A DNA stretch of 64,000 bases from Naumannella halotolerans (lineage in GTDB: Bacteria; Actinomycetota; Actinomycetes; Propionibacteriales; Propionibacteriaceae), in contig NZ_SOAW01000001.1 in the NCBI RefSeq assembly GCF_004364645.1, positions 1,302,001-1,366,000 of the forward strand. The letters run 5' to 3'. Each line of letters begins with the position of its first letter. Position 1 is the stretch's first letter. The translations under genes and the position numbers were made by a program. Below are positions 1 to 64,000 of the stretch, piece by piece. The notes under the pieces are model-generated. The model was not told where the DNA came from. It was given only the letters and a program-made list of their open reading frames with translations, and searched no databases.

Positions 1-163
1 AGTCACCGGCGTCGAGTCGATCGGGCCCCAGACCGGCCCGGCCGTCGTCGTCGGTGACCCCTTCGGCGACCGGGCTCCGATCGGCCCTGGTGAGTTGCAG
101 ACCGACACCGCGGGCCGGGGTACCGGTCGTCGCGTCGAGCACATGGGTGGTCAGGTGTGGCAT
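1..163 (-). CDS. uraH: 5-hydroxyisourate hydrolase, N-terminal part (cut by window edge)
   Basis: The reading frame is too short for a full ORF call because it runs off the left edge. It begins MPHLTTHVLDATTGTPARGV, the signature start of transthyretin-like 5-hydroxyisourate hydrolases, which open the ring of 5-hydroxyisourate made by uricase to give OHCU. The N-terminal histidine of the HVLD motif is one of the family's active-site histidines. A strong AAGGAGA ribosome site lies 6 bases before the ATG. About 54 of the usual ~105-110 residues are inside the window. It lies 136 bases downstream of uraD on the same strand, whose product uses its product OHCU. Confidence 0.9.
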   Translation of the reverse strand, partial: MPHLTTHVLDATTGTPARGVGLQLTRADRSPVAEGVTDDDGRAGLGPDRLDAGD

Positions 164-299
164 CGAGATCTCCTTCGCTGGTGGCACTTCGGGGTCGGTT
201 GCACTTCCGGGTCGGTGGTAATTCCGGGTGGCCACAGGATCACCGGCGAATCGTCCCGGCCCGCCGAACGGTCGTACCCGCCCTCGCACCGTTCCATGA

Positions 300-824
300 T
301 CATCCGATCTGGGCTCGGTCGTCGGTGATCGCGGTCCGCAGCCGCAGCAGTGCGATCTCGGTCAGTTGGCCCACTGCCTCGGCGGTCTCGGCCTCGGCAT
401 CGTTACCGAGCCGGCGGTGCAGCTCGTCCAGCATCTCCTGCGGCCCCCGGCCGGCTGCCCGGATCAGGAACACCCGCCCGAACCGCTGCTCATAGGCGGC
501 GTTGCCGGCCGCCATCGCCGTGCTCACGGCATCGTCGGCCGTGGCCATCGATGCCTGTTCCCGACGCGATGCCTCGGCCTGGGCCCCCGACGTCTCGACC
601 CGCTGCCCGATCCGTGGGTGGTCGGCCAGCGCCGCGTCCAGTTCGTCGGCCTGCCAGCCCGCAGCCGCCTGCCGGGCTGCCACAGCCAGCGCGTCGAGGT
701 CCGGATAGGGCCGTCCCTCCACGATCGCAGTGACCCAGCCGGGTACGTTCGCCCAGACGCCGACGAGTTCGGCGGCGCGATCGGCGGACAGGGCGTTGAA
801 CTCCGACAGCTGCATACTGCACAC
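300..824 (-). CDS. uraD: OHCU decarboxylase
   Basis: 174 residues, the normal size for 2-oxo-4-hydroxy-4-carboxy-5-ureidoimidazoline decarboxylase, which makes (S)-allantoin. The segment LADHPRIGQRV (about residues 65-75) carries the family's catalytic histidine motif (HPRIG), and YEQRFGRVFLIRAAGR is the conserved central helix and strand. Translation may start at the internal ATG at 815 (MQLSEFNAL) instead of 824. It is transcribed away from the allantoinase operon, so the space to 923 holds divergent promoters. Together with uraH it supplies allantoin to that operon. Uricase itself is not in the window and may lie to the left. Confidence 0.92.
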   Translation of the reverse strand: MCSMQLSEFNALSADRAAELVGVWANVPGWVTAIVEGRPYPDLDALAVAARQAAAGWQADELDAALADHPRIGQRVETSGAQAEASRREQASMATADDAVSTAMAAGNAAYEQRFGRVFLIRAAGRGPQEMLDELHRRLGNDAEAETAEAVGQLTEIALLRLRTAITDDRAQIG

Positions 825-910
825 GGTATCGGCAGCCGGGCGGCCGGGGAGCCGAACCGATGACGGACCGCTGCGGCGGATCCGGTAACACCGGCGAAAC
901 GCGGATCTCG

Positions 911-922
911 TAGCGTCGGGGC
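911..922 (+). promoter_or_regulatory. Probable -10 element giving a leaderless allB transcript
   Basis: TAGCGT at 911-916 is followed by exactly six bases and then the ATG of allB at 923. There is no ribosome site before the ATG. This geometry fits a transcript beginning at the start codon, and it recurs at several other genes in this window. No convincing -35 is visible. Confidence 0.5.
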
Positions 923-2284
923 ATGAATGTCGCGCCTGCCTCGGTCGCCGCCCCCAGGGTGTACCTGAACGGCACCTTCTCCCCCGCCACCGTGGTCATC
1001 GAGAACGGTACGATCGCCGCGATCACCCCCTTCGACCCCGGGGCCGATCTGGTGCTCGACCCCACTGCGGTGTTGTTGCCCGGTCTGGTCGACTCCCACG
1101 TCCACCTCGACGAGCCCGGACGTACCGAGTGGGAGGGTTTCGCCACCGGGACCGCGGCAGCCGCCGCGGCCGGCATCACCACGGTGGTCGACATGCCGCT
1201 CAACTCCGTACCGGTGACCACCACGCCGCAGGCCCTGGCGGTGAAGCGGGCGGCCGCGGTCGGCAAGCTGGCCGCCGATGTCGGCTACTGGGGTGGGGCG
1301 GTGCCGGAGAATCTGGGACACCTGTCCGAACTCGCCGCGGCCGGTGTGGTCGGCTTCAAGTGCTTCCTCTCCCCCTCCGGGATCGACGAGTTCGGCCATC
1401 TGGACCAAGATCAGCTACTGGCCGCGCTGACCGAACTGGCCGAGATCGATGCCACCTTGATCGTGCATGCCGAGGATCCCGCCGAACTGCCGCAGGCCGG
1501 TCCACTGGGCCGGGTCTACGCCGACTTCCTGGACTCGCGACCCGACTCCTCGGAGATCTCGGCGATCGGCACGGTGATCGAGGCCGCTTCCCGCACCGGG
1601 GCCCGGGTGCACATCGTCCACCTGGCCAGCGCCGAGGCACTGCCGCTGATCCGGCAGGCGAAGACCGACGGTGTCCGGTTGAGCGTGGAGACCTGCCCGC
1701 ACTACCTGACGCTGTTCGCCGAGGAGGTGCCCGACGGCGCCGCGGCCTTCAAGTGCTGCCCACCGATCCGCGGCGGGGACAATGCCGACCTGCTCTGGGA
1801 GGCACTGCTGGACGGCACGATCGACGCCGTGGTCAGTGACCACTCTCCCTCGACCCGGCAGTTGAAGGATCTCGGTGACGGTGACTTCGGCCTGGCCTGG
1901 GGCGGGATCGCGGGACTGCAGACGGGATTCTCGGCGGTCTGGACCGCGGCCCGCGAACGCGGCATCGTCCTCGAACGCCTGCTGCCGCTGTTCACCACCG
2001 GTCCGGCGATGGTCGCCGATCTGCACGGCCTGGGGGTGATCGAGGTGGGGGCCCCGGCCAACCTGGCGATCTTCGAACCCGACACCGACTACGTCGTCGA
2101 CGCCGAGGAGTTGCAGTACCGCAACCCGATCTCACCGTGGGACGGAACCAAACTGTCCGGCCTGGTCAGTCGGACCCTCCTGCACGGGCGGGTGGTCTAC
2201 GACCACACCGACGGTGTGCTGGAGCGCAACGGCCGGGAGATCCTCCTGGCGCCGGCCGCCGCATCGAAGGAGAGCCCGGTATGA
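923..2284 (+). CDS. allB: Allantoinase
   Basis: 453 residues, typical of the cyclic amidohydrolase (dihydroorotase-like) superfamily. It hydrolyses allantoin to allantoate in the cytoplasm. Metal-site features are in place: HVHLDEPG with the HxH pair at 59-61, the lysine that is carboxylated in GFKCFL (K146), histidines at 182 (VHAED) and 233 (VHLAS), and the catalytic Asp in SDHSPS (about 306). The DEPG after the HxH separates allantoinase from many hydantoinases. It is the first gene of a five-gene operon; its TGA overlaps the next ATG by four bases (ATGA). Confidence 0.95.
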   Translation: MNVAPASVAAPRVYLNGTFSPATVVIENGTIAAITPFDPGADLVLDPTAVLLPGLVDSHVHLDEPGRTEWEGFATGTAAAAAAGITTVVDMPLNSVPVTTTPQALAVKRAAAVGKLAADVGYWGGAVPENLGHLSELAAAGVVGFKCFLSPSGIDEFGHLDQDQLLAALTELAEIDATLIVHAEDPAELPQAGPLGRVYADFLDSRPDSSEISAIGTVIEAASRTGARVHIVHLASAEALPLIRQAKTDGVRLSVETCPHYLTLFAEEVPDGAAAFKCCPPIRGGDNADLLWEALLDGTIDAVVSDHSPSTRQLKDLGDGDFGLAWGGIAGLQTGFSAVWTAARERGIVLERLLPLFTTGPAMVADLHGLGVIEVGAPANLAIFEPDTDYVVDAEELQYRNPISPWDGTKLSGLVSRTLLHGRVVYDHTDGVLERNGREILLAPAAASKESPV

Positions 2285-3462
2285 CCCCGGCGCAGAAGTC
2301 CCCGGTGGCCGCGTCCGGATCGGCATCCTCGATCGGGCAGATCCTGCAGCCCGGCCAGGGACCGATCGACGGTGATCATTACCTGCCGGCCGGACCGGAC
2401 ACGGTGAGCTGGGGGCGGTTGCCATGCCGGACCGACTCGCCGGTGCTGCGGATCGCACCGGGTCAGAGCGTCACCATCGACACCGTCAGTCACGAGGGAG
2501 TCCTGGAGGACCAGGGCAAGGACCCCCTGACCTACTTCACCGGACACGGTGTGCCTGCCGACCAGGTGCTGACCGATGCCATCGCCATCGCCGCCGAACT
2601 CGCCCGCGATCCGATCGCCGACGGTCCGCATGTGGTGACCGGACCGATCCTGGTCGAGGGGGCCCGGCCCGGTGACCTGCTCAAGATCACCGTGGAGCGG
2701 CTGCTGCCACGGGTGCCGTACGGCGTGATCTCCAACCGCCACGGCAAGGGTGCGTTGGTTGGTGAGCTCCCCCGTGCCGAGCACAACGTCAGTGTCTTCA
2801 CCCCGGTGATCGAATCCGGTGGCGCGCTGTTCGGCAGCCTGCCACTGAGCGAGGGGGGCGCGGCCGAGGTCAGCTTCGCCCTGGCCCCCTTCCTCGGCAC
2901 CATGGGGTTGGCCGTGGACAGTGATCAACATCCGCATTCGGTACCGCCGGGCGCCTTCGGCGGCAACATCGACATCAAGCTCCTGACCGAGGGAGCGGTG
3001 CTCTTCCTGCCGGTGCAGGTCGACGGTGCGCTGGCCTATGTCGGTGACCCGCACTTCGCCCAGGGCGACGGTGAGGTGGCGCTGACTGCGCTGGAGGCGT
3101 CCTTGCGGGCGACCCTGCGCTTCGACGTGGTCAACCGTGCCACTGCGGTACAGGAGTTCGGCCAGATCAGCGGCCCGCTGGTCCGGACCGACGAATGGCT
3201 GGTACCGACCGGTCTGGATCCGGACCTGAACCTGGCGATGCGCAAATGTGTCCGGGCCGCCCTGGATCTGATCATGGCGCGTTGGGGTATGGACGAACAC
3301 CTCGCCTATGCCTATCTCTCGGCGGCCACCGACTTCGACATCTCCCAGGTGGTCGACATCGTCTGTGGTGTCCATGCCCGGATCCGGGAGAGCGATTTCG
3401 ACCAGCCGACGCCCCCTGCCGCAGCGGACCCGGCACCAGCCGAGAAGGAAGGCGATCGATGA
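2281..3462 (+). CDS. Acetamidase/formamidase family protein
   Basis: 393 residues from the ATG that overlaps the allB stop. It matches the FmdA/AmdA family of zinc amidases: LEDQGKD near the N-terminus, the central segment GPILVEGARPGDLLKI, HPHSVPPGAFGGNID, and GDPHFAQGDGEV with the conserved metal-site His and the GDGE motif. Family members release ammonia from formamide or small amides. Inside a ureide operon it may act on a small amide formed late in the pathway, for example oxamate, or on formamide; that is inference. It overlaps the next gene by four bases (ATGA), so the two are translationally coupled. Confidence 0.85.
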   Translation: MTPAQKSPVAASGSASSIGQILQPGQGPIDGDHYLPAGPDTVSWGRLPCRTDSPVLRIAPGQSVTIDTVSHEGVLEDQGKDPLTYFTGHGVPADQVLTDAIAIAAELARDPIADGPHVVTGPILVEGARPGDLLKITVERLLPRVPYGVISNRHGKGALVGELPRAEHNVSVFTPVIESGGALFGSLPLSEGGAAEVSFALAPFLGTMGLAVDSDQHPHSVPPGAFGGNIDIKLLTEGAVLFLPVQVDGALAYVGDPHFAQGDGEVALTALEASLRATLRFDVVNRATAVQEFGQISGPLVRTDEWLVPTGLDPDLNLAMRKCVRAALDLIMARWGMDEHLAYAYLSAATDFDISQVVDIVCGVHARIRESDFDQPTPPAAADPAPAEKEGDR

Positions 3463-5063
3463 GCGACCACCCGATCCGCGGAGCCGAAGCAGTTCCGGCG
3501 GACCTGCTGCAGGCATTCGACGCCTACGAGCGGGCGATCATGATCAACGACCTCGATGCCCTCGACGATGCCTTCGCGCCCGGCCCGGGTTCGATGCGCG
3601 GGGACAATGCCGGACTGCTCGTCGGTCACGACGCGATCAGCGCCTTCCGCGGCACCCGCGGCGGCGTCCCGCCACGCGTGATCGAGCGCGTGGAGTACCG
3701 CGAGCTGGGCCCCGGGGTCGCGCTGTTGATCTCGGTCTCCCGATTCAACGGTGGCGGCACCGGGCTGCAGACCCAGGTCTGGCAGCTGATCGACGGGCAG
3801 TGGTTGATCACCGCCGCCCATGTCACCCCCCGCGCCCAAGCGCTGGACCGCTCGGTCTGGCGATCGGTCGGCGATCCCCTGTGGCAAGGAGCCTGGGAGG
3901 GCCCGCTGGCCGGCCTGACGGTTGCGGTGAAGGACCTGTTCGCGGTCAAGGGTTACCGGATCGGGGCCGGCAACCCGACCTTCCTCAACGAGTCGCGGGC
4001 GGAGAAGACGATGGCTCCCGCGGTCGGTGACCTGATCCAGGGCGGAGCTTCGCTGCGCGGTATCGCCCGTACCGACGAGTTCGCCTACTCGATCGCCGGC
4101 GACAACGCCCACTACGGGACCCCGCCGAACGGTGCCGTCGCCGGTGCCCTGCCCGGCGGTTCGTCCAGCGGTGTGGCCACGGCGGTGGCCACCGGTCAGG
4201 CGGAGATCGGTCTGGCCACCGACACCGCCGGCTCGATCCGGGTACCTGCTTCCTACCAGGGTCTGTGGGGACTGCGCACCACCCACGGGCTGGTCCCCCG
4301 TCAGGGACTGCTGCCCCTGGCGCAGTCGTTCGACACGGTCGGCTGGCTGACCCGTCGCGGGGATGTCCTGGCCCGTGTCGTCGACTGGTGCCTGAACTCC
4401 GACGAGACGATCACCGAGACCCCCAGCCCCGACCTCGACCTGACGTTGCGCTTCGCCGTACCGGTCGAGGTGCTGGCGGCCACCGAACCCGACACCCGCA
4501 GCGCCTTCGAGGAACTGACCGGACGACTGCAGGCGATCGGGGCAGAGGTCACCGAGGTCGAACTGGGTGATCTCGACGACTACTACGAGCCGTTCCGGCT
4601 GGTCCAGGGGGCGGAGGCCTGGCGGAACAACGGTGACTGGGTCGATGCCCACCCCGGAGCGCTGGGAGCGGCCGTCGCCGAACGATTCGCCACCGCGGCG
4701 AAGATCAGCGAACAGACCGAGGACGACGCCCGGGCACAACTGGGCGAACTCCGGGCACGATTGCGCGACCTGGTCGGCGACACGGTGATCTGGATGCCGA
4801 CCGTACCGGGACCGGCGCCGATGCGGACCGCCAAGGGCGACCGCGTCGATGCGGTACGCCATGCCACCTTGCGGATGACCACCCCGGCGGCGATCGGCGG
4901 GCTGCCTGCCCTGTCGATCCCGCTGCTGAGCGTCGACTCCCAGCTGGGACCGGCCCCGGTCGGTGCGTGCGTGATATCGACACCGGGAAGCGACGCCGCT
5001 CTGGTACGACTGGGACTGCAGTTGGCCGACCGGCTCGCCCCCGACCACGAAAGGACGTCATGA
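3459..5063 (+). CDS. AtzH-like domain fused to an amidase-signature hydrolase
   Basis: 534 residues with two domains. Residues ~8-130 resemble the AtzH/HpxZ (DUF3225) NTF2-like fold, including FRGTRGG and the VWQLIDGQWLITAAHVT end. Residues ~145-534 are an amidase-signature enzyme with the complete Ser-cisSer-Lys triad: K158 (VAVKDLF), the GGSSSG loop (~233-238) and Ser259 in DTAGSIRVPAS. In Pseudomonas ADP and Klebsiella, AtzH/HpxZ and AtzE/HpxY are separate proteins encoded together, acting on 1-carboxybiuret-type or purine-derived ureides. Here they are one chain. Because the next gene makes oxalurate, oxalurate or a related N-carbamoyl acid is the likely substrate (inference). Overlaps both neighbours by four bases. 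Confidence 0.85.
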   Translation: MSDHPIRGAEAVPADLLQAFDAYERAIMINDLDALDDAFAPGPGSMRGDNAGLLVGHDAISAFRGTRGGVPPRVIERVEYRELGPGVALLISVSRFNGGGTGLQTQVWQLIDGQWLITAAHVTPRAQALDRSVWRSVGDPLWQGAWEGPLAGLTVAVKDLFAVKGYRIGAGNPTFLNESRAEKTMAPAVGDLIQGGASLRGIARTDEFAYSIAGDNAHYGTPPNGAVAGALPGGSSSGVATAVATGQAEIGLATDTAGSIRVPASYQGLWGLRTTHGLVPRQGLLPLAQSFDTVGWLTRRGDVLARVVDWCLNSDETITETPSPDLDLTLRFAVPVEVLAATEPDTRSAFEELTGRLQAIGAEVTEVELGDLDDYYEPFRLVQGAEAWRNNGDWVDAHPGALGAAVAERFATAAKISEQTEDDARAQLGELRARLRDLVGDTVIWMPTVPGPAPMRTAKGDRVDAVRHATLRMTTPAAIGGLPALSIPLLSVDSQLGPAPVGACVISTPGSDAALVRLGLQLADRLAPDHERTS

Positions 5064-6313
5064 CCGATCTGCGGACCTCCTCGATTCCGGGGCCGATCGA
5101 TCCACCCCCGCGGTTGCTGATGGGGCCGGGACCGATCTCTGCCTATCCGAGCGTCCTGCGGGCGATGTCGGCACCCCTGGTCGGCCAGTACGACCCGTTC
5201 ATGACCGAGGCGATGGCGCAGACCCAGGAGTTGTACCGCGCGGTCTGGGACACGACCAATCAGGCCACGATGCTGGTCGACGGGACGTCGCGAGCCGGCA
5301 TCGAGGCAGCCCTGGTCTCGCTGATCCGTCCCGGGGAGAAGGTGCTGGTGCCGGTCTTCGGCCGATTCGGTCACCTGCTGGCCGAGATCGCCGAGCGGGC
5401 GATGGCTCAGGTGCACACGATCGAGACCGAGTGGGGACAGGTGTTCACCCCCTCGGCGATCGAGCAGGCGATCATCGCCACCCGTCCGAAGCTGCTCGCG
5501 CTGGTGCAAGGTGACACCTCGACCACGATGAACCAGCCGTTGGACGAGATCGGCGCCATCTGCGAACGCCACGGCGTGCTGTTCTACACCGATGCCACGG
5601 CGTCGGTGGGCGGTAACGACTTCGCCGCCGACGCCTGGGGGCTGGATGCGGCCACGGCGGGCTTGCAGAAGTGCCTGGGCGGGCCCTCGGGTTCGTCGCC
5701 GATCACCCTGTCGGAGAAGGCGGTCGAAGTCATCCGCTCCCGTGGGCGGGTGGAGGTAGGCATCCGTGAGGACGGGGATCCCGATGCCAGCGACTTCATC
5801 CGCTCCAACTACTTCGACCTCGCAATGATCATGGACTACTGGGGTCCCCGACGGTTGAACCACCACACCGAGGCGACCTCGATGCTCTACGGGGCAAGGG
5901 AATGCGCCCGTCTGCTGCTGCTCGAGGGCAGGCAGGCGGTGATCGACCGTCACGCCCGCGCCGGCGCGGCGATGCTGGACGGTGTGCGCGCCCTGGGACT
6001 GCAGGTGTTCGGCGATGTGGCGCACAAGATGAACAATGTCGTCGCCGTCCGGATCCCCGACGGCGTGCCCGGGGATCCGATTCGTGCGCGCCTGCTGACC
6101 GACTTCGGGATCGAGATCGGCACCTCCTTCGGACCCCTGCACGGTTTGGTCTGGCGAATCGGCACCATGGGTTACAACGCCCGACTCGATGCCGTCCTGA
6201 CCACCTTGTCCGCCCTCGGCGCCGTGCTCTCCCAGGCCGGGTTCCCGGCCCGCGTCGACGCCGCCCTGGAGGCAGCCTCGGCTGCCTTCGGCCCGACCTC
6301 AAAGGAGGCCTGA
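5060..6313 (+). CDS. pucG: (S)-ureidoglycine--glyoxylate aminotransferase
   Basis: 417-residue fold-type I PLP enzyme of the class V group. The segment LLMGPGPISAYPSVLRAMS matches alanine-glyoxylate/ureidoglycine-glyoxylate aminotransferases. PLP-site residues visible are D178 (FYTDATASVGG) and the Schiff-base lysine K204 in GLQKCLGGPSG. The KCLGGPSG context and the ureide operon favour PucG over serine-glyoxylate aminotransferase. PucG converts ureidoglycine plus glyoxylate to oxalurate plus glycine. The ATG overlaps the upstream TGA. The last codons contain AAAGGAGG, the ribosome site for the next gene. Confidence 0.9.
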   Translation: MTDLRTSSIPGPIDPPPRLLMGPGPISAYPSVLRAMSAPLVGQYDPFMTEAMAQTQELYRAVWDTTNQATMLVDGTSRAGIEAALVSLIRPGEKVLVPVFGRFGHLLAEIAERAMAQVHTIETEWGQVFTPSAIEQAIIATRPKLLALVQGDTSTTMNQPLDEIGAICERHGVLFYTDATASVGGNDFAADAWGLDAATAGLQKCLGGPSGSSPITLSEKAVEVIRSRGRVEVGIREDGDPDASDFIRSNYFDLAMIMDYWGPRRLNHHTEATSMLYGARECARLLLLEGRQAVIDRHARAGAAMLDGVRALGLQVFGDVAHKMNNVVAVRIPDGVPGDPIRARLLTDFGIEIGTSFGPLHGLVWRIGTMGYNARLDAVLTTLSALGAVLSQAGFPARVDAALEAASAAFGPTSKEA

Positions 6314-6318
6314 GCCTG

Positions 6319-7677
6319 GTGGGTGACCCACGACTCGATGCCTCCGCCGAGGAGATCGCCCTGGCCGCGCGACGGGTGATGACCCGCTGTGACGACCTCG
6401 CCAAGGTGAGTGCCGACAGTGATCGGATCGCCCGGGTCTATCTCTCACCGGAACATGCGCGGGTGAACCGGCTCGCCTCCCGCTGGATGCGGGAGGTCGG
6501 TATGCGCACCTGGCAGGACGCCGCCGGGAACCAGGTCGGCCGGCTGGATGTCCTGGACTCCCCGGCCCGCGGCGGTGCGGCAGCCGGTTTCGAGCCTCCC
6601 CGGCGGCACAACGAGACACCGGCGCTGGTGCTCGGTTCACATCTGGACACGGTGCTGGATGCCGGCCGCTACGACGGCATCGCCGGTGTGTTGATCGCCC
6701 TGGAGGTGGTACGGCTGCTGGCCGTACCCGGTCCGGACGGTACGCCCCGCTCCCCCTTCCCCTTCGCCATCGAGGTGATCGCCTTCTCCGACGAGGAGGG
6801 CACCCGATTCGGCAAGGCACTGCTCGGCTCCTCCGCGGTCGCCGGCACCTGGGCCGATGACTGGTGGTCGCTGACCGATGCCGACGGGATCACCCTGCGG
6901 CAGGCGTTCTTGGAGTTCGGCCTGGATCCGGGCCGGGTCGACGAGGCAGCGCGCTCCCCACGCGACGTCGTCGGCTATCTCGAAGCACACATCGAGCAGG
7001 GTCCCGAACTCGATCGGCGTGGTGAGTCACTGGCCGTCGTCTCCTCCATCGCCAGCGCCCGGCGGTTCCAGCTGGTGGTCTCCGGTGAGGCACGACATGC
7101 CGGGGGTACGCCCTACGACATGCGTCACGACGCGCTGCTGGGGGCCAGCGAGGCAGCGCTGGCGGTGGAGCAGATCTGCCGCGCAGAACACCACATCATC
7201 GGCACCGTCGGGCAGTTCGAGGCCTTCCCGGGTTCGGTGAACGTGATTCCCGGGGAGACCCGGTTCAGCCTCGATCTGCGTGGGGAGTTCGACGACCATC
7301 GCGACCAGGTGTGGCAGCAGATCACCGGCGAGTTGGACATGATCACCGCCCGTCGCGGTCTGCGCTGGCGGGCGCTGGAGGTGCACAACGCACCGGCGGT
7401 GATGTGCGCCCCGCTGTTCCGGGACGTGATCGCCGAGGGGATCAGGAGCACGCTGAGCCCCGGGGCCGAGGAACCGGCGACGCTGTTCAGCCGGGCCGGT
7501 CACGACGGGATGTCGATCGGTGCGATCACCGATGTCGGGATGCTCTTCCTGCGCAACCCCGATGGCATCTCCCACCACCCCGACGAGAGCGTCAGCACCG
7601 CCGATGTGGCTCTGGGAATCCAGGCCCTGGCCGAGTCGGTGCTGCACCTGGCTGCCGAGAGCGCGCTGCGGCGCTGA
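6319..7677 (+). CDS. allC: Allantoate amidohydrolase (M20 family)
   Basis: 452 residues from a GTG placed 10 bases after a perfect AAAGGAGG at 6301-6308. It is a dinuclear zinc M20 peptidase-fold hydrolase with the full ligand set: SHLDTVLDAGRYDG (H109, D120), FSDEEGTRFG (E160/E161), HIEQGPELD, HAGGTPYDMRHD and a C-terminal GISHHPDE. This set is typical of allantoate amidohydrolase and N-carbamoyl amino acid hydrolases; the operon decides for allantoate. It releases ammonia and carbon dioxide and gives ureidoglycine, the PucG substrate. Last gene of the operon; no clear terminator follows. Confidence 0.92.
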   Translation: MGDPRLDASAEEIALAARRVMTRCDDLAKVSADSDRIARVYLSPEHARVNRLASRWMREVGMRTWQDAAGNQVGRLDVLDSPARGGAAAGFEPPRRHNETPALVLGSHLDTVLDAGRYDGIAGVLIALEVVRLLAVPGPDGTPRSPFPFAIEVIAFSDEEGTRFGKALLGSSAVAGTWADDWWSLTDADGITLRQAFLEFGLDPGRVDEAARSPRDVVGYLEAHIEQGPELDRRGESLAVVSSIASARRFQLVVSGEARHAGGTPYDMRHDALLGASEAALAVEQICRAEHHIIGTVGQFEAFPGSVNVIPGETRFSLDLRGEFDDHRDQVWQQITGELDMITARRGLRWRALEVHNAPAVMCAPLFRDVIAEGIRSTLSPGAEEPATLFSRAGHDGMSIGAITDVGMLFLRNPDGISHHPDESVSTADVALGIQALAESVLHLAAESALRR

Positions 7678-7721
7678 CCCTGATCCACCCCTGAGCGGCT
7701 GGATTCGGATTGGGTTGCCGT

Positions 7722-7734
7722 TAGGCTTGACCCC
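7722..7734 (+). promoter_or_regulatory. Probable -10 element of a leaderless small gene
   Basis: TAGGCT at 7722-7727 lies seven bases before the ATG at 7735, with no ribosome site between. It belongs to the leaderless-start pattern seen across the window. Confidence 0.45.
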
Positions 7735-7869
7735 ATGCGATTCATCAAGGGACTTGTCAAGACCGCCGTTGTTGCCAAGGTGATCCAGGTGGCCGAGCGT
7801 GAGCTCCGCAAGCCGGAGAACCAGCAGAAGATCAAGGATTTTCTGTCCAAGTCGCGCAAGAAGTCCTGA
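7735..7869 (+). CDS. 44-residue basic small protein, unknown function
   Basis: A very short frame, MRFIKGLVKTAVVAKVIQVA..., ending in SRKKS. It is predicted to form two helices: an amphipathic N-terminal one (residues 3-22) and a lysine-rich C-terminal one (KPENQQKIKDFLSK). A TAGGCT -10-like element sits 7 bases upstream, supporting a leaderless mRNA. Similar short proteins with a central KPENQ motif occur in actinobacteria as I recall, but I know of no function. It lies between allC and the convergent metE-like gene. Confidence 0.6.
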   Translation: MRFIKGLVKTAVVAKVIQVAERELRKPENQQKIKDFLSKSRKKS

Positions 7870-7902
7870 GCGGACCACTCGGTTCGGCGATCCTTTCGCC
7901 GT

Positions 7903-8886
7903 TCAGCGACTCAACTCCTCGGCGACTGGTCCGCAACTGCGGGCCAGTCGCCGAAGCAGTTCGGCGGCCACCGCCGGGGACCAGGTGGCCAGTCCGCAGG
8001 CCGGGGTGAGCACCAGTTCCCGGGTCGCGACCGCACCCAGTTCCAGCGGCCGCAGCAGCTCCAGGGTCCGGCCGACCAACCCGTCAACGCTCGGCAACCG
8101 GTCCGGTACCGAGGTGTCGGCGATCCCCAGTTGCAGTTCCTTGCCGGTTTCCAACCACCCGGCCACCCGATCCAGGTCGGCGGCGGTCAGCCGGCCGGCA
8201 TCCAGTGCCACCGCATCGGCCCCGGCCAGCGCGGCCCAGGGGAAGCGTGGGGCGCAGCAGTGCACCATGGTCGAGACCGGGGCCATCGCGGCGAACAGTT
8301 CCTGCAGCACCTGCGCCGCGTCCGGCTCGGGGACCGCGCGGTAGCGGTCGTACCCGCTGGCGGTGGGTACGGCTCCGGTGAGCACCGCAGGCAGCATCGG
8401 CTCGTCGAGTTGCAACCGCCATCTCACCTGCGGCAGCCGCCGCGCCAGCTCGGCCAGCAGTTCGGCGATGCCGGCAGTCAGCGACTGCGCCAGGTCCCGG
8501 CGGGCGCCGGCGTCGGAGAGCAGCTTGTTCCCGCGCGGGAGCTCCACCGAGGCGGCCATGGTCCACGGCCCGGCGAAGGAGATGAGGGCCTCACCGGTGA
8601 AGCCCTGGGCAGCCTCTTCGAAGATCTCCAGGTCGTTGCGGAGCAGGGTTCTCGCTCGACGGTGGTCGATGCCCGAGCCACCGGCGATCCGCCAACCCGA
8701 GGGCTGCAGGTCCAGCCCCAGCTCTGCCAGCACCGCCGTGGTCCGGCCGATCATCTCCGCCGGGGCGCCCCGATCGGGAAGTTCCGGCACATGGGTGGGA
8801 TCGGGGGTCTCGGACAGCGCCATCCGGGAGGCGGCGGCGAAATCCTCACCGGGCAATGATCCGAGCTGGCCCCAGCGTGGCCGCAT
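7903..8886 (-). CDS. MetE-like methionine synthase (core, cobalamin-independent type)
   Basis: 327 residues, corresponding only to the C-terminal catalytic barrel of MetE, as in the short archaeal/actinobacterial 'core MetE' or UROD/MetE-like proteins. Zinc-ligand motifs are present: HCCAPRFPW (about residue 195) and LTPACGLATWS near the C-terminus, plus LQLDEPMLP, equivalent to the IDEP motif. It probably transfers a methyl group to a thiol; the methyl donor is unknown. The same gene follows mnmA in mycobacteria. Its ATG overlaps the mnmA stop by one base (TGATG), so translation is coupled. Confidence 0.8.
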   Translation of the reverse strand: MRPRWGQLGSLPGEDFAAASRMALSETPDPTHVPELPDRGAPAEMIGRTTAVLAELGLDLQPSGWRIAGGSGIDHRRARTLLRNDLEIFEEAAQGFTGEALISFAGPWTMAASVELPRGNKLLSDAGARRDLAQSLTAGIAELLAELARRLPQVRWRLQLDEPMLPAVLTGAVPTASGYDRYRAVPEPDAAQVLQELFAAMAPVSTMVHCCAPRFPWAALAGADAVALDAGRLTAADLDRVAGWLETGKELQLGIADTSVPDRLPSVDGLVGRTLELLRPLELGAVATRELVLTPACGLATWSPAVAAELLRRLARSCGPVAEELSR

Positions 8887-9962
8887 CAGGCAGCAGAGCT
8901 GATCGTGGCCGATCCGATCACCCGGTCGCCGTCATAGATCACGACTGCCTGGCCGGGTGCGACACCGGTCGCCTGCTCGCCCAGGTCGACTCGGATGTCC
9001 TGGCCCGTGTCGGTGCTCACCCGGGCCGGCAGCGGACGCCCGTGGGCACGGAACTGGACCATCGCCGGCCACTGCTGCAGTTGCAGCGACTCACCGGTCC
9101 AGGTCGGTCGGATGCCGTCGATCCGGGAGACCTGCAGGGCTTCGCGCGGCCCGACGGTGACGGTGTTGGTCACCGGTGAGATGTCCAGCACGTAGCGGGG
9201 CTTCCCGTCGGCAGCGGGTACGCCGAGTTTCAGCCCCTTGCGCTGGCCGATGGTGAACCCGTGCGACCCTTCGTGGCGGCCGAGGACCGTACCGTCGGTG
9301 TCACGCACCTCACCGGTCCTGGCGCCGAGATGCCTGTCCAGGAATCCCTTGGTGTCACCGTCGGCGATGAAGCAGATGTCGTGGGAGTCGGGCTTGTCGG
9401 CCACCAGCAGGCCACGCCGGGCTGCTTCGGCGCGTACCTCGGACTTCAGCGAGTCGCCCAGCGGGAACAGCGAGTGCCGCAACTGCTCCTGGCTGAGCAC
9501 GCCCAGGACATAGGACTGGTCCTTGTCCGGGTCCTTGGCCCGATACATCTCCACCCGCTCACCGGTGGTCGTCAACCGGGCGTAGTGACCGGTGCAGACA
9601 GCGTCGAAACCGAGTGCCAGTGCGCGCTCCAGGACGGCTGCGAACTTGATCTTCTCGTTGCACTTCAGACACGGATTCGGGGTCCGGCCGGCGGCGTACT
9701 CGGCGACGAAGTCATCGACCACGTCCTCGGTGAACCGATCGGACAGATCCCAGACGTAGTAGGGAATCCCGAGCACATCGGCCGCCCGGCGGGCGTCACC
9801 GGAGTCCTCGATCGAGCAACACCCGCGGGCGCCGGTACGAAACGACTGGGGATTCTTCGACAAGGCCAGGTGCACACCGGTGACCTGATGGCCGGCGTCG
9901 ACCATCCGGGCTGCCGCGACGGCGGAATCGACTCCGCCGGACATGGCTGCCAGCACCTTCAT
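8886..9962 (-). CDS. mnmA: tRNA-specific 2-thiouridylase
   Basis: 358 residues from the ATG at 9962, preceded by a GAGGAG ribosome site. It is an ATP pyrophosphatase of the PP-loop type ([12 protein letters not shown]) that makes the 2-thio group of U34 in tRNAs for Lys, Glu and Gln. The two catalytic cysteines appear in [12 protein letters not shown] and [17 protein letters not shown] and the [13 protein letters not shown] segment are family landmarks. The sulfur donor is cysteine through IscS, encoded upstream on the same strand but separated here by the inserted island. Confidence 0.95.
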
Positions 9963-10064
9963 TCCGATTCTCCTCATCCTCGTCTGCCGGACCGCCGGGC
10001 GGGAGGGACCGGCAGCAGGTCACGAGTCTAATGGCTCGGACGGGATCGGCCGATCCGCCGCGGC

Positions 10065-10910
10065 TCAGCGATCCAGCCGCAAGGTCTGCTCGGTGAGCTC
10101 GAGGGGCACCCGGATGGCGCCGAAGATGGTCCGACGGCGCAGCGCGAATCCCAGTTTGCGATAGAGCCGGATGGCATTGTGGTTGGCCGCCGAGGCGTGC
10201 ATCAGGGCCCGGTCGCCCCGGGCCTGGATACCGGCGGCGACCGCCAGCACCAACCGGCTCGCCAGTCCTCGTCCACGGTGCTCGGGGTCGGTGCAGACGG
10301 CACTGATCTCGGTCCAGCCGTCCGGTTTCAGGCGTTCCCCGGCCATGGCGACCAGCCGCCCGCGATACCGGATCCCGAGGTAGCTGCCGAGTTCGATGGT
10401 CCGTTCGAAGAACGGCCCGGGTTCGGTGCGGGCGACCAGATCCAGCATCTCCGGTACGTCGGCGGGCTGCAGTTGCACGATCCCGGGGCCGCGTTCGGGT
10501 GCCAGCGCCGGTGTCTCGACCAGTTGCACACCGTCACCGCGGGACTCGACCTCCCACCCCGGCGGAAGCACCATCGCGACATCGCGATACGGGAAGAGTC
10601 CCCCGGGCCCCACCAGTCCGGCGATGTCGGCGAAGACCGACGGCGCCTCCCAGTCGGCGACCCCGCCGAAGCCGGAGACCTCGGGCAGGTACCGGCGGGC
10701 ATTGCGGTGGGCCTGGGCCAGTCCGGCGTGGCGACCGGTCAACGCCGACCAGGCTGGGTTGTCCAGTGCCGGGACCGTACCGGCGGCGAAGTCGGGTACG
10801 GGATCCAGTGGTTCGGCGAACTCCCCCGGCTCGGCGAACTCCCCCGGCTCGGCGATGGATTCGGTGGCCAGCTCGGTGCCGCGGTCGCCGATGGTCGGGA
10901 TCTCAGCCAT
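10065..10910 (-). CDS. GNAT family N-acetyltransferase
   Basis: 281 residues. The C-terminal half (about 150-275) is a FR47-like GNAT fold: EISAVCTDPEHRGRGLASRLV is the acetyl-CoA-binding motif A and HASAANHNAIRLYRKLGF is motif B. The N-terminal ~60 residues are low-complexity and include a perfect repeat (EFAEPG twice), caused by an 18-base tandem duplication. The substrate is unknown. The ATG overlaps the end of the cystathionine beta-synthase pseudogene by eight bases, so it was probably coupled to that gene. Confidence 0.82.
   Translation of the reverse strand: MAEIPTIGDRGTELATESIAEPGEFAEPGEFAEPLDPVPDFAAGTVPALDNPAWSALTGRHAGLAQAHRNARRYLPEVSGFGGVADWEAPSVFADIAGLVGPGGLFPYRDVAMVLPPGWEVESRGDGVQLVETPALAPERGPGIVQLQPADVPEMLDLVARTEPGPFFERTIELGSYLGIRYRGRLVAMAGERLKPDGWTEISAVCTDPEHRGRGLASRLVLAVAAGIQARGDRALMHASAANHNAIRLYRKLGFALRRRTIFGAIRVPLELTEQTLRLDR
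10813..10855. repeat. 18-base tandem repeat, 2.4 copies
   Basis: The unit tcggcgaactcccccggc occurs at 10813-10830 and 10831-10848 with seven more bases to 10855. It encodes the repeated EFAEPG near the start of the GNAT gene, in frame. It probably arose by replication slippage. Confidence 0.85.
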
Positions 10911-12302
10911 GTGTCGTCTCCTTCTGTGCGTCGTTCAACCTCTCCAGGGCCGGTACCGCCACCACCCGGCCCTGGTCGAGGACAAGTGCCCACCGGTCGG
11001 GTCCGTCGAAGCCCGCCAGCCGTGCAGCGGTGCGGGCAGACCGCTCGCCCACCCCGGCCCGGCGGGTCACCGGCTCGCTCACCAGGGCAGCCGGCAGGTC
11101 GCCGCCCAGCCCGCTCAGCCGATGGGCGCTCACCGCGCCGATCACCTCACTCGGATGCGGCGGCAGATCGCGGTGGGCGCGCCGGTGCACCAGCAGCCCC
11201 ACCGACCCCGGTCGGGCCAGCAACTGCTGCTGCGCCGCGCCCACCCGTTCCTCGGCATCCAGCCAGGTGATCGGCGTTGCCTGCCCGCCCACGGTCGGGG
11301 CGTCGTCGGTCGGCTCGCCCGCGCCGGCGTCGAACCCCGCCGCGGCCAACCAGTCGTCGTCGAAGTAGGTCGACAGGTAGGAGCGTCCGGAGTCGGGCAG
11401 GACGACCACCAGCACATCCTGTGCGGTCAGTTCGGCGGCCAGTTCGAAGGCGGCCGCCAGCGCCACACCCGACGAGCCGCCGGCGAGGATGCCCTCGGTC
11501 CGGGCGAGGGTGCGGATGGCATCGATCGCCCGTTTGGTCATCGATCCGCCGCCACTCGTCGACCACCTCGGTGTCCAGACAGCGCGGCCAGGTGTCGACG
11601 GCGGCCTCGGGATGGACGAAGTGGCCGGTTCCCTCGATGTGCTTGTGGCTGCCGTCGCCACCGCCGTAGGTCGAGGTCAGCGGATCGGCGCCGATCACCC
11701 GTACCCGCTCACCGGAGACCTGTTTCAGGTGACGACCGGTGCCGCTGATGGTCCCGCCGGTGCCGACGGTCGCCACCAGATGGGTGATCCGACCCTCGGT
11801 GTCGGCCCAGATCTCCGGTCCGGTGGTGTGCAGATGGGCCTGCGGATTGGCCTCGTTGTCGTACTGGCCGGCGAACCACGCACCCGGCGTCTGCGCCACG
11901 TACCGTTCGGCATGGGAGCGCAGGCTGTCGGGATGATCCCGGGGGACGAAGTTGTCGATCAGCCGCAGTTGCGCACCGTAGGCGGTGATCTGGCGCCGCT
12001 TCTCGACCGAGATGGTCGAGCTGGCGAAGATCACCGCCCGGTAGCCCAGCTGTGCTGCGAGCAGCGAGAGTCCGATCCCAGTGTTGCCGCTGGTCAGTTC
12101 GACCACGGTCCCGCCGGGCCGCAGCAGCCCGTCGGCCTCGGCCTCCCGGATCATGGACAGGGCTGCTCGGTCCTTGCTGCTGCCGCCGGGGTTCCACCAT
12201 TCGGGTTTCACGTAAATGGTCGGTGGCAGGTGCCGGCCGGCCCGGTTCAACCGGATCAGCGGGGTACGACCGACTGCGTCGGCCAGGGATTCGTACCGGA
12301 CC
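10903..12302 (-). pseudogene. Cystathionine beta-synthase-like gene, frameshifted and 5'-truncated
   Basis: The upstream frame gives the PLP domain: RYESLADAVGRTPLIRLNR, the PLP-lysine motif GGSSKDRAA, SGNTGIGLS and GTGGTISGTGR. It runs off frame after VVDEW near 11545. The neighbouring frame continues with RTLARTEGILAGGSSGVAL and a C-terminal region of degenerate CBS-domain type. Aligning to the family, removal of one base in the GGCGGCGG run restores the expected 20-residue spacing, so a one-base insertion is the simplest explanation. The 5' end is joined to a kinase fragment and has no start of its own; the only upstream ATG in frame (12349) lies in kinase sequence. Function when intact: serine plus homocysteine to cystathionine, or cysteine synthesis. 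Confidence 0.8.
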
Positions 12303-12660
12303 GGTGCTGGTGTTGCGCCAGGTCCGGAACGGGACCAGAAGTCGATCATCGTCGTCGAAGGCGAGATAGCCGTGCATCATCGCCGAGATCCCCACCCCGG
12401 CCAGGGCGGTCGGCCGGGCGCCGTACCGCTCCTCGGTGTCACCCAGCAGGTCGGTGAAGGCTGCCTGCAGCCCGGACCAGATCGCCGTCTCGGAGTAGGT
12501 CCAGGTCTGCTCGCGGTAGTCGTTCTCCCATGCCTGGCTGTCGGTCGCGAGCACCTCGTCGGGATGCTGCGGGTCGATCAGGCAGGCCTTGATCCGGGTC
12601 GAACCCAACTCGATACCGACCACCGCCGACCCGGGCGGTGATCACTTCCGTGGGACTCAC
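12303..12660 (-). pseudogene. FGGY-family carbohydrate kinase remnant (ribulokinase-like), 5' end only
   Basis: Only about the first 110 residues survive. GIELGSTRIKACLID is the phosphate-binding start of FGGY kinases; ISAMMHGYLAFD and FRTWRNTST follow, after which sequence switches abruptly to the cystathionine beta-synthase gene at about 12303. The natural start is probably the GTG at 12660, which overlaps the araD stop (GTGA), but that frame (MSPTEVITAR) must shift before GIELGS, so there is a second lesion near 12620-12635. Its position after araD suggests an L-ribulokinase or xylulokinase role before inactivation. Confidence 0.75.
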
Positions 12661-13394
12661 CGGGGTTCGTCCTGCTGATCGGACTGTCCGTAGACGTTCT
12701 GGTAGCGATCGAAGAGGGCATCGATCCGGTCCTGCGGGATCGGGATCAGCTCCCCGCCCTCTCGCGCATGGTGCACGGTCCTGCCCACGTCCTCACACAT
12801 CACCGCCGCCTTCACCGCGTCGCGGGCGGAGGAACCGATGGTGAAGGGGCCGTGGTTCTGCATCAACACGGCCCGGCTCCGTGAACCGCGCAGGGTCTGC
12901 ACGATGCCGCGGCCGATCGAGTCGTCGCCGATGACCGCGAACGGGCCCACCGGGATCGGCCCACCGAACTCGTCGGCCATGGCCGTGAGCACACAGGGAA
13001 TCTCCTCACCCCGAGCCGCCCAGGCGACGGCATAGGTCGAGTGGGTGTGCACGACACCACCGACCTCGGGCATGTGCCGGTAGACATAGGCGTGGGCGGC
13101 GGTGTCACTGGAGGCCGCCCGGTGGGACCCGAACGAGCCGGGTACGACCTGCCCGTCGAGGTCGCACAGAACCATGTCCTCGGGACCGAGCTCGTCGTAG
13201 GAGACACCGGAGGGCTTGATCACGAAGTAGTCGGTGCCCGGAACCCGTCCGGAGATGTTCCCACCGGTCCACACCACCAGTCGGTACCGCGTGAGTTCGC
13301 CGTGGAGCCGGGCGACCTCGGCACGGATCTCGGCGAGATCGGCCTCACTCGGCGGGGCATCGAATGCCCGTGCTGGATCCGAACGCTGCATCAT
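12657..13394 (-). CDS. araD: L-ribulose-5-phosphate 4-epimerase family (class II aldolase)
   Basis: 245 residues from tandem ATG codons at 13394/13391 with a GGGAAG ribosome site. It is a class II aldolase-fold zinc enzyme: WTGGNISGRV, KPSGVSYDEL, the HTHS zinc motif (VVHTHSTYAVAW) and QNHGPFTIG are all present, matching L-ribulose-5-phosphate 4-epimerases. It makes D-xylulose 5-phosphate. It follows a LacI regulator and a LacI-type operator, and precedes a broken sugar kinase, so the pathway as encoded here may be non-functional unless a kinase is supplied elsewhere. Confidence 0.85.
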   Translation of the reverse strand: MMQRSDPARAFDAPPSEADLAEIRAEVARLHGELTRYRLVVWTGGNISGRVPGTDYFVIKPSGVSYDELGPEDMVLCDLDGQVVPGSFGSHRAASSDTAAHAYVYRHMPEVGGVVHTHSTYAVAWAARGEEIPCVLTAMADEFGGPIPVGPFAVIGDDSIGRGIVQTLRGSRSRAVLMQNHGPFTIGSSARDAVKAAVMCEDVGRTVHHAREGGELIPIPQDRIDALFDRYQNVYGQSDQQDEPR

Positions 13395-13499
13395 TCCACT
13401 TCCCGTCGATCGGTCGCGCCGTCGGCGGGGTGGCCGCGGCGCCGCAACACGTCCCTCACCTGTCCGGCGAGGTCCCTGCAGTTGCAGTATGCCGAAGAT

Positions 13500-13513
13500 T
13501 GTTCGCGCTAACA
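13500..13513. promoter_or_regulatory. LacI-family operator upstream of araD
   Basis: TGTTCGCGCTAACA is a near-perfect palindrome (one mismatch) resembling the TGTTAGCGCTAACA operators of actinobacterial LacI regulators. It lies 106 bases before the araD start and 54 bases after the lacI stop, so it most likely lets the adjacent LacI protein control araD. Confidence 0.7.
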
Positions 13514-13566
13514 AGACCGGGGGGCTGTGCTCTTCGGCACCGTCGTTCGGCGGTCGGGTCGCGGAT

Positions 13567-14580
13567 TCAGCGTGCTGCGGTCGATCGGCGAACGACCAAC
13601 TCGGGTTCGACCAGCACCGCCGTCCGGGGACCGGGCGCCGCCTCGCGCTCGGTCCGGACCAGGTGGAGCAACATCTCGACCGCCCGCGCCCCGACCAGGT
13701 CGAAGTCCTGCCGCACAGTGGTCAGCGGCGGCAGATAGTGCGCGGACTCGGGGAGGTCGTCGAAACCCACCACACTGATGTCGTCCGGCACCCGCAGGCC
13801 CCGGTCGGCCAGACCGTGCATCAACCCCAGAGCCATCTGATCATTGGCCGCGAAGACGGCCGTCACCTCGTCGATCCGCGGATCGGATCGACCGACCGTG
13901 TAGCCGCTGTCGGCCCCCCAGTCCCCCTCGGCCGCCAGTTCGGCGGCCAGTCGCCCTCCTACGGCCTGCGCCCAGACCTCGCGCCGGAGCCGGGACTCGA
14001 ACCAGTCGTCGGGACCCGCGAGGTGCAGGATCCGCTCATGCCCCAGGCCCTGCAGATGCTCGACGGCAGCCCGCGCCCCGGCCAGCTGATCCACAGCCAC
14101 GCAATGAGAACCGGGGATGGGTTCGGTCTGGATGATCACGCTCGGCACCCGCAACGACCGGCTGACCATCGGCAGCGAGGAGACCCGCGGAGAGATGATG
14201 CAGATCGCATCCACGCCTTGTGCGTGCAACCGCTCGATCCCCCGCTCGGGTCCGTCGTCCCCGGAGGTCGTGATCACCGCGTACCCGTCCTCACGAGCCG
14301 CCCGCTCGATCCCCCGCAGGGTCGAACTCGGTCCGTACTCGACCGCCCGGTCGACCAGGACGCCAATGCGCATCACCCGCCGGGTGACCAGGGCGCGGGC
14401 GGCCGAACTGCGTGTGTAGGCCAGTTCGCTGATGGCAGCCTCGACGCGTTCACGGGTGGACTCGCGAATGTTCGGATGGCCGTTGAGCACCCGGGAGACC
14501 GTCATGTGGGACACTCCCGCGAGGTTGGCGACGTCGTAGATGTTGGCGTGCCGCTCGGTCGAACCGTTCTGATCGGACAC
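13567..14580 (-). CDS. LacI family transcriptional regulator
   Basis: 337 residues from a GTG with a GGGAG ribosome site. The N-terminal helix-turn-helix is textbook (NIYDVANLAGVSHMTVSRVL, residues 13-32), followed by the hinge (SSAARALVTRR) and a periplasmic-binding-protein-like sensor domain (GIERLHAQGVDAICIISPR, FAANDQMALGLMHGLADRG, VVGFDD). It presumably senses a pentose or its phosphate and controls araD through the palindrome at 13500. Nothing suggests damage, unlike the downstream kinase. Confidence 0.92.
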   Translation of the reverse strand: MSDQNGSTERHANIYDVANLAGVSHMTVSRVLNGHPNIRESTRERVEAAISELAYTRSSAARALVTRRVMRIGVLVDRAVEYGPSSTLRGIERAAREDGYAVITTSGDDGPERGIERLHAQGVDAICIISPRVSSLPMVSRSLRVPSVIIQTEPIPGSHCVAVDQLAGARAAVEHLQGLGHERILHLAGPDDWFESRLRREVWAQAVGGRLAAELAAEGDWGADSGYTVGRSDPRIDEVTAVFAANDQMALGLMHGLADRGLRVPDDISVVGFDDLPESAHYLPPLTTVRQDFDLVGARAVEMLLHLVRTEREAAPGPRTAVLVEPELVVRRSTAAR

Positions 14581-14765
14581 CGTCCCACTCCCTTCGCCGA
14601 TCGACCCGGTGATCGGAACCCTGTACTGGCGACGTGCATCGTAACCGGCAGGCCGTGGTGGGCGCGCGGCACCACCGATCGGACTCGGATCGAGACGACG
14701 ACCACCCCAGGGATTCTCCGGTGTTGCGCTGCCGCGCTCCTGCCGCGGCGGCCGGGCAGGTCGGG

Positions 14766-15923
14766 TCAGTAGGCGGCCCGCGCTCGGCGTACCGCATCGG
14801 GCAGGACCGCCAGCAGCCGATCCACATCGGCATCGGTGGTGCTGTGACCGAAGGAGATCCGTAGCGCCCCCGATGCCAGCTGCTCCGACAATCCCATGGC
14901 CACCAACACCGCGCTGGGGCGCGCGACCCCGGCACTGCAGGCCGAACCCGCACTGACGTCGATCCCCTCGGCGTCGAGCAACAGCAGCAGATCATCCGAA
15001 CGCAACCCGCTGAAACTCAGGTTGATCGTCGACGCCGGGCCCTCGGCCACACCGTTCAGCCTGGCCCCGTCGATGCGGCGCACGAGGTCGACGATCCGTC
15101 GGCGGTGCTGCTCGTAACCGCGGGCGGCCAGCTGCCGTCCGGAGACCGTGGCCCGCAGGGCCGCGGCGAAACCGAGCGCGAGGGCGACCGGCACCGTACC
15201 GGAGCGCAGATCCCGCTCCTGGGCACCGCCGAAACCGAGCGCGGCCGGCGAGACGGTCTTCCTGGCGATCAGTGCGCCGACACCGACCGGGCCGCCGATC
15301 TTGTGCGCGGTGACACTCATCAGGTCCGCGCCCGCCGCGGCGAAGTCCACCGGCAGCGAGGAGAGTGCCTGCACCGCGTCGGTGTGGAACCAGATGTCGT
15401 GACCCGCGGCCAGTGCCGCCAGTTCGGGGACCGGCTGACCCACCCCCGTCTCCCCGTTCGCCCACTGGATCGACAGCACGGCGATCCGCTCGCTGAGGAC
15501 ATCGGCCACCTCACCGAGATCGACCCGGCCCCGGGCATCGACACCCACTTCCACCAGTTCGGCCCCCTCGGCGACGGCGGCGGCCGCCGCCTTGCTCACG
15601 GCGGGATGCTCCACCGTCGAGGTGACGATCCCGTTCCGTGCGGCTGGGCCCGTCCGGCGGGCCAGCCACGAACCCTTCACCGCCAGATTGTCGGCCTCGG
15701 TGCCGCCGGAGGTGAAGATCACCTCCGAGGGTTGTGCACCGAGATCGGCAGCGATCGACTCGCGGGCCTCCTCCAATGCCTTGCGGGCGCGCCGGCCGGC
15801 CGCGTGGGTGGACGACGGATTGCCCGGTTGGCCGAGCTCGCGCGCCATCGCCTCGATCGCCTCCGGGCGCATGGGCGAGGATGCGGCGTGATCCAGATAG
15901 CTGCGGACACCGGTCTCATTCAC
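14766..15923 (-). CDS. iscS: Cysteine desulfurase
   Basis: 385 residues, starting at the second of two adjacent GTG codons (15923; 15926 is possible), 7 bases after GGAGGG. It is a class V aminotransferase-fold PLP enzyme: YLDHAASSPMRPEA, SGGTEADNLAVKG, HTDAVQALSSLP, the PLP lysine in SVTAHKIGGPVG, and the mobile-loop catalytic cysteine in SAGSACSAG. It supplies persulfide sulfur for iron-sulfur clusters and for MnmA. In other actinobacteria iscS directly precedes mnmA; here a sugar island separates them. Confidence 0.93.
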   Translation of the reverse strand: MNETGVRSYLDHAASSPMRPEAIEAMARELGQPGNPSSTHAAGRRARKALEEARESIAADLGAQPSEVIFTSGGTEADNLAVKGSWLARRTGPAARNGIVTSTVEHPAVSKAAAAAVAEGAELVEVGVDARGRVDLGEVADVLSERIAVLSIQWANGETGVGQPVPELAALAAGHDIWFHTDAVQALSSLPVDFAAAGADLMSVTAHKIGGPVGVGALIARKTVSPAALGFGGAQERDLRSGTVPVALALGFAAALRATVSGRQLAARGYEQHRRRIVDLVRRIDGARLNGVAEGPASTINLSFSGLRSDDLLLLLDAEGIDVSAGSACSAGVARPSAVLVAMGLSEQLASGALRISFGHSTTDADVDRLLAVLPDAVRRARAAY

Positions 15924-16022
15924 CACGGGTCCCTCCGTCACTGAGCTGGGAGTCGGCCATGTCGGACAAGATACGCCTGCCGTACCCCGAGAACCCGCAG
16001 CCCCGAGGGCCGAGAACGACGA

Positions 16023-16052
16023 AAGGCGGCCTCCCCGAGGGGAGACCGCCTT
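16023..16052 (-). terminator. Terminator after etfA
   Basis: A strong GC stem (aaggcggcctcccc / ggggagaccgcctt, one G-T pair) starts 16 bases past the etfA stop on the minus strand and ends in CTTT. It separates the etfBA unit from iscS. Confidence 0.7.
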
Positions 16053-16068
16053 CGCCAGTCGAGCCGGA

Positions 16069-17016
16069 TCAGCCCTTGGCCTGCTTGACCTGTTCGGTCG
16101 CCGCCGGCAGCACCGTGTGCAGATCGCCCACGATGCCCAGATCGGCCAGTTCGAAGATCGGTGCATCGGGGTCCTTGTTGACCACCACGATCGCCTTCGA
16201 GGTCTGCATACCGGCGCGGTGCTGGATCGCGCCGGAGATACCGGCGGCCACGTACAGCTGCGGGGAGACGGTCTTGCCGGTCTGTCCCACCTGGAAGTTG
16301 TGCGGGTACCAGCCGGAATCCACCGCTGCCCGGGAGGCGCCGACAGCCGCGCCCAGGGCGTCGGCGAAGGCCTCCACCTCCTCGAAGTTGCCACCCGTAC
16401 CCCGACCGCCGGAGACGACGATCGCGGCCTCACCCAATTCCGGGCGACCGGTCGGGGGCTTCTCCTCCGACGAGACGATCCGGGCCGTCTTTGCCGCATC
16501 GGAGATCGTCACCGACACCTCCTCGACGGCATCGGAGCCCGCAGCCTGCTCCGGTGCGATCGAGTTCGCCTTCACCGTGATCACCGGATTCGGACCGGCC
16601 TCGGCATCCACGGTCCAGTTCCCGGCGAAGACCGACTGGGTGGTGGCGATACCGTCCTCACCGGCGTTCAGGTCCACCGCGTCGGTGATCAGGCCACTGT
16701 CGCGACGGACCGCCAGCCGACCGGCGATCTCCTTGTTCTCCGGAGTGGAGGCCAACAGCACCGGAATGTCGTCACCGGCGAGTTCGGCCAGCGCATCGAC
16801 CTTCGGGCCGACCAGGTACTCCCCGATCGCCGGGTCGGCGACCTGCAGGGTCCTGGTCGCACCGTAGGCAGCCAGTTGCGGGGCCAAGGTGGCGGCATCG
16901 CTGCCGAAGACCACCGTGACCGGTTCTCCGACCCGCCGGGCCAGGGTCAGCAGTTCGAAGGTGGGCTTGCCCACCGTTCCGTCGGCCGCCTCGACGACCA
17001 CCAGGATTTCACTCAT
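16069..17016 (-). CDS. etfA: Electron transfer flavoprotein alpha subunit
   Basis: 315 residues. The C-terminal FAD domain is clear: VSGGRGTGGNFEEVEAFADALGAAVGASRAAVDSGW, VGQTGKTVSPQLYVAAGISGAIQHRAGM, and IVVVNKDPDAPIFELADLGIVGD. With EtfB it forms the soluble heterodimer that carries electrons from acyl-CoA and other dehydrogenases to the quinone pool. It starts 26 bases after etfB and is followed by a terminator. Confidence 0.95.
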   Translation of the reverse strand: MSEILVVVEAADGTVGKPTFELLTLARRVGEPVTVVFGSDAATLAPQLAAYGATRTLQVADPAIGEYLVGPKVDALAELAGDDIPVLLASTPENKEIAGRLAVRRDSGLITDAVDLNAGEDGIATTQSVFAGNWTVDAEAGPNPVITVKANSIAPEQAAGSDAVEEVSVTISDAAKTARIVSSEEKPPTGRPELGEAAIVVSGGRGTGGNFEEVEAFADALGAAVGASRAAVDSGWYPHNFQVGQTGKTVSPQLYVAAGISGAIQHRAGMQTSKAIVVVNKDPDAPIFELADLGIVGDLHTVLPAATEQVKQAKG

Positions 17017-17042
17017 CTCGTTCTCCAGTTCCGATCGTCGTC

Positions 17043-17825
17043 TCAGAGGTACTTGCCGGCCACGAGAAATTCGGTCAACGCGGTCGCACCGCTGCCGTCC
17101 TCATCGGTGATCACCTTGCCGGCCTCCTTCGGCGGCCGCTCCCTGGTCTCGACGACCCGGGTCCGGGCTGCCTCGAAACCGACGCCGTCCTCATCGAGTT
17201 CCAGGTCCTCCAGGTCCCATTCCTCGACCGGCTTGCGCTTCGCCGCCATGATCCCCTTCATCGAGGGGTAGCGGGCCTCACCGCTCTGGTCGGTGACGCT
17301 GACCACGGCCGGCAACGATGCCTCGATCCGCTGGCTGGTGACATCGCCCTCCCGCCGGATCGAGACCTTGTCACCCTCGACGCTCAGTTCGTTGGCCAAG
17401 GTGGCCGCCGGCCAGCCGAGACGCTCGGCGACCATCACCGGAATCACGCCCATCACGCCATCGGTCGAAGCCATACCGGTGATCACCAGATCGGGCTCGA
17501 TCTGGCTGATCGCGGCGGCCAGGATGGCCGAGGTGGCCAGGGCGTCCGAACCGTGGATCGCATCATCGAGGACATGCACCCCGGAGTTCGCGCCCATCTG
17601 CAGCGCCTTCTTGATGGCATCGGCAGCATCGTCCGGGCCCACCGTCAGCGCCACGACCTCCACATCATCGCCCTCATCGGCGATCTGCAGGGACTGCTCG
17701 ATGGCGTACTCGTCGAGCTCGGAAAGGATGCCGTCGGACCCTTCGCGATCCACGGTGCCGTCGTCATCGAACTCACGATCACCGGTCGCATCGGGAACGT
17801 ACTTCACCAGTGCAACGATCTTCAT
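17043..17825 (-). CDS. etfB: Electron transfer flavoprotein beta subunit
   Basis: 260 residues from an ATG with a GGAG ribosome site. The start MKIVALVKYVPDATGDREF and the segments LTVGPDDAADAIKKALQMGA and SVTDQSGEARYPSMKGIMAAKRKP are family signatures, the last being the recognition-loop region. It is the first gene of etfBA and partners EtfA. The same pair precedes iscS and mnmA in mycobacteria. Confidence 0.95.
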   Translation of the reverse strand: MKIVALVKYVPDATGDREFDDDGTVDREGSDGILSELDEYAIEQSLQIADEGDDVEVVALTVGPDDAADAIKKALQMGANSGVHVLDDAIHGSDALATSAILAAAISQIEPDLVITGMASTDGVMGVIPVMVAERLGWPAATLANELSVEGDKVSIRREGDVTSQRIEASLPAVVSVTDQSGEARYPSMKGIMAAKRKPVEEWDLEDLELDEDGVGFEAARTRVVETRERPPKEAGKVITDEDGSGATALTEFLVAGKYL

Positions 17826-18077
17826 ATCTCTCCACTCCGTCGTCGGGACCCACCTACCGATCCGCCGTACTCGCAGGTAACTTCGGTGGGCCGAAGACCA
17901 GCTTAGCGGGCGTTCAGACTGGATTCGAGGGGAGGGCTCACCCCGATGAACACGCCTCAACGCCACGAATACGCTAGAACAGGATGCGGTTAGCGTCGAC
18001 CGTGCATCCGTATCAGCAGACGAAGGCCATACCGCCGCCCGGAGCGCGATCGAGCGCTCCGGCACTGGAAAGGGACC
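17826..18077. other. Divergent promoter region etfB/glgX
   Basis: 252 bases with no gene. It must hold promoters for etfB (minus) and glgX (plus). An inverted pair ACGCTA (17971-17976) and TAGCGT (17991-17996) is visible; I cannot assign a protein to it. Confidence 0.4.
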
Positions 18078-20261
18078 ATGACGAACACCGCGCAGCCCAT
18101 CATCAACTCCTCGATCCTGGGCGCGAACATCGGCGACGGCGGAACCAGATTCGCCCTCTGGGCCCCGCGTGCCACCCGTGTGGAGGTGGCGCTGGTCGCC
18201 GCCGACCGCAGCCAGCGCAACCTGGACATGGTCCGGTCCGACGCCGACGGGGTCTGGAGCGTCTTCGTCCCCGGCGTCGGCGCCGAACAGCGCTACGGCT
18301 TCCGGGTCCACGGGGAGTGGGACCCCGACGACGGTGCCCGCTTCAACCCGGCCCGACTGCTGCTCGATCCGTACGCCAAGGCGATCACCGCCGGGGTGGA
18401 CTACCTGGGACCGATCCTCGACCACACCGCGGATTCGGACTTCGAGCTGGACACCACCGACAGCGCCGAGGCGGTACCGCTGAGCGTGGTGGTCGCCCCC
18501 ACACCACCGCCGACCCCGCTCGCCCGTCGACGGCCGCTGTCGGAGACGGTGATCTACGAAGCACACCTGAAGGGCATGACCCGGACCCACCCGGCGGTGC
18601 CCGAGCATCTGCGCGGCACCTTCGCCGGTCTGGCCTATCCGGCGATGATCGACTACCTGGTCGATCTCGGGGTGACCGCGATCGAACTCCTGCCAGCGCA
18701 GTACTTCATCTCCGAGCCGTTCATCATCGGCCGCGGCCTTTCCAACTACTGGGGTTACAACACCTTGGGGTTCTTCGCCCCGCATTCGGCCTACACCTCG
18801 GTCGGCACCCTCGGTGAGCAGGTGGGCGAGTTCAAGCAGATGGTCAGCGCCCTGCACGAGGCCGGGATCGAAGTGATCATGGACGTGGTCTACAACCACA
18901 CCGGTGAAGGCGGGCACGAGGGACCGACCCTGAGCTTCCGCGGTATCGACCACGCCGGGTACTACCGGCTGACCGACGATCTGCGCAACGACTACGACGT
19001 GACCGGCTGCGGCAACTCCGTGGACACCTCCCACCCCGGTGTGCTGCAGATGATCATCGACTCGATGCGCTACTGGGTGACCGAGATGGGGGTGGACGGG
19101 TTCCGTTTCGACCTGGCCACCGAGCTGATCCGCGACGAGCACCACGGTGTCGATCAGGGTCACGAGTTCAAGCGGGTGATCGCCGAGGATCCCGACTTCG
19201 CCGGGATCAAGATGATCGCCGAACCCTGGGACCTCGGCCCCTACGGCTACCAGGTCGGCAACTGGGGCCAGCGCTGGACCGAATGGAACGACCGCTTCCG
19301 CGGTTACATCCGTGACTACTGGCGCAGCCAGGTCGACGGGGTGGACGAACTCGCCACCCGGCTGGCCGGTTCCACCGACATCTTCGATCATGAAGGACGT
19401 CCGGCGACCACCTCGGTGAACTTCGTCACCGCCCACGACGGCTTCACCCTGCGGGATCTGGTCACCTACAACGACAAGCACAACGAACTGAACGGTGAAG
19501 ACAACCGGGACGGGACCAATGACAACCGGTCCTGGAACTGCGGGGCCGAGGGTGAGACCGACGATCCGCAGGTGAATGCCCTGCGGATGCGGCAGATGAA
19601 GAATCTGATGGCCACCCAGCTGCTCGCGGTCGGGGTGCCGATGATCACCGCCGGGGACGAGTTCGCCCGTACCCAGGACGGCAACAACAACGCCTACTGC
19701 CAGGACGGCCCGCTGTCGTGGATCCACTGGGATCTGCTGGAGCCCTATGCCGAACTGCACTCGATGACCAAGGCGCTGTTGCAACTGCGGGCGAAGTATC
19801 CGGTGCTGCGGCGGAACAGCTTCCACTACGGCCGGGAGATGAACGACCTGCAGGGCAAACCACTGGGGCGCAAGGACATCGCCTGGTTCTCCGAGAACGG
19901 GGAGATGTCGGATGTGCACTGGGCCGACGGTTCCCGCCGCCTCCTCGGATGGTACGTCTCGGATCGCCGGGTGGCCTTCCTCAGCTGGTTCAACTCCTCC
20001 GATGTCGGTGTCGACGTGGTACTGCCCGACCAGCCGTGGGCGAACTCCTGGCAGCTGCGGATCGAGACCGGCCCGCCCGGTGAGCTGCCCTCGGAGGTGC
20101 TCGCACCGGGATCGACCTTCCACCTGCCGGGGCGCACGGTGGCGGTCTTCCAGGCCGAGGTGCCGCTGTGGGCCGCCGCCGATCCCAACCGGGAGCTGCG
20201 CCGCCCGGCGGCGGGTGAAGCCGGCGACCCGAGCCAGCGAGGTCGTCCCGGCCCGCGCTGA
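18078..20261 (+). CDS. glgX: Glycogen debranching enzyme
   Basis: 727 residues, GH13 family with an N-terminal CBM48 (GGTRFALWAPRATRVEVALV). The (beta/alpha)8 barrel carries the conserved regions: MDVVYNHT, the nucleophile D345 in GFRFDLA, the acid/base E382 in MIAEPWD, and FVTAHDGFTLRDLV. The GlgX-specific segments GRGLSNYWGYN and YNDKHNELNGEDNRDG are present. It removes short branches left by glycogen phosphorylase. The ATG has an AAAGGGA ribosome site. It forms a glycogen group with glgE, glgB and pgm further along. Confidence 0.95.
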   Translation: MTNTAQPIINSSILGANIGDGGTRFALWAPRATRVEVALVAADRSQRNLDMVRSDADGVWSVFVPGVGAEQRYGFRVHGEWDPDDGARFNPARLLLDPYAKAITAGVDYLGPILDHTADSDFELDTTDSAEAVPLSVVVAPTPPPTPLARRRPLSETVIYEAHLKGMTRTHPAVPEHLRGTFAGLAYPAMIDYLVDLGVTAIELLPAQYFISEPFIIGRGLSNYWGYNTLGFFAPHSAYTSVGTLGEQVGEFKQMVSALHEAGIEVIMDVVYNHTGEGGHEGPTLSFRGIDHAGYYRLTDDLRNDYDVTGCGNSVDTSHPGVLQMIIDSMRYWVTEMGVDGFRFDLATELIRDEHHGVDQGHEFKRVIAEDPDFAGIKMIAEPWDLGPYGYQVGNWGQRWTEWNDRFRGYIRDYWRSQVDGVDELATRLAGSTDIFDHEGRPATTSVNFVTAHDGFTLRDLVTYNDKHNELNGEDNRDGTNDNRSWNCGAEGETDDPQVNALRMRQMKNLMATQLLAVGVPMITAGDEFARTQDGNNNAYCQDGPLSWIHWDLLEPYAELHSMTKALLQLRAKYPVLRRNSFHYGREMNDLQGKPLGRKDIAWFSENGEMSDVHWADGSRRLLGWYVSDRRVAFLSWFNSSDVGVDVVLPDQPWANSWQLRIETGPPGELPSEVLAPGSTFHLPGRTVAVFQAEVPLWAAADPNRELRRPAAGEAGDPSQRGRPGPR

Positions 20262-20273
20262 ACGCGTCGGTCG

Positions 20274-20310
20274 ACGGGCCCCACCGAAGCACTGTCTCGG
20301 TGGGGCCCGT
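20274..20310. terminator. Bidirectional terminator between glgX and abgT
   Basis: Perfect 14-base inverted repeat (acgggccccaccga / tcggtggggcccgt) with a 9-base loop, located between two convergent genes. It should end transcription from both sides. Confidence 0.85.
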
Positions 20311-20352
20311 CGCATCATTCCTGAATCGACCGGCCGACCGGCACCGAACGCG

Positions 20353-21915
20353 TCAGGGTACGTAGTCGATCGGTGCGTTCGGCCCCCAGGGGATGCCGAG
20401 CGCCCACCAGAGGAAGAATGCCGCACCCCAGAAGACCCACATGGTGATCGATAGCGGAATCGTCAGCGACAACAAGGTGCCGATGCCGGCGTTGGACTTG
20501 TACCGCTGGATGAAGCCGAGGATGAGTACGAAGTAGGGGCTCATCGGGGAGACGATGTTGGTCGTCGAGTCACCCACCCGGTACATCGCCTGGGTGGTCT
20601 CCGGTGAGATCCCGAGCAACATGAACATCGGCACCAGGACCGAGGACAGCAACGTCCACAACCCGGAGCCGGAGGTGATGATCAAGGCCCCCACGGCGAC
20701 CAGGAGGAATCCGCCCAGCAGGATCACGAACTTGCTCGCGTTGATGCTGTCGAAGAACTCGGCCCCCTTGATCGCGATCACCTGACCCAGGTTCGACTCG
20801 CTGAACAGCGCCAGGAACTGCGAGGCGGCGAAGAACAGCACCAGCACCGGTACGAACGGGCGTACTCCGTCGGCAACCATCTCCGGGATCTCCGAGGCCT
20901 TCTTGATCTCCCCCACCGCAACCCCGTAGGCAATGCCGACGAGGAAGAAGCCGAAACCGACGATGGCGGCGATCCCGGCCATCAACCCCGAATCGGTGGA
21001 GAACCCGCCCTCGGCGTCGCGGAGGAAGGAGCCACTCGGCCAGGCCAGCGCGGTCAGCAGCACGAAACAACCGATCAGGGTCGCCAGGGCGATCCACATG
21101 CCACGCTTCTCCTGCGGGGTGGCCGATCGGGTGAACTCCTCGTCGTCCTGGTCCTGCTCATCGGCATCCAGTTCGATCTGGTCCCCGCGCTTGTTCAGCA
21201 CGAGTTCGGTGACCAGGGTGATCGCCAGGGTGACCACGAACATGGAGACGAAGTTCCAGTACAGGTTGGCCACCGGGGTGACCGCATAGCTGTCGTCGAC
21301 GATGTGTGCTGCCGAGGTGGTGAGGCCACCGAGGATCGCGTCCAGGCTGTTCACGAAAGGTGCCGCCGAGTAGCCACCGGCGGTCGCGGCATAGGCCACC
21401 GCACAACCGATCACCGGGTTCCGGCCGACCGCCTTGAACGCCATCCCGCCCAGCGGAATGACGATCATGTAGGAGGCGTCCGAGGCCATCGACGAGGCCG
21501 TACCGACCAGCGCCACCACCGCGGTCACCCACCGCGGAGAGGCCGAACGGAGTGCGCCGCGCATGACCACCGCGAACAGCCCGGAACGTTCTGCCACAGC
21601 CACACCGAAGAGCACCACCAGCACCAGGCCGAGTGCGGGGAACTCGACGTAGTTGGTCACCACACCTCCGACGACGGCGCGCAGGTTCTCGGTGGAGAAC
21701 AGATTCGAGACCGCGACGGTCTCCCCGCTCGCCGGATTCACCGCCGACACCCCGGCAGCGGCACAGATGGCGGAGACGAACATCACGATCACCGCCAGGC
21801 CGAGGAAGAGCCAGAACGGATGCGGCAGTTTGTTGCCGAGCTTCTCGATGATCACCAGCGCCCGCATCAGCGGTCCGAGATCATCCTCACTCGCGGTCGT
21901 GGTGGACTTGGCCAT
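20353..21915 (-). CDS. AbgT family transporter
   Basis: 520 residues with about 10-12 hydrophobic segments. It opens with the cytoplasmic ALVIIEKLGNKLPHPFWLFL and contains LVGTASSMASDASYMIVIPLGGMAFKAVGRNP and GDSTTNIVSPMSPYF, the conserved hairpin motifs of the p-aminobenzoyl-glutamate (AbgT/MtrF) family. Members take up p-aminobenzoyl-glutamate or export sulfonamides and p-aminobenzoate. A GGAGG site precedes the ATG. An acidic cytoplasmic loop (DADEQDQDDEEF) lies mid-protein. It is divergent from a GGT-family hydrolase and the two may share regulation. Confidence 0.88.
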   Translation of the reverse strand: MAKSTTTASEDDLGPLMRALVIIEKLGNKLPHPFWLFLGLAVIVMFVSAICAAAGVSAVNPASGETVAVSNLFSTENLRAVVGGVVTNYVEFPALGLVLVVLFGVAVAERSGLFAVVMRGALRSASPRWVTAVVALVGTASSMASDASYMIVIPLGGMAFKAVGRNPVIGCAVAYAATAGGYSAAPFVNSLDAILGGLTTSAAHIVDDSYAVTPVANLYWNFVSMFVVTLAITLVTELVLNKRGDQIELDADEQDQDDEEFTRSATPQEKRGMWIALATLIGCFVLLTALAWPSGSFLRDAEGGFSTDSGLMAGIAAIVGFGFFLVGIAYGVAVGEIKKASEIPEMVADGVRPFVPVLVLFFAASQFLALFSESNLGQVIAIKGAEFFDSINASKFVILLGGFLLVAVGALIITSGSGLWTLLSSVLVPMFMLLGISPETTQAMYRVGDSTTNIVSPMSPYFVLILGFIQRYKSNAGIGTLLSLTIPLSITMWVFWGAAFFLWWALGIPWGPNAPIDYVP

Positions 21916-22105
21916 CGGGTACCTCCGGGGGATCTGTCGTACCTGCTGGTGCGGGGGTCACGTCTTCTCCGACCCATTCGTCATCGACCCTGTCGAGCAT
22001 CGGTCACCCGGGCAAGCATAATGATGATGATCGCCGGGCACAGCAGATCAACGAACCGAAGCTGATCCCGAGTCGGCACACCCGACAGCTTCCCGAGGAG
22101 AATCG

Positions 22106-23749
22106 ATGAGAGCTCCGAAAGCTCGTCCGCAGCACCACCGGTCCATGATCGTCACCCCGCAACCGGAGGCCACCGATGCCGGTGCGGTGGTGCTCGCCGA
22201 GGGTGGCAACGCCGTCGACGCCGCCGTCGCAGCCGCACTCGTGCAAGGTGTCGTCGATCCGCTGATGTGTGGTGTCGGTGGCTTCGCGCTGATGCAACTG
22301 CGGCTGCCCGACGGCACTCAGTTGATCATCGACGGACTGGGCACCTGCCCGTCGGGGATCAGCGACGGCGTCTGGGCCGAGGACCTGCTGGGCATCACCT
22401 CCGACGGATTCGGATTCCGGGTCAGGGACTTCGTCAACGAGACCGGACCGCAGGCCGTGATGACCCCCGGCACCCTGCGTACCCTGATGCAGGCCCACGA
22501 CCGGTTCGGGTCCCTGCCCTGGTCCGACCTGTTCGCCGAGGCGATCCGATTGGCCCGGACGGGCTGGCCGGTCCGCCCGCATGTGCAGACGGTGCTGATC
22601 CAGAACGAAGCCAAGTACGGCCGGATGGACTTCGCCGACAAACTCGGGGTGACCGCCGACGGCCGACGGATCTACCGACCCGAGGGCGCACTCCCCCGGC
22701 TCGGTGATCTGGTGGTCAACCCCGAACTGGCCGAGACCCTGGAACTGATCGCCGAGCGCGGTGGGGAGGACTTCCACCGCGGCGAACTGGCCGGGGTGAT
22801 CGTCGACTCGATCGCCCGCGACGGCGGGTTCCTGTCCGCCGAGGACCTGGCCGACTACGTCACGATCGACCGGGAGCCGCTGCGCGCCGACTACCGGGGT
22901 CTGACGCTGTGTGCACCGCCCTCACCGGGAGGTGGGCACCAGCTGCTGCAGACGCTCGGGATCCTGGCGCGATTCCCGCTCGGCGAGCTGGTGCACAACA
23001 GTGCCGACCACCTGCAGATCCTGACCGAGGCGATGAAACGTGCGATGGGCGACCGGGAGGCCTTGTGGAACTCCGCCTCGGTCACCGACGCCGACTACGA
23101 CGCGCTGCTGGAACCTGCCGGCCTGGACGCCGCAGCCGCTGCCATCCGGGCCGGTGATCGATACGACCTGGAGGCCGGACGGGTCTCCCCGCAGCCGGCG
23201 GAGTCGCAACACACGACCCACCTGAACGTGATCGATGCCGACGGGCTCACCGTCGCCCTGTCCCATACCTTGGGCAACCCCTCGGGCTACATCCCCCGGG
23301 GTACCGGCTTCATCCTCAACGGCGGGATGAGCACCTTCGATCCCCGTCCGGGGCGGACGAACTCGATCGCCCCGGGCCTGCGGCGGAACTCGACGATGAG
23401 CCCGACGATCGTGCTGTCCGAGGACGAACCGGTGATGGCGGTGGGAGCACCCGGCGCCTCCTGGATCACCCCCGGCATCACCCAGGCGATCTCGAATGTC
23501 CTCGACTTCGGCATGTCGGCCGCCGAGGCGGTCAGCGCCCCGCGCGCCGTGGCCACCTCGAATGCGATCGACATCTCCAACCGGATCCCCCGGCGCACCG
23601 AGACCGCACTGATCGCACAGGGCTATCAGGTACGCCGCTCCGCCCTCTCCTACGCTTTCGCCGGGGTGCACCTGATCACCCGTTTCGACGACGGACTGCG
23701 TGGTGGAGCCGATCCGCAGCGCGACGGCTACGCCGCCGGAATCGGCTGA
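22106..23749 (+). CDS. Gamma-glutamyltransferase-family Ntn-hydrolase, cytoplasmic
   Basis: 547 residues, self-cleaving Ntn-hydrolase of the GGT family. The catalytic threonine is in QHTTHLNVIDADG, and GNPSGYIPRGTGFILNGGM, SIAPGLRRNSTMSPTIV and VGAPGASWITPGI are the small-subunit motifs. There is no signal peptide, unlike secreted GGTs, so it acts in the cytoplasm. GGT-like proteins without a signal peptide include oxamate amidohydrolase (HpxW) and glutaryl-type acylases, so the substrate is open. It is divergent from an AbgT transporter. A GAGGAG site precedes the ATG. Confidence 0.85.
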   Translation: MRAPKARPQHHRSMIVTPQPEATDAGAVVLAEGGNAVDAAVAAALVQGVVDPLMCGVGGFALMQLRLPDGTQLIIDGLGTCPSGISDGVWAEDLLGITSDGFGFRVRDFVNETGPQAVMTPGTLRTLMQAHDRFGSLPWSDLFAEAIRLARTGWPVRPHVQTVLIQNEAKYGRMDFADKLGVTADGRRIYRPEGALPRLGDLVVNPELAETLELIAERGGEDFHRGELAGVIVDSIARDGGFLSAEDLADYVTIDREPLRADYRGLTLCAPPSPGGGHQLLQTLGILARFPLGELVHNSADHLQILTEAMKRAMGDREALWNSASVTDADYDALLEPAGLDAAAAAIRAGDRYDLEAGRVSPQPAESQHTTHLNVIDADGLTVALSHTLGNPSGYIPRGTGFILNGGMSTFDPRPGRTNSIAPGLRRNSTMSPTIVLSEDEPVMAVGAPGASWITPGITQAISNVLDFGMSAAEAVSAPRAVATSNAIDISNRIPRRTETALIAQGYQVRRSALSYAFAGVHLITRFDDGLRGGADPQRDGYAAGIG

Positions 23750-23823
23750 CCCGGGCGATCTCGAAGTGTCCGGCCCGGGCGTCGGATGGGTGGCAGGGCC
23801 TGACCACCGAAGCGATCACCCGA

Positions 23824-23835
23824 TACCGTGGTCTC
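23824..23835 (+). promoter_or_regulatory. Probable -10 element, leaderless glgE
   Basis: TACCGT at 23824-23829 lies exactly six bases before the GTG of glgE, with no ribosome site. It fits the window's leaderless-start pattern. Confidence 0.5.
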
Positions 23836-26007
23836 GTGACTCCTCCGAGCTCCGCCATGGGCAAGAATCCCGGCCACACCGACCCGAGCGTGACCACTCC
23901 GGCTGCTGCCTCCTCGGACAGCGTCGCCGTCGATGCTGCCGCAGCGGTCTCCCCGACGGACCTGCGAGCACCCGAACCCGACCACCCGGAGCCGGTGCTG
24001 GCACATCCCACCCAGGAGGCCCACGGGACGCCGTTCGGCCGGATCCCGATCACCGCCGTCGAACCGGTGATCGAGGGCGGTGCCTATCCGGCGAAGGCAA
24101 CGGTGGGCGAATCCTTCGACATCACCGCCACCATCTTCCGAGAAGGCCATGATGCGGTGAATGCCACCGTGCTGCTCACCGCACCGGACGGCAGCGAGCG
24201 GCAGGTCCCGATGGCCAAACACGGGCCCGAGGGTCTGAACGGGTGGCTGGCGACGGTGACCTTGGACTCCCCCGGCCCGTGGACCTACCGGATCGAGGCC
24301 TGGGACGATCCGTGGGGCACCTGGCATCACGCCGCAGTGGTCAAGTTCGGTGCCGGGATCGACACCGAACTGGTCTGCGCCGAGGGCCGCCAGCTCTTCG
24401 AATGGGCAGCCGAGCAGGCCCGTACGGCACGGGATCAGGCCTCACTGAAGTTCCTCTCCGAGGCCTCGAACGCACTCACCCCGAACCGCCTCCCCCAGGC
24501 CCTGGCCGAGCTGGCCGACGACCCGTACCTGGCCGAGGTGATGGCCCGGTACGGCCCACGCCGGCTGGTCACCCCCACCCCGGAGATCCCGATCTGGTGC
24601 GATCGCCGGCGGGCCCTGTTCGGCTCCTGGTACGAGTTCTTCCCCCGCTCCCAGGGCGCGGTGCAGAACCCGGACGGCAGTTGGACCTCGGGCACTCTCC
24701 GCAGCTCCCGCGATCGCCTGGACGAGGTGGCCGCGATGGGCTTCGACGTGGTCTACCTGCCGCCGATCCACCCGATCGGTCAGGCGTACCGGAAGGGCCC
24801 GAACAACACCCTCACCCCCGGACCGTACGATCCCGGATCGCCGTGGGCGATCGGTGCCGCCACCGGCGGTCACGACGCGATCCATCCGGATCTGGGTGAT
24901 TTCGACGACTTCGACGCCTTCGTCGACCACGCCCGGGACCTCGGGATGGAGGTCGCCCTGGACCTTGCCCTGCAGGCCTCACCGGACCATCCCTGGGTGA
25001 GCGAGCATCCGGAGTGGTTCACCACCCGGATCGACGGCACGATCGCCTATGCGGAGAACCCGCCGAAGAAGTACCAGGACATCTATCCGATCAACTTCGA
25101 CAACGATCCCGACGGGATCTATGCCGAGGTGCTGCGGATCGTCAATCTGTGGATCGACCACGGGGTCACCCTGTTCCGAGTCGACAATCCGCACACCAAA
25201 CCGCTCAACTTCTGGGCCTGGCTGCTCGCCGAGGTACGCAAGGAGCATCCCGAGGTGATCTTCCTGGCCGAGGCCTTCACCCGCCCGGCGATGATGCATG
25301 CGCTGGGGAAGATCGGTTTCCACCAGTCCTACACCTACTTCACCTGGCGCAACGAGAAGTGGGAGCTGGAGGAGTACCTGACCGAGCTGACGACCGAGAC
25401 CGACAGCTTCTTCCGGCCGAACTTCTTCGTCAACACCCCCGACATCCTGCCCGGTTACCTGGTCGACGGCGGACCGGCGGCCTTCACCATCCGGGCCGTG
25501 CTGGCATCGATGCTGTCACCGACCTGGGGCGTCTACTCCGGGTTCGAACTGTTCGAGAACCTGCCGGTGCGTCCGGGCAGCGAGGAGTACCTGGACTCCG
25601 AGAAGTACCAGTACCGACCACGGGACTACGACGCCGAGCCGAATCTGAACATCCTGCTCACCCGGTTGAACGAGATCCGTGACGAGCACCCGGCGCTGCA
25701 GCAGTTGCGGAACCTGACCTTCCACCACGCGCCGAATTCGCAGGTGATCGTCTTCTCCAAACAGGTGCCGACCGCCGACGGTTCGGCCGACCGGGTCCTC
25801 TGCGCAGTCTCGCTGAATCCGCAGGAGACCGTGGAGTCGGAGGTCTACCTCGACTTCGCCGCGATGGGACTGCAGCGCGGGGAGACGATCACCGTCACCG
25901 ATCAGCTGACGCACCAGAGCTGGACCTGGGGTGAATCGAACTACGTCCGCCTCTATCCGGCCCAACCCGCGCACATCTTCACCGTGCGGCGCGACGGCAC
26001 CCACTGA
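23836..26007 (+). CDS. glgE: Alpha-1,4-glucan:maltose-1-phosphate maltosyltransferase
   Basis: 723 residues from a GTG. After a disordered N-terminus (~1-70) comes the GlgE N-domain (PFGRIPITAVEPVIEGG, then DITATIFREGHD), a helical insert (EASNALTPNRLPQALAELADDPYLAEVMARYGPR) and the GH13_3 barrel. The nucleophile is D450 in FRVDNPHTKP and the acid/base E479 in FLAEAFTRPA. FPRSQG and PPIHPIGQAYRKGPNN are GlgE hallmarks. It extends glucans using maltose 1-phosphate. It directly precedes glgB, as in mycobacteria and streptomycetes; TreS and Pep2, which would make the donor from trehalose, are not in the window. Confidence 0.95.
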   Translation: MTPPSSAMGKNPGHTDPSVTTPAAASSDSVAVDAAAAVSPTDLRAPEPDHPEPVLAHPTQEAHGTPFGRIPITAVEPVIEGGAYPAKATVGESFDITATIFREGHDAVNATVLLTAPDGSERQVPMAKHGPEGLNGWLATVTLDSPGPWTYRIEAWDDPWGTWHHAAVVKFGAGIDTELVCAEGRQLFEWAAEQARTARDQASLKFLSEASNALTPNRLPQALAELADDPYLAEVMARYGPRRLVTPTPEIPIWCDRRRALFGSWYEFFPRSQGAVQNPDGSWTSGTLRSSRDRLDEVAAMGFDVVYLPPIHPIGQAYRKGPNNTLTPGPYDPGSPWAIGAATGGHDAIHPDLGDFDDFDAFVDHARDLGMEVALDLALQASPDHPWVSEHPEWFTTRIDGTIAYAENPPKKYQDIYPINFDNDPDGIYAEVLRIVNLWIDHGVTLFRVDNPHTKPLNFWAWLLAEVRKEHPEVIFLAEAFTRPAMMHALGKIGFHQSYTYFTWRNEKWELEEYLTELTTETDSFFRPNFFVNTPDILPGYLVDGGPAAFTIRAVLASMLSPTWGVYSGFELFENLPVRPGSEEYLDSEKYQYRPRDYDAEPNLNILLTRLNEIRDEHPALQQLRNLTFHHAPNSQVIVFSKQVPTADGSADRVLCAVSLNPQETVESEVYLDFAAMGLQRGETITVTDQLTHQSWTWGESNYVRLYPAQPAHIFTVRRDGTH

Positions 26008-26072
26008 GCACCCCGCCGCCAGCCGCCCGTGGCCTGACGCTACGGTCGAATCCGACAGAATCTGAGGTGACC

Positions 26073-28013
26073 ATGTCCGACGACCCGACAACCGATGCAC
26101 TGCGCTACGGCGGTCTCGCCGGCTGGGACCTGGAAGGTTTCCACACCGGCGCCGACACCGAGATCTGGAAGCGGCTCGGGTCCCACCTGGTCACCGTCGA
26201 CGGTCCCGAGGGTCCGGTCAGCGGCACCCGCTTCGCGGTCTGGGCACCGCAGGCCAAGGCGGTCTCGGTCCACGGCGACTTCAACGACTGGTCCGGCCAG
26301 CCGATGGAACTGCTGCCCGGCACCGGCGTCTGGGTCGGTTTCGTCCCCGGCGTCGGTGCCGGTGCGCTCTACAAGTACTCGGTGCAGACCCAGTGGGGCG
26401 AATGGCTGGAGAAGGCCGATCCCATGGCCCGTTATGCCGAGATCCCGCCGGCGAGCGCCTCCATCGTCTGGGAATCCGACTACACCTGGTCGGACCAGGA
26501 ATGGCTGGAGCGCCGGGCCGAGGCAGATCTGCACGCCGAACCGATGAGCATCTACGAGTTGCATCTCGGCTCCTGGCGCAAGGGCAAGAGCTACCGCGAG
26601 GTCACCGAGGAACTCGTCGAGTACGTCACCTGGCAGGGGTACACCCATGTCGAGCTGCTGCCGCTCAGCCAGCATCCCTACGAGCCGTCCTGGGGCTATC
26701 AGGTCACCGGGTACTTCGCGGCACAGTCGACCTTCGGCAACCCCGATGATCTTCGCCACCTGATCGACCGGCTGCACCAGGCCGGTATCGGAGTGATCAT
26801 GGACTGGGTTCCCGGTCACTTCCCGAAGGATTCCTGGGGTCTGGGACGTTTCGACGGCTCCGCCCTCTACGAGCACGCCGATCCCCGCCAGGGTGAGCAC
26901 CGCGACTGGGGCACCTACATCTTCAACTACGGCCGCAACGAGGTGAAGAGCTTCCTGGTCTCCAATGCGCTGTACTGGTTGACCGAGTTCCACGTCGACG
27001 GGCTGCGGGTCGATGCCGTCGCCTCGATGCTCTACCTGGACTACTCCCGCGAGGAGGGCCAGTGGGTGCCGAACATCTACGGCGGCCGGGAGAACCTGGA
27101 GGCGATCGACTTCCTGCGCTACGTCAACTCCCACCTGCAGAAGCGGGTTGCCGGGATCGCCATGATCGCCGAGGAATCCACCTCCTTCCCCGGAGTCACC
27201 CTGCCGGTGGAGGAAGGCGGCCTGGGCTTCACCTTCAAGTGGAACATGGGCTGGATGAACGACACCCTGTCCTACATCGAGGACGACCCGATCTATCGGC
27301 AGTACCACCACAACAACCTCACCTTCGGTCTGGTCTACGCCTGGAGTGAGCACTTCATCCTGCCGATCAGCCATGACGAGGTGGTGCACGGCAAGGGATC
27401 GATGATCAACAAGGTCCCGGGCGACGACTGGCAGAAGTTCGCCACCCTGCGCGCCTACTACGCCTTCATGTGGAGCCACCCGGGCAAGCAGTTGCTGTTC
27501 ATGGGATCCGAGTTCGGCCAACGGCCGGAGTTCAACGAAGCGGTCAGCCTCGAGTGGTGGGTCAGCGACCTGTGGGGTCACCACGGACTGCAGTTGTTGT
27601 TGCGTGACCTGAACCGGGTCTACCGTTCACACCCGGCGCTGTACACCGCCGACAGCGACCCGGCCGGATTCGCCTGGATCGACGCCGGTGACGCATCGGG
27701 CAACACCATCTCCTTCCTCCGCCGCGGGACCGGCGGGGAGCAACTCGCGGCAGTGATCAACTTCTCGCCCGTACCACGGGAGGCGATGACCATCGGCCTG
27801 CCGTCGACCGGTAGCTGGCACGAGGTGCTGAACACCGATTCCGAGATCTACGACGGAACCGGGAAGTACGGCAACCTCGGCCAGGTGGAGGCGCTCGCCG
27901 AACCGTGGAACGACTTCCCGGCACGGGCGAGCGTGGTCGTCCCGCCGATGGGAGCGGTCTGGTTCAGCCAGGACCCGGTCGAGCAGAACCCGGGACACGA
28001 GTCGGATCGGTGA
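26073..28013 (+). CDS. glgB: 1,4-alpha-glucan branching enzyme
   Basis: 646 residues starting at the ATG at 26073, seven bases after a GAGG site. CBM48 domain (VSGTRFAVWAPQAKAVSVHGDFNDW) then a GH13_9 barrel: MDWVPGHFPKD, nucleophile D314 in LRVDAVASMLYLDYSR, acid/base E367 in IAEESTSFPGVT, and LPISHDEVVHGKGS. It makes alpha-1,6 branches in the glucan produced by GlgE. The extra N-terminal N1 module of some GlgB proteins is absent or minimal. It shares GTGA with the next start. Confidence 0.95.
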   Translation: MSDDPTTDALRYGGLAGWDLEGFHTGADTEIWKRLGSHLVTVDGPEGPVSGTRFAVWAPQAKAVSVHGDFNDWSGQPMELLPGTGVWVGFVPGVGAGALYKYSVQTQWGEWLEKADPMARYAEIPPASASIVWESDYTWSDQEWLERRAEADLHAEPMSIYELHLGSWRKGKSYREVTEELVEYVTWQGYTHVELLPLSQHPYEPSWGYQVTGYFAAQSTFGNPDDLRHLIDRLHQAGIGVIMDWVPGHFPKDSWGLGRFDGSALYEHADPRQGEHRDWGTYIFNYGRNEVKSFLVSNALYWLTEFHVDGLRVDAVASMLYLDYSREEGQWVPNIYGGRENLEAIDFLRYVNSHLQKRVAGIAMIAEESTSFPGVTLPVEEGGLGFTFKWNMGWMNDTLSYIEDDPIYRQYHHNNLTFGLVYAWSEHFILPISHDEVVHGKGSMINKVPGDDWQKFATLRAYYAFMWSHPGKQLLFMGSEFGQRPEFNEAVSLEWWVSDLWGHHGLQLLLRDLNRVYRSHPALYTADSDPAGFAWIDAGDASGNTISFLRRGTGGEQLAAVINFSPVPREAMTIGLPSTGSWHEVLNTDSEIYDGTGKYGNLGQVEALAEPWNDFPARASVVVPPMGAVWFSQDPVEQNPGHESDR

Positions 28014-28774
28014 ACATCGACTGCACGATCGGTGCCGACCGGATCGCCCGGTTGGTCTGGGACCGGTCCCCCGAACCCGATGAACTGCGGGAGACCGCCG
28101 AACGGGCACTGGCCGAGGTCGAACGGGTGGAGGTCGAGGTCGCCGCTCCCGACCGGGTGGTACGCCGAGCGCTGCATCTGGCGGGGTTCCGGCTCGAGGG
28201 CACCCGCCGGCGCGCCGGCCGCGGGGCGGACGGGTCGACGGTCGACGTCGATCTGTACGGCCGCCTGCGGGAGGACGACACCGGTGGTCAGTCCGGTTTC
28301 TCGGCGGTGATGAACTCGGTCCTGCCGCGTACCCGGTCGATCGCCCATGTGCTGTTCCACCGCGACCGTGAGGGCGGCCGGGAGTACCTGTTCTGCCAGA
28401 CCCTGTTCAAACCCGACTGGGAACTCCCCGGCGGTGTGGTGGAGCGCTTCGAATCCCCCCACACCGCGGCCACCAGGGAGGTGCTGGAGGAACTCGGGCT
28501 GGAGGTCGAGCTCGGGGACGTCCTCGCCGTGGACTGGCTTCCGCCCTACCTGGGTTGGGACGATGCCGTGGAGTTGATCTTCGACGGTGGGGTGCTCAGC
28601 GAGGAGCAGCTGGACTCGATGGTGCTGCAGCCCTCGGAGATCGAATCGGTGCACTGGCGCCGGGCGGCCGATGCCCTGGACCAGTTGCGCCCGGGGGCCG
28701 CCCGGCGGTTGCAACACATCGAATCGGAACCGAATCGGACCTGGTACCTCGAGGACGGCAACCCGGTGGGCTGA
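28010..28774 (+). CDS. NUDIX hydrolase with an N-terminal GNAT-like tail segment
   Basis: 254 residues from a GTG overlapping the glgB stop. Residues ~100-250 form a NUDIX domain; the full Nudix box runs from GGVVERFE through REVLEELGL (about residues 143-166). Residues ~1-75 (VVRRALHLAGFRLEGTRRR) resemble the C-terminal half of a GNAT fold, but no acetyl-CoA motif A is visible, so this part is probably not catalytic. Substrate unknown; coupling to glgB hints at a nucleotide-sugar or housekeeping role. The stop codon lies inside a terminator stem. Confidence 0.8.
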   Translation: MNIDCTIGADRIARLVWDRSPEPDELRETAERALAEVERVEVEVAAPDRVVRRALHLAGFRLEGTRRRAGRGADGSTVDVDLYGRLREDDTGGQSGFSAVMNSVLPRTRSIAHVLFHRDREGGREYLFCQTLFKPDWELPGGVVERFESPHTAATREVLEELGLEVELGDVLAVDWLPPYLGWDDAVELIFDGGVLSEEQLDSMVLQPSEIESVHWRRAADALDQLRPGAARRLQHIESEPNRTWYLEDGNPVG

Positions 28775-28795
28775 GACAAGCCCACTCAGCCCACC
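28765..28795. terminator. Bidirectional terminator, NUDIX / oligopeptidase
   Basis: Perfect 11-base inverted repeat (ggtgggctgag / ctcagcccacc) around a 9-base loop. It contains the NUDIX stop and ends 14 bases before the stop of the convergent gene. Confidence 0.7.
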
Positions 28796-28808
28796 GCGGT
28801 CGGCCGGC

Positions 28809-31397
28809 TCATTCGGTGATGCCGATGCCGTCGAGCAGGAAGGCGTAGTCCCAGGCGACCTCTTCCCATCCCTTGTAGCGACCGGAACCACCACCGTGTC
28901 CGCCGTCCATCTCGATCTTGAACACGATGGGCTCGGTGCCGGTGCTCACCTCCCGCAGCCGCTGCACCCACTTGGCCGGTTCGACGAAGAGCACCCGGGT
29001 GTCGTCCAGGCTGGTGACCGCGGCGATCCGGGGGTAGTCGACCGCCCGGATGTTCTCGTAGGGGGTGTAGGCCTTCATCGCGGCATAGACCGCGGGGTCG
29101 GTGATCGGGTTTCCCCACTCCTCCCACTCCAGCGCCGACAACGGCAGGTCCGGGTCGAGGATCGAGGTCAACGCGTCGACGAACGGGACCTGGGCGACGA
29201 TCACCGCATAGAGCTCCGGGGCGAGGTTGGCCACCGCGCCCATCAGCAGGCCGCCCGCCGAACCGCCCATGGCGCCGATCCTGGACCGATCGGCCCAGCC
29301 GGCATCGATCAGGTACCGGGTGGAGTCGACGAAGTCGGTGAAGGAGTTGATCTTCGCCAGCTTCTTGCCCTCGACGTACCAGCCGCGCCCGAGCTCCCCA
29401 CCACCGCGGACATGGGCGATGACATAGACGACACCACGGTCGAGCAGACTCAGCCGGGAGATGCTGAAGCCGGGGTCCATCGAGATCTCGTAGCTGCCGT
29501 AACCGTAGACGATGCTCGGGTGCGGCCCGTTGTCCGGACTCAGATCGGCACGCCGGATCACCGTCAGCGGGATCTGCGTACCGTCGGCGGCACTCGCCCA
29601 CTCCCGCTCGGCGCGATAGGCCTGCGGATCGTATCCACCGCGTACCGGGTTCTCCTTGCGCAACAGGAGTTCTGCGGAGTCGGGTACGAAATCGTAGACC
29701 CGTGCCGGGGTCAGATAGGTCTCGTAGACCAGCCGGACGAGCGGCGCCTGCAGATCCGCGGCGATCAGCTCGACCGAATGCAGTTCGGCCTCGAACTCCG
29801 GGGTCTGCAAGGTCACCTCACCGGCGGTGATCTCGGTCAGGGGCACATATCCGATGGTGGGAACGGTGTCGCGCCGCAGGCCGACGAACAACTGCCCGGC
29901 GGCCGGGACGGCCGAGGTGATGCGTACCCGGTCGTCATGCGGTACGACGGTACGCCAGACCTGTTCGGCACGCGGGAGGGAGATCTCCTCGGCCGCCAGG
30001 ATCGAGACCATCGAGTTCCGGGCGCCGTCGGAGTCATGGGTGATGATCAACCAGCGCTGGGAGTCGATGTCGACCGGTTCGACGCTGTACAGCACCCCGG
30101 CGTCGCGACCGAGCACCACCTGCGGTTCGGCTGCGGGGTCGGTGAGGTCGAGCAGCTGGTTCTCGCTCACCTCGGAATTGCCGATGCCGATGATCAAGGT
30201 CCGGTGATCGGCCGAGCGGTCGATGCCGGTCCACATGGTCGTGTCGTCCTCGGTCCAGATCACCTGGTCGGCCTCGGCGGCGGTCCCGAGCAGATGTCTG
30301 CGCACCTGGTACGGGCGCCAGGAATCGTCCACCACCAGGTAGAAGATCGCCGAGGCATCCGGTGCCCAGACCGGTCCGTAGAAGGTGTTCGGGATCTCGT
30401 CGGCGAGTTCGTCACCGGTCCGCAGGTCACGCACCTTGAGGGTGAACTTCTCGTTGCCCGCATGGTCGACGGCATAGGCCAGCAGGTTGCCGTCGTCGCT
30501 CACCGTCGCCGCCCCCAGGGAGTAGAAGGCATGCCCGTCGGCCTCGGCGTTCTCGTCCAGCAGGATCTGCTCCTGCGCCGGCGGATCGTTCGGGTCGATC
30601 ACCGGTGGGGTCCAGTCCTGCCCACCGGCCGGCACCCGGCAGTGCAGGCCGTACTGCTCGCCCTCCACCATCCGGCCGTAGTACCACCAGTCCCCCCGGC
30701 GGCGTGGCACCGACAGATCGGTCTCCTGGGTACGGGCCTTGATCTCGTCGAAGATCGACTGTCGCAGCTTCGCCTGACCGGCGGTGACCGCCGCGGCGTA
30801 ATCGTTCTCGGCGTGCAGATGCGCCAGCACCTGCGGGTCGTCGCGGTCCCGCAGCCATTCGTAGTCGTCGACGAAGGTCTCGCCATGATGGGTACGGGTG
30901 ACCGGCCGCTTCTCGGCGATCGGTGCCTGCAGGGGCTTCACGTACAGATACTCCTTGGTCTGGGAGAGGTCGTTGAGCTCTCTCACGTCACTGCGTCTGC
31001 TGAATCCCAGGCGCTCGTAGAGTCGGTGGGCATCGGTGAACCGGGTGTCGGTCCACAAGATCAACTCGCGGCAGCCGGCATCGGCGGCAGCCGTTTCGGC
31101 CGCCCGGACCAGCGCCGCGCCGAGCCCCGAACCGCGAGCCTGCGCGGCAACGTAGAGCGATTTCAGTTCGGCGGCACCAGCTGCGGGCCGCCAGCCGACG
31201 CTGGCGACCAGCACACCGTCACGCTCGAGCACCCAGAGGTCACCGGCATGCTCGGCCCAGGCCGTGGCCGGGGAGCGCATCCAGGGTTCCTCGGCGTCGA
31301 CGTCGAGGATGATCCCGGGATACTCGGACCAGATGCCACCGATCAGCTCGATCAGTGCCGCGGAATCGGTGTCGCGAACCGGGCGCAGATCCTCCAC
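28809..31397 (-). CDS. GNAT acetyltransferase fused to oligopeptidase B (S9A)
   Basis: 862 residues in one uninterrupted frame. Residues 1-~155 form a complete GNAT domain: LKSLYVAAQARGSGLGAALV is motif A, RLYERLGF is motif B, and it ends with YLYVKPL, a common GNAT terminus. From ~157 (EKRPVTRTHHGETFVDDYEW) onward it is a full prolyl oligopeptidase: seven-bladed propeller, then the hydrolase domain with the Ser in GAMGGSAGGLLMG and the His in DGGHGGGSGRYKGW. Oligopeptidase B cleaves short peptides after basic residues and is normally about 700 residues alone. The fusion is unusual. The ATG at 31397 is the first start; an internal start giving the peptidase alone is not obvious. Confidence 0.88.
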   Translation of the reverse strand: MEDLRPVRDTDSAALIELIGGIWSEYPGIILDVDAEEPWMRSPATAWAEHAGDLWVLERDGVLVASVGWRPAAGAAELKSLYVAAQARGSGLGAALVRAAETAAADAGCRELILWTDTRFTDAHRLYERLGFSRRSDVRELNDLSQTKEYLYVKPLQAPIAEKRPVTRTHHGETFVDDYEWLRDRDDPQVLAHLHAENDYAAAVTAGQAKLRQSIFDEIKARTQETDLSVPRRRGDWWYYGRMVEGEQYGLHCRVPAGGQDWTPPVIDPNDPPAQEQILLDENAEADGHAFYSLGAATVSDDGNLLAYAVDHAGNEKFTLKVRDLRTGDELADEIPNTFYGPVWAPDASAIFYLVVDDSWRPYQVRRHLLGTAAEADQVIWTEDDTTMWTGIDRSADHRTLIIGIGNSEVSENQLLDLTDPAAEPQVVLGRDAGVLYSVEPVDIDSQRWLIITHDSDGARNSMVSILAAEEISLPRAEQVWRTVVPHDDRVRITSAVPAAGQLFVGLRRDTVPTIGYVPLTEITAGEVTLQTPEFEAELHSVELIAADLQAPLVRLVYETYLTPARVYDFVPDSAELLLRKENPVRGGYDPQAYRAEREWASAADGTQIPLTVIRRADLSPDNGPHPSIVYGYGSYEISMDPGFSISRLSLLDRGVVYVIAHVRGGGELGRGWYVEGKKLAKINSFTDFVDSTRYLIDAGWADRSRIGAMGGSAGGLLMGAVANLAPELYAVIVAQVPFVDALTSILDPDLPLSALEWEEWGNPITDPAVYAAMKAYTPYENIRAVDYPRIAAVTSLDDTRVLFVEPAKWVQRLREVSTGTEPIVFKIEMDGGHGGGSGRYKGWEEVAWDYAFLLDGIGITE

Positions 31398-31417
31398 CGC
31401 CTGGGCTCGACGGCCGC

Positions 31418-32338
31418 TCAGAACAGTGCCGTCATCAGGTCTCGCCGGGCCTTCAGAACCGCCGGATCCTTCGGGTCCACCACCTCGAACAGTTCCAGCA
31501 GCCGCTGCCGGACCCGCTCGCGGTCATCCCCGGCGGTACGCCGCACGACCCCGACCAACCGGCCGAACCCGGCCGCCGCGTCACCGCCGACGATCTCGGC
31601 GTCCGCGGCGGCCAGCTGGGCCTCGACATCTGCGGGCGCGGCCTCGGCCGTCGCGATCACCGCCTGCGGATCGATGCCGGCGCCGACCGTGCGGGCGAGC
31701 AGGCCGACCTGGGCCTTACCTGCCCTGGCCTCGGGATCGTTCGGGGTCTCGGCCAACAGCTTGGCGTACTCGGCCTCGGCGGCGGCGTAGTCACCGGCGG
31801 CCAGGGCAGCGTCGGCGGCCTCGAAACGTGGATCGGCCGGGGGCTCTGCACCCTCGTCGGACTCGGCTTCGGCGCCCTGGGACGGTGCGGTGCCGACGAT
31901 CCCGTTGGCCACCGCGGTCTGCAGCACCTGATCGATCACCGCCCGCACCTGGTCGGCGGGTTGGGCACCTTGGAACAGCGGGGCCAACTGCCCACCGAGG
32001 ACCGCCACCACCGTCGGCACGGCCTGCACCCCGAGCGCCTGGGCGATCTGGCCCTCGGTGTCGACATCGACCCGCCCGAGCAGGAACCTGCCACCGGAGG
32101 AGTTCGCCAGGTCGGCCAGGGTACGGCTCAACTCCGCCGTGCCCTCCGCCCTCGGTGACCAGAACTCGACCACCACCGGATACCTGACCGACTCCCCCAG
32201 CACCTGCTGGAAGTTCACCTGGGTGATGTCGACGACGAAACTGCCGCCACCGGCCTGTGCGCCGGTGGACTGCGGGGCCTGCGCCTTGGCCTTCAGGGCC
32301 GAAAGGTCCATGGCGCCACCAAAACTGGAAGAACTCAT
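31418..32338 (-). CDS. Thioredoxin-fold TPR protein (YbbN/CnoX-like), no CXXC
   Basis: 306 residues from the ATG at 32338. Residues ~30-140 are a thioredoxin fold, but the active-site position reads EFWSPRAEGTAEL, so the redox CXXC is missing. The C-terminal half has tetratricopeptide-type helices (ADAALAAGDYAAAEAEYAKLLAETPNDPEARAGKA is read in two parts). Actinobacterial YbbN-like proteins share this loss and are thought to be chaperone-like rather than redox enzymes. A CAGAAT box six bases before the ATG suggests a leaderless mRNA from a promoter back-to-back with pgm. Confidence 0.82.
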   Translation of the reverse strand: MSSSSFGGAMDLSALKAKAQAPQSTGAQAGGGSFVVDITQVNFQQVLGESVRYPVVVEFWSPRAEGTAELSRTLADLANSSGGRFLLGRVDVDTEGQIAQALGVQAVPTVVAVLGGQLAPLFQGAQPADQVRAVIDQVLQTAVANGIVGTAPSQGAEAESDEGAEPPADPRFEAADAALAAGDYAAAEAEYAKLLAETPNDPEARAGKAQVGLLARTVGAGIDPQAVIATAEAAPADVEAQLAAADAEIVGGDAAAGFGRLVGVVRRTAGDDRERVRQRLLELFEVVDPKDPAVLKARRDLMTALF

Positions 32339-32384
32339 GACCCCATTCTGGCAGGCCCGGCCGACGACACGGCAGGATAGGGCC
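32339..32384. promoter_or_regulatory. Back-to-back leaderless promoters (ybbN-like / pgm)
   Basis: Only 46 bases separate two divergent start codons. On the minus strand CAGAAT (32345-32350) is six bases from its ATG; on the plus strand CAGGAT (32373-32378) is six bases from the pgm ATG. The -35 region of each promoter must lie in or near the other one, so the two are likely to interfere with each other. Confidence 0.55.
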
Positions 32385-34022
32385 ATGGCACACGAGCGGG
32401 CCGGTCAACCGGCGCAGTCCTCCGACCTGATCGACGTCGACGCGGTGCTGGCCGCGTACCACGAGATCGTCCCGGATCCGACGAATCCGGACCAGCAGGT
32501 GGTCTTCGGCACCTCCGGTCACCGGGGCTCCAGTCTGGACGGCGCCTTCAACGATCTGCACATCGCCGCCACCACCCAGGCCATCGTCGAGTACCGGGCC
32601 TCGCAGGGGATCACCGGCCCGGTGTACCTGGGCAAGGACACCCACGCACTGTCCCTGCCCGCCTGGCGTACCGCCACCGAAGTGCTGATCGGCAACGACA
32701 TCGCGGTCCGCGCCGAGCGCGAGGACGAGTACACCCCCACCCCGGCCCTGTCCCGAGCGATCGTGGTGCACAACGCCGACCCCGCCAATGCCGGTGCACC
32801 CGCCGACGGGATCGTCGTCACCCCCTCGCACAACCCGCCCCGCGACGGCGGGTTCAAATACAACCCACCGCACGGCGGGCCCGCCGACACCGATGCGACC
32901 AAGGCCATCGCGGCCCGGGCCAACGCACTGCTCGCTGACCCGGCGGCCATCCGGAGGGTCACCTACGCCGTGGCCGAGCCGCAGGTCGAGCGCTTCGACT
33001 ACCTGAGCCTGTACATCGACGGACTCGCCGAGGCGATCGACCTCGACGCGATCCGCAGGTCGGGACTGCGGATGGGGGCCGATCCGATGGGCGGTGCCAG
33101 TGTGCACTACTGGCAGGCGATCGCCGAGCGTCTGCAGCTCGACATCACCGTCACCAATGACACCGTGGACCCGGCCTGGTCGTTCATGACCCTGGACACC
33201 GACGGCAAGATCCGGATGGATCCCTCCTCCCCCGACGCGATGGCCTCCCTGCTGGCCAACCGCACGGCCTACGACCTGTCCACCGGCAACGACGCCGACT
33301 CCGACCGGCACGGGATCGTCACCCCCGATGCCGGGCTGATGAACCCCAATGCCTACCTGGCCGTCGCCATCGGCTACCTGTACACCCACCGCAGCGGATG
33401 GCCGCAGGGCATCGGAGTCGGCAAGACCCTGGTCTCGTCGTCGATGATCGACCGGGTCGTCGCCGATCTCGGCCTGAATCTGGTGGAGGTGCCGGTCGGC
33501 TTCAAGTGGTTCGTTCCCGGTCTCAGCGACGGAACTCTCGGCTTCGGCGGGGAGGAATCGGCCGGAGCCTCCTTCCTCACCCGCGACGGCCGGACCTGGA
33601 CCACCGACAAGGACGGGATCCTGCTCTGCCTGCTGGCCGCGGAGATCCTGGCCGTCACCCAGAAGACCCCGTCGCAGCTGTACTCGGAGTTGACTCACCG
33701 ATTCGGGGAGCCCGCCTACTCCCGGATCGACGCCTCAGCCGACCGGGAGCAGAAGGCGCGGCTGGCAGCCCTCTCCCCGGCCGATGTCACCGCCACCGAA
33801 CTGGCCGGCGAGCCGATCACCGCGGTGCTGACCAAGGCACCCGGCAACGATGCCCCGATCGGCGGGATCAAGGTCACCACCGAGAACGCCTGGTTCGCCG
33901 CCCGGCCCTCCGGCACCGAGGACAAGTACAAGATCTACGCCGAGTCGATGCGCGGCCCGGAACATCTGGCGCAGGTGCAGGCCGCCGCCCAGGACGTGGT
34001 GTCGCGGGCGCTGGGTGATTGA
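32385..34022 (+). CDS. pgm: Phosphoglucomutase (alpha-D-glucose specific)
   Basis: 545 residues, the size of the Pgm of Escherichia coli type. FGTSGHRGSSLDGAFN is the family start, the phosphoserine is S148 in VTPSHNPPRDGGFKYN, the magnesium loop is GNDADSDRHGI, the sugar-binding loop GFGGEESAG, and the phosphate-binding loop ARPSGTEDKYKIYAES. It interconverts glucose 1- and 6-phosphate and links glycogen to glycolysis. Its last codons and stop lie in the first copy of a 20-base tandem repeat. Confidence 0.96.
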   Translation: MAHERAGQPAQSSDLIDVDAVLAAYHEIVPDPTNPDQQVVFGTSGHRGSSLDGAFNDLHIAATTQAIVEYRASQGITGPVYLGKDTHALSLPAWRTATEVLIGNDIAVRAEREDEYTPTPALSRAIVVHNADPANAGAPADGIVVTPSHNPPRDGGFKYNPPHGGPADTDATKAIAARANALLADPAAIRRVTYAVAEPQVERFDYLSLYIDGLAEAIDLDAIRRSGLRMGADPMGGASVHYWQAIAERLQLDITVTNDTVDPAWSFMTLDTDGKIRMDPSSPDAMASLLANRTAYDLSTGNDADSDRHGIVTPDAGLMNPNAYLAVAIGYLYTHRSGWPQGIGVGKTLVSSSMIDRVVADLGLNLVEVPVGFKWFVPGLSDGTLGFGGEESAGASFLTRDGRTWTTDKDGILLCLLAAEILAVTQKTPSQLYSELTHRFGEPAYSRIDASADREQKARLAALSPADVTATELAGEPITAVLTKAPGNDAPIGGIKVTTENAWFAARPSGTEDKYKIYAESMRGPEHLAQVQAAAQDVVSRALGD

Positions 34023-34089
34023 TCGACCGGCTGGGTGATTGATCGACCGGCTGGGTGGTTGATCGACCGGCTGGGTGGTGAGTCGACCT
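34010..34089. repeat. 20-base tandem repeat, 4 copies, spanning the pgm stop
   Basis: The unit gctgggtgattgatcgaccg is at 34010-34029, repeats exactly at 34030-34049, with one change at 34050-34069, and with five changes at 34070-34089. The pgm stop TGA (34020-34022) is in the first copy. Each of the first three copies keeps the same TGA, and the last copies have drifted. Confidence 0.92.
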
Positions 34090-34202
34090 GCCCGAACGGC
34101 GGCTGATCCGGAAGGTTCGGCACCGAAACGACCCGCACCGAAGCGCCACCGTTCGTTCACCACGGGTTCATCCGGGGGTTGCCAGCACACACCGAAGGGC
34201 CC

Positions 34203-34214
34203 TAGCTTTCCGGA
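34203..34214 (+). promoter_or_regulatory. Probable -10 element of the Ugp-like operon
   Basis: TAGCTT (34203-34208) is six bases before the GTG of the first permease gene, with no ribosome site. Likely a leaderless transcript. Confidence 0.5.
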
Positions 34215-35195
34215 GTGGCTGGCACAGTGGAAGTGGCAAGCGGGGATCCTCCGCGGTCCGAGGCGACCGCCGATGATCGAACGGGAACGTCACCGTCCCG
34301 CCGTCGGCGATTCGGCATCAGCAGGCGCAACCGGGGTGATTTCTGGATCTTCTTGTTGTTCGCGCTGCCGAACATCGTGTTGATCCTGGTCTTCTCCTAC
34401 CGCCCGATCCTGACGAACTTCTACTACTCCACGCTGAACTGGGTGCTCGGGTCACCGATCGCCACCAGCGCCGGGCTGGACAACTACGTCCGGTTCTTCA
34501 GCGGCGACCGCGCGGTCGAGGTGCTGCGGACGACGGCGATCTTCACCATCGCCACCGTCGGCGGCTCGATCGTCCTCGGCCTCGGTCTGGCGGTGGTCCT
34601 CAGCCGGCCCCTGCGCGGACGTACCTTCGCCCGAGCCTCGGTCTTCGCTCCCTATGTCCTGTCCGGTGTGGGCATCGGACTCGTCTGGTCGTTCATCTTC
34701 GACCCGACGATCGGCGTGATGGCGATCATCCTGCGCAAGTTCGGCGCCGCCTCACCGCAGTGGTTCAACGACCCGGACCTGACCCTGGTGATGGTGATCA
34801 TCGTCTTCATCTGGAAGAACGTCGGCTACTGCGCGGTGATCTACATCGCCGCCATGACCGCGGTCCCCAATGACGTGCTCGAGGCGGCCTCGATCGACGG
34901 GGCCTCACCGGTACGTCGATTCTTCTCGGTCACCCTGCCGTTGCTGTCGCCCACCAGCTTCTTCCTGCTGATGACCGTCACCTTGGCATCACTGCAGGCC
35001 TTCGACATCCTGCGGATCATGAACCCGCTCGGCCGGGGCACCACGACGCTGATGTACGAGTCGTACCTGCAGGCCTTCCTGGCCAACAACCAGGCCGGTT
35101 ACTCCGCAGCGATCTCCAGCATCTTGTTCATCGTCCTGATGGTCCTCACCCTGGTCCAACTGATCTTCGTCGAGAGGCGGGTGCACTACACGTGA
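34215..35195 (+). CDS. ABC importer permease, UgpA/MalF type
   Basis: 326 residues from a GTG. A basic cytoplasmic tail (RRRRFGISRRNRGD) precedes about six membrane helices. The EAA loop that contacts the ATPase is EAASIDGASPVRRFFSVTLPLLSP. RPILTNFYYSTLNW and IWKNVGYCAVIYIAAMTAVP are typical of UgpA-like sugar or glycerol-phosphate permeases. It forms a heterodimer with the product of the next gene, which it overlaps by four bases (GTGA). Confidence 0.9.
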   Translation: MAGTVEVASGDPPRSEATADDRTGTSPSRRRRFGISRRNRGDFWIFLLFALPNIVLILVFSYRPILTNFYYSTLNWVLGSPIATSAGLDNYVRFFSGDRAVEVLRTTAIFTIATVGGSIVLGLGLAVVLSRPLRGRTFARASVFAPYVLSGVGIGLVWSFIFDPTIGVMAIILRKFGAASPQWFNDPDLTLVMVIIVFIWKNVGYCAVIYIAAMTAVPNDVLEAASIDGASPVRRFFSVTLPLLSPTSFFLLMTVTLASLQAFDILRIMNPLGRGTTTLMYESYLQAFLANNQAGYSAAISSILFIVLMVLTLVQLIFVERRVHYT

Positions 35196-36076
35196 GCACG
35201 ACCACGCTCCCGGCCGATACCCCGACCCCGCGCCGCCGGCAGCGTTCCGGCGCCGCGGTCGCCGGGGACCTGATCGGCGGCTACCTGCCGATGATCATCG
35301 CCACCTTGGCAGTGGTCCTCCCACTGGTCTGGATGATCATCAGCTCGTTCAAGTCCCCCGGGGAGATTGTCACCCGGGAGCTGATCCTGTTCCCGGCCGA
35401 TCCCAGCCTCGCCGCCTACGAGCGGGCCTCGGCGACCGTGGACTTCCCCCGGTTGTTCCTGAACTCGTTCATCGTCACCGCCATCGGTTCGGGCCTGAAG
35501 GTGATCTTGGCACTGACCACCGCCTATGCCCTGGTCTTCGTCCGGTTCCCGTTCAAACGGATCATCTTCGTCGCCATCCTGGTGGCCCTGATGGTGCCCC
35601 CGCAGGTCTCCCTGCTTCCCAACTACGTGTTCATCGCCGGGCTCGGCGGAACCGACACCTACTGGGGACTGATCCTTCCCGGTCTGGGCACGGCATTCGG
35701 CACGTTCCTGCTCCGGCAGCACTTCCTGTCCCTGCCCAAGGAACTGCTGGAAGCTGCCGAGATCGATGGCGCCGGTCACTTCCGACGCCTGTTCAGCATC
35801 GTCGCCCCGGTCTCCGCACCGACCATCGCCACGGTCGCCCTGGTCACCATCGTGACCGAGTGGAACGAGTACATCTGGCCCCTGGTGATCACCAACTCGC
35901 TGTCGATGGCGACCTTGCCGGTCGGCCTGACCCGGTTGCAGAACAGTGAGCCTGATCCCAGTGCCTACGCCATGTTGATGGCGGGATCGGTATTGGTGAT
36001 CCTGCCGGTGCTGATCGTCTTCGCGATCCTCCAACGACACATCGTTGCAGGACTCACCCAAGGCGCGGTCAAGTGA
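35192..36076 (+). CDS. ABC importer permease, UgpE/MalG type
   Basis: 294 residues from a GTG overlapping the previous stop. Six membrane helices with a MalG-type EAA loop (EAAEIDGAGHFRRLFSIVAPVSAP) and the conserved LVWMIISSFKSPGEI and LMVPPQVSLLPNYVFIAGLG. Forms the translocation path with the UgpA-like subunit. No ATPase gene is present in the operon, so a shared multi-sugar ATPase (MsiK/UgpC type) encoded elsewhere must energise it. Confidence 0.9.
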   Translation: MSTTTLPADTPTPRRRQRSGAAVAGDLIGGYLPMIIATLAVVLPLVWMIISSFKSPGEIVTRELILFPADPSLAAYERASATVDFPRLFLNSFIVTAIGSGLKVILALTTAYALVFVRFPFKRIIFVAILVALMVPPQVSLLPNYVFIAGLGGTDTYWGLILPGLGTAFGTFLLRQHFLSLPKELLEAAEIDGAGHFRRLFSIVAPVSAPTIATVALVTIVTEWNEYIWPLVITNSLSMATLPVGLTRLQNSEPDPSAYAMLMAGSVLVILPVLIVFAILQRHIVAGLTQGAVK

Positions 36077-36143
36077 CCGCCACCTATGTATCGACCCTCC
36101 CGGCGGCGACGGATCGTCGGGTTGTTGACGAAAGGGACAGTCA

Positions 36144-37499
36144 ATGAGATCAATGTTCGACCGGCGCCGATTCCTCGGCCTGGCCGGTGCCGGCGTGGGT
36201 GCGCTGGCCCTGGGCGCCTGTGGCGGCCCGTCCATCGGTGGCGGTGCCGGCGGAGGTACCGCACCGGTGGACGTCAACGGTCCCGACTTCAGCGGTGTGG
36301 AGGCGGCCAAGTCGATCACCTTCTGGTCCAACCATCCCGGTGGTTCGGAGCAGATCACCCGAAGCCTGCTGGACGCCTTCACCCAGGAGTCCGGGATCGA
36401 GGTGGAACTGGTCACCGCCGGCGCCAACTATGAGGAGATCGCCCAGCGCTTCCAGACCGCCCAGGCCTCCGGTGACCTGCCGGATGCGGTCGTGCTGTCC
36501 GATGTCTGGTGGTTCCGCTACTACATGCAGCAGACGATCATCCCGCTGGGGACCGCGATCGAGGCTGCCGGGATCACCACCGCCGGTTACCGGGAGTCGC
36601 TGATCGGTGACTACCAGTACGACGGTGGCCAGTGGGCGCTGCCCTGGGCCCGCTCGACGCCGCTGTTCTACTACAACAAGGCGCACTGGGAGGCCGCCGG
36701 GCTGGAGGATCGTGCTCCGCAGACCTGGGCGGAGTTCGCCGAGTGGGCACCGGCGCTGAAGGAGGCCACCGGTGTCTCGGCCTATGAGTTCCCGGCCCTG
36801 GACGGGTACGCGGGCTGGATCCTGCAGAACCTGCTGTGGGGGTACGGCAGCGGCTGGTCGGCCGAGGAGTCCTTCGACATCATCTGCGACAACCCGCAGG
36901 CCGTCGAGGCCATCACCTTCGCGCAGAACTCGATCAAGGACGGCTGGGCCACGGTGGCCAGCCAGGCCGCGGTTGACGACCTGGCCGCCGAGGGCTGCAG
37001 CGCGACCATCGAGTCCACCGGTTCGTTGGTCGGTCTGCTGGACACCGTCGGTGACAAGTTCGAGGTCGGGGTCGGCTTCCTGCCCGGCGGACCGCAGGTG
37101 CAGACTCCGGTCTGCCCCACCGGTGGCGCCGGCCTGGGCATCCCCTCGGGGATCGATCCGGCCAACCAGCTCGCCTCGGCGATGATGATCGGCTTCCTGA
37201 CCAACCCGGAGAACACCGTGAAGTTCTCCGCCGCCACCGGATACATGCCGGTGCAGACCGACGCCGATGTCTCCACCCTGTTGGCCGAGACCCCGCAGAT
37301 CCAGACCGCGATCGATCAGCTCGAGGTCACCCGTTCCCAGGACTGGGCCCGGGTGTTCGTCCCCGGGGCGGAACTGGAGATGGCCAACGCCGCCGCGGCC
37401 GTGCTGAACGAGCAGGCCGATGTGCAGGAGACGCTGACCGGGTTGAAGTCGACCCTGGAGGAGTTGTACACCACCCAGGTGGAGCCGAACATCGGCTGA
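36144..37499 (+). CDS. ABC importer substrate-binding lipoprotein, UgpB-like
   Basis: 451 residues. The N-terminus is a twin-arginine lipoprotein signal: RRRFLGLAGAGVGALALGAC with lipobox cysteine C26. The mature protein is a cluster-B binding protein (SITFWSNHPGGSEQITRSLLDAFTQ, DLPDAVVLSDVWWFRYYMQQ, LPWARSTPLFYYNKAHWEAAG) most like UgpB, so glycerol 3-phosphate or a glycerophosphodiester is the best guess; sugars cannot be excluded. A GAAAGGG ribosome site precedes the ATG. Being last, after its permeases, is less usual than being first. A strong terminator follows. Confidence 0.88.
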   Translation: MRSMFDRRRFLGLAGAGVGALALGACGGPSIGGGAGGGTAPVDVNGPDFSGVEAAKSITFWSNHPGGSEQITRSLLDAFTQESGIEVELVTAGANYEEIAQRFQTAQASGDLPDAVVLSDVWWFRYYMQQTIIPLGTAIEAAGITTAGYRESLIGDYQYDGGQWALPWARSTPLFYYNKAHWEAAGLEDRAPQTWAEFAEWAPALKEATGVSAYEFPALDGYAGWILQNLLWGYGSGWSAEESFDIICDNPQAVEAITFAQNSIKDGWATVASQAAVDDLAAEGCSATIESTGSLVGLLDTVGDKFEVGVGFLPGGPQVQTPVCPTGGAGLGIPSGIDPANQLASAMMIGFLTNPENTVKFSAATGYMPVQTDADVSTLLAETPQIQTAIDQLEVTRSQDWARVFVPGAELEMANAAAAVLNEQADVQETLTGLKSTLEELYTTQVEPNIG

Positions 37500-37513
37500 G
37501 CCACGGGAATCAG

Positions 37514-37559
37514 GACGAGACCCCGCCGGGGACCGGATGGTCGCCGGCGGGGTCTCGTC
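37514..37559. terminator. Bidirectional terminator after the Ugp-like operon
   Basis: Perfect 16-base inverted repeat (gacgagaccccgccgg / ccggcggggtctcgtc) with a 14-base loop between the ABC operon and the convergent thi operon. Confidence 0.85.
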
Positions 37560-37620
37560 ACTTCCGGTCCTGATCAGCCCGTACGTGCGGCCGGATCGAG
37601 GCTCGGGTCAGCGATGCCTG

Positions 37621-38472
37621 TCATCGGGGTCGGACGGTCGCTTCCCTGGGGCCGGCGGGCCGCGCCGGTTCGTCCCGCAGGCCCACCAGATGATCCACCG
37701 GACCGTTGCCGTGTCCCACGGCCAGCTGCCGGCCGGCGGAGATCGCCGCGGTCAGCCAGTCCTTCGCCTGCTGGGTCGCCAGCGCCCAGTCACCGTGGGC
37801 GGCCACCCGGGTGGCCAGTGCGCTGGACAGCGCGCACCCGGTTCCATGGGTGTTGCTGCCCGGCACCCGGTCACCGGTGAACTCGGTGACCACTCCGCGG
37901 TCGAGCAGCGCGTCGGTGACCACCAGTCCCCGCAGGTGTCCGCCCTTGACCAGTACCCGGACCCCGGACCGGTCGGCAAGACCGTGGGCCTGTTCCAGTG
38001 CCTCGGCCAAGGTACGGGCCGGGGCAGCGTCGGTGAGGACGGCCAGTTCGGGGATGTTCGGGGTGACCAGGTCGGACCGGGTGATCAGCTCCGAGACCGC
38101 GTCCTCGGCATCGGCATCGACCAGCCGGTCCCCGCTGGTGGCCACCATCACCGGGTCCAGCACGACCACCGGGGGCCGATGCCGGACCAACCATTCCCCC
38201 ACCACGCGGGCGACCGCTGCCGTACCGAGCATGCCGATCTTCACCGCGTCGACGGTGATGTCGTCGCTGATCGCCTCAAGCTGGGCGCTGAGGAACTCCG
38301 GTGGTGGCACGTGGATGGCCCGGACCCCGGTGGTGTTCTGGGCGGTGAGCGCACTGATCGCCGCCATCGCGTACCCGCCGTTGGCGGCGATGCTCTTCAG
38401 ATCACCCTGCACCCCGGCCCCTCCACTGGGATCGGAGCCGGCGATCGACAACACCCGCGGGATGCCGCTCAC
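37621..38472 (-). CDS. thiD: Hydroxymethylpyrimidine/phosphomethylpyrimidine kinase
   Basis: 283 residues from the GTG at 38472, which overlaps the thiE stop (GTGA) behind GGGAGA; the ATG at 38484 is an alternative. Ribokinase fold: VLSIAGSDPSGGAGVQGDLKS, KIGMLG, VVLDPVMVATSG, VKGGHL and the anion-hole/catalytic motif NTHGTGCALSSALA. It phosphorylates HMP and HMP-P for thiamine synthesis or salvage. Last gene of thiM-thiE-thiD. Confidence 0.93.
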   Translation of the reverse strand: MSGIPRVLSIAGSDPSGGAGVQGDLKSIAANGGYAMAAISALTAQNTTGVRAIHVPPPEFLSAQLEAISDDITVDAVKIGMLGTAAVARVVGEWLVRHRPPVVVLDPVMVATSGDRLVDADAEDAVSELITRSDLVTPNIPELAVLTDAAPARTLAEALEQAHGLADRSGVRVLVKGGHLRGLVVTDALLDRGVVTEFTGDRVPGSNTHGTGCALSSALATRVAAHGDWALATQQAKDWLTAAISAGRQLAVGHGNGPVDHLVGLRDEPARPAGPREATVRPR

Positions 38473-39152
38473 CCGTTCTCCCATCGGTCGGCCAGCGCAC
38501 GGGCGGACCCTTCGGGGTCGGCACTGGCACAGATCGCCGAGACCACAGCCACACCGGCGGCCCCGCCGCGACGGAGCCCCGGCAGATCTTCGGACCGGAT
38601 TCCACCGATCGCCACGCACGGCAGTGCGGTGGCGCCGGCGAGTCTGGAGAACCCGTCGGTACCCAATTCCGGCGGGTGGTCGGGCTTGGTGGCGGTGGCC
38701 CGCACCACCCCCACCCCGAGGTAGTCCACGGTGCCACCTGGCAGTGAATCCGCGGCCGCCAGCTGTGCCCGGGAGCTTGCCGTCAACCCGATGATCGGTT
38801 CGGCACCGAGGATCCGCCTGGCCGTCTCGGCGGGAAGGTCGTCCTGTCCCAGGTGGACTCCGGCCACGGCTGCCTGCTGTTCCCGGGCGGCACAGAAGAT
38901 GTCCACCCGATCGTTCACCAGCACCGGTACCCGGTCACCCACGGTGTCTGCGATCCGGGTCACCAGGTCGAGAAATTCGCGAGCCGAGGCGGTCTTGTCC
39001 CGTATTTGCAGCACGCTCACACCGCCGGCGACGGCTCGCCGAACGGTCTCCAGCACACCGCGGTCACCACACTGGGCGGTGTCGGTGACCAGGTGCAGCT
39101 CGAGCCGTCCGGGCACCCGAGCCCGGCCGGGCACCGGTTGGCCGACGCTCAT
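38469..39152 (-). CDS. thiE: Thiamine-phosphate synthase
   Basis: 227 residues. TIM barrel with [33 protein letters not shown] (pyrophosphate site), [53 protein letters not shown] and the final IGGIRSEDL. It joins HMP-PP (from ThiD) with thiazole phosphate (from ThiM). The ATG overlaps the thiM stop (ATGA), so thiM-thiE-thiD are translationally coupled. Confidence 0.94.
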
Positions 39153-39967
39153 GCCAGTACCACCCGCTGCCGCACCTGGTCCGCCGTGAGATCGCCGAGC
39201 CGGTCCAGGAATGCCACCGCGAACGAACCCGGACCTGCTGCCTGCTCGGCGGCCAGTTCGGCGGCGATCGTGTAACAGGCCACCGCGGTCACGGTCGCAT
39301 CGAACACCGTCGTCTCCTCGCTCACCGCCAGGAAGGCGGCCATCACCGCCCCGAGTGCGCAACCCCCACCGGTGATCCGGGTCAGCAACCGGTCCCCGTT
39401 GGCCACCCGGACGACGGTGCTCCCGTCGGTGACCAGATCGGTCGGGCCGCTGACCGCGACCACCCCACCGGTACGGACCGCAAGTCCCCTGGCGGCATCC
39501 AGTGCCGCTTCCGGCCCGGCCGTCGAATCGACTCCTCGCCCGCCACCACCGGCGCCGGCAGCGGCGAGGATCTCACTGGCATTACCGCGGATCACGGTCG
39601 GGCCGGCGGCCACCAGTTCGGCGGCCAGTGCGGTGCGGATCGGCAGCACCCCGGCCGCCACCGGGTCGAGCACCCATGGGGTCCCGGCCCGACCGGCGGC
39701 TGCGGCCGCCTCGACGGCGGCGGCCCGGTTCTCGGCCAGGGGTGTCCCCAGGTTGATCAACACCCCACCGGCGAGGCCGGCGAACATCCCGGCCTCGCCC
39801 GGGATGTCCACCATCGCCGGTGCAGCCCCGAGTGCAAGCAATGCATTGGCGGTGAAGTTGGTGACCACGGTGTTGGTGATCGACTGCACCAGTGGGGAGG
39901 TCGATCGGAGCCGATCGAGCAGCTCGGTGTGAATGGTCGGCGTCGTCGCGGGCGCATGGTCGCGCAT
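39149..39967 (-). CDS. thiM: Hydroxyethylthiazole kinase
   Basis: 272 residues. [27 protein letters not shown] is the family start; [16 protein letters not shown] and [17 protein letters not shown] (nucleotide/catalytic site with Cys) follow. It phosphorylates the thiazole alcohol, a salvage step. First gene after a TPP riboswitch whose 3' strand contains the GAAGGG ribosome site, so ligand binding should block its translation. Confidence 0.94.
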
Positions 39968-39972
39968 ACGGA

Positions 39973-40046
39973 CATCCCTTCGCTAGTACGAACTAGATCA
40001 GGTTCAACGGGTGTGATCTCAGCACCGTGGCGCACCCCGTGTCACT
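39973..40046 (-). promoter_or_regulatory. TPP riboswitch (THI box) controlling thiM-thiE-thiD
   Basis: Read on the minus strand, the element has the GGGGTGC P1/P2 side, then CTGAGATCACACCCGTTGAA, CCTGATCTAGTTCGTACTAG and CGAAGGGA, all canonical THI-box segments in order. The terminal GAAGGGA doubles as the ribosome site, 8 bases before the thiM ATG, which points to control of translation initiation. Confidence 0.95.
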
Positions 40047-40081
40047 TGCCCCACACCCTACGTCAGCACCCAGAGGCACGA

Positions 40082-40119
40082 AAGGGCCGGGACCTACCAG
40101 AGGTGGATCCCGGCCCTTC
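40082..40119 (-). terminator. Terminator after lon
   Basis: Stem aagggccgggacc / ggatcccggccctt (one bulge), 47 bases past the lon stop and before the thi riboswitch. Confidence 0.65.
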
Positions 40120-40165
40120 GCCGATCGATTCCGCCGGCCTCACGGCCGGGGCGAGCCCGAGATGA

Positions 40166-42499
40166 TCAGGCTGCCGCCCGCGCCGACTCGGTCACCGGTT
40201 CCAACGCCGCGGCGACCAGTTCGGCCACATCGGTGGACGGGACGACGGTGATCGCCTCCAGCACCTCACTCGGCACCTCGTCGAGGTCGGGTTCGTTGCG
40301 CTTCGGTGCGAAGACCGTGCGCAATCCGTTGCGCTGGGCGGCGAGCAGCTTCTGCTTCAATCCGCCGATCGGCAACACCCGCCCGTTCAAGGTCACCTCA
40401 CCGGTCATCCCGACATCACTGCGGACCCGACGGCCGGTGGCCATCGAGACCAGTGCGGTCACCATGGTCACACCGGCGCTCGGCCCGTCCTTGGGGATCG
40501 CACCGGCCGGAACGTGGATGTGGATCCGCCGGTCCAGCACACCGGGGTCGGTGATGCCGAGTTCGGCGGCGTGCGCCCGGACGTAGGACAGGGCGATCTG
40601 CGCCGACTCCTTCATCACCTCACCCAACTGACCGGTGAGGGTGAGACCTCGCTCGCCGTCGACGGCATTGGCCTCGATGAACAGCACGTCGCCACCCAGT
40701 CCGGTGACGGCCAGACCGGTCGCAACCCCGGGCACCTCGGTACGTTCGTCGGACTCCGGAGTGAACCGTGGCCGCCCCAGGAAGTCCTTCAGATTGCCCA
40801 GGTCGATGGTGATCGCTGCCTCCGCCCGGCCCTGAGCGATCTTCGTCGCCGCCTTCCGCAATCCCTTGGCCAGCAGCCTTTCCAGCTGCCGCACGCCGGG
40901 TTCACGGGTGTAGTCGGCGGCGATCTCCCGCAACGCCTCGTCGGTGAAGATCACCTCCTCGGCATCGAGTGCGGCCAGTTCCCGCTGCTTCGGCAGCAAG
41001 AAGTCACGCGCGATGTTGATCTTGTCATCCTCGGTGTAACCGTCGATCGTCACCAGTTCCATCCGGTCCAGCAGCGGCTCGGGGATGTTCTCTATCACGT
41101 TCGCCGTGGCCAGGAACAACACATCGGACAGGTCGAGATCGACGTCCAGGTAGTGGTCGCGGAAGGTGTGGTTCTGCGCCGGGTCCAAGACCTCCAGCAG
41201 CGCCGAGGACGGGTCACCCCGGTAGTCCGAACCCACCTTGTCGATCTCGTCCAGCAGCACCACCGGATTCATCGAACCCGCCTCGCTGATGGCACGCACG
41301 ATCCGACCCGGCAGGGCTCCGACGTAGGTACGCCGGTGACCGCGGATCTCGGCCTCGTCCCGGACTCCACCCAGGGCGACGCGGACGAACTTGCGGCCCA
41401 GGGCACGGGCAACCGACTCCCCCAGGGAGGTCTTGCCGACACCGGGCGGCCCGGCCAGCGCCAGGACGGCACCGGAGCCACGCCCCCCGACCACCTGCAG
41501 CCCACGCTCGGCCCGCCGCGACCGAACGGCCAGGTACTCGATCATCCGGTCCTTCACGTCATCCAGACCGTGGTGATCGGCATCCAGCACCTCCCGCGCC
41601 GCGGCGATGTCGGTGTTGTCGGTGGTCGTCTGTCCCCACGGCATGTCCAGGATCGTGTCCAGCCAGGTACGGATCCAGCCGGCCTCCGGGGTCTGGTCCG
41701 AACTGCGCTCGAGCTTGTCCACCTCACGCAGCGCGGCCTCGCGTACCTTCTCGGGCAGGTCGGCCTGCTCGACCCTGGTCCGGTAGTCCTCCGCACCATC
41801 GGGTTCGCCCTCGCCGAGCTCTGCCCGGATGGCATTGAGCTGCTGGCGCAGCAGGAACTCCCGCTGCGACTTCTCCATGCCCTCGCGGACATCGTCGGCG
41901 ATCTTGTCGTTGACCTCGGCCTCGGCGATCTGGTTGCGAGTCCACTCGATCAGCGTCTGCAGCCGCTCGGCGACCTCGGGGGTCTCCAGCAGTGCGCGCT
42001 TCTGGTCGTCGGTCAGCCAGCTGGCGTACCCGGCGAGATCGGCGAGCTGATCGGGATCGGTCACCCGCTGCACGTTGTCGATCACCTGCCATGCGTCACG
42101 GCGCTGCAGGGTCGCGATCACCAGTGACTTGTACTCCTTGGCCAGCTCGCGCAGCTGCTCGTCGGGTTCGGTCACCGGCACATCCTCGGCCTCCACCCAC
42201 AGGGCACTGCCGGGCCCGGACACACCGGAGCCGATCTTCACCCGGCGTTCGGCACGCAGGACCGCGGCTTCGGCGCCGTCACCGGCCATCCGCCCCTGCT
42301 GCACGATCTCGGCCACCACGCCGTAGCTGGCGTACCGGTCGGCAAGTCGCGGAGCGACGACGAGTTTGCCGTCGCTGCTGGCGCGCGCGGTGTCGATCGC
42401 GGCCCGCGAGGTCTCGTCCAGCCGGATCGGCACGACCATGCCCGGCAGGACCACCAGTTCGGAAAGAAAAAGAATCGGAAGTTGCACAACATCCTCCAT
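40166..42499 (-). CDS. lon: ATP-dependent protease Lon
   Basis: 777 residues from the ATG at 42499; an upstream in-frame GTG (42514) lies inside the HAIR palindrome and is less likely. N-terminal substrate domain (LPILFLSELVVLPGMVVPI), coiled coil (QREFLLRQQLNAIRAELGE), AAA+ module with Walker A GPPGVGKT (~residue 350) and Walker B VVLLDEIDKVG, and the C-terminal serine-lysine protease domain with Ser in KDGPSAGVTMVTALVS (~670). It degrades damaged and short-lived regulatory proteins. HspR control is suggested by the HAIR element. Confidence 0.95.
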   Translation of the reverse strand: MEDVVQLPILFLSELVVLPGMVVPIRLDETSRAAIDTARASSDGKLVVAPRLADRYASYGVVAEIVQQGRMAGDGAEAAVLRAERRVKIGSGVSGPGSALWVEAEDVPVTEPDEQLRELAKEYKSLVIATLQRRDAWQVIDNVQRVTDPDQLADLAGYASWLTDDQKRALLETPEVAERLQTLIEWTRNQIAEAEVNDKIADDVREGMEKSQREFLLRQQLNAIRAELGEGEPDGAEDYRTRVEQADLPEKVREAALREVDKLERSSDQTPEAGWIRTWLDTILDMPWGQTTTDNTDIAAAREVLDADHHGLDDVKDRMIEYLAVRSRRAERGLQVVGGRGSGAVLALAGPPGVGKTSLGESVARALGRKFVRVALGGVRDEAEIRGHRRTYVGALPGRIVRAISEAGSMNPVVLLDEIDKVGSDYRGDPSSALLEVLDPAQNHTFRDHYLDVDLDLSDVLFLATANVIENIPEPLLDRMELVTIDGYTEDDKINIARDFLLPKQRELAALDAEEVIFTDEALREIAADYTREPGVRQLERLLAKGLRKAATKIAQGRAEAAITIDLGNLKDFLGRPRFTPESDERTEVPGVATGLAVTGLGGDVLFIEANAVDGERGLTLTGQLGEVMKESAQIALSYVRAHAAELGITDPGVLDRRIHIHVPAGAIPKDGPSAGVTMVTALVSMATGRRVRSDVGMTGEVTLNGRVLPIGGLKQKLLAAQRNGLRTVFAPKRNEPDLDEVPSEVLEAITVVPSTDVAELVAAALEPVTESARAAA

Positions 42500-42502
42500 C
42501 AA

Positions 42503-42523
42503 GTTGAGCGTCACCGACTCAAC
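42503..42523. promoter_or_regulatory. HAIR-like operator (HspR) at the lon start
   Basis: GTTGAGC-N7-ACTCAAC matches the HspR repressor site CTTGAGT-N7-ACTCAAG in both half-sites and in spacing. It ends 4 bases before the chosen lon ATG. HspR controls dnaK, clpB and, in Streptomyces, lon. Confidence 0.75.
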
Positions 42524-42637
42524 GTCAGATTCAAGGACTTCATTCCCGGTTCGCTCACGGTGAAAACGCTCAGCACAGATCCACCGGATCGGACACGTGT
42601 CTCATGTCTCATTCGAGAAGGTTGTGACCTTCACCTC

Positions 42638-42662
42638 TTGACGTAAGGTGTCCCTAACCTAG
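42638..42662 (+). promoter_or_regulatory. Promoter with IdeR/DtxR-like iron box
   Basis: TAAGGTGTCCCTAACCTAG at 42644-42662 matches most positions of the DtxR/IdeR consensus TTAGGTTAGSCTAACCTAA, and TTGACG (42638-42643) just upstream could be its -35. It precedes the isochorismatase-like gene by about 80 bases, so iron-responsive repression is predicted. Confidence 0.6.
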
Positions 42663-42741
42663 GAGAATGACGGGGCACCGCACGGGACCGGTCACGGGGC
42701 ATCGTTCCCAGTGACGACACGGCAGCACCAGAAGGATGAGC

Positions 42742-43311
42742 ATGAACCTCGCAACCGCGACGCAGATCAGCACCACCCCATTCGTGTCTGCGCCGAACGA
42801 AGCTGCACCCCTGCCCTCGGTGGGACGATGCGCGATGGCGATCCACTCCCCCTTTCCGGTCGAACGGCTGCTGCCCCGCTGCGTAGCAGCACTGGCCAAC
42901 CAGGAACTGGTGGCTGCGGCGGCCCGCTCGCAAGGGATCAGCGTGTTCCGGGTCTCCCGGCCGACCGCCCGGGTGAGTGCGGTCGACCATGGTGACGAAA
43001 CCCTGACCATGTGGCGCGACGACGCCTTCTCCCGAACCGACCTGGCCGACCGACTTTCCAGCGCCGGGCGTGACTGCCTGGTGATCGTCGGCGGACACGC
43101 CCAGATCGAGTGCCTGGCCACGGCCACCCGAGCCGTTCGTGAAGGGTTCTGCCCGGTGCTGGTGACCGACGCACTGGTCGACACCGATGAGTTCGGCGCG
43201 ACGGCGACCGCCCGGTACGTGGCCGCCATCGGTGGTCGGGTGTGCACCAGCGAGGAACTCCTGGCGCAGTGGCAGGGCGACGAGCGAGGTCGGACCACCG
43301 GCAATGACTGA
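42742..43311 (+). CDS. Isochorismatase-like protein, catalytic residues missing
   Basis: 189 residues from the ATG at 42742 (AGAAGG site, 6-base spacing; the ATG at 42736 is too close). Residues ~85-150 match the second half of siderophore isochorismatases (EntB/DhbB): FSRTDLADRLSSAGRDCLVI then GGHAQIECLATATRAVREGF and VTDALVD, keeping the cysteine of YAHIGCL-type motifs. The N-terminal aspartate strand (LLLIDMQ) is not recognisable and the KxRYSAF lysine position is W (TMWRDDAF). There is no aryl-carrier domain. It is probably a pseudoenzyme or altered-function protein in an iron-linked two-gene operon. Confidence 0.65.
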   Translation: MNLATATQISTTPFVSAPNEAAPLPSVGRCAMAIHSPFPVERLLPRCVAALANQELVAAAARSQGISVFRVSRPTARVSAVDHGDETLTMWRDDAFSRTDLADRLSSAGRDCLVIVGGHAQIECLATATRAVREGFCPVLVTDALVDTDEFGATATARYVAAIGGRVCTSEELLAQWQGDERGRTTGND

Positions 43312-43954
43312 GGATTCCTGCGCCTGCCGTTCGACCGATGAGATGCGCCAGCCGCTGCTGGCCGTGGCCCCGGCCTCGGCAGTCCTGGCGGTGGCCAGCA
43401 ACCACTTCCACCCCTGGGTGGCACTGTCGCCGATCGAACGCGCCCGCTGCCGCTCCCTGCACTCGCAGCAGGATCGGGTGAACTTCGCGGCCTCACGTGC
43501 GCTGACCCGGCTGCTGCTCGCCCGCTGGGCGGGCCTGGCGCCGTCGACCGGCATTCGCTTCCGCTGGTACCAGAACTGCTCCAGTTGCCGTACCCCGCAC
43601 GGTCGGCCGACCCTGTTCGGCTGCCGGCCCCCGGGGGTCTCCTGGGCCTATGCCGGCGGGATGGTCGCCGCTGCGGTCGGCGCCGGTGCCATCGGGGTGG
43701 ACATCGCCCTGACCGGTTTCGACGATGACGACCCCCGCAGCATGTCGCCGCGGCGGACCGCCGCCGGGGCCGCGGCGAAGGCCGGTCTGGGGGAACTGGC
43801 CGACCTGTTGGCCAGCCGCTCGTTGTTCTCCCTACCGGCCGGTGAGTTCTCCGACCCGGCCACCGGCGTACGCGGACATGTCGTCTGCGGTGGCGCACCT
43901 GAGGCGATCGACCTGTTCGCCCTGGTGGACACCACCGCCGACACCCCGGCCTGA
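43304..43954 (+). CDS. Sfp-type 4'-phosphopantetheinyl transferase-like, degenerate
   Basis: 216 residues, overlapping the previous gene by eight bases. Fold signatures of Sfp-type transferases are present: DRVNFAASRALTRLLLARW, CSSCRTPHGRPTLFG, and VSWAYAGGMVAAAVGAGAIGVDIA. In active enzymes these read FNxSH and GxDxE; here the SH is AY and the second acidic residue is A, and the downstream WxxKEA motif is not recognisable (RRTAAGAAAKAGL). Either a strongly diverged or an inactive enzyme. Pairing with an isochorismatase-like gene points to a siderophore origin. Confidence 0.65.
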   Translation: MTEDSCACRSTDEMRQPLLAVAPASAVLAVASNHFHPWVALSPIERARCRSLHSQQDRVNFAASRALTRLLLARWAGLAPSTGIRFRWYQNCSSCRTPHGRPTLFGCRPPGVSWAYAGGMVAAAVGAGAIGVDIALTGFDDDDPRSMSPRRTAAGAAAKAGLGELADLLASRSLFSLPAGEFSDPATGVRGHVVCGGAPEAIDLFALVDTTADTPA

Positions 43955-43964
43955 AGCCGGGGTG
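43942..43964. terminator. Hairpin at the convergent PPTase-like/thiolase ends
   Basis: CACCCCGGC / GCCGGGGTG with a 5-base loop; the PPTase-like stop codon lies in the loop. It sits 20 bases before the thiolase stop and can serve both strands. Confidence 0.55.
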
Positions 43965-43983
43965 GGCGGGCCGTGCGCGCGGC

Positions 43984-45192
43984 TCAGGGTGCGTACAGGA
44001 TCAGCGCATCACCTTGTCCGCCACCACCGCACAGCGCGGCAGCACCGATGCCGCTGCCACGGCGCTGGAGTTCCTTGGCCAAGGTGAGCACGAGTCGGGC
44101 GCCCGACGCGCCGACCGGGTGACCGACGGCGATCGCGCCGCCGTGGATGTTCACCTTCTCCTCCACCGCTGCGTCGTCCAGCCCCAGTGAGCGGGCGCTG
44201 GCGATGCCGACCGCGGCGAAGGCTTCGTTGATCTCGATCAGATCCAACGAGGCGGGATCGATGCCCGCCCTCGCACAGGCCTTGCGGATCGCATTGGCAG
44301 GCTGCAGCTGCAGCGAGGAATCGGGACCGGCAACCTGTCCGTAGGCCCCGATCCGGGCGATCGGGGTCAGCCCGAGGCGCTCTGCGGCCTCCGGGCTGGC
44401 CACCACCACGGCAGCCGCGCCATCGGAGATCGGGCTGGATGATCCGGCAGTGATCGTGCCCTCGGCGGCGAAGGCCGGACGCAACCTGCCCAGGGTCTCG
44501 GCGGTGGTGTCCCCCCGTACCCCTTCGTCGGCGGCGATGACCACCGGCTCACCCCGGCGTTGCGGGATGCTCACCGCCACGATCTCCTCGGCCAGCAGCT
44601 CCGCGAACTGTGCTGCCCGCTGGTGGGACCGGGCGGAGAAGGCATCGCCCTCGGCCCTGGTGACCTCATCGGCACCCTTGTTGTACTGCTCGGTCAACGC
44701 ACCCATGGACTGATCGGTGTAGACGTCGAACAGGGCGTCCAGTTCCATGTGGTCGGCCATGCTGAGCGCACCGTACTTGTGTCCCTGACGGGATCCGGTC
44801 AGCAGGTGCGGCGCATTGGTCATCGACTCCATGCCCCCGGCGACCACGACCTCGGCCTCACCGGAGCGGATCAGCTGATCGGCCATGGCCACCGCGGTCA
44901 GTCCCGACAGGCACACCTTGTTGACGGTGACGGCCGGTACGTCCATGGAGATCCCGGCCTTCACCGCAGCCTGCCGGGCGGTCAACTGCCCGCCCCCGGC
45001 GGGCAGCACCTGGCCCAGCACGACCTGGTCCACCTCGGAGGGATCGACACCTGCCCGTTCCAGTGCCGCCGCGATGGCGATCCCCCCGAGATCGGTGGCC
45101 GACTGCGAGGCCAGGCCTCCGAGCAGTTTGCCGAAGGGGGTACGGGCACCGCCGACGATGACAGATCCGGTTGAACTCGCCTGTGAACTCAT
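43984..45192 (-). CDS. Acetyl-CoA C-acetyltransferase (thiolase)
   Basis: 402 residues from an ATG behind GGAGG. Thiolase with nucleophile C94 in [22 protein letters not shown], the NEAF motif (EINEAFAAV), catalytic His in [17 protein letters not shown] and the second cysteine in [14 protein letters not shown] (~388). It condenses or cleaves acetoacetyl-CoA, or acts more broadly in beta-oxidation. A 3-hydroxyacyl-CoA dehydrogenase is encoded about 5 kb away, not in the same operon. Confidence 0.93.
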
Positions 45193-45421
45193 GTTTTCCT
45201 GCCTCCTGGATGTCGCCCACATGGTAGCGCCGATCAGCCCTCGCGGACTCCTCGGCCACCGACCCCCGGGCCACCGACGACACCCGCTCAGGCCGGCGGC
45301 AGAATCTTCTCGAACACCTAAGATGTTCATTCAGCAGGCAGTCGTGCGTCGTTTTCGTACCTGCTGCGCGCTAACTTGGAAGCAGCGCCAGCCTGCCCCG
45401 CACGCATTCAGGAGTTGCACA

Positions 45422-46753
45422 GTGACCGAGATGACCGGACTCAACCTTTTCGACGATCGGGCCAGTGCCGCCGGCAACTTCCCTTCCGCCCTGCGGGGTT
45501 ATGACCGTCATGCGGTGGACGAGTACGTGCTGTCGCTGGAGGAGAAGCTCGGCCAGGCACGCGATTACATCCGGGAACTGGAGTCGCAGAACGCCGACCT
45601 CGCCGCCCAGGAGCCGACGCAGCCGATTGCACCCGGTGAGGGCGATTTCGAACATCTGGGCAATCACGCGACCGAGATCCTGCGGGTCGCCCAGTCCCAG
45701 GCCCGGGAGCTGACCGACCGCGCCCACATGGAGGCCGAGCGGGTACGCGAGGAGGCCCGCCGGGCCGGTGACGAACTGCGCGCAGCGGGACGGCAGGAGG
45801 CCGAGGACACCAAGGCGATGACCCTGGCCGATCTGCGCGAGCTGCGTGACAACCTCGACCGGCAGGCGACCCAGCACGTGGAACTGGCCCGGGCGGAGGC
45901 GGCGAAGATCGTGCAGGCTGCGGAACAGCGGGCGAACGCGATCATCGGCGAGGCCGAGAGCGAGAGCGCCGCCATGGTCGAACAGGCCCGGCTGAACGCC
46001 GAACAGACCAACGAGGCCGCCCGGCGGACCGCAGCGGAGTCGGTGGCCGAGGCCGCCCGCAAGCGGGAGGAGATGCTGGCTGCACTGCGGGCCGAGCACG
46101 AGAAGATCAGCGGTGACACCGTACGTCTGCTCGACGACGCCAAGCAGCGCCATGCCGAGTCGACGGAGTTGCTGGCCGCCCAGGTCGCCGAGGCCAATCG
46201 GGTACGTTCGGAGGCCGCCAAGGAGGCCGAACGGATCAAGGTGCTGGCCGCCCGGGAGACCGAGGAGCAGATCGCCAATGCCCGCCGACAGGCCGAGGCG
46301 ATGACCAAGCGGGCCGAGAAGCAGTTCCTCTTCCGCAAGGAGCAGCTGGGCCGGGAGACCGAGTTGCTGAACCAGCGCAAGCAGTCGATTCTGGCGCAGC
46401 TGAGCAGCCTCTCGGCGCTGGCCACCCAGACCGCGCAGGAGTTCCCTTCGGTCGACGATCTGGACGAGTTCTCCGACGGCGCCCCGACGGGGAACCAGCA
46501 GCCGGACACCGCCTCACAGCCCGCTGACGAATCCGATGTGCAGACCGTCGCCACCTCCGAGACCGTGACGACCTCACAGGGCCCGGCCGCGTCACAGCCG
46601 GCTGAGGCCTCACCCGACGACGAGCCGACGGTCGAGACCGCCCAGTTCCATCAGGAGCATGCCGCCACGACCGACTCCGGTTCGGGTGAGGAGACCGAGG
46701 TCTCCACCCGCAAGCTCAGCCTGCCCAGCGACACCACCAGCACCTCGAAGTGA
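45422..46753 (+). CDS. DivIVA-domain coiled-coil protein
   Basis: 443 residues from a GTG seven bases after CAGGAG. The N-terminal FPSALRGYDRHAVDEYVLSLEEKLGQAR is a DivIVA-type motif. Residues ~85-355 are an unbroken alpha-helical coiled coil rich in A, E, R and Q. The last ~90 residues are acidic, Ser/Thr/Gln-rich and disordered. Actinobacterial relatives (Scy/FilP- or Wag31-like scaffolds) organise polar growth or the cytoskeleton; the exact role here is inferred. It overlaps the next gene (GTGA). Confidence 0.8.
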   Translation: MTEMTGLNLFDDRASAAGNFPSALRGYDRHAVDEYVLSLEEKLGQARDYIRELESQNADLAAQEPTQPIAPGEGDFEHLGNHATEILRVAQSQARELTDRAHMEAERVREEARRAGDELRAAGRQEAEDTKAMTLADLRELRDNLDRQATQHVELARAEAAKIVQAAEQRANAIIGEAESESAAMVEQARLNAEQTNEAARRTAAESVAEAARKREEMLAALRAEHEKISGDTVRLLDDAKQRHAESTELLAAQVAEANRVRSEAAKEAERIKVLAARETEEQIANARRQAEAMTKRAEKQFLFRKEQLGRETELLNQRKQSILAQLSSLSALATQTAQEFPSVDDLDEFSDGAPTGNQQPDTASQPADESDVQTVATSETVTTSQGPAASQPAEASPDDEPTVETAQFHQEHAATTDSGSGEETEVSTRKLSLPSDTTSTSK

Positions 46754-48099
46754 CCGAGGACCCCGCCGAGCCTTCGTCCGAGCGATCGGGCCGAGCGGGA
46801 TCCGGCGAACTGTCGGTCCGGGGCCGGTTCGGTCGGCTGGCGCGGCTGATCCGGCCACGTCGACCACGCGTCCCCGAGCCGGACTGGACGATGTCCTCCG
46901 ATCCGTGGGAACGCTCATCCTGGCCCGAGGCGGCGCCTGCCGGGTCGCTCGCCGATGACCGCCCGGACAGCCCTTCGGAGCGGGCAGCCGAGGATCCCGG
47001 TCCGCGCCGCGGGCCGGTGGAGCGCGACAGCGCGCCGCCGATCCCCGCGGCTTCACTGCGCCGGCGCGGTCTGACCGACCGGTCGCCGTTCGGCATCGGC
47101 TTCTTCGGCACCCTGGGCGCGCTGGCCGCCCTGGCGGTCGGTACCGCGCTGCTGCAGTTGCAGACGCTGGTGCTGTTGATCGTCCTGTCGTTGTTCATCG
47201 CCCTGGGCGCGAACCCGGTGGTCGAGTTCTGGATCCGTCGCGGGGTACGCCGGGGGTTGGCCGTGCTCGGGGTCGTGCTGGTCGGCCTGGGACTGCTCGC
47301 ACTGGGTCTGGCCGCGGTGCTCCCGGTTGCCCTGGCCCAGGTCAACCAGCTCGGTACGGCCGTACCGATCGCCTTGGAACGGCTGGCCCAGCTCCCGCAG
47401 CTCGCCGCCCTCGACGCCGACTACCAGCTGACCGAGCGACTGACCGGTTTCATCGCCTCCGGTCAGTGGGCCGACCGCGCCTTCGGCGGCATCCTGGGCG
47501 CCGGTGTCTTCGTCGCGAACTCGGTCTTCTCACTCGTCGTCACCGTGGTGCTGACCATCTATTTCCTGATCTCACTGCCGACGATCAAACGCACGATCTA
47601 CCAACTGGCGCCGGCCTCGCGGCGTCCCCGGGCCCGCTACCTGGCCGACAAGACGATGCGGCAGGTCGGCGGATACCTGTCCGGTATGGCTGTGGTGTCG
47701 CTGTGCTCGGCGACCTTCGCCTTCATCTTTCTGAACATCATCGGGATGGGCCGCTACGGCCTGGCGCTGGCCTTCGTGGTGGCCATCTTCGCCTTCATCC
47801 CATTGGTCGGATCCACCATCTCGTTGATCATCGTGACCCTGATCTGCTTCGCGGTCGGAGTCGTACCGGGGGTGGCGTACCTGATCTACGGGATCGTCTA
47901 CCAGCAACTGGATGCGTACCTGATCCAGCCGCGGATCTTCCATCGGTCGGTGAACATCCCCGGTGTGGTCGTGGTGATCGCCGCCACCGCCGGTGGACTG
48001 CTGAACGGGGTGCTGGGTGCCATCCTGGCGATCCCGATGGCGGCGGTGATCATGGTCCTCTACCGCGATGTGCTGATCCCCCGGCTGGACCGCAGCTGA
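46750..48099 (+). CDS. AI-2E family transporter / permease
   Basis: 449 residues from a GTG overlapping the previous stop. A ~110-residue hydrophilic, proline-rich cytoplasmic N-terminus precedes about eight membrane helices. LIVLSLFIALGANPVVEFWIRRGVRRG, VVTVVLTIYFLISLPTIKR and FAFIPLVGSTISLIIV match the AI-2E exporter (PerM/TqsA) family. Family members act in autoinducer export, ion/proton antiport or as general permeases. Coupling to the DivIVA-like gene is noteworthy. Confidence 0.85.
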   Translation: MTEDPAEPSSERSGRAGSGELSVRGRFGRLARLIRPRRPRVPEPDWTMSSDPWERSSWPEAAPAGSLADDRPDSPSERAAEDPGPRRGPVERDSAPPIPAASLRRRGLTDRSPFGIGFFGTLGALAALAVGTALLQLQTLVLLIVLSLFIALGANPVVEFWIRRGVRRGLAVLGVVLVGLGLLALGLAAVLPVALAQVNQLGTAVPIALERLAQLPQLAALDADYQLTERLTGFIASGQWADRAFGGILGAGVFVANSVFSLVVTVVLTIYFLISLPTIKRTIYQLAPASRRPRARYLADKTMRQVGGYLSGMAVVSLCSATFAFIFLNIIGMGRYGLALAFVVAIFAFIPLVGSTISLIIVTLICFAVGVVPGVAYLIYGIVYQQLDAYLIQPRIFHRSVNIPGVVVVIAATAGGLLNGVLGAILAIPMAAVIMVLYRDVLIPRLDRS

Positions 48100-48142
48100 C
48101 CTGCGCTGCTCCCCCGCCGGGCGAACGGTCGACTCGTCGGCC

Positions 48143-48165
48143 TCGACACCGTCGCGACGGTGAGG
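48143..48165. terminator. Weak hairpin between convergent genes
   Basis: CACCGTC-GC-GACGGTG (48147-48162), flanked by CCTC and AGG, lies between the transporter stop and the convergent esterase stop. It may be a terminator; the loop is only two bases. Confidence 0.35.
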
Positions 48166-48184
48166 CGCCTTGCGGAGCGTGCCC

Positions 48185-49360
48185 TCAGATCTCCATCGGG
48201 AACCACTGTTCCAGCCAGTTCAGCGCAACGGTGTCCCGGACCTCCTCGCCCAAGGTGTCCGGGGCGTCGAAGTCGTGGCCACCGAAGGGGTAAATGAGGT
48301 GGCGTACATCCACCCGTTGCCCGCGCAGCGCGCTGGCGAACCGGTCGGCCACCGCCTGCGTGGTCACCGGGTCGTACTGACCGGTGATCAACAACGTCCG
48401 CGGCAGGTCCTCGCGGACCCGGTTGATCGGTGAGGCATAGGCGTAGGCCTCGGCCGCCTCCTGCGGGCTGCCCCCGAGGAACTCCGCCCAGGGGAAGTCG
48501 CCGGCCTTCGTGGGTACGGTGAGATCGACCTGCGGCGAGATCGCGATCACCCCGGCAGGCGCCTCGGGCAGGTCACCGCAGCTGGTGCCGATCCCGGACT
48601 CGGCCTCCTCCCCCTCAGCCGGTGGCTGGTCCAGGCCGTAGGCCACCGTCAGCGCCAGGTTCCCACCGGCATCGGATCCCCCGAGAACGATCTGTTCCGG
48701 ATCGATGTCGAGTTCCCGGGACTGCTCCCGGACCCAGGACAGCGCACAGGCGACATCGGAAGGGGCCTCCTGCCAGCGCGGTGGCGGCGACAACCGGTAC
48801 TGCACCGAGATCACCGGGTAACCGGCCTCGGCGAGCTCACGATGCCAACCGGCGTCCTCGGCGGGGTCACCGCCGACGAATCCGCCACCGTGCATCCAGA
48901 TCAGGGCCGGCCGGGGATCGAGCGAATCGTTGCGGGGCAGCCACAGTTGGGCCTGCAGTTCGGTCCCGTCCTCCAGCGTCGCATAGACAGCGGTCCGATC
49001 CGGTGCGGTGTTCTCGGTCGAGGCGATCCCCAAGGTGTTCGCCGGGGTGGGCACCGTACCCTCACTGAACGCGACCACGGCCTGCGGTGCGCAGACCACC
49101 AGCCCGAGCAGCAGTGCCGGGGTCGCCAAGGCGGCGCCGAACCAGCCGAGCACCGTGCGTCCGAGCCGGCGGACCAGCAGCCCGGCACCGAACATCAGGG
49201 CGCCGATGATCACCACCCAGGGCCCGTAACTGCCGTAGACGGCGATCCCGAGCTCCTGCAGCGGGCCGGGAATCCAGATCGCGGCCACCGCCAGGACGAC
49301 GAGCAGCGCCCCGATCACCACCGCGACCACGCCGAGACCGGTCGCCACACCTCGCTTCAT
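48185..49360 (-). CDS. Membrane-anchored alpha/beta hydrolase (GDXG/HSL-like esterase)
   Basis: 391 residues. The first ~100 contain three hydrophobic segments (residues ~8-30, ~43-60 and ~70-95), followed by an extracytoplasmic hydrolase domain. The oxyanion motif is IWMHGGGFVGGD, the nucleophile Ser is in VLGGSDAGGNLAL, the acid is in ITGQYDPVT and the His in YPFGGHDFDAP. This is the hormone-sensitive-lipase-like arrangement (GDSAGG type). The substrate is unknown; location outside the membrane suggests lipid or ester scavenging. Confidence 0.85.
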   Translation of the reverse strand: MKRGVATGLGVVAVVIGALLVVLAVAAIWIPGPLQELGIAVYGSYGPWVVIIGALMFGAGLLVRRLGRTVLGWFGAALATPALLLGLVVCAPQAVVAFSEGTVPTPANTLGIASTENTAPDRTAVYATLEDGTELQAQLWLPRNDSLDPRPALIWMHGGGFVGGDPAEDAGWHRELAEAGYPVISVQYRLSPPPRWQEAPSDVACALSWVREQSRELDIDPEQIVLGGSDAGGNLALTVAYGLDQPPAEGEEAESGIGTSCGDLPEAPAGVIAISPQVDLTVPTKAGDFPWAEFLGGSPQEAAEAYAYASPINRVREDLPRTLLITGQYDPVTTQAVADRFASALRGQRVDVRHLIYPFGGHDFDAPDTLGEEVRDTVALNWLEQWFPMEI

Positions 49361-49659
49361 GGGGCCTCACCCTAGGGGCAATGGGTTCGGCTCGGGCAGG
49401 CGTAGGGCGGTACGGCGGGGCTTTCGTTGGCAGGTTGTGATCGAACCGGCCGCGATTGGCATCCGTTCCGCAGCACCCCCCGCCGGCAGGCCCGGCCCGC
49501 CATCCGTTCCGCAGCAAACGCAGCCAACGCGCCACCAGAGGTGCACGTACTGCGGAACAGATCAACGGACGCGGCGGTACGCGGACCGGGCTCCCGCGGG
49601 TCGGGGCCGTCAGCGATTCAACCTGGCCCGTCAGCGATTCACATGGGCCCGCCAGCGAT
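49361..49659. other. Repeat-rich intergenic region esterase/nucS
   Basis: 299 bases without a gene. It holds a partial copy (49460-49475) and a full copy (49501-49563) of a palindromic dispersed element, plus two of the three 21-base repeats that reach into nucS. It should also contain the esterase promoter near 49361. Confidence 0.7.
49501..49563. repeat. Dispersed palindromic element, copy 1
   Basis: catccgttccgcag (49501-49514) and ctgcggaacagat (49550-49562) flank 35 bases. The inner sequence contains CGCAGCCA and AGGTGC in the same order and at similar spacing as the reverse complement of the copy at 52863-52927. A half copy, atccgttccgcagca, lies at 49461-49475. Confidence 0.8.
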
Positions 49660-49662
49660 TCA
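49600..49662. repeat. 21-base tandem repeat, 3 copies, spanning the nucS stop
   Basis: Three units end at 49620, 49641 and 49662, each ending cagcgattca on the plus strand. On the minus strand each begins TGAATCGCTG, and the first of these TGA codons (49660-49662) is the nucS stop. Confidence 0.88.
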
Positions 49663-50358
49663 GAAGAGTCGGTCCTCGGGGTTGTCGATCCCCCGCAGGG
49701 CGTCGTAGTCGACCACCACGCAGCTGATCCCACGATCGGCGGCCAGCACCTTCGCCTGCGGTTTGATCGCCTGCGCGGCGAAGACCCCGCGTACCGGTGA
49801 GAGCAGCGGGTCGCGGTTGAGCAGCTCCAGGTAGCGTGTGAGTTGTTCCACGCCGTCGATCTCCCCGCGCCGCTTGACCTCTACGGCGACGTGCATCCCG
49901 TCGGCATTGCGGCACAACAGGTCGACCGGCCCGATCGCGGTCGGGTACTCCCGACGGACAAGCGACCACCCGTCGCCGAAGGTGTCGGGGTTGGCGGCCA
50001 GCAGTTCCTGCAGATGGGCCTCCACTCCGTCCTTCTGCAGCCCCGGATCGACACCCAGTTCATGACTGGAGTCGTGGTGCACCGCGGTGATCGAGATCTG
50101 CAGCAGCTCGCCGGCGGTATTGCGTACCTGCCAGCGCTGGATCACCTCGGCCAGATCGCCCTCCAAGGGCTCCGGCGCGGTGTCGATGGTGAGGGTGCAG
50201 GGCGGGCTCATCCAGTTCAGGGGTTTGTAGGCCCGATCATCGGCATGGATCGAGACCGAACCGTCGGCCTTCACCAGGATCAACCGGCGGGCCATCGGCA
50301 GATGCGCCGAGAGCCTGCCCGCGTAGTCGACCGAACACTCCGCTATCACCAACCGCAC
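49660..50358 (-). CDS. nucS: Mismatch-specific endonuclease NucS/EndoMS
   Basis: 232 residues from the GTG at 50358 (50364 also in frame). [40 protein letters not shown] and [11 protein letters not shown] are characteristic of actinobacterial NucS. The C-terminal nuclease domain has [23 protein letters not shown] and [20 protein letters not shown], the D-E-K restriction-like core. It cuts both strands at G-T and related mismatches and replaces MutSL repair in actinobacteria. A TAGGCT box lies 8 bases before the chosen start, suggesting a leaderless mRNA. Confidence 0.95.
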
Positions 50359-50454
50359 GATCACCCAGCCTAGTCCTCCGACCCGAGCATGCGCAGTTCC
50401 GCGTTCGGCTGCCCACTGCGCCGAGGCCAGCGGTCATCGCTGGTCCGGACCTGC

Positions 50455-50466
50455 CAAGATGGGGCA
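50455..50466 (+). promoter_or_regulatory. Probable -10 element, leaderless 3-hydroxyacyl-CoA dehydrogenase gene
   Basis: CAAGAT (50455-50460) lies six bases before the GTG at 50467, with no ribosome site. Same geometry as other starts in the window. Confidence 0.45.
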
Positions 50467-51654
50467 GTGAGCGAACAGCAGACAACCGCCGTGATCGGTT
50501 TGGGCACCATGGGGGCCGGCATCGTCGAGGTGCTGGCCAAGGCCGGACATCGGGTGTTCGGCATCGACTACGACGACCGGGCGGTCGCCGGTGGTCGCGA
50601 ACGCCTGGAGACGTCCCTGGACCGCGCCGTGCAGAAGGGCAAGCTGAACCCCGACGAACGCCAGGCAGTGGTCTCCCGGGTGAGCTTCGGCACCGACAAG
50701 GCCGTCCTCACCGGGGCATCGGTGATCATCGAGGCGGTCAGCGAGAAGCCCGAACTGAAGCAGGCGGTCTTCGCCGAGATCGACGCCCACGCACCGGCGG
50801 ATGCGATCCTGGCGACGAACACCTCCTCGCTGTCGATCACCTCGATCGCCGCCGGTACCACTCGTCCGGACAGGGTGATCGGCATCCACTTCTTCAACCC
50901 CGCTCCGGTGCAACCGCTGGTCGAGGTGATCGACACCGTACTGACCGATCCGGCGGTGATCGACCGGGCCATGTCCTTCCTGCAGGAGCTGGGAAAGCGT
51001 CCGATCCGCTGCGGGGACCGGGCCGGGTTCATCGTCAACTCGTTGCTCGTGGGATACCTGAACGCAGCGGTCCGTACCTATGCCGACGGCCGGATCAGTC
51101 GCGAACAACTGGATGCGGCGATGGTCGAGGAAGCCGGGTACCCGATGGGGCCGCTGGCGTTGCTGGACATGATCGGGATCGACGTCGGCCATGCCGTCCT
51201 GGTGCGGATGTACGACGAGACGAAGGACCGTCGACATGCCCCGGCACCGTTGCTGACGCAGTTGCTGGAGGCCGGACTGCTCGGTCGCAAGACCGGCCGC
51301 GGGTTCTACGACTACCGCTCCGAGGAATCGGTCGCCCCGGTGCGCACACCGCAGTGGGCCAGCGGTGAGGGCATCGCCGAGGAACTGGTCACCGATTATC
51401 TGAACGATGCCGTTCGCATGGTGGAGACGAACTACGCCACACCCGATGACATCGACGCCGGGATGTCGTTGGGCTGTCGGATGCCGAAGCCCTTCGAGGT
51501 CCTGGCCGCGCGCGGGCCCCGCGCCGTACTGGACCGGCAGCGGGCGATCTTCGAGCGGACGGCCGAGCCCGGTGACCGTCCGAGTGCGCTGCTGGAGGCG
51601 CTGGCCGATGCGGCCGAGCCGCAGGCCGCCCTGGAACTGCTGCGGTCACGATGA
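50467..51654 (+). CDS. 3-hydroxyacyl-CoA (3-hydroxybutyryl-CoA) dehydrogenase
   Basis: 395 residues from a GTG. NAD-binding Rossmann motif AVIGLGTMGAGIVEVLAKAGHRV, then ATNTSSLSITSIAAGTTRPDRVIGIHFFNPAPVQPLVEV with the catalytic His-Phe-Asn, and GFIVNSLLVGYLNAA and EAGYPMGPLALLDMIGIDVG in the first C-terminal domain. It is ~100 residues longer than a single-domain Hbd, with a second copy of the C-terminal domain (YLNDAVRMVETNYATPDDIDAGM...) as in FadB-type proteins. It acts on fatty-acid or butyrate intermediates. Confidence 0.92.
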   Translation: MSEQQTTAVIGLGTMGAGIVEVLAKAGHRVFGIDYDDRAVAGGRERLETSLDRAVQKGKLNPDERQAVVSRVSFGTDKAVLTGASVIIEAVSEKPELKQAVFAEIDAHAPADAILATNTSSLSITSIAAGTTRPDRVIGIHFFNPAPVQPLVEVIDTVLTDPAVIDRAMSFLQELGKRPIRCGDRAGFIVNSLLVGYLNAAVRTYADGRISREQLDAAMVEEAGYPMGPLALLDMIGIDVGHAVLVRMYDETKDRRHAPAPLLTQLLEAGLLGRKTGRGFYDYRSEESVAPVRTPQWASGEGIAEELVTDYLNDAVRMVETNYATPDDIDAGMSLGCRMPKPFEVLAARGPRAVLDRQRAIFERTAEPGDRPSALLEALADAAEPQAALELLRSR

Positions 51655-51686
51655 CCCGGACCGGGCGAGGGTGAACGGAGGCTCCG

Positions 51687-51961
51687 ATGGGAAAGCGCCG
51701 TCCGAGCAAGCACTTGCGTACCCGCGTCCGCTCTCGGCCGGATTCGCGGCCGATCTGGCGGCCCCCGCGGGCTGGGTGGTCCGGCGGGTGAGCGGCGCCG
51801 GCGCGACCAAGGAGTACCGCTGCCCGGGGTGCAACCGGGTGATCAGCCCGGGGACCGCCCATCTGGTCGCCTGGCGCGCCGAACGCAGCCTGGCCGGGGG
51901 TGGCCCGGAGGACCGTCGCCACTGGCACAACAGTTGCTGGCAGCGGTTGGGACCGCGTTGA
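51687..51961 (+). pseudogene. Small zinc-ribbon protein gene with a 2-base frameshift
   Basis: The expected actinobacterial start MGKRRPSKHLRTR is at the ATG 51687 behind GGAGG, but that frame soon runs out. The rest of the family sequence (LAAPAGWVVRRVSG, KEYRCPGCNRVISPGTAHLVAW, ERRHWH-like RRHWHNSCW) is in another frame. Removing one CG from the CGCG at 51723-51726 joins them perfectly. CPGC and the later H/C form the zinc site. Alternatively a GTG at 51671 could start the downstream frame. Function unknown; often mis-annotated as ATP/GTP-binding. Either a real lesion or a sequencing error. Confidence 0.7.
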
Positions 51962-52025
51962 TCGACCGTACCCGCCGGCCGAGGACGCGCCCGGACCGGG
52001 ATCGGGACCACGAAGGGAATGAACG

Positions 52026-52802
52026 GTGAAACTGCACGAGTCGGTGATCGGAGGTTCCGAACCGGATCTGGCGTTCTGCCACGGCCTGTTCGGTCAGGGC
52101 AAGAACTGGACCCGGATCGCCAAGGCGCTGACACCGGCGCACACCAGCCTGCTGCTGGACATGCCGAACCACGGCCGCTCTCCCTGGACCGATTCGGTCG
52201 ACTACGCCGCCTGGGCGGATCTGGTCGCCGAACAACTACGCCGGTACGCGCCGGTCGATCTGATCGGTCATTCGATGGGTGGCAAGATCGCCATGCAGGT
52301 GGCCCTGCGGCATCCCGACCTGGTCCGCCGACTGGTGGTGGTGGACATCTCCCCCGTCGACTACCGAGGCCTGACCTCCTTCACCCGTTACGTCGAGGGG
52401 ATGCAGGACATCGACCTCGATTCCCTGACCAGCCGCGGGGATGCCGACGATCTGCTCGCCCAGCGGGTACGCAGTGGGGTGATCCGGGGATTCCTGCTGC
52501 AGAACCTGCGGCGGGACAAGGACCACTGGCGCTGGCAGATGAACCTGCAGTTGCTCGGTGCACATCTGGACGACCTGGGTGGCTGGCCACCGACCGAGGC
52601 GACCTTCGACCGACCGGTGCTGTGGGTGGCCGGCGCCAATTCCGACTACATCCAGCCCGGTTACCGCGAGGCGATGCGTCGGCTGTTCCCGAAGGTTCGC
52701 TCGGTGACGATCAAGGGCGCCGGCCACTGGGTGCATTCCGAGCAACCCGAGGCCTTCGTCGCGGTGCTGCAGAAGTTCCTCGGCGACACTGCTGAGGACT
52801 GA
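52026..52802 (+). CDS. Alpha/beta hydrolase, YbfF/ABHD11-like
   Basis: 258 residues from a GTG behind GAAGGGA. FCHGLFGQGKNWTRIAKAL is the oxyanion region, LDMPNHGRSPW follows, and the nucleophile Ser is in LIGHSMGGKIAMQVAL. The acid is probably in ANSDYIQP and the His is in GAGHWVHSEQPEAF. This order matches esterases of the YbfF/ABHD11 group, which hydrolyse short acyl esters or acyl-CoA. Soluble, no signal peptide. Nothing nearby fixes the substrate. Confidence 0.87.
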   Translation: MKLHESVIGGSEPDLAFCHGLFGQGKNWTRIAKALTPAHTSLLLDMPNHGRSPWTDSVDYAAWADLVAEQLRRYAPVDLIGHSMGGKIAMQVALRHPDLVRRLVVVDISPVDYRGLTSFTRYVEGMQDIDLDSLTSRGDADDLLAQRVRSGVIRGFLLQNLRRDKDHWRWQMNLQLLGAHLDDLGGWPPTEATFDRPVLWVAGANSDYIQPGYREAMRRLFPKVRSVTIKGAGHWVHSEQPEAFVAVLQKFLGDTAED

Positions 52803-53123
52803 ACACCCGGCCGACTGCCCGCCCTCGGTCGGCAGCACGACCTGCTCGAGGTACCCCCGACCGCATCCGTTCCGCAGGACACGCACCTTTGAGACGATCA
52901 TGGCTGCGCATGCTGCGGAACGGATGCGAGGGAGGACGGTTGTTCGGTGACCCGCGACCGGTTCTCGTCGCCGGGGAGTTCTGCGCGGCGCGCAGCCCAG
53001 ACTGCCTCGCGATGCCCCTCAGCGCGCCGGCCGGCTTGAGGCGGTGGGTACCTCACCGTCGGCGCCGAGCAGCGACAAGCGGTGCGCCGCGTCCCACACC
53101 ACCGGGTGGGCTCGCCGGCTGGG
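52803..53123. other. Intergenic region with palindromic element
   Basis: About 320 bases with no supported gene. It contains the second copy of the dispersed palindrome (52863-52927) and a short GCCGAC...GTCGGC stem at 52810-52833 that may end the hydrolase transcript. Confidence 0.6.
52863..52927. repeat. Dispersed palindromic element, copy 2
   Basis: Perfect 15-base inverted repeat, gcatccgttccgcag (52863-52877) and ctgcggaacggatgc (52913-52927), with 35 bases between the TTCCGCAG and CTGCGGAA cores, the same as copy 1 at 49501. The inner part reads as the reverse complement of copy 1 (GGTTGG-like differences in the middle, shared CGCAGCCA and AGGTGC blocks). Confidence 0.8.
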
Positions 53124-53136
53124 TAGGCTGTCCGTC
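53124..53136 (+). promoter_or_regulatory. Probable -10 element, leaderless luxR-type gene
   Basis: TAGGCT (53124-53129) lies seven bases before the GTG at 53137; no ribosome site. Confidence 0.45.
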
Positions 53137-53967
53137 GTGAGCATGGGACGAGGTGCGGCCAGTGGAGCGGCGACCAGAGCCCTGTTGCACGAGCACACCC
53201 GGACTGTCGCCGAGCAGGCCGACCGCCATGCGGTCACCCTGGAGTCGATCCTGGCGATCCTGCGGTCACCGCGGCTGGACCACCGTACCGCCCGTACCCG
53301 CGCAGTCGATGTGGCGGCAGCCGCGCTGGTCTCCTTGCGTGCGGACAGCGATGCCCAGCGCCAGAGCCTGCTCGAGCCGGTGACCGGGGCGTTCGAGCGA
53401 CTGCAGAACGATCTGCGTCCGTTGATCCGGTACGGGGACCTGCAGGTGCAGTTCGTGGCGCCCCCGGCCACCGGGCGGGCACTGCCCGGTGAGGTCGCCC
53501 AGGCCGCCCGGGCGATCGTCCGGATCGCGGTGCTGGCCCTGACCGATCGCGAGGATGCCCAGCGGGTACGGATCCAGTGGAACTGTGACGGTTTGAATCT
53601 GCTGATCGACATCCACGACGACGGCGACGGCGAACTCGACGTCCACGACGACTCCCTGCGACCGATCGCCGAGCGGGTGAAGGCGCTCGACGGAAGGTTG
53701 GACATCGAGTCGACCAGTGGTTGGGGATCGCACACCTCGATCCGGCTGCCGCTGGACCCGCCGGGCGGCCGCAACGAACGCGAACCTGCGGTGGGACTCA
53801 CCAGCCGCGAACGCGACGTGCTTCACCTGGTGGCGGCCGGCCATCGCAATGCCGACATCGCCGCCGAGCTCGCGATCAGCCCGAACACCGTGAAGTTCCA
53901 CATCGCCAACCTGCTGCGCAAGGTCGGCGCCAGGACCCGGTCGGAACTGATCGCCCTCACCCGGTGA
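53137..53967 (+). CDS. LuxR-type regulator with a kinase-like ATPase domain
   Basis: 276 residues. Residues ~85-205 resemble the ATPase domain of NarX/DesK-type sensor kinases: GEVAQAARAIVRIAVLALTD aligns with the N box (with D in place of the usual N), IDIHDDGDGELD with the G1 box, and RVKALDGRLDIESTSGWGSHTSIRLPL with the G2 region. Residues ~215-276 form a LuxR helix-turn-helix (LTSRERDVLHLVAAGHRNADIAAELAISPNTVKFHIANLLRKVGA read in parts). No phospho-acceptor His helix and no receiver domain are seen. It converges with the SIP fusion gene and overlaps it by 11 bases. Confidence 0.8.
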   Translation: MSMGRGAASGAATRALLHEHTRTVAEQADRHAVTLESILAILRSPRLDHRTARTRAVDVAAAALVSLRADSDAQRQSLLEPVTGAFERLQNDLRPLIRYGDLQVQFVAPPATGRALPGEVAQAARAIVRIAVLALTDREDAQRVRIQWNCDGLNLLIDIHDDGDGELDVHDDSLRPIAERVKALDGRLDIESTSGWGSHTSIRLPLDPPGGRNEREPAVGLTSRERDVLHLVAAGHRNADIAAELAISPNTVKFHIANLLRKVGARTRSELIALTR

Positions 53968-55789
53968 GCCGGGTTCCGGCCTGCTCCAGTCGCAGCAGGC
54001 TGGTCCCCCAACCGACGGTGCCGCGCTCGGTGACCGCCAGGCCGGCGCGACCCACCAGAGAATCGGTCTGCGCCGGGTCACGGGTCCCGCTGCCATGGAT
54101 GGCGAAGTCCAGCAGATCCTCGGCGTAGTCCTCGTCGTCGGCGTCCGCACCGGCGTCGAGCAGGTTCTCCAGCAGGTGGAGCCGCCCACCGAGCAGCGAC
54201 CAGTTCCGCAACCGCCGTTCGGCCGCATCGTCGGCCAGCCCGGCGAGCACCCCGCTGAGCAGCACCACGTCGTAGTCCCCGGCCGGGGGCTGATCCGGAT
54301 CGCCTGCCGACCAGGTCACCCGGGCGGGTTGCCCGTGCACCCTGGTCAGGGCCTCCACCTCCGCCGGGGTGGTGACCACGGTGACCCGGCGTTCGGGGTC
54401 CGCTCGGGTCAACGCCACCGCGAGGTCACCGGCGGCGGTTCCGGCGACCAGCACCGACCGGCTGCCGGTGAGTGTGGATGAGGCGGCCAGCGCCGTGGCC
54501 ACATAGGCGCTGAGATAGGACTGCCAACGGACCGCGCGGCGCAGCACCTCCGGCTCGGCCTGCACCAGCTCGGCGAACTCCGCGCCGAACAGCTCGGCGT
54601 AGTTGCCCCGTCCGCCGCGCACCGCCTGGGTCAGGGCGAGCACACCGAGGGTCCGGCGGCCGGTGTAGCTGTTGAAGTCCAGTTCCTCCAGCGAGTGCTC
54701 CTCGGCGAGTTCGTTGCCCAGGGCGGTCAGCGCCCACCGCTCGCCGATCTGTTCGGTGAACCCGACCGCACCCAGATAGCGCAGTAGTCTTGCCGTACCG
54801 ACCGCGTCGGTACCGGTGTCGGCGACCAGGGCGTCGAAGGAGACCGGTCCGCCGGACAATGCCTCGATCAGGCCGACCGAGACCGCCACCCGGGCGGCGA
54901 ATCCCGGCATGATGTCGATCAGCTCATGCATCCGGGCGTGGACACTCGGTTCGTCGGCCGGTCTGGCCGGATCGGCCTTCTGCACCCGCCAGTAGCCGTC
55001 CACCTGGACCTGCTCCGCGGTGAGCTTCTTCTCCCGGCGCAGCCAACGGCGGATCGGTGCGATGCTCAGCGCCTCGCCGGCCACCCAGGCGAACGGTGTC
55101 CCCGGATCCCAGCGGGCCGAGGTGAGCGCATCCAGCAACAGCGTGGTGGTCCCCGCCGGAGCACCGTCGCGGGACAGCCAGGTCAGCTCGACCCCGTCGG
55201 GCACGGCAAGCTCCTGGCGATGCGCGGGTTCGGCCACCTCCACGAACACCTGGCCCGGAACTCCGGCCGGCCAGTGCTCCAACCAACGGCCGATGGCCGG
55301 CAGGGCCGTCTCGTCACCGGCGGCCAGGATCCAGTCCGCTCCGACCGGATCACCTTCCGACATCGTCGGACCAGCCACCTGGATCGACTCGCCGGGCTGC
55401 ACCCCACGGGCCCAGCTGGTGGCCGGTCCGGCCCCGTGCAGCACCAGGTCGACGTCCAGCTCACCGGCCTCGGGGTCCCAGCGGCGCACGGTGTAGGTAC
55501 GCATCACCAGGTGCGGATCCTCCCGCGGCCAGTTGAGCACCCCGTCGGCCTGGGTCGGGCCGACCACCTGGGCGGCATCGGGATGCTTCAGGATCAGTTT
55601 GAACTCGTCGTCGAAACCCTCGGAGCGGAACCCCTGGACCGGAAAACCGTTCGGTGCCGTGTGTGCTGCCAGCAGCGGGCCGCCGAGGGTCACCCGCCGC
55701 ATTCCCGGGGTGACGTCGGCGACCCGGAGCACCTGCAGGACCCGGGTGGTGATCGGGAAGACGTCCATCGGGCGAAGACTGCGGGCCAT
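53957..55789 (-). CDS. Siderophore-interacting protein fused to an O-methyltransferase-like domain
   Basis: 610 residues from the ATG at 55789 (GGAG site). Residues ~1-275 are a siderophore-interacting FAD ferric reductase (ViuB/SIP): MRTYTVRRWD is the FAD-binding RxYTxR motif, DWILAAGDETALPAIGRWLE and FAWVAGEALSIAPIRRWL the NAD(P)H side, with YWRVQKAD at its end. Residues ~290-610 look like a plant-type O-methyltransferase: a helical winged-helix dimerisation part (GFAARVAVSVGLIEALSGGPVSFDALV, TARLLRYLGAVGFTEQ) and a Rossmann part (RSVLVAGTAAGDLAVALTRADPERRVTVVTTP). The SAM glycine motif is weak (AGTAAGD). Downstream of broken siderophore transporter genes. Confidence 0.82.
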   Translation of the reverse strand: MARSLRPMDVFPITTRVLQVLRVADVTPGMRRVTLGGPLLAAHTAPNGFPVQGFRSEGFDDEFKLILKHPDAAQVVGPTQADGVLNWPREDPHLVMRTYTVRRWDPEAGELDVDLVLHGAGPATSWARGVQPGESIQVAGPTMSEGDPVGADWILAAGDETALPAIGRWLEHWPAGVPGQVFVEVAEPAHRQELAVPDGVELTWLSRDGAPAGTTTLLLDALTSARWDPGTPFAWVAGEALSIAPIRRWLRREKKLTAEQVQVDGYWRVQKADPARPADEPSVHARMHELIDIMPGFAARVAVSVGLIEALSGGPVSFDALVADTGTDAVGTARLLRYLGAVGFTEQIGERWALTALGNELAEEHSLEELDFNSYTGRRTLGVLALTQAVRGGRGNYAELFGAEFAELVQAEPEVLRRAVRWQSYLSAYVATALAASSTLTGSRSVLVAGTAAGDLAVALTRADPERRVTVVTTPAEVEALTRVHGQPARVTWSAGDPDQPPAGDYDVVLLSGVLAGLADDAAERRLRNWSLLGGRLHLLENLLDAGADADDEDYAEDLLDFAIHGSGTRDPAQTDSLVGRAGLAVTERGTVGWGTSLLRLEQAGTRLTG

Positions 55790-55915
55790 GCTCACTCCAT
55801 TCGGGCCGGAGGTGATCCGGCGTTCGGTTCGGGGACCGTGCTGATTTCGGCGGTCCGGGATCGTACCCGGCGGTACGGACTCAGCCGACTGCGAGGTCGG
55901 CAGCACTCCGGGCGT

Positions 55916-56747
55916 TCACCGCACGCCCTCGACGTCGAACGGCTGGGCCCGAGGATCCAGGGGCACCACCGACGGGGTGCCGGTCACCGGGTCGGGTACG
56001 ACCAGCACCCGCAGGCCGAAGACCTCCTCGATCACCTCCGCGGTGATCACTTCGGCCGGGGGGCCAGTGGTGACCACCTCACCGTTCCGCATCACGATCA
56101 GGTGCTGGGCGTATCGCGCGGCCTGGTTGAGGTCGTGCAGCACCGCGACCACGGTCTTGCCCTGTTCGTGCAGGTCCCGCAACAGTTCCATCAGTTCGAA
56201 CTGGTGGGCGATGTCGAGGAAGCTGGTCGGTTCGTCCAGCAGCATCAGTCTGCTGGGCCAGCAGCATCGCCACCCAGACGCGCTGGCGCTGACCGCCGGA
56301 GAGTTGGTCGACCAGTGCCCCGGACAGGTCGGTCAACCGGGTGGCGCGCAACGCTGCCGCGACCGCTTCGCGGTCCTCCGGGCGCCACTGCTGGATCAGG
56401 CTCTGGTACGGGGCCCGGCCCCGGGCCACCAGGTCGGCCACCCGGATCCCGTCCGGGGCCAGGGAACTCTGCGGGAGCAGGCCCAGGCGCTGTGCGACCT
56501 CCTTGGGGCGCTGGTCGGCCAGATCCTTGCCGTGCAGCAGCATCTGACCGGCCACCGGACGCAGCACCAGGGCGAAACCACGCAACAGGGTCGACTTCCC
56601 GCAGCCGTTCGGGCCGATGATCGCGGTGAACGATCGGTCCGGCACCGTCACGTCCAGCTCCCGGCTGATCACGACCCGGTCGTAACCGATCGTGACCCCG
56701 CTGGCCTGCAGCACCGGCGGGTCGAGAAGTTCGGGTCGAGAGGTCAT
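55916..56747 (-). pseudogene. fepC: Ferric-siderophore ABC transporter ATPase, frameshifted
   Basis: The frame from the ATG at 56747 (overlapping the fepG stop, ATGA) gives Walker A GPNGCGKST and signature LSGGQRQRVW, up to VAMLLAQQT near 56250. The neighbouring frame resumes with Walker B LMLLDEPTSFLDIAHQFELM and the H-loop VLHDLNQAARYAQHLIV to the stop at 55916. Family alignment predicts about five missing bases between AQQ and LMLL. Without repair or ribosomal frameshifting no full ATPase is made. Function when intact: powers FepDG import of ferric siderophore. Confidence 0.85.
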
Positions 56748-57853
56748 GACATCACTCCGTACTGTCGGCGGGTTTCCCGGACCAACAACCAGATCAGGTA
56801 GAGACCGCCCACACAGACGGTGATCAGCCCGGCCGGGACCGGGCGGTAGAGGATCCCGAGCACCAGCGACAGCACCTGGGCCCCGACCAGCAGCAGTGAC
56901 CCCATCGCCGCCGCGGCGAGCAGACTGGTGCCCGGTGTGTGCGTCAGCCGACGGGCGATCTGCGGGGCGACCAGGGCGATGAAACCGATCGGGCCGGCCG
57001 CGGCGGTGACCAGGGCGGTGGTGGCCACACCGACCACGATCAGCCCCAGCCGGACGGCGCCGACGCGAGTGCCCAGGGTGACCGCTGCATCATCGCCCAG
57101 CTCGAGGCGACGCAGACCGGGCTCGAGGGCGGCGGCAGCGATGATCACCACGGTCGCGATCATCATCGAGGGCAGCAGACTGGTCCAGGAGATCCGGGCC
57201 AAGGAGCCGGCACTCCAGAAGCCGACTGCCATGGCGCCCTCGATCGCCGCCCGGGTGATCAGGTAGGAGTTGATCGAACCGAGGATGGCGGTGACGCCGA
57301 TGCCGACGATGATCAACCGGAAACCCTGGATCCCCTGACGACAGGCCAGAACGTAGACCACGAAGGCGGTCAGCAGACCGCCGACGATGGCAGCACCGGC
57401 GATCGGCCAGTAGGACCGGTTGCCGATGATCAGGATCATCACGATCACGGCGGTGTAGGAACCGGCGTCGAAACCGATGATGTCGGGTGATCCGAGCGGG
57501 TTGCGGGACAGGGACTGGAAGATCGCCCCGCCGATCCCGAGCAGTCCGCCGAAGACAAGCGCGCCCAGCAGGATCGGTGCGCGCCACTCGAGCACGATCA
57601 TCTGCTGGAACTTGGAACCGCCCCCGACGAGGGTGTTGACCACCTCGGAGATGCTCAGCGGATAGTCACCGATGGTCAGCCCCACCACGGCGATGCAGCT
57701 GGCCACGACGAACAGCAATGCCGAGATCATGATCAGCCGCCAGGAGGCCCGCCAGGAGAAACCCGGCAGCTGGAAGGCGGTCGTCCGGTAGCCGAAGTCG
57801 ATGCTGGGGTCGACATCGGTGTTCGGTTGGCGTTGGTCGGCCCGGATGCTCAC
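56744..57853 (-). CDS. fepG: Ferric-siderophore ABC transporter permease
   Basis: 369 residues from a GTG that overlaps the fepD-remnant stop. FecCD family with about nine to ten membrane helices. LEWRAPILLGALVFGGLLGIGGAIFQSLSRNPLGSPDIIGF is the conserved entry segment and GPIGFIALVAPQIARRLTHTPGTSLLAAAAMGSLLLVGAQV the ATPase-contact segment. Intact in sequence, but its partner permease is truncated and its ATPase frameshifted, so it is probably a stranded survivor. Confidence 0.9.
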   Translation of the reverse strand: MSIRADQRQPNTDVDPSIDFGYRTTAFQLPGFSWRASWRLIMISALLFVVASCIAVVGLTIGDYPLSISEVVNTLVGGGSKFQQMIVLEWRAPILLGALVFGGLLGIGGAIFQSLSRNPLGSPDIIGFDAGSYTAVIVMILIIGNRSYWPIAGAAIVGGLLTAFVVYVLACRQGIQGFRLIIVGIGVTAILGSINSYLITRAAIEGAMAVGFWSAGSLARISWTSLLPSMMIATVVIIAAAALEPGLRRLELGDDAAVTLGTRVGAVRLGLIVVGVATTALVTAAAGPIGFIALVAPQIARRLTHTPGTSLLAAAAMGSLLLVGAQVLSLVLGILYRPVPAGLITVCVGGLYLIWLLVRETRRQYGVMS

Positions 57854-58107
57854 AGTCCGCTCATCCCCTTCCGGCGCACCAGGGCGATCCGCACCGGGGC
57901 GCCGATCACCGCCGTCAGCACACCGACCTCGATCTCGCTGGGCCAGGCAATGACCCGTCCGAGGACGTCGGCCAGCAGTACCATCACCGGTGCCGCGAGC
58001 ACCGAATAGGCCATGATCCAGCGCTGATCGGGTCCGACCGCCCAGCGGACCAGGTGCGGGATCATCAGACCGACGAACGCCCACCGCCTAAGGTGCCTGA
58101 CCACCAT
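57850..58107 (-). pseudogene. fepD: Ferric-siderophore ABC permease remnant, C-terminal 80 residues
   Basis: Only the last part of a FecCD permease remains: AFVGLMIPHLVRWAVGPDQR through GRVIAWPSEIEVGVLTAVIGAP to the stop. About 250 N-terminal residues are missing. The break is at about 58090, inside codons (CTT AGG) that are rare in this genome. A new start, ATG 58107, lies behind GGGAG, so an 85-residue peptide may still be translated, coupled to fepG (GTGA). Confidence 0.85.
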
Positions 58108-58172
58108 GACAACTCCCGTCTGGGCGGTGGGACGGAGATTCCCGTCACACCCCGACATCGGCCCGCAGCCGA

Positions 58173-58880
58173 TCAGCCCGGGGTCACCGCCACGATCTCG
58201 GCGGAGTTGTTCGGACGTCCGGATCCGTCGGCCGAAGAACCGTCCTGTCCCTCGGCGGCGATCCGATTGACCACCTCGAGTCCGGCGGAGTCCATCTCGC
58301 CGAAGACGGTGTAGTCGGCAGGCAGCGGGCTGTCGGCCCAGACCAGGAAGAACTGGGATCCGTTGGTGTTCGCCCCCGAGTTCGCCATCGCCACCGTGCC
58401 CGGCGGGTAGCTCTCGACACCGGTCAGTTCGTCGTCGAAGGTGTAACCCGGCCCGCCCATTCCGGTGCCGCTGGGGTCCCCGCACTGCAGGATGAAGATC
58501 CCGGTGTCCACCAGACGGTGGCACCGGGTGCCGTCGAAGTATCCCTGCGAGGCCAGGGAGCTGAACGAACTGGCGGTGCACGGGGTGAGTTCGTAGTCCA
58601 GGGTGATCGGTACGTCCCCCTGGTTGGTCTGCACCACCCAGCGGGTCTGCGCAGTGGCCGGATCCACCTCCGGCGACGGCGGATCGACCGGGATCGCCGG
58701 CGAACCGTCGGCACGGTAGTCACAGCGTGCGGTGACCGCCGCGGTCGGTTCGCCGTCGGCGGCACGGTCCGGCGCACAGCCAGCTGTCGCCACCAGCAGC
58801 GCCACCGCCGGTACCAGCAGCGGCACCACCCGGACCGAGGTGCGGTGCGAACGGGACGGCGCGATCTGCGAATTGCTCAC
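58173..58880 (-). CDS. Lipoprotein cyclophilin-type peptidyl-prolyl isomerase
   Basis: 235 residues from the GTG at 58880; CACGGT six bases upstream fits a leaderless start, while ATG 58898 is an alternative. A lipoprotein signal (VRVVPLLVPAVALLVATAGC) anchors it outside the membrane. The cyclophilin domain has FDGTRCHRLVDTGIFILQCGDPSGTGMGGPGYTFDDEL, GTVAMANSGANTNGSQFFLVW and YTVFGEMDSAGLEVVNRI; the FHRV arginine motif is present as CHRL. It helps fold secreted proteins. Confidence 0.9.
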   Translation of the reverse strand: MSNSQIAPSRSHRTSVRVVPLLVPAVALLVATAGCAPDRAADGEPTAAVTARCDYRADGSPAIPVDPPSPEVDPATAQTRWVVQTNQGDVPITLDYELTPCTASSFSSLASQGYFDGTRCHRLVDTGIFILQCGDPSGTGMGGPGYTFDDELTGVESYPPGTVAMANSGANTNGSQFFLVWADSPLPADYTVFGEMDSAGLEVVNRIAAEGQDGSSADGSGRPNNSAEIVAVTPG

Positions 58881-58984
58881 CGCAGTACCGTGCCACATGC
58901 ACCCCCGTCGGCCGATTAGGCTCGGGGCGAACGATGCCGATCGTGGACACGGCGGTGTCCCGCCGGGCCGACAGGGGTTGCACA

Positions 58985-59650
58985 GTGGTCGTACTCAGCC
59001 GTATCTACACCCGCACCGGGGACGGCGGGAGCACCGGGCTGGTGGATTCCACTCGGGTCTCGAAGACCGATCCCAGGCTGGGAGCGATCGGAGATGTCGA
59101 CGAGGCGAACGCCTCGATCGGCCTGGCCCTGGCCATCGGCGGACTCGAGGTCGAGGTGGAACGGGCGCTCGGGCTGATCCAGAATGAACTGTTCGACCTC
59201 GGCGCCGATCTCGCCACTCCCCTGGCCGACGACGATACCGAGACCGCTTTGCGGATCGTCCCCGACTCGGTCGCACGGTTGGAGGCTCTGTGCGACCGGT
59301 TCGGGGCCGGACTCCCGGTCCTGCGCTCCTTCATCCTTCCCGGGGGACGACCGGTAGGTGCCCAGCTCCACCTGGCCAGGACGATCGTCCGCCGCGCCGA
59401 ACGCTCGGTCTGGGCGGCGATCGAGGCACACGGTTCGGGATCCGACGACTCCGGGCCGGGCAACGGGATCAGCCCGCTGCCGGCGATCTACCTGAACCGC
59501 CTGTCGGACCTGCTGTTCGTGCTGGTACGCGTGGTCAACGGGGCGGACCAGGAGACCCTGTGGCAACCCGGCGCCGAGCGCACCGATCTCGAGCAGGCTG
59601 ATCTCGAGCAGACCGGTCTCGAGCCGAACGATCCCGAACGGGCGGACTGA
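58985..59650 (+). CDS. pduO: Cob(I)alamin adenosyltransferase, PduO type
   Basis: 221 residues from the GTG at 58985 (AGGGG, 7-base spacing), giving the usual N-terminus VVLSRIYTRTGDGGSTGLVD. Key motifs: ATP-binding RIYTRTGDGG, RVSKTDPRLGAIGDVDEANASIGLA, SFILPGGRPVGAQLHLARTIVRRAERSVW and YLNRLSDLLFVLVRVVN. It adds the 5'-deoxyadenosyl ligand to cob(I)alamin. The C-terminus has an extra acidic tail from a 15-base repeat (DLEQA/DLEQT/GLEPN). The gene lies close to the atp operon, as in mycobacteria. Confidence 0.92.
   Translation: MVVLSRIYTRTGDGGSTGLVDSTRVSKTDPRLGAIGDVDEANASIGLALAIGGLEVEVERALGLIQNELFDLGADLATPLADDDTETALRIVPDSVARLEALCDRFGAGLPVLRSFILPGGRPVGAQLHLARTIVRRAERSVWAAIEAHGSGSDDSGPGNGISPLPAIYLNRLSDLLFVLVRVVNGADQETLWQPGAERTDLEQADLEQTGLEPNDPERAD
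59585..59644. repeat. 15-base in-frame tandem repeat at the pduO 3' end, 4 copies
   Basis: Units begin at 59585, 59600, 59615 and 59630 (first: gatctcgagcaggct); similarity falls from the first two copies to the fourth. They encode DLEQA, DLEQT, GLEPN and DPERA, lengthening the protein beyond its conserved end. Confidence 0.85.
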
Positions 59651-59734
59651 GCGACAGCAGAGCCTCGTGCACCAGCGGTAGCAGTGCGCGAGCGCCGTCG
59701 CGGATCAGCTCGGCGCCGACCAGGTGAAGGCCGC

Positions 59735-60175
59735 TCAGACCTCCCTGTCGGCCAGTCCGGGCGGAGCAGCCTCCAGCCAACTCATCAACCCGGTGAGCGA
59801 GCCCGGCTCCATGGCCAGTTCGACGGGCCCGGAGTCGGGCGAATCGGCACCGACGATCTGCAGCACCCGCTGCCCGGCGAAGAGCACCGACTGCTCCTCG
59901 GGCTCGGCATCGCGGACCGCGACTATCGCCGCCCGCCCGCGGTGCACCCGTACCCGCGGGCAGAAGGAAAAGGAGAAGACCCGGAAACACTCCAGATCTT
60001 CTCCGCTGTACCGGGCCACCCCGAGAGCCCAACCGGACCGGCCTGGACCGATCCGCACACTGCACTCGAACAGCCCACCGTCGCGCGAGAGCCAGCGACG
60101 ACGCAGGACCAGCACCACCACGGGGGTGGCGACCATCAACACGATGAGCAGCACCACCAGACCTGCCCAAGACAT
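59735..60175 (-). CDS. DUF2550 membrane protein
   Basis: 146 residues. One N-terminal membrane helix (LVVLLIVLMVATPVVVLVL, residues 6-24) followed by a cytoplasmic-looking domain with GGLFECSVRI, WALGVARYSGEDLECFRVFSFS and LTGLMSWLEAAPPG. This is the DUF2550 family found right after atpC in actinobacteria (Mycobacterium Rv1312). Its function is not known; the fixed position suggests a link with ATP synthase or the membrane. Separated from atpC here by a terminator. Confidence 0.85.
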   Translation of the reverse strand: MSWAGLVVLLIVLMVATPVVVLVLRRRWLSRDGGLFECSVRIGPGRSGWALGVARYSGEDLECFRVFSFSFCPRVRVHRGRAAIVAVRDAEPEEQSVLFAGQRVLQIVGADSPDSGPVELAMEPGSLTGLMSWLEAAPPGLADREV

Positions 60176-60238
60176 GGCAGAAACTTAACGGCGGGGCGGG
60201 CTGGCACAAAGTCGGCAGATAACGATTCGGAAAACGGC

Positions 60239-60271
60239 GACTGCCCGCATCCTCGACGGATGCGGGCAGTC
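60239..60271 (-). terminator. Terminator of the ATP synthase operon
   Basis: Perfect 14-base inverted repeat (gactgcccgcatcc / ggatgcgggcagtc) with a 5-base loop, 18 bases after the atpC stop; the minus-strand continuation has TTTT. Confidence 0.85.
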
Positions 60272-60288
60272 ACGGTGTGAGGGTCGAA

Positions 60289-60698
60289 TCAGCTCGCCTT
60301 CCGAGCAGCCTTCACCTCGGCTTCGGCCCGCTCGAACTCCTTGCGGGCGTCCTCATCGGAGTCGTCGGCATCCGACCACGCCGAGGCGGCCCGCTGCAGA
60401 CGCTTCTCGGCATCGGGCAGCGACAGCTCCGAGGCCAAGGTGGCGTACTCGCTGAGGATCGAGACCCGGCCACCGGCGACGGAGACGAATCCTCCGTCGA
60501 CGGCCACCACGATGCGCTCACCGTCGGTGCTGACGATCTCCACACCGTTGGGCACCATCACCGAGAACATCGGCGAGTGGTTGGCCATGATGCCGATGTC
60601 ACCCTCGACGGTCCGGGCGACCACCAGCGTGGCCTCCCCCGACCATACGACGTGGTCGGCGCTGACGACCTCGACGTGCAGTGCTGCACCCTCGGCCA

Positions 60699-60699
<1 letters not shown>
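60289..60699 (-). CDS. atpC: ATP synthase epsilon subunit
   Basis: 136 residues. N-terminal beta-sandwich LHVEVVSADHVVWSGEATLVVARTVEGDIGIMANHSPMFSVM and IVVAVDGGFVSVAGGRVSIL, and a short helical C-terminal part (DAEKRLQRAASAW) which inhibits ATP hydrolysis in some species. Central-stalk subunit of F1. Its ATG overlaps the atpD stop by one base (TGATG). Last of the atp genes. Confidence 0.95.
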
Positions 60700-63063
<2,364 letters not shown>

Positions 63064-63144
63064 TACCGCTCCGCTCCACAACTCGTACCGGAGGCGGACC
63101 GCGTCACCGCGGTCCGTCCGGCGCAGGGGCTGGAAGCCATCCGA

Positions 63145-64000
63145 TCAGCCCCGCTTCTGCTTCTTGATCTGCAGCTGCTCGACATTCTCACCCTCCAGGG
63201 CCTCCGACTCGGGCTCCTCGCCGGCCAGCAGCTTGCCCTCCGAGGTCTTGAAGCCCTGCTTCACCTCGGTGACGGCCTTCTCGGCCGCCGAAGCGGTGTC
63301 GTCGTCGAACTTGCCGGTCTCGCGGATCACACTGAGTACATCGGTGTTGTGCTTCAGGTGGTCGAGCAGGTCGCCGACGAAGCGCAGCACATCCTCGACC
63401 GGTACGTCGTCGAGCTGTCCGGAGTTGCCGGCCCAGATCGAGATCACCTCGTCCTCGACCGGGAACGGGTCGTACTGCGGCTGCTTCAGCAACTCGGTCA
63501 TCCGGGCGCCACGATCCAGCTGCCGCCGCGAGGTCGCGTCCAGGTCGGAGGCGAACATGGCGAAGGCCTGCATGTCGCGGTACTGCGCCAGGTTCACCTT
63601 CAGCGGACCGGCGACGTTCTTCATCGCTTTGATCTGCGCCGCACCACCGACTCGGGAGACCGAGATGCCGACGTCGATCGCCGGACGCTGGTTGGCGTTG
63701 AACAGATCGGACTGCAGGAAGATCTGACCGTCGGTGATCGAGATGACGTTGGTCGGGATGAAGGCAGAGACGTCGTTGGCCTTGGTCTCGATGATCGGCA
63801 GGCCGGTCATCGAACCGGCGCCGAGCTCGTCGCTCAGCTTGGCGCAACGCTCCAGCAGCCGGGAGTGCAGGTAGAACACGTCACCGGGGTAGGCCTCACG
63901 ACCCGGGGGACGACGCAGCAACAGCGACATCGCACGGTACGCCTCGGCCTGCTTGGTCAGGTCGTCGAAGACGATCAGGACGTGCTTGCCGTTGTACATC
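63145..64000 (-). CDS. atpA: ATP synthase alpha subunit, C-terminal part (cut by window edge)
   Basis: 285 codons to the right edge; the gene starts outside the window. Contains [48 protein letters not shown] and the arginine-finger segment [22 protein letters not shown]. The C-terminal tail is acidic and longer than in E. coli ([22 protein letters not shown]), as in mycobacteria, where it limits ATP hydrolysis. Rest of the operon is expected to the right. Confidence 0.97.

Follow-up and report, generated by a model that had tools for sequence, protein, structure and literature searches.

A rare fusion of a GNAT acetyltransferase with an oligopeptidase B, found in a single genus

A single frame with two enzyme domains

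The window (the whole 64,000-nt stretch of DNA analyzed here) contains a frame of 862 codons that starts with GTG and, in an open-reading-frame check of the window, has no internal stop (Table 1). Pfam placed three domains along its product: Acetyltransf_1 at residues 35–132 (E 1.9e-17, 64 bits against a gathering score of 20.7), Peptidase_S9_N at residues 160–581 (E 1.6e-82, 278 bits) and Peptidase_S9 at residues 643–858 (E 1.9e-58, 197.9 bits). GNAT relatives remain aligned through residues 149–150 of the fused protein, and query residue 158 pairs with chain residue 3–4 of the Serratia oligopeptidase B (OpB) structures, so nothing is missing at the N-terminal end of the OpB part. The domains join at about KPL/QAPIAEKRP, with no dedicated linker between them, which is where the sequence-only reading of this DNA had placed the joint; its claim that a complete GNAT and a complete S9A oligopeptidase share one frame was borne out by Pfam, by the alignments and by the counterpart in G001, a second species of the same genus. 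A 1,067-aa open frame also runs antisense to the fused gene (28587–31790, plus strand); since antisense frames overlie other genes of the window too, we attribute it to the codon usage of high-GC DNA.

Table 1. Features of the fused gene and its neighbors (window coordinates)
Feature	Position	Strand	Evidence
Fused gene, GNAT plus OpB, 862 aa	28809..31397	−	Open frame; Pfam; same architecture in G001
GNAT acetyltransferase part, codons 1 to about 156	30930..31397	−	Pfam Acetyltransf_1; alignment with 10 relatives
OpB part, codons about 158–862	28812..30926	−	Pfam S9_N and S9; PDB OpB chains over 158–855
Possible internal OpB start at the joint: AAGGAG, 9 nt, GTG (codon 153); window species only	30939..30956	−	Sequence; G001 comparison
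Catalytic Ser, S713 (SpOpB S532)	29259..29261	−	Structure alignment; invariant in 32 OpB rows
P1-reading Glu, E757 (SpOpB E576)	29127..29129	−	Structure alignment; invariant in 32 OpB rows
Catalytic Asp, D799 (SpOpB D617)	29001..29003	−	Structure alignment; invariant in 32 OpB rows
Catalytic His, H834 (SpOpB H652)	28896..28898	−	Structure alignment; invariant in 32 OpB rows
Thioredoxin-TPR gene, upstream, 20 nt before the fused start	31418..32386	−	Pfam Thioredoxin and TPR_20
NUDIX gene, convergent, other side, start uncertain	27905..28774	+	Pfam NUDIX

Residues 158 (approximately) to 862 are, judged by alignment, a full-length S9A oligopeptidase B with propeller and hydrolase. PDB chains of OpB aligned over residues 158–855 with 461 bits; the highest-scoring prolyl endopeptidase chain reached 200 bits. 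The OpB of Serratia proteamaculans (SpOpB; protease II, PtrB; EC 3.4.21.83, S9A; PDB 7ywp), for which PMC9917282 describes the roles of the triad and a glutamate that reads basic residues at P1, has the same full length, propeller, hydrolase, triad and P1 glutamate; it is free-standing, whereas the fused protein carries a 156-residue GNAT ahead of its OpB. The OpB part missed the cut-off of the NCBIfam equivalog PRK10115 (444.9 against 1313 bits), which is made for close orthologs, and thus the miss argues against "the enterobacterial enzyme" and not against the OpB family. The AlphaFold model of the fused protein (mean pLDDT 74.1) covers most of the OpB with confidence; pLDDT is below 50 in the OpB stretches 634–640, 666–669, 679–681, 740–752 and 833–839, the last of which holds the H834 loop, and also over residues 1–155, so the GNAT has no usable model.

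The GNAT part contains the stretch R88-G89-S90-G91-L92-G93, which we take to be the acetyl-CoA loop motif; R88 and G91 are invariant in the 11 rows aligned (the window GNAT and 10 relatives) and G93 is replaced by A in many of the relatives. No NCBIfam GNAT class (RimI, ArsN, AAC, MshD and others) scored above its cut-off, the best being ArsN2 with 42.2 against 125 bits. Additionally, the four neighbors scanned (glgB, NUDIX, thioredoxin-TPR and phosphoglucomutase genes) gave no pointer to a peptide substrate for the GNAT.

G001 carries an unbroken version of 875 aa, 69% identical over residues 4–860 (61.8% over the GNAT and 70.6% over the OpB). The sequence-only reading had named a stop at the joint in relatives as evidence against its proposal; in the one same-genus relative checked, G001, there is no stop and the frame is uninterrupted. 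For this single species pair, analyzed with a simple method (NG86), dN/dS was 0.37 in the GNAT and 0.28 in the OpB; the propeller by itself gave 0.34, and the neighboring thioredoxin-TPR gene 0.22. These ratios indicate that both parts evolve under purifying selection, which acts on the GNAT about as strongly as on the propeller; with only two species carrying the fusion, the estimate for the GNAT comes from one comparison.

The fused gene is flanked by the thioredoxin-TPR gene, presumably CnoX/YbbN-like, and on the opposite side by the convergent NUDIX gene and glgB. It is probably co-transcribed with the thioredoxin-TPR gene as an operon; in G001 the fused ATG overlaps the stop codon of that gene by one base. 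Active thioredoxins carry a CxxC pair; at this position the thioredoxin-TPR protein of the window has SPRA (FWSPRAEG). An ortholog of the thioredoxin-TPR gene was present in the 20 genomes searched, G001 plus 19 of 19 from other genera. Within its 1.5-kb flank, a match to NUDIX or glgB occurred in 9 of these 19 and neither in the other 10, and in one locus (L159) such a match begins about 27 bp past the thioredoxin-TPR gene; neither GNAT nor OpB lay beside it, within the same flank, in any of the 19. With the site empty in these 19 genomes, the most plausible view is that the fused gene was inserted into a long-standing neighborhood.

Distribution of the fusion and origin of its parts

Searches with the fused protein (the best two to four candidates per genome scored in the family, and two in the order and class samples) gave 14 matching genomes among 198 of the family at a threshold of E 1e-205. 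The match spans both parts in two of them, both of this genus; in the other 12 it begins at residue 148 or later (11 genomes) or, in G147, at residue 85 and across a TGA. With the GNAT alone as the query, 2 of 197 genomes of the family reached E 1e-12. Matches were obtained in 250 of 391 genomes of the order sample (E 1e-150) and in 7 of 394 of the class sample (E 1e-230) and, among the matches listed, none outside this genus begins before residue 85. A match occurs in 160 plasmid records, the best 30 of which all begin at query residue 135 or later. We also fetched the best 80 named loci of GTDB r220 as OpB matches, a set from which the window's own genome is possibly excluded; all 80 hold OpB, and the match starts before residue 130 in four.

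A tblastn search of 122 loci with the GNAT, up to E 1, found no GNAT joined ahead of an OpB outside this genus, and matches were limited to six loci (L001, L004, L006, L035, L038 and L081). Several candidates were discarded: G147 (locus L009), L121 (G410) and four loci of Micrococcaceae whose matches start early (L044, L050, L051 and L054) have no GNAT match up to E 1, and in G246, where the match starts at residue 121 with no stop, the best GNAT match covers 15 residues with E 0.87. In L038, a different GNAT-like ORF (2787–3395; 37.5% identical over 56 residues) lies about 1.6 kb upstream of, and separate from, the OpB at 5001. The order sample lists four more early-starting matches (G226, G210, G387 and G238), all of them interrupted by stops. 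The search for the same architecture elsewhere, which the sequence-only reading had proposed, thus recovered it in G001 and, among the matches listed, nowhere outside the genus. The terms "oligopeptidase B" and "GNAT" occurred together in no open-access paper, a scope that leaves aside subscription papers and domain databases, and no GNAT–OpB fusion enzyme was found in the titles or abstract openings of the open-access literature. We conclude that this is a rare fusion, found in one genus, of two known enzyme families whose joining has no open-access report that we could find.

In a tree of 39 OpB rows, the two fusion species group with 12 Micrococcaceae (SH-aLRT 100). The free-standing OpB of Micrococcaceae (Arthrobacter and kin) is the nearest both in this tree and by identity (up to 61–62%), but it has no GNAT joined to it in the 80 loci fetched. 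Constraining the OpB to group with 16 OpBs of the family was 198.6 log-likelihood units worse (AU test, p-AU 3.6e-35), a penalty to which one of the 16 rows, L011, contributes because it itself groups with another family of the order; OpB exchange is therefore not unique to this genus. L011 (G024) is a family member whose OpB falls among order-level (f3) sequences and may represent another OpB transfer. The 39-row tree replaces an earlier one of 63 rows, with an unfinished search and a far paralog on a long branch, in which the fusion OpB grouped with Micrococcaceae with SH-aLRT 95. Incidentally, a record titled Vibrio cholerae strain 35D (L056, WNZI01000012.1) has an OpB that groups with Arthrobacter, and is probably mislabeled or contaminated.

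In the phylum sample, 17 of 396 genomes matched the GNAT at E 1e-12; besides the window's own, 13 of 16 belong to f58, a distant actinobacterial family that holds the nearest relatives (38–54% identical). Since the OpB groups with Micrococcaceae and the GNAT is below threshold elsewhere in the family, two genes foreign to the family appear to have fused, or to have arrived fused, before the split of the two species.

Readings of the fused gene

We consider it rather probable that this is a real two-enzyme fusion, in which two foreign genes were joined and are expressed mostly as one polypeptide with two working sites. What the sequences provide for this reading is one uninterrupted frame conserved in both species, the signature residues, purifying selection on the two parts, the position of the OpB in the tree and the empty site in relatives. 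A foreign, Micrococcaceae-type OpB would have been joined in frame, without a start of its own, to the very end of a complete foreign GNAT. The main product would be the full-length protein, most likely a single cytoplasmic polypeptide with two putatively active sites: the OpB part is predicted to cut small peptides after Arg or Lys, and the GNAT part to acetylate a small primary amine. The fusion would mainly provide fixed 1:1 co-expression rather than substrate channeling.

Somewhat short of an even chance, in our estimate, is that the fusion is neutral, i.e., that the genes of two unrelated enzymes had both reached the site when a stop and a start were lost between them, and that the joint does no more than co-express them. 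In f58, 19 of 35 genomes list both a relative of this GNAT and an OpB, yet on different contigs (17 genomes) or at least 0.6 Mb apart (2), which argues against a standing link between them, even if many of these genomes are drafts whose contig ends could hide one. All three f58 GNATs scanned with Pfam (L129, L134 and L135) are followed by an unrelated partner, Glycolipid_bind (PF06475), suggesting that this GNAT joins other domains easily; in these proteins the GNAT is also N-terminal, but the second domain is a putative glycolipid-binding domain instead of a peptidase. Three further relatives (L130, L132 and L136) have similar C-terminal tails. Against neutrality, the fusion has persisted since the two species, which differ at 31% of residues, diverged, and selection holds the GNAT about as tightly as the propeller; this, however, shows use of each part and not of the joint.

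An internal start at codon 153 might yield most of the OpB alone from the same frame, the fusion being then a minor form or a by-product, which we regard as unlikely. Such a shorter product would have a mass of roughly 78 kDa, the full-length protein one of roughly 95 kDa. The GTG at this codon sits exactly where a free-standing OpB would begin and follows a strong ribosome-binding-like site; comparable sites precede 8 of 680 internal in-frame ATG, GTG or TTG codons in 21 window ORFs, codon 153 included. A comparable core site occurs at 1 of the 21 ORF starts, which were set mechanically and some of which may be wrong, and the fused gene's own GTG start has none. Being present in the window species alone, the site suggests that OpB may also be made alone there. 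G001 has GAG at the matching codon, so the internal start is not shared; its nearest start-like codon, a TTG three codons on, has no core site in the preceding 18 nt examined, and no start codon at the joint is common to both species. The frame, in contrast, is open through the joint in both.

Returning to the two-enzyme fusion, a putative action of GNAT and OpB on the same peptides, as the sequence-only reading had suggested, is a guess to which we give a low probability; its proposal that lysine acetylation could alter cleavage is a candidate effect that fits with the reading of basic residues by OpB. Two more specific candidate readings are, taken together, improbable. In the first, a cut-and-cap enzyme, the OpB would cleave imported basic peptides, e.g., proline-rich antimicrobial peptides, and the tethered GNAT would acetylate lysines or the freshly exposed amino ends, leaving fragments unable to act or rebind. 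Bacterial OpB is reported to contribute to resistance to proline-rich antimicrobial peptides, as PMC9917282 and PMC8533160 state with a citation. In the second, the GNAT would acetylate polyamines and the fusion would tune its own OpB; PMC8533160 reports that spermine moves a bacterial OpB into a partly closed, intermediate state. Tethered to an acetyltransferase, the OpB could conceivably form a detoxifying pair with it, but the plainer reading, in which a single message yields equal amounts of two enzymes that work independently, would fit as well.

The bacterial OpB is much less studied than the protozoan enzyme, as stated in PMC8533160. If both sites act together, acetyl transfer would be tied to small-peptide breakdown in one molecule, and the fusion would offer a test case for the role of bacterial OpB. 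Otherwise, it would be a clear case of two horizontally acquired genes merging, with an empty site and free-standing relatives of both parts, to which the possible leftover start at the joint adds.

Finally, that an assembly or sequencing error erased a stop is so improbable as to be negligible: the independent genome of G001 has the same frame and stop-free architecture, which rules out a stop-codon or frameshift artifact, and the same slip would have been needed twice.
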